A stretch of DNA of 32,279 bases from Bacillota bacterium (GTDB taxonomy: Bacteria; Bacillota; Sulfobacillia; JAJZYS01; JAJYTV01): positions 1 to 32,279 of the forward strand of contig JAJZAT010000034.1 in assembly GCA_021799275.1 (NCBI GenBank), read 5' to 3'. How positions within the stretch are numbered: the stretch's first letter is position 1; every line of letters begins with the position of its first letter. The notes below the pieces were generated by a model. That model was not told where the DNA came from. It did not search any database and saw only the letters and a list, made by a program, of their open reading frames with translations. Position numbers and translations under genes: made by a program. Positions 1 through 32,279 of this stretch are shown here, one piece after another.

Positions 1-1136
1 TGCCTGCTGCCAGAGCCTTCCCCTCCACAGGCAGACGCCGTGGAACTCACGGCGTATTGGGCCAGGTTGATGGCTGCGTTCAGGTCACGATCGTGCATGG
101 TTTGGCAGGCCGGACAGGTCCAGCTGCGTAGCGCGAGAGGCAGCTCTTCCTGAACGACGCCGCAGACTGAGCAGAGCTTGCTGCTCGGAAAGAAGCGATC
201 TGCCACCGCCACAAGAGCGCCGCGCCGCGCCGCCTTGTACTCCAGTTGCCGACGGAACTCACCGAACCCCATGTCCGCAATGGAGCGGGCCAGGCGGTGG
301 TTGCGCACCATGCCCCGCACTTTCAGGTCCTCCACGCCGATGACGTCGAAGCGGCGCGTCAGGTCCGAGGTAAGCTGGTGCAGGGAGTCCTGCCGAATGT
401 TCGCGACCCGGGCGTGAAGTCGCGCGAGCTTGTTTTTCGCCTTGGCGCGGTTCTTCGAACCCTTCTGCTTGCGAGAGAGACTCCGGCTTAGACGGCGCAG
501 TCGTCGGAGATCCCGCCTGAGCGCCTTGGGGCCCGGGACGCGTTCGCCCGTGGAGACGGTGGCCAAGTTCAGTACGCCGAGGTCCACTCCGACGGTCCCC
601 TGGTGTTCTGCCGCACGCCTGGGCAGATCCTCCGTGTCGACCGTGATCGATGCGAACCAGCGATCCGCCTGCCGTGAGATCGTGGCCGACACGATCTTGC
701 CGGAGAAGCGCAGCTCTTCCCGCATAGGCACCCAGCCGAGGTTCGGGATGCGGATGCGACGGCCCGCCACCTGGAACTGATCGTTCGTCAGCGTGAACCG
801 GTCGTCGACGCCCTTGCGAAGGAATGTCGGGTACTTCGCCCGACCGGCGAAGAAGTTCTTGAAGGCCTGACCAAGTTGCATGATCGCCATCTGCGGCGCG
901 TTCTTCGAAACCTCGAGCATCCAGGGAAACTCCGTGCGTTTGATCGCGTTGAGCTGGCGGCGCAAGGCGGTCTCCGACGGCGCGGGGTGAGAGGGATCCT
1001 CCCGGTGCGCGACATACTGGCGGCCCCACTCGACCAAGGCCCAGTTGAAGGCAAACCTTGCCGTCCCCGCCGCCTTGGCGAAGTACGTCGACTGCCGGTT
1101 GTTCGGGTCAAGGGCGACCCGATGGGCCATCAGCAT
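1..1136 (-). CDS. tnpB: TnpB RNA-guided endonuclease, C-terminus cut by window edge
   Basis: The frame is open from an ATG at 1136 to the window edge (378 residues). The first ATG overlaps the tnpA stop in ATGCTGA, implying translational coupling. The three RuvC acidic residues are visible: Asp185 in GVDLGV, Glu269 in GVEDLKV and Asp351 in HDRDLNAAIN. The zinc ribbon has both pairs, CSVC (322-325) and CPAC (341-344). TnpB proteins of IS200/IS605 and IS607 elements are known to be RNA-guided DNA nucleases that use an RNA from the element's end next to the tnpB 3' end; that part is outside the window. All catalytic residues are present, so the protein is probably active even though its recombinase partner is broken. 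Only the extreme C-terminus is missing compared with the usual 380-420 residues. Confidence 0.93.
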   Translation of the reverse strand, partial: MLMAHRVALDPNNRQSTYFAKAAGTARFAFNWALVEWGRQYVAHREDPSHPAPSETALRRQLNAIKRTEFPWMLEVSKNAPQMAIMQLGQAFKNFFAGRAKYPTFLRKGVDDRFTLTNDQFQVAGRRIRIPNLGWVPMREELRFSGKIVSATISRQADRWFASITVDTEDLPRRAAEHQGTVGVDLGVLNLATVSTGERVPGPKALRRDLRRLRRLSRSLSRKQKGSKNRAKAKNKLARLHARVANIRQDSLHQLTSDLTRRFDVIGVEDLKVRGMVRNHRLARSIADMGFGEFRRQLEYKAARRGALVAVADRFFPSSKLCSVCGVVQEELPLALRSWTCPACQTMHDRDLNAAINLAQYAVSSTASACGGEGSGSR

Positions 1137-1745
1137 CCCTCTGCCTCCTCGACCGCCTTCTTCACGCCGTCGAGCAGCTTCTGGTTCCTGGGCGAGCGGC
1201 TGCCGTAGAGCCTAGCCGAGAACACGGTGAGGATCTCCAGCACATCCTTGGCCAGGTCCTCCTCGAACGTCGTGTCCTCACCCCGGTTCAGGATGACGAC
1301 CTCGACCCCCTTGGCCTCGCAGATGGCGAAGACGAGTTCGGCTCCGAACCGCAGCAGTCTGTCCTTGTGGGTGAGCACAAGACGGCCGACCTGGCCGTCG
1401 AGGATTTCGCCAAGCAGACGCCTTAGTCCCTTCTTTTGGTAGTTCATGCCCGAGCCGAGGTCGGACACGATCTCGAAGGTCTGCGCAATAGAACTCCAGG
1501 ACCTGCCTCTGCCGTTCCAGGTCGCTCTTCTGGTCGTGGCTGGACACACGAGCGTAGGCGATCGTTCGGCGTGCATCAGGTGCGCTGCGAAACAGCTCGG
1601 GCCTCAGCTTGGCCAGATCATACCGGCGATGCCCGCCGGCTGCATGTTCGGGAATCAGCTTACCCTCTGCTTCCCACCGTCTGAGCGTCGTGATGGAAAC
1701 ACCCAACGCTTTGGCTGCCTCACCAATTCCCGCTAATCTCTCCAT
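1130..1745 (-). pseudogene. tnpA: IS607 serine recombinase TnpA, frameshifted
   Basis: The N-terminal part (start at 1745) has a MerR-like helix-turn-helix, with GVSITTLRRWEAEGKL followed by GGHRRYD, and then the serine-recombinase start AYARVSSHDQKSDLERQ holding the catalytic Ser. After EFYCA the reading frame is lost. The rest of the catalytic domain (TFEIVSDLGSGMNY, then LTHKDRLLRFG and the C-terminal helix) continues in another frame down to the TGA at 1130-1132. The break lies at about 1479-1486. Family members carry a few more residues (of the type xxGW) between YCA and xFE, so a short out-of-frame deletion is more likely than a single-base slip. Neither fragment would be functional. 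The stop overlaps the tnpB start. Confidence 0.88.
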
Positions 1746-1755
1746 ATTGGTAAGC

Positions 1756-2577
1756 TTAGGTTGGATTCGAGGAGGTTTCTAGCAAGCTGCTTAAACCCCG
1801 CAGACCACCGCAGTTTCCGGCGGCCAAGGCCACAAGTCGCGGAGAGTCCGGACGCCACGGCGCCCCCTGAAGGTCGCCGAAGACATCGTCCAAGGCGAAG
1901 CGCGCCTGCCCGAGAAGGGCCGCGACCTCCTCCCTGCCGTAAAGGCGGAAGCTCGCGTCGTATTCGCGCACCGGTCCCTCGCGCCGCCGGTACCGGTAGC
2001 GCACGAAGAGGCGTCCCGTCTCCCCGTCCCACCGCCGTTCCTCCTGGACCGCGAGGCCGGAGGAGGCGGTCCACTCCGCCTGGGGCACGAAGTCGGCTAG
2101 GATCCGCTCGCGGTTCCAGACATCGATGATCAGGCGGCCGCCCGGGCCGAGTTCTTTGCGCCACGCCTGAAGGAGCCCCAGGTTCTCCTCGTCCGAGAAG
2201 TAGCCGAACGTCTCGAAGAGGAGCGCGACGAGATCGTACGGTCCCGGGCACGGCGTGCGCATGTCGCCCAGGACCCAGTCCACTTGAAGTCCCCGCCGCA
2301 GGGCCTCGGCCCGTCCCCGCTCGAGGAAGGATGGACTGAGGTCCACGGCCGTCACGCGCAGACCCTTTCCCGCGAGGGCGAGCGCATGGCGCCCCTCGCC
2401 GCAGCCGAGATCCGCGACGCGCGCCCCCTGGCGAAGACCCGTCACGCGCAGGAGGAAGTCCGCCTCGCGTTCGCTGCGCTCCCCGCCGAGAAGCTGGCGC
2501 ACCGAGTCCATGTAGTCGTCGCCGTAATAGCGCCGGAACCACTCGGGGTCCGCTTGAGGAGCCGTGCCCCGCGTCAT
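1756..2577 (-). CDS. SAM-dependent class I methyltransferase
   Basis: A Rossmann-type methyltransferase of about 273 residues. The SAM-binding motif I is VADLGCGEGRHALALA at about 54-69, followed by the acidic end of strand 2 (VTAVDLS), motif II-like DWVLGDMRTP and PYDLVALLFETFGYF. The ATG at 2577 lies in an ATGA overlap with the stop of the upstream HIT-like gene, so the two are probably translationally coupled; a longer frame reaching 2652 is rejected for this reason. The substrate cannot be read from the sequence; the fold resembles small-molecule methyltransferases. The last 15 to 20 codons look foreign: after RLVALAA comes a tail of low family character that seems to be encoded by the end of the adjacent IS607 element. 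Confidence 0.85.
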   Translation of the reverse strand: MTRGTAPQADPEWFRRYYGDDYMDSVRQLLGGERSEREADFLLRVTGLRQGARVADLGCGEGRHALALAGKGLRVTAVDLSPSFLERGRAEALRRGLQVDWVLGDMRTPCPGPYDLVALLFETFGYFSDEENLGLLQAWRKELGPGGRLIIDVWNRERILADFVPQAEWTASSGLAVQEERRWDGETGRLFVRYRYRRREGPVREYDASFRLYGREEVAALLGQARFALDDVFGDLQGAPWRPDSPRLVALAAGNCGGLRGLSSLLETSSNPT

Positions 2578-3047
2578 CGGCTGCGAGATGGCACGTCGGG
2601 CCCTGCCAGGCCGCCCTCGCCCCCGAGCGCCGCGCGCAACTGCGCCGCCCACTGGCTCCGATCGGCGAGACTCGGCTCCGGCTCGCGCCCCCAGTCGATG
2701 CGCACCCGATCGGCTTGGAACCTGGGAATGATGTGGATCTTGAAGTGCGGGACAAGGTTGAAGCCGTGGCCCGTGAGATCGTCGTCGGTGAGATGCTGGA
2801 TGGCGTCGGGCCGGCAGACGTCCCGCACGGCCCGCGAGAGGGCCTGCGTCAGCCGGAAGAGATGCGTCAGGAGTTCCGGCGGCAGGTCGATGAAGTTGAC
2901 CACATGCCTTCGCGGCACCACCAGCACGTGGTAGCGGTTGATCGGGCGCCGGTCGATCAGCGCGACGGCCAGCGTGTCCTCATGCACGAAGGGCGTGCCC
3001 GCCGCCCAGTTGCAGAAGGTGCAGTCCTCGTGTCGCTCCGCTCCCAT
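2574..3047 (-). CDS. HIT-family protein with Lys replacing the catalytic His
   Basis: A 157-residue HIT-fold protein. It begins with the typical DCTFCNW segment, then HEDTLAVALIDRRPIN and HVLVVPRRHV. The start at 3047 is chosen because GAGGAGG precedes it at good spacing; a further ATG at 3074 has no such site. HIT hydrolases act on nucleotide conjugates (Ap4A, AMP-lysine and similar) with a histidine triad HxHxHxx. Here the triad reads HFKIHII: the outer two histidines remain, but the middle one, the nucleophile that forms the nucleotidyl intermediate, is Lys. The rest of the fold looks intact, so this is either a non-hydrolytic nucleotide binder or an enzyme with changed chemistry. It overlaps the methyltransferase downstream and follows the acuI-like gene. 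Confidence 0.88.
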   Translation of the reverse strand: MGAERHEDCTFCNWAAGTPFVHEDTLAVALIDRRPINRYHVLVVPRRHVVNFIDLPPELLTHLFRLTQALSRAVRDVCRPDAIQHLTDDDLTGHGFNLVPHFKIHIIPRFQADRVRIDWGREPEPSLADRSQWAAQLRAALGGEGGLAGPDVPSRSR

Positions 3048-3102
3048 CCCCTTCCGCCTCCTCGCGCGCCGCATCCTGGACAGACCCGAACCCTGGGTTC
3101 GC

Positions 3103-4104
3103 CTAGGGCAGGGCGACGACGATCCGGCCGGTGACGCCGCCCTGAAGAATGCGGCCGAGCGCCGCGGGCAGCTCGGGCCAGGAGATCTCGTGCGTGATCA
3201 GGTCGTCGAGATGGGCGGGCCGCAGGTCGTCCGACATGCGCCGCCAGATCACCTCGCGCTCGGCGCGCGACAGGTAGGCGGACTCCACGCCAAAGAGCGT
3301 GGCGTTGCGCAGGATGAAGGGGAAGACGCTCGTCTCGAAACCGGAGCCCGCCGTGAGTCCCACCGACGCCACGAGACCGCCGTAGCGCAGGCGGCTGAGC
3401 ACGGTCGCAAGCGTCCTGCCGCCGACAGGGTCGATGGCGGCCGCCCAGCGCTGGCGGTCGAGGGGCCGCGGGGACTCGGGCTGCAGGTCCGCGCGCGGCA
3501 CGATCGCCTGCGCGCCGAGGGCTCTCAGGAACGCCTCCGCCTCCGGTTTGCCCGTGCTTGCCTCGACCGTGTAGCCGAGGCCCGCGAGCATGTCGACCGC
3601 AAGGCAGCCGACGCCGCCCGTCGCGCCCGTGACCAGCACCGGGCCCATCTCCTTGCGCAGGCCCTCGCGCTCGAAGCGCAGGATGGCCTCCGCCGCCGTG
3701 ACCCCGGCGGTGCCGATGGCGATCGCCTGGCGCAGGTCGAGGCCTCTCGGCAGCTTGAAGACCCAGTCCCTGGGCAGCCGCGCGTAGGCGGCGTAGCCGC
3801 CATGGTGCGCGACACCGAGGTCGTGGCCGGTCGCCACCACCTGGTCGCCGGCGCGGAACCTCCCGTCCTCCGACTCCACCACGACGCCGCAGAGATCGAT
3901 GCCGGGCACCAGCGGGTAGCTGCGCGCGACGTTGCCCTGGGGAATGGTGGCGAGTCCGTCCTTGAAGTTCACGGCGGAGTAGCGGACCTCGATCGTGACC
4001 TCCCCCTGGGGCAGGTCCGAAGGCGTCAGGTCCTTCTCGCCGAAGCGGAAGCCGCTCTCGTCCTTCTCCACGAGCAGCGCGGGAAAGCGGTCGGGCAGAG
4101 CCAT
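3103..4104 (-). CDS. acuI: Acrylyl-CoA reductase-like (YhdH/AcuI) zinc-independent MDR oxidoreductase
   Basis: A 333-residue quinone-oxidoreductase-type MDR protein. Characteristic stretches are YSAVNFKDGLA (about 42-52), PLVPGIDLCGVV (64-75), the HGGYAAYAR segment and the NADPH-binding LVTGATGGVGCLAV (157-170). The zinc ligands of alcohol dehydrogenases are absent. Proteins of this YhdH/AcuI group reduce acrylyl-CoA to propionyl-CoA with NADPH, protecting against a reactive thioester, so it fits a genome rich in acyl-CoA genes. The ATG at 4104 is preceded by GAGGAG at about 9 bases. It lies between the GT87-like membrane protein and the HIT-like gene on the same strand. Exact substrate is inferred from family membership. 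Confidence 0.87.
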   Translation of the reverse strand: MALPDRFPALLVEKDESGFRFGEKDLTPSDLPQGEVTIEVRYSAVNFKDGLATIPQGNVARSYPLVPGIDLCGVVVESEDGRFRAGDQVVATGHDLGVAHHGGYAAYARLPRDWVFKLPRGLDLRQAIAIGTAGVTAAEAILRFEREGLRKEMGPVLVTGATGGVGCLAVDMLAGLGYTVEASTGKPEAEAFLRALGAQAIVPRADLQPESPRPLDRQRWAAAIDPVGGRTLATVLSRLRYGGLVASVGLTAGSGFETSVFPFILRNATLFGVESAYLSRAEREVIWRRMSDDLRPAHLDDLITHEISWPELPAALGRILQGGVTGRIVVALP

Positions 4105-4180
4105 CGATCGTCACTCCTCATCTTGGCTGGGAGATTCTCCTTCGCCTCCGGTCGGGCCTGTCCTTCCGCCCGGTCAGCCG

Positions 4181-5308
4181 TCAGTCCGCCGCCTCTCCCG
4201 CCGGCAGCGCCGGCGTTGCGGCCCGCGGGCGCAGGAGCGCCACGACGATGCCTAGCCAGATCGTGAGGCGCACCGCGACGAGCGTCATGGCGAGACGCAT
4301 GGCGGCCTGCAGGGTTCCCGGCAGGCCGAGGAGGGCCCGTGCCCCCTGGTAGACCGCGGGGAGCCAGGGGTAGAGGAGGGCCGTCGCCCAGGCGAGCGCA
4401 CCGAAGGCCCAGAGGTTCTGCCCCTCCAGATAGGCGAGGCAGACCACCCAGAAGACATACTGCACCGAAAGCACCTTGTTCGTGAGGAACCAGAGGGAGA
4501 GCAGCAGCAGCATACGCGGCATCAGGCGGAGATCCCTGCGGAAGAAGGCAATCCAGACGAAGAAGGCCGCGTAGACGGCGTCGAGCAGGAGGCTGAGGCG
4601 GCCCGACCACAGGCTGTAGTACTCGACCGAGCCGAACGCGTGCCTGAGCACCATCGCCGATGGCGTCAGGATGGCGCTCAGGAGCGACACCGTGGACTCC
4701 CACTCCGCCTGGCGGGCGAACTGGTAGTGCACCACCGACGCCATGGCCGGCGGGTAGAAGGTGACGAGCGGCAGGAGGAGGTAGCCCCAGCCCCGCCGAG
4801 ACTTCTGCCACCAGAGCGGGATGAAGAGGATCGGGAAGAGCTTCAGGGCGATCGCGACGCCGAGCAGGAACCAGCTCAGGGCCGGCCGCCGCTCGAGCAG
4901 GCGGTAGCTCAGCACGAGGCAGAGGATCGGCCAGATGTCGTAGGTGCCGAGGAGCGGCGACGCGAGCGGCAGGAGACCGACCAGCACCGTCGGGCGATCG
5001 ATCGTGAGGGCCAGGAAGTACAGCACGACGGCCGAGAGCAGGAGCCAGGCCTGGGTGAAGCTGAGATGGAAGGCGAGCGCGAGCGACCGGGCGAGCAGCA
5101 TGGGCACGAGCGCCAGTGGCGGGTACTCGCGCGGAAAGCTCCTGTGCAAGGAGAAGCCCCTGGCATAGCGCTGGTAGATGCCGATGTCCGCCACCACCGC
5201 ATGGTGAGCAATATAGAGCGCAAGGAGAACGAGGATCGCCGTGCCGAGCGCCTGCACGAGCCTGTCCCGACGCAGTTCCGCCGCCAAGGGCCGCCCTCCC
5301 CCGCTCAT
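4181..5308 (-). CDS. GT87/DUF2029-like polytopic membrane protein
   Basis: A hydrophobic protein of 375 residues with about ten predicted membrane segments. The first follows a short charged N-terminus (VQALGTAILVLLALYIAHH). Between segments are the loop RYARGFSLHRSFPREYPPLA and the motif ALKLFPILFIPLWW. The GFSxxxxFPxEYPP pattern and the ALKLFP motif resemble mannosyl/arabinofuranosyl transferases of the GT87 (DUF2029) group, which use polyprenyl-phosphate sugars at the outer membrane face. The ATG at 5308 is chosen because the frame upstream reads as low-complexity Arg/Pro sequence. No Shine-Dalgarno site is obvious there. It is divergent from the dehydrogenase at 5398, with 89 bases between them. 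Donor and acceptor are unknown. Confidence 0.72.
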   Translation of the reverse strand: MSGGGRPLAAELRRDRLVQALGTAILVLLALYIAHHAVVADIGIYQRYARGFSLHRSFPREYPPLALVPMLLARSLALAFHLSFTQAWLLLSAVVLYFLALTIDRPTVLVGLLPLASPLLGTYDIWPILCLVLSYRLLERRPALSWFLLGVAIALKLFPILFIPLWWQKSRRGWGYLLLPLVTFYPPAMASVVHYQFARQAEWESTVSLLSAILTPSAMVLRHAFGSVEYYSLWSGRLSLLLDAVYAAFFVWIAFFRRDLRLMPRMLLLLSLWFLTNKVLSVQYVFWVVCLAYLEGQNLWAFGALAWATALLYPWLPAVYQGARALLGLPGTLQAAMRLAMTLVAVRLTIWLGIVVALLRPRAATPALPAGEAAD

Positions 5309-5385
5309 ATCGCGCTTCGGCCACACTTCGCCCGGCGGAGCGACGTGTCCTGCCGGCGCTCCGTGTCCCGTCCGCACGGATCGGC

Positions 5386-5391
5386 TATGCT
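5386..5391 (+). promoter_or_regulatory. Possible -10 element giving a leaderless transcript
   Basis: TATGCT ends 6 bases before the ATG at 5398. No Shine-Dalgarno sequence lies between them, so transcription from this box would begin at or beside the start codon. No convincing -35 box was found. This is a single-box call and therefore tentative. Confidence 0.35.
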
Positions 5392-5397
5392 GGTGCC

Positions 5398-6264
5398 ATG
5401 AGCGATCTAGCGTTTCTCGGCACGGGCGCGATGGGCAGTCGCATGGCGACGAGACTTCTCGCCGCGGGCCACCAGCTGACCGTATGGAACCGGACCCATG
5501 CACGGACGGAGGATCTCCTCGCGCGGGGCGCGCGGGGGGCCGCGACGCCCCGCGAGGCGGCACAGGGCGCCGAGTTCGTGATCACCATGCTTCGGGACGG
5601 CCACGCCCTGCAGGAGGTTGCCGAAGGACCCGACGGCGTCCTTGCGGGGCTCCGCGCAGGCGCGCTTCTTCTCGAGATGTCCACCGTCGGGCCAAGGGCC
5701 GTGGCGGATCTCGCCAGGGTTCTGCCGCCTGGCGCCGCCATGGTCGACGCGCCGGTCCTCGGCAGCCTCGGCGAGGTCGAGGCCGGGAGCCTCACCATCT
5801 TCGTCGGCGGCGAGGGCGACCACTTCAGCCAGGCGGAGCCCCTGCTCCGGGCGCTCGGAACACCGCTGCACGTCGGTCCTCTCGGCCATGGCGCACGTGC
5901 GAAGCTGGTCGCGAACGCCTCGCTCATCGGTGTGCTCGGCCTGCTCGGGGAGGTCCTCTCCCTCGCCGATGGACTTGGCCTGCCGCGCGACACGGCGTTC
6001 AGCGTTCTCGCCCATACGCCCCTCGCGGCGCAGGCGGAGCGCCGGCGAGCCGCAACGGAGCAGGACGGGCTACCCGTCCGCTTCGCCCTGTCCCTCGCGC
6101 TCAAGGATGCAGGTCTCGTCTCCGCCGCGGCGGTAGAGGGCGGCCGGGACCTGAGGCTCCTCAGGGCGGCGGAATCCTGGCTGAGGCAGGCGGAGGAGGC
6201 CGGACGGGGCGGCGCGGACTACGCGTCCGTGCTGCGGGAGATCCTGGCGCACGGCCACAGTTGA
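5398..6264 (+). CDS. NAD(P)-dependent beta-hydroxyacid dehydrogenase (3-hydroxyisobutyrate dehydrogenase family)
   Basis: A 288-residue member of the family that includes 3-hydroxyisobutyrate, tartronate semialdehyde and succinic semialdehyde reductases. The dinucleotide-binding motif FLGTGAMGSRMA is at residues 5-16. The substrate-binding segment reads DAPVLGSLGEVEAGSLTIF, where relatives usually have DAPVSGG. The catalytic Lys lies in GARAKLVANASL, and the all-helical C-terminal domain is complete. The reaction expected is reversible oxidation of a 3-hydroxy acid or reduction of a semialdehyde; the substrate cannot be assigned. It stands alone on the plus strand, divergent from the GT87-like gene and convergent with the TIM-barrel gene, from which a strong hairpin separates it. 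Confidence 0.87.
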   Translation: MSDLAFLGTGAMGSRMATRLLAAGHQLTVWNRTHARTEDLLARGARGAATPREAAQGAEFVITMLRDGHALQEVAEGPDGVLAGLRAGALLLEMSTVGPRAVADLARVLPPGAAMVDAPVLGSLGEVEAGSLTIFVGGEGDHFSQAEPLLRALGTPLHVGPLGHGARAKLVANASLIGVLGLLGEVLSLADGLGLPRDTAFSVLAHTPLAAQAERRRAATEQDGLPVRFALSLALKDAGLVSAAAVEGGRDLRLLRAAESWLRQAEEAGRGGADYASVLREILAHGHS

Positions 6265-6281
6265 GGCGGGAGCGCGAACGC

Positions 6282-6314
6282 AGGGGTCGGGGCGGCATGG
6301 CCGCTCCGACCCCT
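6282..6314. terminator. Bidirectional hairpin terminator between convergent genes
   Basis: A 15-bp inverted repeat (left arm 6282-6296, loop ATG, right arm 6300-6314) with one G-T wobble lies between the convergent dehydrogenase and TIM-barrel genes. It begins 17 bases after the dehydrogenase stop. The T-tract is poor, as is common in GC-rich genomes. Position and stem strength make it a likely shared terminator. Confidence 0.7.
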
Positions 6315-6417
6315 CTCCATCCCTCCCCGAGGACTACGGCCGAGCCGCCTTGGCACCGCCTCCCTGCTGTCTTCCGGCCCGTCTCCGCCGTGTCCCCGGG
6401 GCCAATCGGGCCCCCGC

Positions 6418-7326
6418 TCAGAGACCGGCGCAGTAGCGCATGCTGCGCTCCGCCTCCTCGGCCGACAGGCCCCGCGGATCCGTCTCGAGCACCGTCAGGG
6501 TCTCGGGGTGCGAGCGAAGAACCAGGCGCGCGATGGCCGCCGCCGGGGTGTAGCTCCCGTCCCGCTCGTGTTCCGGGAGCGGCGGCAAGTGGTTTTGGCG
6601 CCGCTCCCAGCACGCTCCATGCAGATGCACATGCCGCGTGAAGTCGAGCCAGCGCCGGGTGTAGCCGAGCGGGTCGCCGCCGTGCTGACGGGCGAGCAGG
6701 CCGAGCCGTCCCGTGTCGAGGCAGAGATCGAGGCCCCCGTGGGCGGTGAAGAGCGCCGCGCAGAGATCCCGCTCCGGATCGGGATCGAACCAGACGCGGT
6801 TCGGCCCGTCGAGCTCCAGGACGACCCGCAGGCGGAGCTCCCGGGACACCGCCTCGAGCTCCGCGAAGATCTCCTCGGAGAGGCCCGCGAGGCGCTCCCG
6901 CGGCCAGAGCCGCTCCTCCTGAGCCGTGGGCGGGATCTTCCAGCCGAGAGACTCGTAGGGCACGGCCCGGTCGACGAGGGCGGGCCAAGGATAGTGGAAG
7001 AGGATGTAGGACGCGCCGAGTTCCTTCGCCTGCACCATCGCCCGTTGCGCCGTACGCCGCGCTTCCTGGCGCACGGGGCTCTGCGGCGCGAGCCAGAAAG
7101 GCGCCCAGTCCCAGGCGTGGGCCTGGACCAGCGGATAGTGCACGCCCAGGATCCAGCCGCGGCGCAGGGTCTCGGCGGCCGCCTCCGCGGCCGCCTCCCG
7201 GCTCTCGAGAAAGCCGATCTCCGCCCCTGCCCAGAAGGGACTCTCGAGGTCGTGGCCGTACGGTGTCGTAAGACGACCGCCCCGCCGGACGAGTCGCCCC
7301 TGGATCGGGGCAAGAAGCCTCGCCAA
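6418..7326 (-). CDS. Xylose isomerase-like TIM-barrel protein
   Basis: A 302-residue TIM-barrel protein of the AP-endonuclease-2/sugar isomerase superfamily. The likely start is the TTG at 7326, giving MARLLAPIQGRL, with GGAGGAGG just upstream. Barrel strands are seen at ILGVHYPL, ASYILFHYP, RVVLELDGPN, LDLCLDTGRLG, HVHLHGA and TVLETDP. The carboxylates and histidines at strand ends (Glu in LELDG, Asp in CLDTG, His in HVHLHG, Glu in LETD) fit a divalent metal site. The start lies close to the stop of the upstream guanidine-modifying-fold gene, so it is the third gene of a small operon. Family members isomerise or epimerise sugars or cleave ring compounds. The substrate here is unknown. Confidence 0.72.
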   Translation of the reverse strand: MARLLAPIQGRLVRRGGRLTTPYGHDLESPFWAGAEIGFLESREAAAEAAAETLRRGWILGVHYPLVQAHAWDWAPFWLAPQSPVRQEARRTAQRAMVQAKELGASYILFHYPWPALVDRAVPYESLGWKIPPTAQEERLWPRERLAGLSEEIFAELEAVSRELRLRVVLELDGPNRVWFDPDPERDLCAALFTAHGGLDLCLDTGRLGLLARQHGGDPLGYTRRWLDFTRHVHLHGACWERRQNHLPPLPEHERDGSYTPAAAIARLVLRSHPETLTVLETDPRGLSAEEAERSMRYCAGL

Positions 7327-7345
7327 CTGCCCGCCTCCTCCGCCG

Positions 7346-8278
7346 CTACACCGGATCGCGACGCAGGAAGCCGGTGCAGCAGTGCACGGAGCCGCCACCG
7401 CGCAGGATCTCGTCCATCGCCACGAGATGCACCTCGACGCCATGGCCGCGCAGCAGTGCGAGCGTTTCGGGGAAGCCCTCCGCCATGACGACCACCCCCG
7501 GCGCGACGGTCACGAAGTTCGTGCCGAGCCGTCCCACCTCATCGAGGTCCTCCTGCACCATCAGCTCGAAGCCGCGCGCGAGGAGCGCAAGCCGGAGATC
7601 CCAGGTCAGAAGCCAGGGCGCGACGACGATGCGGCGGCGGTCCACGGGCGAGATGAAGCCGTCGACGTGGATCTGGCCGTAGGGCACCGCGACCGGCAGG
7701 ATGTCCGAGACCCCCATCCCCCTCAGTTCCCGCTCCACCTGCTCGGCGCCGGCCTGATTCGTCCGGCTCGAGGTTCCGAGGAGACAGGTCTGCCGGTCCA
7801 GCCAGACGACGTTCGACCCCTCGAACGTGCCCTGGCCGTTCACCGTCTTGAGGATGGGCACGCCGAGCGCGGCCAGGGTGGCGGCGACCGCCCGCTCCTC
7901 GCCGCGGCGCTGGCGCGTCGCGGGACGGGCGAGGATGGCGCCCTCCGGCGTCATCGTGTAGAGGTCGCGCATGTAGACGGCGTTCGGCCGATCCGCGACC
8001 TGCCCCTCGACCAGGCGCACCGAGACGCCCAGCCGCTCATACGTCTCGCAGAGGCCGTCGAACTGCCGCAGGAAGCGCCTTTCGTCGATCGGGGCGTCGT
8101 AGAGGTGGTCACGGTAGCCCTCGCCCGACACGAGCCCCAGTTCCGGACCCGGACGGTGCATCAGCACCGAGCGCAGCCGACCGACCTCGGAATCGACGTA
8201 GAAGTCGCCCCAGAGGCGGTCCTGGTCCTGCGCGAAGGTGGCGGGATCGGGCAGCCAGCGATCCCCCTCGACGCGCAT
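7346..8278 (-). CDS. Amidinotransferase/deiminase-fold enzyme (PF02274-type, arginine deiminase/DDAH-like)
   Basis: A 310-residue protein of the guanidine-modifying superfamily. It shows the family landmarks in order: NAVYMRDLYTM with Asp105, GTFEGSNVVWLD with Glu153, LGTSSRTN with Arg172, the catalytic His204 in GQIHVDGFIS, and the nucleophilic Cys in GSVHCCTG near the C-terminus (residues 300-301). These enzymes hydrolyse or transfer the amidino group of arginine, methylarginine or similar guanidines. It lacks the N-terminal and C-terminal signatures of agmatine deiminase (AguA), so it is a different branch. The start codon shares one base with the stop of the upstream AguB-like amidase, showing tight coupling. 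A deiminase making an N-carbamoyl product for the amidase is the simplest reading. Confidence 0.85.
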   Translation of the reverse strand: MRVEGDRWLPDPATFAQDQDRLWGDFYVDSEVGRLRSVLMHRPGPELGLVSGEGYRDHLYDAPIDERRFLRQFDGLCETYERLGVSVRLVEGQVADRPNAVYMRDLYTMTPEGAILARPATRQRRGEERAVAATLAALGVPILKTVNGQGTFEGSNVVWLDRQTCLLGTSSRTNQAGAEQVERELRGMGVSDILPVAVPYGQIHVDGFISPVDRRRIVVAPWLLTWDLRLALLARGFELMVQEDLDEVGRLGTNFVTVAPGVVVMAEGFPETLALLRGHGVEVHLVAMDEILRGGGSVHCCTGFLRRDPV

Positions 8279-9105
8279 CAGCGGGGACCCTCAGAGATCT
8301 CGCGATAGAGCGAAGGGCGCCGGTCCCCCTGGAACGGCCATTCAACGCGGCTTTCCTGCACCTTCCCCAGATCGATCTCGACCGCGAGGGCCACATCCTC
8401 GCCCTCGACCGCGGCGACCACCTCGCCATCCGGTCCGACCACGAGGCTGTCGCCGCCGAACATGTAGCCGCCGCTCTCCATGCCGATGCGGTTCACCGTC
8501 GCGACGAAGCAGTTGTTGGCCATCGCATTCGCCGCAAGGGTCGTCCGCCAGCGGCCCAGGGAGTAGTCGCCCGAACCGCGTGGCGCCAGGATGACCGCCG
8601 CGCCCTTCAGGGCAAGGATGCGGCTGCCCTCGGGGAAGAGGTTGTCCCAGCAGGTCTGGACGCCCAAGGTGGTGCCCTGGTGGCGGAAGACCGGGAAGCC
8701 GAGATCGCCCGGCTCGTAGTAGTACTTCTCGTACCAGCCCGGGTGGTAGGGCACGTGGTTCTTGCGGTAGCGCATCAGGATGTCGCCGTGCTCCGAGAGG
8801 ACGAACGTCGTGTTGAAGCGCCGCTCGCCGCTGCGCTCGTAGATGGGCACCGCGAGGGCGATCCCCGCCTCCGCCGCTATGGCGCGCATGCGGCCGAGCG
8901 TCGGGCCGTCCTCGTCCTCCGCGAAGGCGAACGCCCGGCTGTCTTCCCCCGCGGCGACCCAGGGCAGCGGGAACAGCTCGGGCAGAAGGGCGATCGACGC
9001 TCCTTGCCTGCGCACGTCGCGGAGGAGGGTCTCGGCTTTCTCGAGGTTCTCGGCCACCGAGACCGAGAGGTTCATCTGCACGAGTCCAAGGACGAGCCGC
9101 GCCAA
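8278..9105 (-). CDS. Carbon-nitrogen hydrolase, N-carbamoylputrescine amidase-like
   Basis: A 275-residue nitrilase-superfamily amidase with the complete Glu-Lys-Cys triad: Glu43 in LLPELFPLPW, Lys115 in YRKNHVP and Cys152 in QTCWDNLFPE. The segments YRKNHVPYHPGWYEKYYY and PGDLGF closely resemble N-carbamoylputrescine amidohydrolases (AguB), which release CO2 and ammonia from an N-carbamoyl amine. Start is TTG at 9105, giving MARLVLGLVQMN as expected for the family; AAGGAG lies about 10 bases upstream. It is the first gene of a three-gene minus-strand operon with the deiminase-fold protein and the TIM-barrel protein. The exact carbamoyl substrate is inferred, not shown. Confidence 0.86.
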   Translation of the reverse strand: MARLVLGLVQMNLSVSVAENLEKAETLLRDVRRQGASIALLPELFPLPWVAAGEDSRAFAFAEDEDGPTLGRMRAIAAEAGIALAVPIYERSGERRFNTTFVLSEHGDILMRYRKNHVPYHPGWYEKYYYEPGDLGFPVFRHQGTTLGVQTCWDNLFPEGSRILALKGAAVILAPRGSGDYSLGRWRTTLAANAMANNCFVATVNRIGMESGGYMFGGDSLVVGPDGEVVAAVEGEDVALAVEIDLGKVQESRVEWPFQGDRRPSLYREISEGPR

Positions 9106-9207
9106 ATCCGTCGCACTCCTTCGCGCTCACTCTGGGGACAGGCCTCATCCTTCGCCAGCGACGGCCGAGAGCCTGCCGGGGTGCGGCACGCCCGGTCCAA
9201 AGAAGCG

Positions 9208-9239
9208 CGAGGCGCCCGCCCAAGCGGGCGAGCGCCTCG
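9208..9239 (-). terminator. Hairpin terminator downstream of the REC-GAF-kinase gene
   Basis: CGAGGC and GCCCGC pair with GCGGGC and GCCTCG around a CCAA loop, with a 4-base bulge (GAGC) on one side. It lies 21 bases beyond the stop of the kinase gene as read on the minus strand and is followed there by CTTCTTTGG, a weak T-rich stretch. It would insulate the amidase operon that begins at 9105. Confidence 0.6.
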
Positions 9240-9259
9240 TGACGGGTCCAGCGGGGATC

Positions 9260-10867
9260 TCAGCGCGGCATCGGCGCCGTCAGCAGGATCCGCGCCCCCT
9301 CGTGCGGCCGGCTGTCCACCTGCAGCCGGCCACCGGCCAGCCGCGCGCGTTCCTCGAGATGGCGGCGGCCATGGTGGCCAGGCGGCGAAGGCTGGCTCGT
9401 GTCGAAGCCGACGCCGTCGTCGTCGATCATCAGCTGGAACTCGTCGCCCACCCGTCGCCAGGTCACGTCCACCCGCGTCGCCTGGGCGTGGCGCGCCACG
9501 TTGCTGAGGGCCTCCTGCGTGAAGCGCGCCAGGTGCTCCACCGTCTCCTCCGGCAGCTGCGTATAGGACATGTCGGAGGAATGGATGCGCAGCTTCTCGC
9601 CGAGGCCGAGCTCCTGCGCGATCTCCTCCACCGTGCTCATCAGCGGGCGCGCGTCGGACTTGAGGTCGAGCACGTAGCGGCGGATCTCGTCCGTCACCTC
9701 CCGCAGCCGCTCCGCGAGGCGGTTCACCGCATCGTAGGTGCGGCTGCCTTCCGGCATCTCGCCGAGCAGCGCGTCGAGCCCGAGCAGGACCGAGTAGATC
9801 GTCTGCAAGGTGCCGTCGTGCAGGTTCATGCCGATGCGCTGGCGCTCCTCCACAACGGCCAGCCTGCCCAGGTCCTCGTTGAGGCGCTGGTTCTTCACGA
9901 GGACGGCGCCCAGGCTCGCGAGCAGGCCGACAAGTTCCTCGTCCTCGGCCGAGAACGCCTCGCCACCCCGCTTGTCGGTCATGTAGAGGTGCCCCACCAC
10001 CTCGCCGTGGACCAGCATCGGCATGCCGAGGAAGGTGCGCATCGGCGGGTGGCCGGGCGGCCAGCCGGAGGCCCGCGGATGTGAAGGGATGTCGTTGACG
10101 CGCAGGGGCCGGCGCGTATGGATCACCTCGCCCAGAAGCCCTTTGCCGCGCGGCAGGGCCCCCATCGCCCGCATCTCCCCGGGCGTCAGCCCCTCCGTGA
10201 GGAACTGGGCGATCGACTCGTCCGGCAGCAGCACGGCGAGCGCCGCGTAGCGCGCCCCGGTCAGCTCGCGGGCCAGGGAGAGCACCCGCTGCAGCATCTC
10301 CTCGACGCTGCGGATGCCCGCGATGGCCGTCATGCCCTGGTAGAGGCTGTGCACGCGCTCGCGGTAGCGCTCGAGGCGCTCGTTGCCGACGCCCTGGCCC
10401 CCGACCTCCCGGAAGTGCTGCAGCACCGCCTGGCCCATGCGCACGTCCCAGACGACCTCGCCCTGGCGCACCCGCCGGATCGCGTCGACGATGTCGCGGC
10501 CCCTGGCCTGCTTGATCAGAAAGCCTGTGGCTCCCGCCGCCAGGGCCTGCAGCAGCAGGGCGGCATCGGTGGAGCCCGTGAGCATCAGGACCCGCACCTC
10601 GGGCAGCCGCTCCCGCGTCCAGGCGCAGAGATCGAGGCCGGATTCGCTCTTCAGCCGACTGTCGAGCAGCATCACGTCCGGCCGCAGCGCTGCGAGCCTG
10701 CTCTGCGCGTCGCCAATCGAGCTCGCCTGACCCACCCAGCTGAGGTCGCTCTGGTCCGAGATGATCTGCCTCAGTCCCTCGAGCACACCCTGGTGGTCAT
10801 CGACGCCGAACACGCGGATCGGGCCACTGGCCCCGTCCGCCGCGGTCCGGGACGACCCGTCCGCCAC
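9260..10867 (-). CDS. Hybrid sensor: receiver-GAF-histidine kinase (DevS/NarX-type HisKA_3)
   Basis: A 535-residue protein with an unusual order. Residues 17-135 form a response-regulator receiver (VFGVDDHQG acidic pair, phospho-acceptor Asp69 in PDVMLLDS, Lys119 in GFLIKQ). Residues about 180-330 form a GAF domain with PPGHPPMRTFLGMPM, very like the GAF of DevS/DosT. Then comes a HisKA_3 helix with phosphorylatable His350 in EERQRIGMNLHDG, and an HATPase with an N box (EALSNVARHA) and DDDGVGFD. There is no membrane segment, so it is cytosolic. No DNA-binding regulator is fused or adjacent, so its output partner is elsewhere. Start is GTG at 10867 behind GGGGGAG. It lies downstream of the MMPL gene, same strand, 188 bases apart. 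The signal is unknown; heme or gas sensing is possible by similarity. Confidence 0.9.
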   Translation of the reverse strand: MADGSSRTAADGASGPIRVFGVDDHQGVLEGLRQIISDQSDLSWVGQASSIGDAQSRLAALRPDVMLLDSRLKSESGLDLCAWTRERLPEVRVLMLTGSTDAALLLQALAAGATGFLIKQARGRDIVDAIRRVRQGEVVWDVRMGQAVLQHFREVGGQGVGNERLERYRERVHSLYQGMTAIAGIRSVEEMLQRVLSLARELTGARYAALAVLLPDESIAQFLTEGLTPGEMRAMGALPRGKGLLGEVIHTRRPLRVNDIPSHPRASGWPPGHPPMRTFLGMPMLVHGEVVGHLYMTDKRGGEAFSAEDEELVGLLASLGAVLVKNQRLNEDLGRLAVVEERQRIGMNLHDGTLQTIYSVLLGLDALLGEMPEGSRTYDAVNRLAERLREVTDEIRRYVLDLKSDARPLMSTVEEIAQELGLGEKLRIHSSDMSYTQLPEETVEHLARFTQEALSNVARHAQATRVDVTWRRVGDEFQLMIDDDGVGFDTSQPSPPGHHGRRHLEERARLAGGRLQVDSRPHEGARILLTAPMPR

Positions 10868-11055
10868 GGAAACTCCCCCCTGATACCGATCCGATAATCA
10901 TCACCTATGTACTCATATTTCTTCGCGCCCGTTGCCGCTCTTCCTGCAGTCGACGTCAAGGCAAGGCCCGCGCCGACCGGAGCGACTTGCCGTCACCGGG
11001 ATCCGCTCCGCCGGGACCGGACCGATGCCAGGGCCGACCGCGGAGTCCTTGGGAT

Positions 11056-13179
11056 CTACTTCGCCAGGTGCCTCGGCTGGCTCCGGCCTGGCCAGAAGGC
11101 GTGGCGCCCAAGCAGCGTCACGGCGGCCGGGACGAGGAATGTGCGCACGACCAGCGTGTCGAGCAGGACGGCGCTGACGAGTCCGATCGCGAGCGTCTGC
11201 AGGACCACGAAGGGACTGACGAGCAGCGCCGCCACCACGGCCACCATGATGAGGCCGGCGCCCGTGATCATGCCGCCCGTCGTCGCGACGGCGTGCGTCG
11301 CGGCGTGCCTCGGCGCGTCGCCCTGCCTGAGACGCTCCTGGATGCGGTGCAGCAGGATCACCTCGTAGTCCATCGAGAGACCGAACAGCATCACGAAGAC
11401 GAGCGGCGTGACCGCCAGGTTGAGCGGCTGCGGCGTGATGCCGAAGGCGCCGCGCTCGATCACCGTGACGAGGATGCCTGCGGTCGCGAGCGTCACGAGG
11501 GCGTTCATCAGCACGCCGATCACGGCCTGCAGCAGAGAGCCCGTGGCGAGCCAGAGCACCAGGAGAGCGACCAGCACCACCGCCACGGCCATCGCCGGGA
11601 GCCTTGCCGCAAGATAGCTGTTGAACTCCTGCACCGCCGCGACCTGGCCGCCGATCGCCACCTGGGCGCCCTGCGTCCGGCCAAGTCCCGCCCGCATGCG
11701 TCCGAGCAGGCTCAAGGTCGCCTGGCTGTCGGGTCCCGAAGTCGGCGTCACGAAGAGGTCGACGGAGCGTGGCCCGCTGACGAACGCGCGCAAGGGACCC
11801 TGCGGCCTCGCGGCGCTTGCCGCGAGCATCTCGGGACTGAGCCGTCCGCTCGGCGATGCGACCGATTTGACGCCCGGCATCGCCCGGAGCTTGTCCGTGA
11901 CCTGCCCAACCGTCTGCCAGGCGGACGGCGAGGTCACGCTCTCCGGCAGCGAAAGGGCGACGACGAACGGCGCGATCTCGCCGGCGCCGCGCACCTGCTG
12001 CTCCACCGCCTGCGCCCGGGCGAGCGGCGAGCTCCGCGGCAGCATCGCCGCGATGTCGGCCGGGATGCTGGCGCGCATGGCCGGCGCCGCCACGGCAGGG
12101 ACCGCCAGGACCAGCAGTCCTAGCGTCAGGGCGATGCCTGGTCGCGCGGTCGCCCAGTTGGCCAGGATGCGCCATAGACGCCACTCCGGCATGGCGAAGC
12201 GGATGCGGCCGAGGCTCGCCCTGCGGCCCATCAGCCGCAGCAGCGGCGGCAGCAGGGTGTGGGTCACGAGCAGCACCGAGGCCACCGCCGCTCCGCCGCC
12301 GAGGGCCATGCCGCGCCAGTACGCCGTGCCGCCGAGGACGAGCGCCCCGATCGCGAGCGCGACGGCCAGGCCCGAGAACAGCACGGAGCGCCCGGAGGTG
12401 CGCATGGCGAGCGAGAGCGCGTCCTCCACGCCCGCGCCCGCCTCGAGCGCGCCCCTGAAACGCGTCGAGACAAAGAGCGCGTAGTCGACGCCGACGCCGA
12501 GCGCGAGGAAGCTGACGATCTGCAGGAGATACACGGAGAGCGGCACGTAGCGCTCGACGATCGCCACGACGGCCAACGTCAGGACGGTGCCGGCGCCGGC
12601 CGTGACGAGCGGCAGCAAGGCGGGCAGCACGGCCCCGAAGACCAGGAGCAGCAGGATGAGCAGCGCGGGCACGGCCACCACCGTGCTGGCGCTGAACGCC
12701 TGGATCGCCTGGTGGCTGACGGCCCGGCCGAGGTTCTCGGAGTTGACGGCCGTCAGCGAGGCGCCGCCCCGCCGGGCCAGGGTGAGAAAGCGCTTCGCGG
12801 CCCCGTTGTCCTGCCCGGGCACCAGGACCTCGGAGCGTGGGCCGATGGCGTGCAGCCATCGCGCCGGCATGCCCGAGACTTTGGCCATGCCCTGCAGGCG
12901 GCTCGGCGACAAGCCATCGATCAGCGTCGTCGGCACGGATGCCGGCTGGACGAGGTGCCCTACGGTGGCGTCGGCCTTGGCGGCCACGCTGTGCGGGGCG
13001 GAGAAGCCGCCCGATCCCAGGTGGTCCGTCACCTGGAAGAGCAGCGGCACCGCGGCGGCGAGGAGCAGGAACCAGAGAGCGATCGTGACCCAGGGACGCC
13101 TCGCCGTGAGCGGCAATCGGGCACCGTCCTTTGTCTGCTTTGGCGCTTTCGCAAAGCGCAGTCCTGACCACAATGGCAT
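11056..13179 (-). CDS. MMPL-family RND-type membrane exporter
   Basis: A 707-residue polytopic transporter with the MMPL duplicated plan: one N-terminal membrane segment (WVTIALWFLLLAAAVPLLF), a large extracytoplasmic loop, five grouped membrane segments, then the same again. Hallmark motifs GVGVDYALFVSTRFR in the first half and GLSMDYEVILLHRIQERL in the second hold the Asp-Tyr pairs thought to carry protons in this family. MMPL proteins export lipids, siderophores or toxic compounds with proton-motive force. The start at 13179 (MPLWSGLRF) has GAGGGG upstream; a longer frame to 13308 is rejected as it lacks family character. It is divergent from the VOC gene, and a perfect palindrome lies between them. 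Substrate unknown. Confidence 0.9.
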   Translation of the reverse strand: MPLWSGLRFAKAPKQTKDGARLPLTARRPWVTIALWFLLLAAAVPLLFQVTDHLGSGGFSAPHSVAAKADATVGHLVQPASVPTTLIDGLSPSRLQGMAKVSGMPARWLHAIGPRSEVLVPGQDNGAAKRFLTLARRGGASLTAVNSENLGRAVSHQAIQAFSASTVVAVPALLILLLLVFGAVLPALLPLVTAGAGTVLTLAVVAIVERYVPLSVYLLQIVSFLALGVGVDYALFVSTRFRGALEAGAGVEDALSLAMRTSGRSVLFSGLAVALAIGALVLGGTAYWRGMALGGGAAVASVLLVTHTLLPPLLRLMGRRASLGRIRFAMPEWRLWRILANWATARPGIALTLGLLVLAVPAVAAPAMRASIPADIAAMLPRSSPLARAQAVEQQVRGAGEIAPFVVALSLPESVTSPSAWQTVGQVTDKLRAMPGVKSVASPSGRLSPEMLAASAARPQGPLRAFVSGPRSVDLFVTPTSGPDSQATLSLLGRMRAGLGRTQGAQVAIGGQVAAVQEFNSYLAARLPAMAVAVVLVALLVLWLATGSLLQAVIGVLMNALVTLATAGILVTVIERGAFGITPQPLNLAVTPLVFVMLFGLSMDYEVILLHRIQERLRQGDAPRHAATHAVATTGGMITGAGLIMVAVVAALLVSPFVVLQTLAIGLVSAVLLDTLVVRTFLVPAAVTLLGRHAFWPGRSQPRHLAK

Positions 13180-13260
13180 GTGCGCCCCTCGGACGCAAGG
13201 CGAGTCGGCCCAGCCGGAGGAAGGCGCGGCCCATCGTGGCGAACCTCTCCCGCGATGCAC

Positions 13261-13274
13261 GCGCAGATCTGCGC
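13261..13274. promoter_or_regulatory. 14-bp perfect palindrome, candidate operator between MMPL and VOC genes
   Basis: GCGCAGATCTGCGC is a perfect 14-bp palindrome in the 158-base divergent region, 82 bases before the MMPL start and 64 bases before the VOC start. The size and place suit a dimeric regulator such as the TetR protein encoded about 600 bases away. No clear -10/-35 pair was found beside it. Confidence 0.4.
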
Positions 13275-13337
13275 TCTGCCCGTTCCAGGCGGGCCGGGCG
13301 AACATCACGTACCCACTTCGGGAGGTGCCACGCCGAG

Positions 13338-13751
13338 ATGGAGGTCCTCTTTATCGCCGGATTCGGCCCCGTGTCGAGGGATGCGGCCGCCGCGCGCGAC
13401 TTCTATACGGGCGCCCTGGGCCTGCGCATGGAGGCCGACGGCGACTACCTGCACACCGGGGTGCTCCCGGGTTCGAAGCATTTCGCCGTCTGGCCGCTCG
13501 AGGACGCGGCTCAGTCCTGCTTCGGCCGGGACGAATGGCCTGAGGACATGCCCGTGCCGCAGGCCTGGATCGAGTTCGACGTCGCGGACATCGCCGCCGG
13601 GACCATGGAGCTCGAGGCGAAAGGATACCGGATCCTCGTGGCCAACCGTGGGGAGCCGTGGGGACAGGCCGTCACGCGTCTGATGGGACCGGAGGGACTT
13701 CTCGTGGGCATCACGAGAACGCCCTGGCTGCGGGCGGAACCGGACGCCTGA
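13338..13751 (+). CDS. VOC/glyoxalase-fold protein
   Basis: A 137-residue protein of the vicinal-oxygen-chelate fold: two beta-alpha-beta-beta-beta modules, the first with ARDFYTGALGLRMEADGDY, the second with AWIEFDVADIAAGTMELEAKGYR and the closing GPEGLLVGITRTPW. Start is ATG at 13338; GGAGG at 13321 is rather far away. VOC proteins include glyoxalase I, dioxygenases and antibiotic-binding resistance proteins. The expected metal ligands are not clearly preserved, since the first strand has Phe-Gly where a His is often found, so a binding or resistance role is as likely as an enzyme. It is divergent from the MMPL exporter and upstream of the TetR gene. Confidence 0.75.
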   Translation: MEVLFIAGFGPVSRDAAAARDFYTGALGLRMEADGDYLHTGVLPGSKHFAVWPLEDAAQSCFGRDEWPEDMPVPQAWIEFDVADIAAGTMELEAKGYRILVANRGEPWGQAVTRLMGPEGLLVGITRTPWLRAEPDA

Positions 13752-13841
13752 AAGAGGCGCAGCTGGCGAGGAGCCGCCCGGGCGAACAGTTTGGGGACAG
13801 GTGCGGCGGCGGCCTCGCGGGCCGCGGTCGCCACTCTGCGC

Positions 13842-13860
13842 TATGATGGTCTTGGGACCA
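13842..13860 (+). promoter_or_regulatory. Candidate tetR promoter -10 with overlapping inverted repeat
   Basis: TATGAT (13842-13847) matches a sigma-70 -10 box, but no good -35 was found. It abuts an inverted repeat TGGTC-TTGG-GACCA (13847-13860), placed where a self-repressing TetR protein could bind. A GGAGG site follows at 13878-13882. Confidence 0.4.
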
Positions 13861-13894
13861 GCCCCAGCCGCCCGACCGGAGGACGTGATCGGCC

Positions 13895-14497
13895 ATATCG
13901 AGGCAGGCCAGGAATCCAGCTGACGATACGCGTACGAACCTCCTGAACGCCGCCCTGCGCCTCTTCGGCGAGCGGGGCTACCACGCGGCGTCGCTCCAGG
14001 ACGTGATCGACGCGGCGGGCTGCTCGAAAGGTGCCTTCTACCACTACTTCGACTCGAAGGAAGACCTCCTGCTGCTCTTCCACGACACCTTCATCGATCA
14101 TCTGCTCGAGTACGCCGAGCGGATGGCCAAGGAGGACGGCGACCCGCTCGACCGCCTCATGGCCATCCTCCGCCACCACCTCGAGAGCATGTCGACGTTC
14201 CACGACCATATGGCCGTCTTCCATAACGAGGCCCGTTTTCTGACCCGCGAGAAGTTCCGCATCGTCCAGGCGAAGCGCGACCGCTACGAGCTCGCGGTGC
14301 GCAGCCTGGTTGAGGAGGCCCGGGACCGGGGCCAGCTGCGGCCGGACCTCGACGCCAAGCTGTTCAGTCTCGCGGTGCTTGGCGTGTTCAACTGGGCCTT
14401 CCGCTGGTATCGGCCCGACGGGCCCCTTCCGCCCGTGGAAATGGCGTCGACGCTCTTCCGCATGGTCATCGACGGAGGGCGGCCACGCGAGGCCTAG
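13895..14497 (+). CDS. TetR/AcrR-family regulator with no canonical start codon
   Basis: A TetR-type repressor of about 200 residues. The DNA-binding domain is complete: TNLLNAALRLFGERGYHAAS, then LQDVIDAAGCSKGAFYHYF and DSKEDLLLLF. The C-terminal ligand domain is helical (HHLESMSTFHDHMAVFHNEARFL) and resembles those of regulators of fatty-acid or efflux genes. The start is a problem: the frame is closed by TGA at 13886-13888, and no ATG, GTG or TTG lies between that and helix 1. The best candidate is ATA at 13895, 12 bases after GGAGG, giving a family-like N-terminus (ISRQARNPADDTRTN). A GTG at 13885 is in another frame and hits a stop at 13921. Either a rare AUA start, a mutated ATG or a frameshift is involved. 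Confidence 0.8.
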   Translation: MSRQARNPADDTRTNLLNAALRLFGERGYHAASLQDVIDAAGCSKGAFYHYFDSKEDLLLLFHDTFIDHLLEYAERMAKEDGDPLDRLMAILRHHLESMSTFHDHMAVFHNEARFLTREKFRIVQAKRDRYELAVRSLVEEARDRGQLRPDLDAKLFSLAVLGVFNWAFRWYRPDGPLPPVEMASTLFRMVIDGGRPREA

Positions 14498-14559
14498 GAA
14501 ACCGAACCGTCGCCAGATTCTGTCGACCGGCATAGGTCAAAAGCGAGGGAGGTCGCGTC

Positions 14560-14742
14560 ATGGCGGGGCAGCCTTCAAGAGGCGGCGCCGGCGGTCCAAT
14601 CCTGCTCCTGCTCGTCGTCGTCATCACGCTCGCGGTCTTACTGAGCCTGATCATGCGCCTTATCTTGGCGCTGGCGGCCGTTGTCGTCGCCGTCGTCCTC
14701 GCGCTGGCCGTCTGGTCCGGCATCCGGCGCCGGCTCGGCTAG
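14560..14742 (+). CDS. Small two-helix membrane protein, 60 residues
   Basis: An ATG preceded by GGGAGG at 7-base spacing opens a 60-codon gene. After a polar, Gly-rich N-terminus (residues 1-12) come hydrophobic segments at about 13-30 (PILLLLVVVITLAVLLSL) and 34-53 (ILALAAVVVAVVLALAVW), then a basic tail SGIRRRLG. That order predicts two membrane helices with a positively charged cytosolic end. It lies 62 bases after the TetR gene, possibly co-transcribed, and is followed by a strong hairpin. I do not recognise the family. Function unknown. Confidence 0.65.
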   Translation: MAGQPSRGGAGGPILLLLVVVITLAVLLSLIMRLILALAAVVVAVVLALAVWSGIRRRLG

Positions 14743-14760
14743 CGGGGCCGTGGACCCGCA

Positions 14761-14784
14761 GGGCGCCGCTCCCGGGCGGCGCCC
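14761..14784 (+). terminator. Hairpin terminator after the small membrane protein
   Basis: GGGCGCCGC and GCGGCGCCC form a perfect 9-bp stem around TCCCGG, 18 bases beyond the stop codon at 14742. No T-tract follows. It separates the tetR/small-protein unit from the two-component promoter at 14887. Confidence 0.55.
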
Positions 14785-14886
14785 TCGCCATGTGCCTTTG
14801 CCGACGTCCGGCGGCGTACCCGAGGAGAGCCACCGATCGCCCCCGGAGCGGTATCGCCAATGCGCTGCCGGAAGGCCCCTCGCGCT

Positions 14887-14915
14887 TTGACCGCACTGCC
14901 GAACGCGGCTAGCAT
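14887..14915 (+). promoter_or_regulatory. Sigma-70-type promoter of the two-component operon
   Basis: TTGACC (14887-14892) and TAGCAT (14910-14915) stand exactly 17 bases apart, a near-consensus pair. Transcription would start near 14922, leaving a leader of roughly 87 bases before the response regulator. It is the clearest promoter in the window. Confidence 0.65.
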
Positions 14916-15008
14916 GGCCTTGAGAGCTTAAGAGCGGAGCACGTCCCGGCCTCCGGCAACAGGATCGCCGCATGTCCGTCGACAACGACGCCCGGGGGAG
15001 GTGGTTTG

Positions 15009-15698
15009 GTGGCGGCCCAGCGCATCCTGGTGGTCGACGACGAGGAGGCGCTGCGCAACGGCGTCGCGCGCACGTTGCGCGAAAGTGGCTACGACGTCGA
15101 CACCGCGGACGATGGGCCGGGCGCGCTGGAGGCCCTGCACAGGCGCAGGCCGGACCTCCTGCTCCTCGACCTGATGCTGCCCGGCATGGACGGCCTTGAG
15201 GTCTGCAGGCGCGTCCGCCAGGAGTCGGACGTCCCGATCCTGATGCTGACCGCCCGCGACGACGACGTCGACCGCATCCTCGGTCTCGAGCTCGGCGCGG
15301 ACGACTACCTCACGAAGCCCTTCCATGCCCGCGAGCTGGTGCTGCGCATCCGCGCCATCTTGCGCCGCTCGGGCGCCACCTACACGGGACAGCGCCTCAG
15401 GCTTGACGACGGCCGCGTCGAGCTCGACTTCCCCGCGCAGGAGGTGCGGGTGGCGGGCGAGTCCCGGCCCTTGACGCCGACCGAGTTCGCCCTGTTCGCG
15501 CACCTCGCGCGACACCCGGGACAGGTGTTCTCGCGCAGTCGCCTGCTCGAGGAGGTCTGGGGCTACGACTTTCCCGGAGATCTGCGCACCGTGGACGTCC
15601 ACGTGCGGCGTCTCAGGCGCAAGCTCGAGCGGGACCCCGCCGAGCCGCGCCTCATCCTGACGCGCTTCGGCGTCGGCTACTACCTTGCGCAGAGCTAG
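15009..15698 (+). CDS. OmpR/PhoB-family response regulator
   Basis: About 229 residues: a receiver domain (ILVVDDEE acidic pair at 10-12, phospho-acceptor Asp54 in LLLLDLMLPGMDG, Lys103 in DDYLTKPF) and a C-terminal winged helix (LTPTEFALFAHLARHPGQVF, then RTVDVHVRRLRRKLE and TRFGVGYYL). GTG at 15009 is chosen because it is 7 bases from GGGGGAGG; a TTG at 15006 is in the same frame and closer. It binds DNA as a dimer when phosphorylated by its partner kinase, whose TTG start overlaps this gene's end by 14 bases. The linked secreted Asp-box protein gene is a natural candidate target. Confidence 0.94.
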   Translation: MAAQRILVVDDEEALRNGVARTLRESGYDVDTADDGPGALEALHRRRPDLLLLDLMLPGMDGLEVCRRVRQESDVPILMLTARDDDVDRILGLELGADDYLTKPFHARELVLRIRAILRRSGATYTGQRLRLDDGRVELDFPAQEVRVAGESRPLTPTEFALFAHLARHPGQVFSRSRLLEEVWGYDFPGDLRTVDVHVRRLRRKLERDPAEPRLILTRFGVGYYLAQS

Positions 15699-17073
15699 CC
15701 TGCGCTGGCGCATCTCCGCCCTGTTCGGCCTCGGCGCACTGCTGCTCACCGGTCTCCTGACCGGTCTCAGCGTCCAGGCCATCTCGCAGGCCGAGTTCTC
15801 TCGCACCCAGGCGAGCGCCCTCACCGCCGTCCAGGGCGTTTCCGAGGCTTTCGCGGCGGCCATCGGCCGCCACGCGAAGGCGTTCGGCCCAGTGGCGCGC
15901 AGCGCGGCGCAGGCGGCCGGCGGCGCCGTCTACTGGCTCCAAGGCGGCCGGGTGCTCGCCGCCAGCGTCGGGGGTCCCGGGCCCGCCATTCCCTCGAGTC
16001 TCTCGGGCCCCGCCTACCCCGAAGCGACGTTCCTGACGCCGCACGGCACCTGGACGGTCATCGCCGCGGCACCGCTGGGCGCCGGCCTCTCCGCCCGCGG
16101 CGAAGTGATTCTCGTCCGCCGGCTTGCCGCGGTGCAGCGGGAGCTGACCGCCCTGCAGAGACGCCTCTGGGCCGTCGGGCTCCTGGCCGCCCTGCTCTTC
16201 GCCCTGCTCGGGTTTCTCCTCGCGCGCTCGATCGCGGGACCGCTCGAGCGGCTCACGCTCGCCGCGCGTCGCATGTCCGAGGGCCACCTCGGCCAAAGGG
16301 TGCCGCCGCAAGGCCAGGGCGAGGTCGCCGTGCTGAGCCGGGTCTTCAACGACATGGCCGCCCGCCTCGCCGCGCTCGACGCCCTGCGCCGCGGCTTCGT
16401 CGCCGACGCCGCGCATGAGCTGCGCACGCCGGTCGCGGGCATCGAGGCCCTGGCGGAATCCCTGCTCCAGACCGACCGCGGCCTGCCTGGAGACGTGCGC
16501 GACACCCTGCAGGGCATCGCCGGCGAGAGCGAGCGGCTGGGGCGCCTCGTGACGCAGCTCCTGGAGCTCGCGAAGCTCGACAATCCGGACCTCTCCCTCG
16601 ACCTCCATCCCCTGCGCCTCGGCGACTGCCTGCGGGAGGCGCTCTGGGTCCTCGGGCCGGCCATCGCGGAGCGCCACCTGGACCTGCGCGTCGAGACAGG
16701 CGAGGTCTGGGTCCTCGCGGACCCGGACTGGCTCCTGCGCGCCGTGCTGAACGTGCTCCAGAACGCCGTCAGGCACTCGTCCGACGGCGAGCCTCTCGAC
16801 GTATCCATCCGCGGCGACGGTCACCGCGCGGAGATCGTCATCGCGGACCGCGGCCCCGGCGTGCCGGCAGAAGACCTCGGCCGGCTCGGCGAACGCTTCG
16901 GCCGCCTCTCGCCCTCGCGGGAGCGCGCCACCGGCGGCGCAGGACTCGGACTCGCCATCGCGCGCGACGTACTGCGGCGCCACCAGGGCGACATCGCCTT
17001 CCGCCTGCGGGAGGGCGGCGGACTCGAGGTCTCGCTCGTGCTGCCCGAGACCGCGCCGCCCGGGGAACTGTAA
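15685..17073 (+). CDS. Membrane sensor histidine kinase, partner of the upstream regulator
   Basis: A 462-residue class I sensor kinase. Membrane segment 1 is about residues 9-30 and segment 2 about 162-181, enclosing a 130-residue extracytoplasmic sensor domain with YWLQGGRVLAA. A HAMP linker follows (ARSIAGPLERLTLAARRM). The H box is FVADAAHELRTPVAGIEAL with His244. The N box (NVLQNAVRH), G1 (ADRGPGVP) and G2 (GGAGLGLAI) are all present. The start is TTG at 15685, overlapping the regulator's stop codon region, so production is coupled. The signal is unknown; the sensor loop has no recognised fold. Confidence 0.93.
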   Translation: MRRASLRWRISALFGLGALLLTGLLTGLSVQAISQAEFSRTQASALTAVQGVSEAFAAAIGRHAKAFGPVARSAAQAAGGAVYWLQGGRVLAASVGGPGPAIPSSLSGPAYPEATFLTPHGTWTVIAAAPLGAGLSARGEVILVRRLAAVQRELTALQRRLWAVGLLAALLFALLGFLLARSIAGPLERLTLAARRMSEGHLGQRVPPQGQGEVAVLSRVFNDMAARLAALDALRRGFVADAAHELRTPVAGIEALAESLLQTDRGLPGDVRDTLQGIAGESERLGRLVTQLLELAKLDNPDLSLDLHPLRLGDCLREALWVLGPAIAERHLDLRVETGEVWVLADPDWLLRAVLNVLQNAVRHSSDGEPLDVSIRGDGHRAEIVIADRGPGVPAEDLGRLGERFGRLSPSRERATGGAGLGLAIARDVLRRHQGDIAFRLREGGGLEVSLVLPETAPPGEL

Positions 17074-17145
17074 CAACTCCGCAACAACGATCGGCGAGTC
17101 CGTCACCTCGCTCCGGTACGATGCGGGCAAGGATGGTGATGCCTG

Positions 17146-19248
17146 GTGCGGCGCGGCTTGCGGATCCTGGGAGCGGTGGCCGTGGTCCTCGCGGTGTTGG
17201 CGGTCGCGGGTCTCGTCGTTTTCCTGAACCTGCCCCTGCGCCCGCCGGCCGGGGTGGCGAGCCCGTCCGGCACCGCCCCGGCGCCGAACATCGTGCGGCG
17301 CCTAAAGGGCAGCGTGCAGGCGGCCTCAGGTTCCGCCGCCCAGGCGCAGCAGCCCGCCGTGGACCTCAAGTTCCAGACTCCCAGCCAAGGCTCGGCCATC
17401 GTCGGCTGCGGCTACGGGCAGCCCGCCGCTCCCGGCGCTCCCTCCCCGCTCAGCCCCTGCACGATCATCGGCACATCCGACGGCGGCGCGACCTGGCATC
17501 GCGAGTTCAGCACAAAGGTGCAGATCGGCCGGCTCACCTTTCCGAGCCCTGCCGACGGCTTCGCCTGGACCGCTTCCGGCTACTGTCCATACGCAGGCTG
17601 TCCGACCAGGATCTTCGCCACCAGGGACGGCGGCCGGACGTGGGCACTCCGCTACCAGGGAACGAAAACCCTCTCGAGTCTCGCGTTCCAGTCGGGCGCC
17701 GACGCCTGGGCCGTGGCGGGCGGTGCGCTCCTCCGCTCGACGGACGGCGCGCGCACCTGGACGCAGGCCCTTTCGAGCCAGACCTGCACCTTCCAGCAGG
17801 TCAGCTTCAAAGGACCCGTCGGGATCGCGGTGGGCCAGGGCGCCCAAGGAGTCTGCGCCTACCGCACCAACGATGGCGGCGTCGCGTGGTCGCCCTGGAT
17901 CGCGGGGCTGCAGGCGCCGGAGATCGCCCCGGTGTTCGACACGTTCATCCAGGTCTCCGGCCTCGCAAAGTACATCGGCGGTCCCGCCAAGGCGGCGGCC
18001 GCTTGCAGCGCGGGCTCGGCCCAGTCCACCGGCGGCAAGGACGCCTGGCTTACCGTTGTCTGCAACCAGATCAACCCTGACATGCTCGCCGTCATGCACA
18101 CGGCCGACGGCGGCGCGTCCTGGCAGCTCGCGTGGTCCACCCAAGGCTGCGCGATGGGCTGCCAGGGCATGGGCGGCAGCGAAAGTCCGCTCTTCTTCCT
18201 GGGCGACGCGGCGTGGCGGGCCGCCCCGAGCGGCGTCTCCCGCAGCACCGACGGCGCCCGCAGCTGGTCCACGGGCGGGCAGCTCTGCACCATGGCGCAG
18301 TGCATCCCGACGCTCGACTTCCTGAGTCGGGAGCGAGGCTTCGCCGCGACGCAGTCCGGCGTCTTCGCGACCAGGGACGGCGGCATGTCCTGGACGCGGA
18401 TCTGGCCCTCCTCGGGTCCCGGGCAACTCGCGGCGGTGTCGCTCGTCAATCCGAAGGTCGGGTTCGCCGTGCCTCAACTGCGGGTCGGCAGCGTCCTCGA
18501 GACGACCGACCTGGGCCGCACCTGGCACTCGTACCTGACGGCGCCGGACGGGCTGACCCTCTCGGCGATCGACTTCCTCACCTCGCGGGAGGGCTTTCTC
18601 TACGGCACCCACCAGGGCCTGAACGTGCTCCTCTACACGGGAAACGGCGGCCGGAGCTTCCGGCCCATCATGCTCCCGAAGGGGCAGTTCGGCACGATCC
18701 AGATCTCCCAGCTCGCCTTCACGACCCCGCAGGCGGGGCTTGCGATGGACGACTTCGGCAACGCCTGGCGCACCGCCGACGGCGGGCGGCACTGGACGGA
18801 GGTCGGCTCCTTCCCCCTCGGCCACCCGCAGCAGGTGGCATGGGCAAGCCCGCACGAAGCCTACGCCACCGTCTTTCTCAAGACGGTCAAGAAGTCGGCG
18901 GGCAAGCCCGAGGTCACCGGCCAATACGGACTCGTCGCGTCGAGCGACGGCGGCAAGACGTGGCAGCCCATGGCCGCTTGGCCCTGGCCCCCGGCCAAGG
19001 GGCAGGTGGGAGCGTCGGTGGTGGCGGCCGTGGGCACGAACATCTGGCTCTTCGGTGACAGCGGGGTCCTGCGCAGTACGGACGCAGGCCGTACCTGGAC
19101 CAGGGTGAACCTCCCTTCATCCGTGCAGCTCTACCCCACCGCCCTGACCTTCGCGGACCGGACGCACGGCTGGCTGCTCTCGAACGGGCAGCTCTACGCG
19201 ACCGCCGACGGCGGTGTCGCCTGGGTTCAGGTGGCGCTCTCGCGCTAA
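17146..19248 (+). CDS. Membrane-anchored secreted protein with 13 Asp-box (BNR/YCF48-like) repeats
   Basis: A 700-residue protein. An N-terminal basic patch and hydrophobic stretch (LGAVAVVLAVLAVAGLVVFL) form a signal anchor, then a Pro/Ala-rich linker. From about residue 110 to the end, 13 Asp-box-type motifs recur about every 45 residues: SDGGATW (111), RDGGRTW (160), TDGARTW, NDGGVAW, ADGGASW, TDGARSW, RDGGMSW, TDLGRTW, GNGGRSF, ADGGRHW, SDGGKTW, TDAGRTW and ADGGVAW (687). This predicts one or two beta-propellers outside the cell, like YCF48/sialidase-type repeat proteins. Several close cysteine pairs (CPYAGC, CAMGC, CTMAQC) suggest disulfides. Start is GTG at 17146, 72 bases after the kinase. 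The sialidase active-site arginines are not evident. Role unknown, perhaps surface binding or assembly. Confidence 0.83.
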   Translation: MRRGLRILGAVAVVLAVLAVAGLVVFLNLPLRPPAGVASPSGTAPAPNIVRRLKGSVQAASGSAAQAQQPAVDLKFQTPSQGSAIVGCGYGQPAAPGAPSPLSPCTIIGTSDGGATWHREFSTKVQIGRLTFPSPADGFAWTASGYCPYAGCPTRIFATRDGGRTWALRYQGTKTLSSLAFQSGADAWAVAGGALLRSTDGARTWTQALSSQTCTFQQVSFKGPVGIAVGQGAQGVCAYRTNDGGVAWSPWIAGLQAPEIAPVFDTFIQVSGLAKYIGGPAKAAAACSAGSAQSTGGKDAWLTVVCNQINPDMLAVMHTADGGASWQLAWSTQGCAMGCQGMGGSESPLFFLGDAAWRAAPSGVSRSTDGARSWSTGGQLCTMAQCIPTLDFLSRERGFAATQSGVFATRDGGMSWTRIWPSSGPGQLAAVSLVNPKVGFAVPQLRVGSVLETTDLGRTWHSYLTAPDGLTLSAIDFLTSREGFLYGTHQGLNVLLYTGNGGRSFRPIMLPKGQFGTIQISQLAFTTPQAGLAMDDFGNAWRTADGGRHWTEVGSFPLGHPQQVAWASPHEAYATVFLKTVKKSAGKPEVTGQYGLVASSDGGKTWQPMAAWPWPPAKGQVGASVVAAVGTNIWLFGDSGVLRSTDAGRTWTRVNLPSSVQLYPTALTFADRTHGWLLSNGQLYATADGGVAWVQVALSR

Positions 19249-19266
19249 AGCTGGCCGATCGTGCGG

Positions 19267-19299
19267 GGACCGCCCACGGCGGATGCCGCAGGCGGTTCC
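19267..19299. terminator. Hairpin between convergent Asp-box and thiolase genes
   Basis: GGACCGCC pairs imperfectly with GGCGGTTCC, with an inner GCGG/CCGC stem, between the convergent stop codons at 19248 and 19317. On the plus strand it is followed by TGTTTGGGATTTC, a weak T-rich run. A shared terminator is likely. Confidence 0.45.
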
Positions 19300-19316
19300 T
19301 GTTTGGGATTTCAGGC

Positions 19317-20483
19317 TCAGAGCCGCTCGAAGATGGCCGCGATGCCCTGCCCGCCGCCGATGCAGGCCGTCACGATCCCGTACCTGCCGCCCGAACGGCG
19401 CAGCTCGTAGAGGAGCTTCGCCGTCAGGATCGCGCCGGTAGCGGCGATCGGGTGGCCGAGGGCGATCGCGCCCCCGTTCACGTTCACCTTCTCCATGTCG
19501 ACCCGGAGCTCGCGGATCGAGGCCAGGGTCTGGCTCGCGAAGGCCTCGTTGAGCTCCACAAGGTCGATGGCGTCGAGGTCCATGCCGGTCTTTTCCAGCA
19601 CCTTGCGCACGGCCGGCACCGGACCCATGCCCATGAGGTTCGGATCGACGCCGGCGACGGCCCAGGCCACAAGCCGGCCGAGCGGCTCGAGGCCGCGTCG
19701 CGAGGCCTGCGCCGCCGACATCACCACCGCCGCGCCGGCGCCGTCGTTGATGCCCGACGAGTTGCCCGCCGTCACCGTGCCACCCTGGCGGAAGGCGGGC
19801 CGCAGCGCCTGCAGGCGCTCGAGCGTCGTGTCCGCGCGGGGGTGCTCGTCGACGTCGAAGGTTCGGCTGGCACCACGGCCCGCGGGCAGCTCGAGCGGTA
19901 CGATCTGGTCCTTGAAGCGACCTTCGCGGATCGCCAGCACGGCCCGCTCCTGCGAGCGCAGGGCGAAGGCGTCCTGATCCTCGCGGCTCACCCGGTAGCG
20001 CTCCGCGACATTCTCCGCCGTGACGCCCATCGGCGGATTGCCGACGGCGTCCGGCGCCAGCCTCGCGCGCACGAAGGCAGGCGGCATGCGCTGATAGGCG
20101 CCGGTCGGCCGCTCCATCAGGTAGGGGGCCCTGGTCATCGACTCGCTGCCACCGGCCAGCACGACCTCGCATTGCCCGGCCCGCACCGCCTGGTCCGCGA
20201 GGCAGATCGCCTGCAGCCCCGATCCGCACTGCCGGTCCACCGTCATCGCCGGCACCTCGACCGGCAGGCCCGCCTCGAGCGCCGTCAGGCGCCCGACGTT
20301 GCCGCCGCCGGCCATCACGTTGCCCCAGATCACGTCCTCCACCTCGCCCGGCTCAAGCCGCGCGCGGCGCAGGGCCTCGAGCATCGCCGCGGCGCCGAAC
20401 CTCTCCACCGGCACGTCCTGGAGCGCACCGGGCGAGCGGGCGATCGCGGTGCGCAGGGAGCTCACGATCACGGCATCGGTCAT
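19317..20483 (-). CDS. Acetyl-CoA acetyltransferase / 3-ketoacyl-CoA thiolase
   Basis: A 388-residue thiolase with every catalytic element: nucleophile Cys86 in [12 protein letters not shown], the NEAFA loop, the His in [14 protein letters not shown], and the second Cys in [11 protein letters not shown]. It cleaves a 3-ketoacyl-CoA with CoA to acetyl-CoA and a shortened acyl-CoA, or runs in reverse. As the last gene of the nine-gene acyl-CoA operon it supplies the terminal step. Start is ATG at 20483, 20 bases after the SDR stop, with GGAGGAGG upstream. Chain-length preference cannot be read from the sequence. Confidence 0.95.
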
Positions 20484-20503
20484 GGCGGTGCCTCCTCCAG
20501 CGG

Positions 20504-21286
20504 TCAGGCCGTGGCGCCGCCATCGACGGCGATGGCCTGGCCCGTGATGTAGGAACTCGCGGGGGCGGCCAGGAAGACGGCGAGGCCCTTGAGCTCCCCC
20601 GGACGGCCGATGCGCCCCATCGGCGTGCGCTCCGAGATGATCGCCTCCGCCTCCTGCAGGATGCCGCGCGTCATGCGGGTCGGGAAGAAGCCCGGGCAGA
20701 TCGCGTTCACGAGGATGCCGTACGGGGCCATGTGCGTCGCGAGCGTGCGCGTCAGGCCGATGACGCCCGCCTTCGAGACCGAATACCCGATGGCGGAGAG
20801 TTCGTCCGGGCGGCCGCCGGCGAGCCCCGCGATCGAGGCGACGTTGATGACCCGCCCCCCGTCGCCCTGGGCCACCATCTGCCGGCAGACGGCCTGCGTC
20901 AGGCGCCAGGTGCCGTCGAGGTTCGTCTCCATCACCTGGCGCCAGCGCTCGAAGGGCATCTCGAGCGTCGGCGCGCCCCAGCTGATGCCGGCGTTGTTCA
21001 CGAGGATGTCGATGCGCCCGTACATTTCAAGGATCCTGTCGAGCCAGCGCCCGACATCCGCCTCTTCCGCCACCGAACCGAGCATGGCGGCCACCTCGAT
21101 GCCGCGGGCCCTCAGGGATGCCTCGGCCTCGCGCAGAAACTCCTCGCGCCGGGCGGTGATCACGAGGCGAGCCCCCGCCTCGCCGAGACCCTCGGCCAGT
21201 TCGAGCCCGATGCCGCGCGATCCGCCGGTGACGAGGGCCACTTTGCCCCTCAGGCTGAAGAGTTCGTCGAGCCCGCCTTCGCCCAT
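20504..21286 (-). CDS. SDR-family oxidoreductase (gluconate 5-dehydrogenase/FabG-like)
   Basis: A 260-residue classical short-chain dehydrogenase: cofactor motif [17 protein letters not shown] near the N-terminus, [10 protein letters not shown], catalytic Ser in [10 protein letters not shown] and the Tyr/Lys pair in YSVSKAG, and the C-terminal [12 protein letters not shown] at 21286 is preferred because GGAGG precedes it; an upstream ATG at 21331 overlaps the hydrolase gene. It is the second SDR of the operon. It could oxidise a 3-hydroxyacyl-CoA, or a different alcohol from a branched or functionalised substrate. The motif after TGG (Arg at SRGIG) and ITARREE suggest NADP(H) use, as an inference. 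Confidence 0.87.
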
Positions 21287-21312
21287 CGTTGCCGCCTCCT
21301 CCGCCATCGCCC

Positions 21313-22248
21313 TTACGAAGCCGCGGTCCAAAGGCCGTCCGCCCCGCGACGCACCATCCCCGTCGCCGCCAGGTGGCTGAGCGCCGCGAGCGTCTCCGCG
21401 AGCACCGAGGGATCCTGGCGATGTGGCGCCAGCCGCCGCGCCACCTGCCAGGTGGACAGCCCCTCCGCCGGCAGCGCCGCGAGGGTACGCCCGAGGAACT
21501 CCTCCTGAAAGCGCAGCTGCCGCGAGACGAACTCCCTAAGCCCCTCGCGCAGCGGCACGCCGTGACTCGGCAGCACGAGCCGCGCGTCGATCTCCGCCGC
21601 ACGGCGCAGGCTCGCGAGGTATCCGCCCAGGGGATCGCCCGTCACCCCGGGGCTCATCCAGACGTTGGGCGCCTCGGGCTCCACCACCTGGTCGGCGGAG
21701 AAGAGCCAGCCGCGGCTGCGCTCGAAGAGCATCACCTGACCTGGGCAGTGGCCCGGCACCTCCACCACCTCGAAACTCAGGTCGCCGACGCGGATCGCCC
21801 GGCTGGCATCGAGCGGCGTCACGGCGTCGCCGAGCTCGATGCCGCCGTTCGGCTTGAAGCCGGCGAACTCCCGGATGACCTGCTCCGGCACACCTTGCTC
21901 CGCCGCCCATGTGGCGGCCTCGCGTTCTCCCCCGGCGCGCGGCGCGAGATCCGCGGGATGGAGCAGGACCTGCCCGCCCCAGCGCCGCCGCACGGCCGCC
22001 GCGCCGCCGGCGTGGTCCGGGTGGCGATGCGTCAGCAGCAGGAGGTCGAGGGCGCCGTCCGGCACGCCGATCGCCTTGAGCGCCCGTCCGAGCGCCCGAA
22101 GACTTGTCTCCGCGTTGATGCCGACGTCGATCAGCATCCTCTGCCCCCGGCTCTCCACCAGGTAGACGCTGACGAACGGCACGGACCACTGCATCGGCAG
22201 CAGGATGCGGTAGAGTCCATCCTCAAGCCGCCACGCGTTCTCGGCCAC
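21313..22248 (-). CDS. Metallo-beta-lactamase-fold hydrolase
   Basis: A 311-residue MBL-fold protein with the metal motif THRHPDHAGG at about 73-82 and the further ligands in VPGHCPGQ, LFSADQV and VLPSHGVP. A C-terminal helical domain follows (about 225-311), as in the glyoxalase II/LACTB2-like group, ending with a winged-helix-like segment. The start GTG at 22248 is 5 bases from GGAGG; the much longer open frame above it overlaps the ETF genes and is ignored. Inside a beta-oxidation operon it probably acts as a thioesterase or lactone/ester hydrolase on a pathway intermediate, but that is inference. Confidence 0.86.
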   Translation of the reverse strand: MAENAWRLEDGLYRILLPMQWSVPFVSVYLVESRGQRMLIDVGINAETSLRALGRALKAIGVPDGALDLLLLTHRHPDHAGGAAAVRRRWGGQVLLHPADLAPRAGGEREAATWAAEQGVPEQVIREFAGFKPNGGIELGDAVTPLDASRAIRVGDLSFEVVEVPGHCPGQVMLFERSRGWLFSADQVVEPEAPNVWMSPGVTGDPLGGYLASLRRAAEIDARLVLPSHGVPLREGLREFVSRQLRFQEEFLGRTLAALPAEGLSTWQVARRLAPHRQDPSVLAETLAALSHLAATGMVRRGADGLWTAAS

Positions 22249-22262
22249 CGTCTCCTCCAGGA

Positions 22263-23246
22263 TCAATCCGCAAGCATCTCCTTCAGGGCCACTGTCAGGG
22301 CCGGCACGACCTCCCGCCAGTCGCCGACGACGCCGAGCCTGGCGTAGTCGAAGATGGGAGCTTCGGGATCCCGGTTGATCGCGACGATCGTCTTGGCGCG
22401 CGAGCAGCCGACAAGATGCTGGCTCGCCCCCGAGATCCCGACCGCGACGTAGAGATCCGGCGCCACCGTCTTGCCGGTCTGGCCGATCTGCCAGGTGGGC
22501 GGGGCCCAGCCCTCGTCCACGGCCGCCCGCGACGCCCCGACCGCTCCACCGAGCGTGAGGGCGAGTTCCCCGAGCGGCTCGAAGCCCTCCGGACCGCCGA
22601 GGCCCCTCCCGCCGGAGACGATCGCCCTCGCCTCCTCGAGGCCCGGCCCCTGGCGTTCCTCGGTCTGGCGCCGCAAGAGCCGCGGCCAACTCGGCCATGC
22701 CTCGATGGCGAGGCCGAGATCCCGCGCCTCCCCCCGACCGGCCCGCGGCGGCTCGTCCCGCCGGCCTGCGCCGGGGCGCACGGTGGCGATGGCCGGCCCG
22801 CCCGCCACCGTCATGGTCGCGATGGCCTTGCCGCCGAAGACGAGCCGCTGAAAGACCGGCCGGCCCTCCTCCAGCGACCAGTCCGTCACCTCCGTGACGA
22901 GCCCTGCGCCAAGGCGGTAGCCGAGGCGCGGCGCCCAGTCGCGTCCGAGGCTGTCGGCGGGGAGCAGCACAAGGGACGGCCGCAAGACTTCGCACCCGGC
23001 GACGAGCGCCGCAAGGCCCGCCTCGCCCGGAGCCGTGTCGAGCGCTTCCTCCTCGCAGGTCAGCACCACGTCCGCGCCGGCCGCCCGCAAGGTGTCCGCC
23101 GCGATCTGCGCGCCGGTGCCGAGCGCCAGGACCCCGAGTTCCCCGCCCGTTTCGGCCGCGAGCGTGCCCGCGGACTGCACCAGGTCTCTGGCTGCCGCGG
23201 AAACGCGGCCGCCCCAGGCCCAGACGGCCGTCACGATGTTCGTCAA
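22263..23246 (-). CDS. etfA: Electron transfer flavoprotein alpha subunit
   Basis: About 327 residues. The C-terminal FAD domain carries IVSGGRGLGGPEGFEPL, QIGQTGKTVAPDLYVAVG and ISGASQHLVG, all typical of the alpha subunit, followed by AINRDPEAPIFDYARLGVVGDW. The start is probably TTG at 23246, giving MTNIVTAVWAWGG: the ATG at 23261 overlaps the etfB stop but is itself followed by GGGAGGGGAA, which looks like the ribosome-binding site for the TTG. It pairs with etfB to take electrons from acyl-CoA dehydrogenase to an ETF:quinone oxidoreductase, which is not in the window. Confidence 0.93.
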   Translation of the reverse strand: MTNIVTAVWAWGGRVSAAARDLVQSAGTLAAETGGELGVLALGTGAQIAADTLRAAGADVVLTCEEEALDTAPGEAGLAALVAGCEVLRPSLVLLPADSLGRDWAPRLGYRLGAGLVTEVTDWSLEEGRPVFQRLVFGGKAIATMTVAGGPAIATVRPGAGRRDEPPRAGRGEARDLGLAIEAWPSWPRLLRRQTEERQGPGLEEARAIVSGGRGLGGPEGFEPLGELALTLGGAVGASRAAVDEGWAPPTWQIGQTGKTVAPDLYVAVGISGASQHLVGCSRAKTIVAINRDPEAPIFDYARLGVVGDWREVVPALTVALKEMLAD

Positions 23247-23260
23247 GGGTTCCCCTCCCA

Positions 23261-24052
23261 TCAGACGGCGCCAAGCTCCCGCAGCCGCCGCGCGAGCAGG
23301 GCGGCGGTCCCCGCCGCACCGCCTCCGTCCAGGATCTCCGCCCGCCGCCTGGGTGCCGGCAGGCGCAGGTCGAGCGTCTCCACACGGGCCTCGTCGCTCT
23401 CCGTTCCCGGCAGCAGCTCTTCGAGCGGGATCGTCGTAAGCTCGCGCCCGCGGGCCGCCATCACGTCCTTGATCCTGGCGGGGCGTAGCACGTTGCCGGG
23501 ATCGTTCGTCACGGTCAGGACGGCAGGGCCTGGCAGGCGGTAGACGGCCTGCCCGCTCTCCACCTGCTGGACCGCCTCGAAACCGCCCGGCGCAAGGCTG
23601 AGGCCGGAGACGAACGGCAGGCAGGGGCACCCCAGAGCCTCGGCCAGCATGCCACCGAGCTGGCCCGCCTCCCAGTCGGCGGCCTGGCGGCCGCAGAGGA
23701 CGAGGTCCGCCGGCGGCAGCCGGCGGATCGCCGCCGCCAGCACCCGGGCCTTGCGTCCCGCCGGCAGGCCGTTTTCGTCGCCGAGAAGGTGCACGGCCTC
23801 GTCGACCTGGAGGGCCAGGGCCTTGCGCAACACGTCCTCCGCCGCCCTCGGCCCGAAGGTGAGCGCCGTGACGCGCGCATCGGCCCGCGCGTCGCGCAGC
23901 CTGAGGGCGAGTTCGAGCGCGTTGCCGTCGAAGACGCTGAGGACGAACGGGTGGCGCAGGACGGTCGGCTCCTTGCGCTCCGGATCGAGCGAGAAGGCGC
24001 TCTGCGGGATCTCGGGGTCAAGCACGCGCTTCAAGAGGACGACGAGGTGCAT
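23261..24052 (-). CDS. etfB: Electron transfer flavoprotein beta subunit
   Basis: A 263-residue beta subunit: N-terminal LVVLLKRVLDPEIPQ, the LSVFDGNALELALRLRD segment, LVLCGRQAADWEAGQLGGMLAEALG (the usual form is CGxQxxDxxxxQ), and the C-terminal LPAPRRR region. AMP and the shared FAD sit at the interface with the alpha subunit. Its stop touches the first possible start of etfA. ATG at 24052 is 11 bases below the stop of the SDR gene. It is one of nine genes of the acyl-CoA operon; co-location with acyl-CoA dehydrogenase supports a dedicated electron-transfer role. Confidence 0.93.
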   Translation of the reverse strand: MHLVVLLKRVLDPEIPQSAFSLDPERKEPTVLRHPFVLSVFDGNALELALRLRDARADARVTALTFGPRAAEDVLRKALALQVDEAVHLLGDENGLPAGRKARVLAAAIRRLPPADLVLCGRQAADWEAGQLGGMLAEALGCPCLPFVSGLSLAPGGFEAVQQVESGQAVYRLPGPAVLTVTNDPGNVLRPARIKDVMAARGRELTTIPLEELLPGTESDEARVETLDLRLPAPRRRAEILDGGGAAGTAALLARRLRELGAV

Positions 24053-24062
24053 CCGCCGCCCC

Positions 24063-24815
24063 CTAACCGCGCGGCCCGCCGGCCACGTAGATGATCTGCC
24101 CCGAGACGAAGCTCGCCTCGTCGCTGCAGAGGAAGGCGATGACGTGCCCGACATCCTCGGGCTGGCCCACGCGGCGCAAGGGGATCTCCTTCGCGGCGTG
24201 CTCTTTCATCGCCTCGTAGTCGACGCCGATCCGCTCGGCCGTCGCGCGCGTCATCCTGGTCTCGATGAAGCCCGGCGCCACCGCGTTGACGTTGATGCCG
24301 AAGGGTCCGAGTTCGATCGCGAGCGTCCGCGTCAGTCCCTGGATGCCCGCCTTGACGGCCGCGTAGTTGGCTTGGCCGCGGTTGCCGAGCGCCGAGGTGG
24401 AGGACGTGAGCACGATCTTGCCGTAGCGGCGCCCCACCATGTGGCCCTGGGCCGCCTGCGCCATGAGAAAACTCCCCTTGAGATGCGTCGCGACGACGAT
24501 GTCCCAGTCCTCGTCCGTCATCTTGTGGAGGAGATTGTCGCGCGTCAGCCCAGCGCAGGCCACGAGCACGTCGAGCTGGCCGTAGGTCTCCACCGCCCGC
24601 CCGACCGCCCCTTCGACGTCCGCCCGGCGCGACACGTCGCAGGCGATCGCGATCGCCTCGCCGCCCGCCGCGCGGATCGCCGCGGCCGTCTCCTCGGCCG
24701 GAGCGAGGTCGAGGTCCGTCACCGCCACGCGATCGCCCCGCGCCGCGAGAATCCTTGCCGTCGCCGCGCCGATGCCGCGCCCGCCGCCCGTCACGATCGC
24801 CACTCTTTGAGCCAT
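24063..24815 (-). CDS. FabG-like SDR, probable (R)-3-hydroxyacyl-CoA dehydrogenase
   Basis: A 250-residue SDR with VTGGGRGIGAATARILA, VTDLDL (the Asp after strand 2 favours NAD), ACAGLTRDNLLHKMTDEDWD as in FabG/PhaB, the catalytic Ser in LTSSTSALGNRGQ, YAAVKAG and the C-terminal GQIIYVAGG. FabG-type enzymes interconvert 3-ketoacyl and (R)-3-hydroxyacyl thioesters. Its neighbours are MaoC-fold hydratase genes, ETF and a thiolase, so the oxidative direction on CoA esters is likely. ATG at 24815 follows GAGGGAGG closely. Confidence 0.9.
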   Translation of the reverse strand: MAQRVAIVTGGGRGIGAATARILAARGDRVAVTDLDLAPAEETAAAIRAAGGEAIAIACDVSRRADVEGAVGRAVETYGQLDVLVACAGLTRDNLLHKMTDEDWDIVVATHLKGSFLMAQAAQGHMVGRRYGKIVLTSSTSALGNRGQANYAAVKAGIQGLTRTLAIELGPFGINVNAVAPGFIETRMTRATAERIGVDYEAMKEHAAKEIPLRRVGQPEDVGHVIAFLCSDEASFVSGQIIYVAGGPRG

Positions 24816-24841
24816 GCAAAGCCCTCCCTCGACGTGCGGTC

Positions 24842-25252
24842 TCAGTCCCGGAGGAAGACCTCCGCGTCGCCCTCCGTCACCCGCTGGCCCTCCTGGTTCT
24901 CCGCGTAGACGAGGAGCCGGATAAGCGCCCCTCCCGCCTCCTCCCGCACCTCCCGCACGACGCCGCGGCAGCCCAGGCGGTCGCCGAGGCGCACCATGCG
25001 CGAGAAGCGCACCGCGATGGAGCGCACCGCCCCGGCGCCGGCCCAGTCCGTGAGCAGCTGGCCGAGAAAGCCCATCGAGAGCATGCCGTGGGCGATCACG
25101 CCAGGTAGCGCCGCGGCCCTGGCCGTCTCCACGTCGACGTGGATCAGGTTGTCGTCGCCCGAGGCGCCGGCGTAGTGCAGGAGCTGCAGCTTCCCGATCG
25201 GCTCCTTCTCGAGGCGCGGGATTTCCTCGCCCGCCTGCGGCAGGCTCCTCAT
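24842..25252 (-). CDS. MaoC-family (R)-specific enoyl-CoA hydratase subunit
   Basis: A 136-residue hot-dog-fold protein with the hydratase signature YAGASGDDNLIHVD (Asp and His of the catalytic pair) and VIAHGMLSMGFLGQLL. It hydrates trans-2-enoyl-CoA to the (R)-3-hydroxy product, in contrast to crotonase-type enzymes, which make (S). Its ATG lies in an ATGA overlap with the stop of the FAS1-like partner gene (25249-25252), so the two are translationally coupled and probably form a heteromer in which this subunit is catalytic. Confidence 0.9.
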   Translation of the reverse strand: MRSLPQAGEEIPRLEKEPIGKLQLLHYAGASGDDNLIHVDVETARAAALPGVIAHGMLSMGFLGQLLTDWAGAGAVRSIAVRFSRMVRLGDRLGCRGVVREVREEAGGALIRLLVYAENQEGQRVTEGDAEVFLRD

Positions 25253-25656
25253 ACCTCCGCCTCCTGACGGTAGATGATGGTCGTGCGGCTCTCGTAGACG
25301 ATCTCCCCAGAGGGGTCCCGGCCCTCTGCCGCCAGTACGATGAAGGTCATCGGGCCGAGGCTGCCCCGCTTCTCATAGACATCCTCAACCCGCCTGACGA
25401 CGCGCAGGACGTCGCCCGCCCGCAGGGGCCGGCGGTAGCGGTACTCCTCGCCGGCGTGCAGGATCCGTTTCTTGTCGAGCTCGAGCCCCGGAATCTCTCC
25501 GCGCAAGGTCGTCGGGAAGGTGGGCGGCGCGATCTCGCCCTGGCGATGCAGGGGCGTTTCGTCCCCGATCGCCGCCGCGAAGCGCCGGATCGCCCCGCGC
25601 TCCACCTCGTGGAGCTCGAGCTCCGACCTGCGACCGATCAGCGAGCGGTCGATCAT
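25249..25656 (-). CDS. MaoC/FAS1-like dehydratase N-terminal-type subunit
   Basis: A 135-residue hot-dog protein of the type found as the non-catalytic half of two-subunit MaoC hydratases (PF13452-like). Typical segments are IRRFAAAIGDETPLH, APPTFPTTL, GEEYRYRRPLRAGDVLRV and the final ESRTTIIYR. Start is ATG at 25656, 14 bases after the stop of the acyl-CoA dehydrogenase gene; longer upstream frames are out-of-frame overlaps. Known heteromers of this kind (HadAB, ChsH1-ChsH2) act on bulky or long acyl chains, so the pair may serve an unusual substrate rather than plain short-chain fatty acids. Confidence 0.86.
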   Translation of the reverse strand: MIDRSLIGRRSELELHEVERGAIRRFAAAIGDETPLHRQGEIAPPTFPTTLRGEIPGLELDKKRILHAGEEYRYRRPLRAGDVLRVVRRVEDVYEKRGSLGPMTFIVLAAEGRDPSGEIVYESRTTIIYRQEAEV

Positions 25657-25669
25657 GCGCCCCAGCCCC

Positions 25670-26842
25670 CTACTCCCAGCGTCCGAGTCCGGCCGTGCCG
25701 CGCAGGAGGTCCTTGGCGATCGTCCGCTTCTGGATCTCGTCGGTCCCCTCGTAGATGCGGAAGACGCGCACGTCACGCAGGACGCGCTCGATCGGCAGTT
25801 CCTTCGTGTAGCCCATGCCGCCGTGGATCTGCAGCACGCGGTCCGCGACGCGGTTCACCATCTGCGCGCCGTGCAGCTTGGCGATCGACGCCTCGTGGTG
25901 GTTGTCGATGCCCTCGTCCTGCAGCCAGGCGGCGTGCATGACAAGCCAGCGGGCCGCCTCGATCTCCACCTCGGAGTCGGCGAGCATCCACTGGATCGCC
26001 TGGTAGTCGCCGATCGGGTGACCGAACGCGACGCGCTGGCGGGCGTAGTCGACGCCCATCTCGAGCAGGCGCTGCGCCCTCCCGACCGCTCTCGCGGGGA
26101 TGACGACGCGGCCATTGACGATCCAGCGCATGGCGAGTTCGAAGCCCTTCCCCATCTCTCCCAGCACGTTGCGCCGCGGCACCCGCACGCCGTCGAACGC
26201 GAGACGCGCGGGAGACCATGCGCCCATCGTCTGGATGGGGCGAGAGGTGAAGCCCATCGAGCGGTCCACGAGGAAGCAGGTGATGCCGCCGCGCGATCCC
26301 CGCTCACGGTCGGTGACGGCGAAGACGATGGCGTAGTCCGCCTCGCTTCCGCCCGTGATGAAGATCTTCTCGCCCGTCAGGACGAAGTCGTCGCCGTCGG
26401 GAACGGCCTGCAGGCGGATGTTCGTCGCGTCGGAGCCCGCCGTCGGTTCCGTCAAGGCGAAACAGGAACGCCTCTCGCCGGCGATGGTCGGCAGTAGATA
26501 CTCGCGCTTCTGCTCCTCCGTGCCCGCGAAGAGGATGTTGTCCGCGCCGCCGCCGAACTGGAACGGCACGAGGCAGCGGTGGACCTCCATCGTGATCAAG
26601 GCCATGAGCTGCTGGCCGAGGCCGAGGCCCCCGTACTCCTCCGGCACCTGGAGCGCCCAGAGGCCGAGCTCGCGCGCCTTTCCCTGCAGGCGGCGCAGCG
26701 TCTCCTCGTCGGGGAACTCCCCGCCGCGCCCTGCGAGCTCCGCCTCCTGGAGATCCCGCTCGAGCGGCATGAGCTCCGCGTCCACAAACGTGCGCACCGT
26801 CTCGAGGATCAGCTTCTCTTCGGGCGAGAGGCGAAAATCCAT
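25670..26842 (-). CDS. Acyl-CoA dehydrogenase
   Basis: A 390-residue flavoenzyme of standard length. Signatures in order: helical N-terminus, QVPEEYGGLGLG, the FAD-contacting CFALTEPTAGSDATN and GEKIFITGGSEADYAIVF, GRVVIPARAVGRAQR, then QIHGGMGYTKELPIER, and RIYEGTDEIQKRTIA, which has the catalytic Glu in the position used by short- and medium-chain enzymes. It oxidises acyl-CoA to trans-2-enoyl-CoA, giving electrons to the ETF encoded in the same operon. ATG at 26842 follows GAGGAGG. As first gene of the operon it lies directly behind the palindromic operator at 26884-26895. Confidence 0.95.
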   Translation of the reverse strand: MDFRLSPEEKLILETVRTFVDAELMPLERDLQEAELAGRGGEFPDEETLRRLQGKARELGLWALQVPEEYGGLGLGQQLMALITMEVHRCLVPFQFGGGADNILFAGTEEQKREYLLPTIAGERRSCFALTEPTAGSDATNIRLQAVPDGDDFVLTGEKIFITGGSEADYAIVFAVTDRERGSRGGITCFLVDRSMGFTSRPIQTMGAWSPARLAFDGVRVPRRNVLGEMGKGFELAMRWIVNGRVVIPARAVGRAQRLLEMGVDYARQRVAFGHPIGDYQAIQWMLADSEVEIEAARWLVMHAAWLQDEGIDNHHEASIAKLHGAQMVNRVADRVLQIHGGMGYTKELPIERVLRDVRVFRIYEGTDEIQKRTIAKDLLRGTAGLGRWE

Positions 26843-26882
26843 CCCTTGGGCCCTCCTCGTCGCGCTCGGATCACGGGAGCAA

Positions 26883-26896
26883 GCCGACCGGTCGGT
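26883..26896. promoter_or_regulatory. Palindromic operator before the acyl-CoA dehydrogenase operon
   Basis: GCCGACCGGTCGGT contains the perfect palindrome CCGACCGGTCGG (26884-26895), 41 bases before the dehydrogenase start and matching 12 of 14 positions of the site at 29027-29040. It resembles sites bound by TetR-family repressors of acyl-CoA degradation; from memory, the Thermus PfmR site (TACCGACCGNTNGGTN) is close. The inducer would be expected to be an acyl-CoA. Confidence 0.65.
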
Positions 26897-26938
26897 ATGC
26901 CCAATGCGAGAACGGACTGCAGGGCGTCCGCCCGCCTC

Positions 26939-27307
26939 TCAGAACCGCTCGTCGTCCTCCTCGCGGTTCCAGCGCAGCCTACGCCCTCCCTCCTTGGCGT
27001 CGTAGATGCGCTCCTCGGCGTAGGCCTTCGTGACCTCGCCGAACTCCGCCTCGGACACGGAGAGATGCACCGCCGCTCGGGTGATCCGCGCGATCGCGCG
27101 CCTCGGCACCATCACCTGTCCAAGCAGGCCATGGCTTACGCCGATGCCGTCGAAGACGTCCTCGGAGAGATCGCCGAGCACGTGCGTCACGTGGCCGACG
27201 TGCCGGCCGTCGCTCGTGACCACCTTGGTACCGGCCGTCAGGGCCATCCACGAGATCTCGTCATCCGGCGAGAGGATCTCGTCATCGTCCGAAGGCAAAA
27301 GGGCCAC
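26939..27307 (-). CDS. PRC-barrel domain protein
   Basis: A 122-residue soluble protein. After an acidic, repetitive N-terminus (DDDEILSPDDEISW) comes a PRC-barrel-like region: LTAGTKVVTSDGRHVGHVTHVLGD, then GIGVSHGLLGQVMVPRRAIARI, resembling the DUF2171 group. The C-terminus is charged (EEDDERF). Such small proteins occur in Chloroflexota, Deinococcota and Actinomycetota and are often stress-related; no enzymatic role is known. GTG at 27307 is the first start; the ATG at 27247 (MALTAGTKV) is an alternative. It sits between the synthetase gene and the dehydrogenase operon on the same strand, with no clear metabolic link. Confidence 0.7.
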   Translation of the reverse strand: MALLPSDDDEILSPDDEISWMALTAGTKVVTSDGRHVGHVTHVLGDLSEDVFDGIGVSHGLLGQVMVPRRAIARITRAAVHLSVSEAEFGEVTKAYAEERIYDAKEGGRRLRWNREEDDERF

Positions 27308-27385
27308 CCCGCTTCTTCGCTACTGCCAGGGCCTTCGCGAGCGCGCGGCCGGGATCCTGCCGCCGTGGTGGAAAAGGCCTCCCGG

Positions 27386-28960
27386 CTACCGCCCTTCGGC
27401 CTCCTGGCGCAGGCGGCTGCGGATAGCCGTCTTGAGCACCTTGCCCGTGCCCGTCTTCGGCAGTTCGTCCCAGATCTCGATCGTGCGCGGCGCCTTGAAG
27501 GACGCCACCCGGCCCTGCACGTAGGCGAGGATCTCCTCGTTGGCCGCCGCCGCGCCCGGCTTCAGGGAGACCGCGGCGTGCACAACCTCGCCCCACTTCT
27601 CGTCCGGCCGCCCCACCACGGCGCATTCGCGCACCGCCGGGTGGCCGTAGAGCACGTCCTCGATCTCGGCGGAACTGATGTTCTCGCCGCCGGAGATGAT
27701 GATGTCCTTCTTGCGGTCGACGATCTTGATGTAGCCCTCGGGGTGGATGAAGGCCATGTCCCCGGTGTGGAGCCAGCCGCCGCGCAGGGCGGCCTCCGTC
27801 TCCTCGGGCAGGTTCCAGTAGCCCTGCATGACGCTGTCGGCCCGCACCAGAAGCTCCCCGACCGATTCCCCGTCCCAGGGCAGGTCCTCGCCGAGCGGTC
27901 CCTCGAGCCGCACCTCCACGCCCACCATGGGCAGGCCAGCGAAGCCCCTGAGGCGATCCTGGAGTTCCCGCGGCGCCTCGCGCAGGCTGGACTTCAGGCG
28001 CGCGACGGAGACGACGGGGGAACTTTCCGAGAGGCCGTAGCCGCCGAGATACTCCCCGCCGAGCGCTGCCATGCTCGCCTCGACGAAGCTCGAGGGCGAC
28101 GGCGCGCCGCCGACGTTCATCTGCCTCAGGCTCGAGAGGTCCCGGGTCTCGCGGGTCGGCTCCGAAAGCAGCATGCCGACCATCGTCGGGACGAAGGCGG
28201 CGTTGGTCACGCGGTGGCGCTCCACGAGTTCCAGCACCTTCGCGGGGATGAAGCGGCGCAGCATGACGTGCGTGCCGCCAAGGGCCGTCACGTAGTGCGG
28301 CGTGCCCCAGCCGTTGACGTGGAAGAGCGGGATCGTGTGCAGCAGCACCATCGTGTCGTCGATGCCCATGCCGAAGCCGCACTGCAGAGCGTGCAGATAG
28401 AGGCTGCGCTGCGTCAGGGCGACGCCCTTCGGTCGGGCGGTGCTGCCGGAGGTGTAGAAGATCTCCGCCACGGCGTCCTCGTCCACCACGTCCGGGCCGG
28501 GCGCGGGCGACGCCTGCGCCAAAAGCTCCTCGTAGCCCTGGTAGCCGTCGTGTCCTCCCTCGATGCGGATCTCGACGAGCGAGAGAGAGGGCAGCCGGCC
28601 GCGCAGCAGGGCGGCCCAGGCCTCGAAGTCGGAGTCGAAGAGGAGCACCTTCGGCTGGCAGTCCGAGGCGATGTAGGCGATCTCCTCGAGCGTCAGCCGG
28701 ATGTTGAGCGGCACGAGGACCGCGCCGAACTGCACGACGCCGTAGTACGCCTCGAGCAGGGGGTGGTTGTTGTAGGCGAGCACCGCCACCCGGTCGCCCG
28801 CCTGGACGCCCATCGCCTTGAGGGCGCTCGTGAGGCGCCATGCGCGCTCCTTGAACTCCCGGTAGGTCCACTGGCCGTCCTGGTCGATGACGCCGATCTT
28901 GTCGCCGTAGATGCTCGCCGCGTGATCGAGGAACCGCCGCACGTTCAGTGGCACCTTCAT
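27386..28960 (-). CDS. Acyl-CoA synthetase (AMP-forming), fatty-acid-type
   Basis: A 524-residue ANL-superfamily ligase. The P-loop is YTSGSTARPKGV, followed by PLFHVNGWGTPHYV, the motif GYGLSESSP, GWLHTGDMAFIHPEGYIKIVDRKKD, and LPKTGTGKVLKTAIR with the C-terminal catalytic Lys. It adenylates a carboxylic acid and forms its CoA thioester. The FHVNGW segment is common among medium-chain fatty acid ligases. ATG at 28960 follows GGGGGAGG; the frame extends further but without homology. It lies upstream of PRC-barrel and the beta-oxidation operon, and its promoter region has the second copy of the operator, so it probably activates the substrate that the operon degrades. Confidence 0.93.
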   Translation of the reverse strand: MKVPLNVRRFLDHAASIYGDKIGVIDQDGQWTYREFKERAWRLTSALKAMGVQAGDRVAVLAYNNHPLLEAYYGVVQFGAVLVPLNIRLTLEEIAYIASDCQPKVLLFDSDFEAWAALLRGRLPSLSLVEIRIEGGHDGYQGYEELLAQASPAPGPDVVDEDAVAEIFYTSGSTARPKGVALTQRSLYLHALQCGFGMGIDDTMVLLHTIPLFHVNGWGTPHYVTALGGTHVMLRRFIPAKVLELVERHRVTNAAFVPTMVGMLLSEPTRETRDLSSLRQMNVGGAPSPSSFVEASMAALGGEYLGGYGLSESSPVVSVARLKSSLREAPRELQDRLRGFAGLPMVGVEVRLEGPLGEDLPWDGESVGELLVRADSVMQGYWNLPEETEAALRGGWLHTGDMAFIHPEGYIKIVDRKKDIIISGGENISSAEIEDVLYGHPAVRECAVVGRPDEKWGEVVHAAVSLKPGAAAANEEILAYVQGRVASFKAPRTIEIWDELPKTGTGKVLKTAIRSRLRQEAEGR

Positions 28961-29026
28961 CCCGTCGTCCTCCCCCGCGCGAGAGGCCGGCCCCGCCTGC
29001 GGCACCGGACAGCCGCAGGATGCCAG

Positions 29027-29040
29027 ACCGACCGGTTGGT
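29027..29040. promoter_or_regulatory. Palindromic operator before the acyl-CoA synthetase gene
   Basis: ACCGACCGGTTGGT is a near-perfect palindrome 67 bases before the synthetase start. It shares 12 of 14 bases with the operator at 26883-26896. It also lies 107 bases before the divergent exported-protein gene (29148), which might therefore belong to the same regulon. Confidence 0.62.
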
Positions 29041-29147
29041 GCGGGAGGTTCGCCAACCCAGCGGGGGATCCTGCGTCCCCGCCGCGAGGAATTCCGTAGA
29101 CTTCCCGCTCATCCAGGAATAGTCTTGTGGTCGGAGGTGCTGAGGCG

Positions 29148-30008
29148 GTGGTCACAGGGAAGTTCGTGCGCACCGTGGCCTGGACCGTGGCCGCGCTGGT
29201 GGCGGCCGCCGCTCTCGCGCTCCTCGCCTGGTGGCTGCCGGCGCGTGCCAGACCGGGCTACTACCTTCCCGACACCCGCGGAGTCCTCTCGATGGAGCCG
29301 CCAGACGTCATCGCGTTCTGGGTGCGGACGTGGCCATGGGACACCGCGCCACCGCCGGCCACTGTCTTCCTTGACACGCCGAGCGGACAGCTCTCGGCCG
29401 CGTCGCAAGGCGCACCAGTGTCCTTCTTCGCGCCGCGGGCCGTGGCGGTCAGCCTGCGCGTCGACGGCATCGCGCCTGTGCTGGAAGCCGGGAACATCGC
29501 CAGCATCGGCATCGCCTGGTCTGGCTACAGAGCGACCTTCCGTGCGATGAAACACCTTTGGGCCATGCCCGCGCAGGCAACGCAGACGATTCCCGGATTC
29601 GCGCCCCTGGTCACGTCGAATGCTGCGGGCCAGGCCTGGCCCCTCGCCGTGATCCTGAGCAGGGTTCCGCAGGACGTCCTGGCGGTGGCCGCCGCGAACC
29701 CGGTGGCGGGCCCCTGGCAAAGCCCGCACTGCGTCTCCGTGCCCAGCGCGAACGTGGCGACGCAGGGCACCCCGCAACATCTCGCGGCCGTACTGCGCGC
29801 CATGACGCCCGGTGCCTGCGCCCGGCCGAAAGGGCCCGAGGCGCTCGTCCTGGCCGGTAGACCGCCCACGGGACCTGTGGCCTACATGTTCCAGCCCATT
29901 CTCCAGGTGCGCTCGCGGGGGCGGACGACCACCATCGCACAGACCGATTTCTGGTCCGGCACCGGGATGACCCCGACGGCGTTCAACTGGTGGCGCTTCG
30001 TGCGTTGA
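29148..30008 (+). CDS. Membrane-anchored exported protein of unknown function
   Basis: A 286-residue protein with one N-terminal membrane segment (TVAWTVAALVAAAALALLAWWLP) acting as an uncleaved signal anchor or signal peptide; the rest is predicted outside. It contains two possible beta-sandwich-like stretches (PPPATVFLDTPSGQLSAASQ and FAPRAVAVSLRVDG), two cysteines that could bond, and a Trp-rich C-terminus ending AFNWWRFVR. Start is GTG at 29148, 9 bases after GGAGGT; GTG at 29127 is in frame but has no site. I do not recognise the family. It is divergent from the acyl-CoA synthetase and is followed by a putative lipoprotein 53 bases later. Confidence 0.6.
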   Translation: MVTGKFVRTVAWTVAALVAAAALALLAWWLPARARPGYYLPDTRGVLSMEPPDVIAFWVRTWPWDTAPPPATVFLDTPSGQLSAASQGAPVSFFAPRAVAVSLRVDGIAPVLEAGNIASIGIAWSGYRATFRAMKHLWAMPAQATQTIPGFAPLVTSNAAGQAWPLAVILSRVPQDVLAVAAANPVAGPWQSPHCVSVPSANVATQGTPQHLAAVLRAMTPGACARPKGPEALVLAGRPPTGPVAYMFQPILQVRSRGRTTTIAQTDFWSGTGMTPTAFNWWRFVR

Positions 30009-30061
30009 CATGGGCAAGGTCCTGAGCCCGGAGGCCAGCCCACCGAGAACGGAGGGTCGAC

Positions 30062-30709
30062 TTGAAAGCTTCCGCTGTACTGCTGGGCGCATTGGCGCTG
30101 GTATTCCTCGCCGGCTGCGCGACCAACGCGTCGAGGGCATCCGGCAAACCTTCGGTACCGGTCTGGCTCGAGCGCAACGACTCGGTGCCTAAGCGCATGA
30201 CGTCCCTGCCCGCGTCCCTCGGCCTGCTCGCGCCCGAGGTGCCGCACTACCGCTGCGTGGGCGGTTATGAGCCCGCGGCTCGCGTGGAGATCGGACCCCT
30301 GACGCCTACATCCGAGCAGGAAATGCCGTTCTGGCAGTTCGGGCTGACCTGCGCGCCCGAGAAGCTCTCCTCCGACGTCAAGGTCGGCGCGATGCTGCCC
30401 GGTGTCGTGGGCGTGAGCGAGCTGCCAACCGTGCAAACGTCGCTGCTCGGCGCGATCCGCTTCCTGACGGCCGCAAGCCACCTCAGGCTGACCGCGGTCG
30501 GCAAGTTCCCCGTCGGCGTGGGGCGGATCCACTTCGCGCAGGGCCTGTCGGGCAACTTCAACCTCGTCTGGTTCCTCGGCGACATGACGACCTACAAGGG
30601 CGTCGGCCGTACCTACCAGAGGCGCGTTCTCGTCTACCTCACGGGGCGCAGGGTATCGGTGGCAACGCTGGAGAAGTTCGCGACCAGCATGCGGCCTCTC
30701 GTTCGCTGA
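30062..30709 (+). CDS. Putative lipoprotein of unknown function
   Basis: A 215-residue protein. The N-terminus has one Lys, a hydrophobic run (VLLGALALVFLAGC) and a lipobox LAGC at residues 16-19, so Cys19 is expected to be lipidated after signal peptidase II cleavage. The mature part contains WLERNDSVPKRM, two cysteines (RCVGG and LTCAPE) and a C-terminal region with VGRIHFAQGLSGNFNLVWFLGD and RRVLVYLTGRRVSV that looks beta-rich. Start is TTG at 30062, with GGAGG upstream. It follows the exported protein and probably shares its transcript. Only two bases beyond its stop begins the IS630 element, which did not damage the reading frame. Confidence 0.62.
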   Translation: MKASAVLLGALALVFLAGCATNASRASGKPSVPVWLERNDSVPKRMTSLPASLGLLAPEVPHYRCVGGYEPAARVEIGPLTPTSEQEMPFWQFGLTCAPEKLSSDVKVGAMLPGVVGVSELPTVQTSLLGAIRFLTAASHLRLTAVGKFPVGVGRIHFAQGLSGNFNLVWFLGDMTTYKGVGRTYQRRVLVYLTGRRVSVATLEKFATSMRPLVR

Positions 30710-30711
30710 AC

Positions 30712-30740
30712 CTAGTACGACGTCCCAGAAGTTCGTTCCC
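30712..30740 (+). repeat. Left terminal inverted repeat of the IS630 element
   Basis: CTAGTACGACGTCCCAGAAG is followed by TTCGTTCCC. It matches the reverse complement of 32251-32279 at 26 of 29 positions, with differences only at positions 8, 9 and 16. Confidence 0.9.
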
Positions 30741-30841
30741 TGTGGGTTGTGGCGATGGGGGCTGGACAATTCGCAGCAGGGCTTGTATCCTAGCGTCGGC
30801 ACCTACCGGATGAGGTAGAGTGGCGGTGATCGAGCGACTTG

Positions 30842-31936
30842 ATGGAGAACAGGCCGATGCGGCTGTGCCCCGAGCAGCAGAAGGACCTTGAGCCATGGGT
30901 CCGCGGTCAGCGAGTTGAGTATCGCCTGAAGATCCGGGCGACGATCATCTGGCAACTGCTCGTGGAGGGGATACCGGAGTCGGATGTGGCGCGTGACCTG
31001 AATGTGACGCTGAAGACTGTCTGCAAATGGCGCCGGCGTTACCTGTCCGGAGGCCGCGAAGCCCTGCGTGACCGCTACCGCAGTGGCGCTCGTGGCAAGT
31101 TCGATGTCGGACAGCGCTGTGAAGTCATCGCCATTGCTTGCGATGACCCAAAGAATTATGGCTGTCCAGAGGGCACGCGCTGGACGCTCGACCGGCTTGT
31201 GCAAACAGCTGCCGAGCGTGTGGACGGGCCCAGCATGAGCCGGTCCAGCATCCAGCGCACCCTGACTGAGGTCGACCTGCGGCCGCACAAGGTGCAGATG
31301 TGGCTGCACAGCCCAGACCCGCAGTTCAAGGAAAAGGTCAACGACGTGGTTGGCCTGTACCTCGATCCCCCGCAGGGTGCTGTGGTCCTGAGCGTGGACG
31401 AGAAGACGAGCATCCAGGCACTCGAGCGTCCCCACGCGACCAAGCCGGCGCTACCGGGGCGGCCGGGCCGGCAGGAGTTCGAGTACGTACGCCACGGAAC
31501 CACCTCCCTCTTGGCGAGCTTCAACATCCAGTCGGGCGAGGTGCTGCACCGCCTCGGCCCCACCCGTACGGCCGCCGACCTGCTCGCCTTCATGGACGAG
31601 GTGGCCGACCACCATCCCGAGGCCGAGAAGATCATCGTCATCTGGGACAATCTGAACATCCACCATGAGGGCCCATCGCTGCGCTGGAGCGAGTTCAACA
31701 CCCGCCACGAGGGCAAGTTCGAGTTCCATTACACGCCGCTCCACGCCTCGTGGGTGAACCAGGTGGAGGTATTCTTCTCCCTTCTCCAGAAAGCCGTGCT
31801 GCGCTGGGGCAGCTTCCGCTCCGTCGCCGAACTCGAGGCGGCGCTCGTGGGCTTCATCGAGCGCTGGAACGGTGGCCAAGGCCACCCCTTCCACTGGGCC
31901 TTCCGCGGCTATCCTCTGCAAGCAAAGGCGGCGTGA
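30842..31936 (+). CDS. IS630-family DDE transposase
   Basis: A 364-residue transposase. The N-terminal part is a bipartite helix-turn-helix (DVARDLNVTLKTVCKWRRRYL, then SRSSIQRTLTEVDLRP). The catalytic DDE residues are Asp186 in LSVDEKTSIQA, Asp269 in VIWDNLNIH and Glu309 in NQVEVFFSLL, with the usual spacing of about 83 and 39-40. The ATG at 30842 gives the longest ATG-led protein; ATG at 30857 is also possible because GGAG lies 9 bases before it, and a TTG at 30839 precedes both. The reading frame is unbroken. It acts on the inverted repeats to cut and paste the element into TA-containing targets. Confidence 0.93.
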   Translation: MENRPMRLCPEQQKDLEPWVRGQRVEYRLKIRATIIWQLLVEGIPESDVARDLNVTLKTVCKWRRRYLSGGREALRDRYRSGARGKFDVGQRCEVIAIACDDPKNYGCPEGTRWTLDRLVQTAAERVDGPSMSRSSIQRTLTEVDLRPHKVQMWLHSPDPQFKEKVNDVVGLYLDPPQGAVVLSVDEKTSIQALERPHATKPALPGRPGRQEFEYVRHGTTSLLASFNIQSGEVLHRLGPTRTAADLLAFMDEVADHHPEAEKIIVIWDNLNIHHEGPSLRWSEFNTRHEGKFEFHYTPLHASWVNQVEVFFSLLQKAVLRWGSFRSVAELEAALVGFIERWNGGQGHPFHWAFRGYPLQAKAA

Positions 31937-31938
31937 CG

Positions 31939-32229
31939 ATGCCAGACGTCTTCCTGCAGGCGGCCGGATCCGCAGCCGAACGGGCCCTCCAAGACCAGGG
32001 ACTTACCCACCTGCACGTGCGTACGTGGGGCAAGTATCTGATCATCTACTCCGGCGATCCCGCCGAAGCGGAGAATCGTGCCCGCCTCACGCAACTGCGC
32101 CGCGACCACTACCGCCTCGACATGGCCGGCCGGGGTGGCCGCTGGGAGACCACCCCTTACATCGGCACCATGAGCGATCTCCTCGCTACGCTCACCGGCG
32201 ACTTCGGCTTCGTCCTCGTTCCCTGGTGA
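31939..32229 (+). CDS. Small IS630-associated passenger ORF, unknown function
   Basis: A 96-residue protein begins with ATG three bases after the transposase stop, inside the element, so it must be translated from the same mRNA. The sequence is mixed alpha/beta: LHVRTWGKYLIIYSGD (two strands), then RARLTQLRRDHYRLDMAG and a C-terminal GRWETTPYIGTMSDLLATL followed by FGFVLVPW. I recall similar short ORFs next to IS630-like transposases in other GC-rich bacteria, with the motif RWExTP near the end. No function is known to me. A regulatory or accessory role in transposition is a guess. Confidence 0.72.
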   Translation: MPDVFLQAAGSAAERALQDQGLTHLHVRTWGKYLIIYSGDPAEAENRARLTQLRRDHYRLDMAGRGGRWETTPYIGTMSDLLATLTGDFGFVLVPW

Positions 32230-32250
32230 CCATCCAATTGGACACCATTC

Positions 32251-32279
32251 GGGAACGAACTTCCGGGACGCTGTACTAG
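32251..32279 (-). repeat. Right terminal inverted repeat of the IS630 element
   Basis: The last 29 bases of the window end with GTACTAG and are the inverted partner of 30712-30740. The window border therefore coincides with the end of the element. Confidence 0.9.

Follow-up and report, generated by a model that had tools for sequence, protein, structure and literature searches.

A genus-restricted gene trio pairing a short arginine-deiminase-like protein with a nitrilase-family amidase in Bacillota

Organization of the Locus

The window, that is, the whole stretch of 32,279 nucleotides analysed here, carries three consecutive genes on its minus strand, named AMID, DEIM and TIM in this order. 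AMID (8278..9105) encodes a C-N hydrolase of the nitrilase superfamily with 275 aa and a TTG start, DEIM (7346..8278) encodes a short arginine-deiminase-like guanidino-modifying enzyme with 310 aa and an ATG start, and TIM (6418..7326) encodes a xylose-isomerase-like TIM-barrel protein with 302 aa and a TTG start. The AMID stop and the DEIM start share a single base at position 8278 (TGATG), and DEIM and TIM are separated by 19 bp. Likely ribosome-binding sites, conserved in relatives, precede AMID (AAGGAG, 9116..9121, minus strand) and TIM (GAGGAGG, 7334..7340, minus strand). An earlier note had described an amidase and a PF02274-type enzyme overlapping by one base, followed by a barrel protein with a TTG start, and the open reading frames, the TGATG overlap and the GAGGAGG motif confirmed all of this. 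A longer TIM start at 7443, as listed by the ORF finder, would overlap DEIM and is not likely; the TTG at 7326 is preferred.

Upstream of the trio lies a gene (9260-10867) encoding an N-terminal response-regulator receiver, a GAF domain and a NarL-type histidine kinase (HisKA_3/HATPase). It is kept in this place throughout the genus, behind a terminator-like hairpin of 14 pairs, 12 of them GC (9208..9239, minus strand), which stands between the kinase gene and AMID. Since this hairpin sets the trio off from the kinase gene, AMID, DEIM and TIM probably form a single transcript. Genes for a GT87-like protein and an acrylyl-CoA reductase follow downstream as part of the conserved neighbourhood. 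As judged from translations only, an IS605-type OrfB and a resolvase gene are located at 3-1576 and an IS630-like transposase at 30839-31936; repeated elements probably mark both ends of the contig.

DEIM, a Deiminase-Fold Protein With Arginine Deiminase Residues

DEIM matches PF02274 with 77 bits and gave no match to PF04371 (AguA), which upholds the earlier suggestion that the deiminase differs from AguA. Its scores against curated models stay below their cut-offs, with 70.9 bits for TIGR01078 (ArcA; cut-off 489.1) and 82, 60.8 and 47.9 bits for the dimethylargininase models NF045658-NF045660 (cut-offs 300-450); the best NCBIfam match is a DDAH model, far below its cut-off. When a profile built from 22 relatives was compared with solved structures, arginine deiminases (ADI) came closest (8.6e-29), followed by bacterial DDAH (1.7e-25) and, in third place, 2-nitroimidazole nitrohydrolase, with the dihydrolases Sll1336/Alr4995 far behind (8e-7).

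The active-site residues of ADI align with N99, R104, D105, R124, R125, E153, R172, H204, D206 and C300 of DEIM, which are invariant or nearly so and also match the canonical ADI encoded elsewhere in this genome. DEIM thus shares with ArcA (EC 3.5.3.6) the catalytic Cys/His/Glu (C300, H204 and E153), both guanidinium-binding Asp residues (D105 and D206) and the Arg residues that, from established knowledge of ADI, we take to bind the substrate carboxylate. Both Asp, located in the motifs YMRD and HVD, are invariant in the 22 sequences, and Asp206 of HVD aligns with ADI Asp280. Two such Asp mark guanidino-acting members of the superfamily, while the putative citrullinase CtlX has Asn (PMC9007349). 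Because Asp is kept at both positions, unlike in CtlX, DEIM is predicted to act on a guanidino group. A CtlX-type citrullinase, which belongs to the same superfamily and likewise concerns a citrulline/ornithine pathway, was ruled out for DEIM by the same two residues (YMRD and HVD versus FPNN and HTN).

Besides these likenesses, ArcA proteins are about 410 aa long and have an alpha-helical domain inserted in the core (PMC11659421), whereas DEIM has 310 aa and lacks this domain, the insertion of about 77 residues in the genome's own ADI being missing. The second Arg of the ADI C-terminal loop is absent too. On account of both absences, DEIM may prefer another guanidino acid. DEIM also stands outside the arcABC operon, which is found separately in the same genome.

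Gene neighbourhoods were compared across 80 named DEIM-family loci. In 21 of them, an amino-acid ABC transporter of the arginine type was located within 3.5 kb of the DEIM relative, and in none beyond 4.5 kb; argH (argininosuccinate lyase) was near it in one (L113), and an arginase-family ureohydrolase was directly upstream in three (L083, L084 and L125). Such neighbours point to arginine as the substrate. The ureohydrolases (L125:8055-9945, L084:1669-3739 and L083:7968-9966), from Bacillota related to Sulfobacillus, carry an unusual GDCTH in place of GGDHS, and the ureohydrolase-DEIM arrangement may be regarded as a second putative pair of guanidino enzymes. Tandem DEIM paralogues occur in 24/80 loci (L087-L103, L126, L138-L146 and others); in Bacillales they frequently surround an ABC transporter of the arginine type and an amidohydrolase.

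AMID, an Amidase With a Rebuilt Pocket

AMID matches PF00795 with 179 bits. Its best curated model is AguB (TIGR03381; 206.6 bits, under the cut-off of 410.25), and its best relative in the PDB is the Medicago N-carbamoylputrescine amidase (MtCPA; PDB 5h8i-5h8l), a member of the same fold family. Residues E43, K115, C152 and E126 align with E48, K121, C158 and E132 of MtCPA, leaving the Glu-Lys-Cys-Glu catalytic set intact. The features that make MtCPA selective for N-carbamoylputrescine have been described: a narrow hydrophobic pocket, and Glu187, which holds the distal amine of the substrate (PMC4812014). In AMID, by contrast, the Glu187 loop is deleted and the pocket is altered by Y54W, Y130W, Q161N, W162L, T182R, A183G and I184S, a set common to the orthologues of the genus; the canonical AguB pocket was retained in all 12 of the AguB-like proteins compared across Bacillota (L173-L184). 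AguA (PF04371) was not found in any of the 10 nearest genomes. Judged by its residues, AMID is set apart from canonical AguB, because the pocket including Glu187 is lost and AguA is absent. It is best described as a divergent AguB-like amidase. A larger or differently charged ureido compound would fit AMID better, and R176 is a candidate carboxylate-binding residue. Near the active site, the confidence of the AMID structure model was too low for it to be used.

In Francisella, the nitrilase-family enzyme AguB/Ctu is reported to convert citrulline to ornithine, CO2 and NH3, and the genome also encodes arginine-like deiminases of about 304-307 residues (PMC9251427). At the level of the enzyme family, AMID resembles AguB/Ctu. 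AguB/Ctu is paired with aguA and also accepts N-carbamoylputrescine, whereas AMID has an ADI-like partner and a rebuilt AguB pocket.

TIM, a Putative Sugar Isomerase-Like Barrel

TIM scores 29.6 bits against PF01261, slightly under the cut-off of 31.1, and a sequence search of the PDB returned no match, both of which distinguish it from known xylose-isomerase-like barrels. Its structure model, of fair confidence (pLDDT 73.6, pTM 0.80), places it in the same fold: the top matches, which include D-tagatose 3-epimerases and TTHB071, all belong to the xylose-isomerase-like superfamily (2.3e-7 in Foldseek; in VIA-align, Z 17.8 and rmsd 3.2 across 231 residues). In the putative Glu-Asp-His-Glu metal site, E171, D204 and H234 are conserved in the family, while E281 is kept within the genus and replaced by Gln or Asp in distant relatives. 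A CbiR-like role was rejected (17.5 bits versus a cut-off of 105).

Beyond the genus, the nearest relatives of TIM (about 40-44% identity; genomes G035, G066, G083 and G097) cluster with genes for S-methyl-5'-thioadenosine (MTA) phosphorylase, adenosylhomocysteinase and an MTA/SAH-deaminase-like amidohydrolase. In G090, a remoter relative has MTA phosphorylase, an MTA/SAH-deaminase-like amidohydrolase and AdoMet decarboxylase nearby. In loci L054, L055, L057, L058 and L061, TIM relatives lie in a conserved cluster with mtnP, an mtaD-like gene and mostly also ahcY. The earlier note had suggested that the barrel may handle a sugar-linked or cyclic product. Going by association, TIM may be connected with the metabolism of polyamines or MTA; the genome to which the window belongs encodes MTA phosphorylase on a different contig from the trio.

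Conservation and Distribution of the Trio

Orthologues of the three genes in L073, L074 and L075 have equal lengths and no internal stops, and dN/dS is 0.11-0.22 for AMID, 0.12-0.15 for DEIM and 0.21-0.24 for TIM. All three genes are under purifying selection. The AMID-DEIM-TIM order is found in five of the six species of the genus (G000-G004), i.e., in four of the five besides the window's own, and the surrounding neighbourhood is largely conserved among them. The TGATG overlap is present in all five genomes with the trio and, like the ribosome-binding sites, is conserved in named relatives (L073-L076 for the overlap). In the sixth species (G005, 99% complete), DEIM follows directly behind the kinase gene and AMID is absent; DEIM and TIM each lie at a contig end, and these ends do not overlap. 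AMID is likewise absent from all genomes of the genus g2, most of which retain DEIM. In one genome, partial second copies of AMID (60%; G001:C117:2-388) and DEIM (72%; G001:C194:12448-12585) were noticed at contig edges, possibly indicating a second operon or contamination.

Outside the genus, none of the further genomes of the class that were sampled had the trio. Among the 80 named DEIM-family loci, AMID or TIM adjoins DEIM only in four known members of the genus (L073-L076), and wide conservation of the trio was rejected on this basis. Apart from the genus orthologues, no full-length AMID relative above about 42% identity was detected in 100 relatives, 398 genomes of the phylum and a plasmid collection. 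The plasmid collection yielded no TIM relatives, and viral contigs yielded no AMID relatives. Within the genus, the named records are entries assembled from metagenomes and labelled 'Bacillota bacterium' and 'Clostridia bacterium'; the next closest DEIM sequences outside the family include Sulfobacillus records (65-67%). A 100-aa C-terminal remnant of TIM (about 63% identical; L072:7885-8187, in G008), probably a pseudogene, lies in an unrelated neighbourhood and suggests loss of TIM in the sister genus.

Recurrence of the trio in other genomes, which the earlier note had made one touchstone of its proposal, was thus seen across most of the genus but not beyond it. Because, in the loci and genomes searched, AMID and TIM adjoin DEIM only in this genus and AMID is without close full-length relatives elsewhere, the trio is a genus-level innovation around a widespread deiminase.

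Proposed Pathway and Alternative Explanations

The reading we lean toward, at slightly less than even confidence, is that DEIM and AMID together would take arginine, or an alpha-amino acid closely resembling it, by way of citrulline or a ureido acid to ornithine or the corresponding analogue in an ATP-independent manner. The single-domain DEIM would hydrolyse the guanidino group via Cys300, releasing NH3 and citrulline or the matching ureido acid, and AMID would hydrolyse this product via Cys152, taking citrulline to ornithine, CO2 and NH3. The net reaction would be arginine to ornithine, CO2 and two NH3, with ATP neither made nor used. The two NH3 and the CO2 set free in this way could contribute to nitrogen supply; alternatively, the benefit may be proton consumption in what look like acid-habitat bacteria. 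TIM would be a metal-dependent sugar isomerase/epimerase-like protein co-expressed with the two enzymes. The earlier proposal that a guanidino compound could be turned in two steps into an amine, CO2 and ammonia fits the catalytic residues of both proteins, although the evidence favours an arginine-type substrate over agmatine, since DEIM has the ADI-type Asn/Arg/Asp and AMID lacks the N-carbamoylputrescine pocket. The gene layout, catalytic residues, AguB-pocket loss, ADI-residue retention, purifying selection and genus restriction can be read from the sequences; the substrate, the coupling of both reactions, the physiology and any part of TIM are inferred.

The main objection to this pathway is redundancy. 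The same genome contains a canonical arcA-arcB-arcC operon (G000:C15 39663-43405, L002) encoding a 411-aa ADI with the helical domain, OTC and carbamate kinase, and G000-G004 all carry full arcABC and arginase-family genes, so a second arginine route would be superfluous. A citrullinase would also drain the citrulline used by these routes. In addition, DEIM without AMID in G005 and g2 counts against coupling. Both arcC and AMID are present in G000-G004 and absent in G005 and G006, a parallel that spans too few lineages to carry weight. Redundancy would be relieved if the substrate of DEIM were not arginine itself but a modified form or similar guanidino amino acid (such as methylarginine, hydroxyarginine, D-arginine or homoarginine), with AMID hydrolysing the corresponding ureido acid or some unrelated amide; the two would then form a scavenging operon, apart from mainstream arginine use. 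This explanation, which we consider rather unlikely and yet almost as good as the arginine reading, also draws on the DEIM profile, in which bacterial DDAH ranks only just behind ADI, on the sub-cut-off DDAH model that tops the NCBIfam matches, and on the tandem DEIM paralogues, which suggest differing substrates; the alignment of Asp206 with ADI Asp280 and the ordinary arginine genes adjoining DEIM relatives argue against it.

It is improbable, though less so than the two readings considered below, that AMID and DEIM share a transcript and not a pathway, AMID having been placed next to DEIM in an ancestor common to some species of the genus and acting on a different amide. The lineages in which DEIM mostly persists without AMID, and the ureohydrolase, transporter or nothing that occupies the place of AMID elsewhere, are consistent with such an insertion, but the one-base overlap kept in every trio genome, the purifying selection on AMID and the complementary chemistry of the two enzymes speak for a functional link. 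A route from agmatine via N-carbamoylputrescine to putrescine with an alternative agmatine deiminase is very unlikely: it would explain why AguB is the best curated model of AMID, but that score is barely half of the cut-off, Glu187 and its pocket are lost, no AguA relatives occur in the nearest genomes, and DEIM keeps carboxylate-binding Arg residues that agmatine would not need. The canonical AguA/AguB pathway was itself rejected on the sub-cut-off score, the absence of AguA and the lost pocket. Least probable of all is that DEIM, as an ArgZ/AgrE-like dihydrolase, gives ornithine directly and AMID serves something else. Dihydrolases belong to the same superfamily, but the similarity of DEIM to Sll1336/Alr4995 is very weak beside that to ADI, and they carry Asn where DEIM keeps Asp105.

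Implications for Arginine Breakdown in Bacillota

Only one earlier bacterial citrullinase, Francisella Ctu, was named when CtlX was proposed in 2022 (PMC9007349). Bacterial citrullinases are thus barely known. In the boldest version of the arginine reading, which we regard as doubtful, AMID would be the founding member of a new group of genuine citrullinases, different from both CtlX and AguB/Ctu, and would be translationally coupled to an ADI free of the helical domain, in a complete ATP-independent arginine-to-ornithine operon whose third member, TIM, would be linked to polyamine/methylthioadenosine metabolism. More soberly, members of known enzyme superfamilies are paired here in a way that is new and confined to one genus; one partner is plausibly a new citrullinase-like amidase, and the departure from established routes of arginine breakdown is modest. 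The operon would provide a clean test case for an ATP-free alternative to arcABC. The pocket of AMID illustrates that similarity-based AguB labels can hide other specificities, and a wide subfamily of deiminases associated with transporters of the arginine type comes into view in Bacillota.
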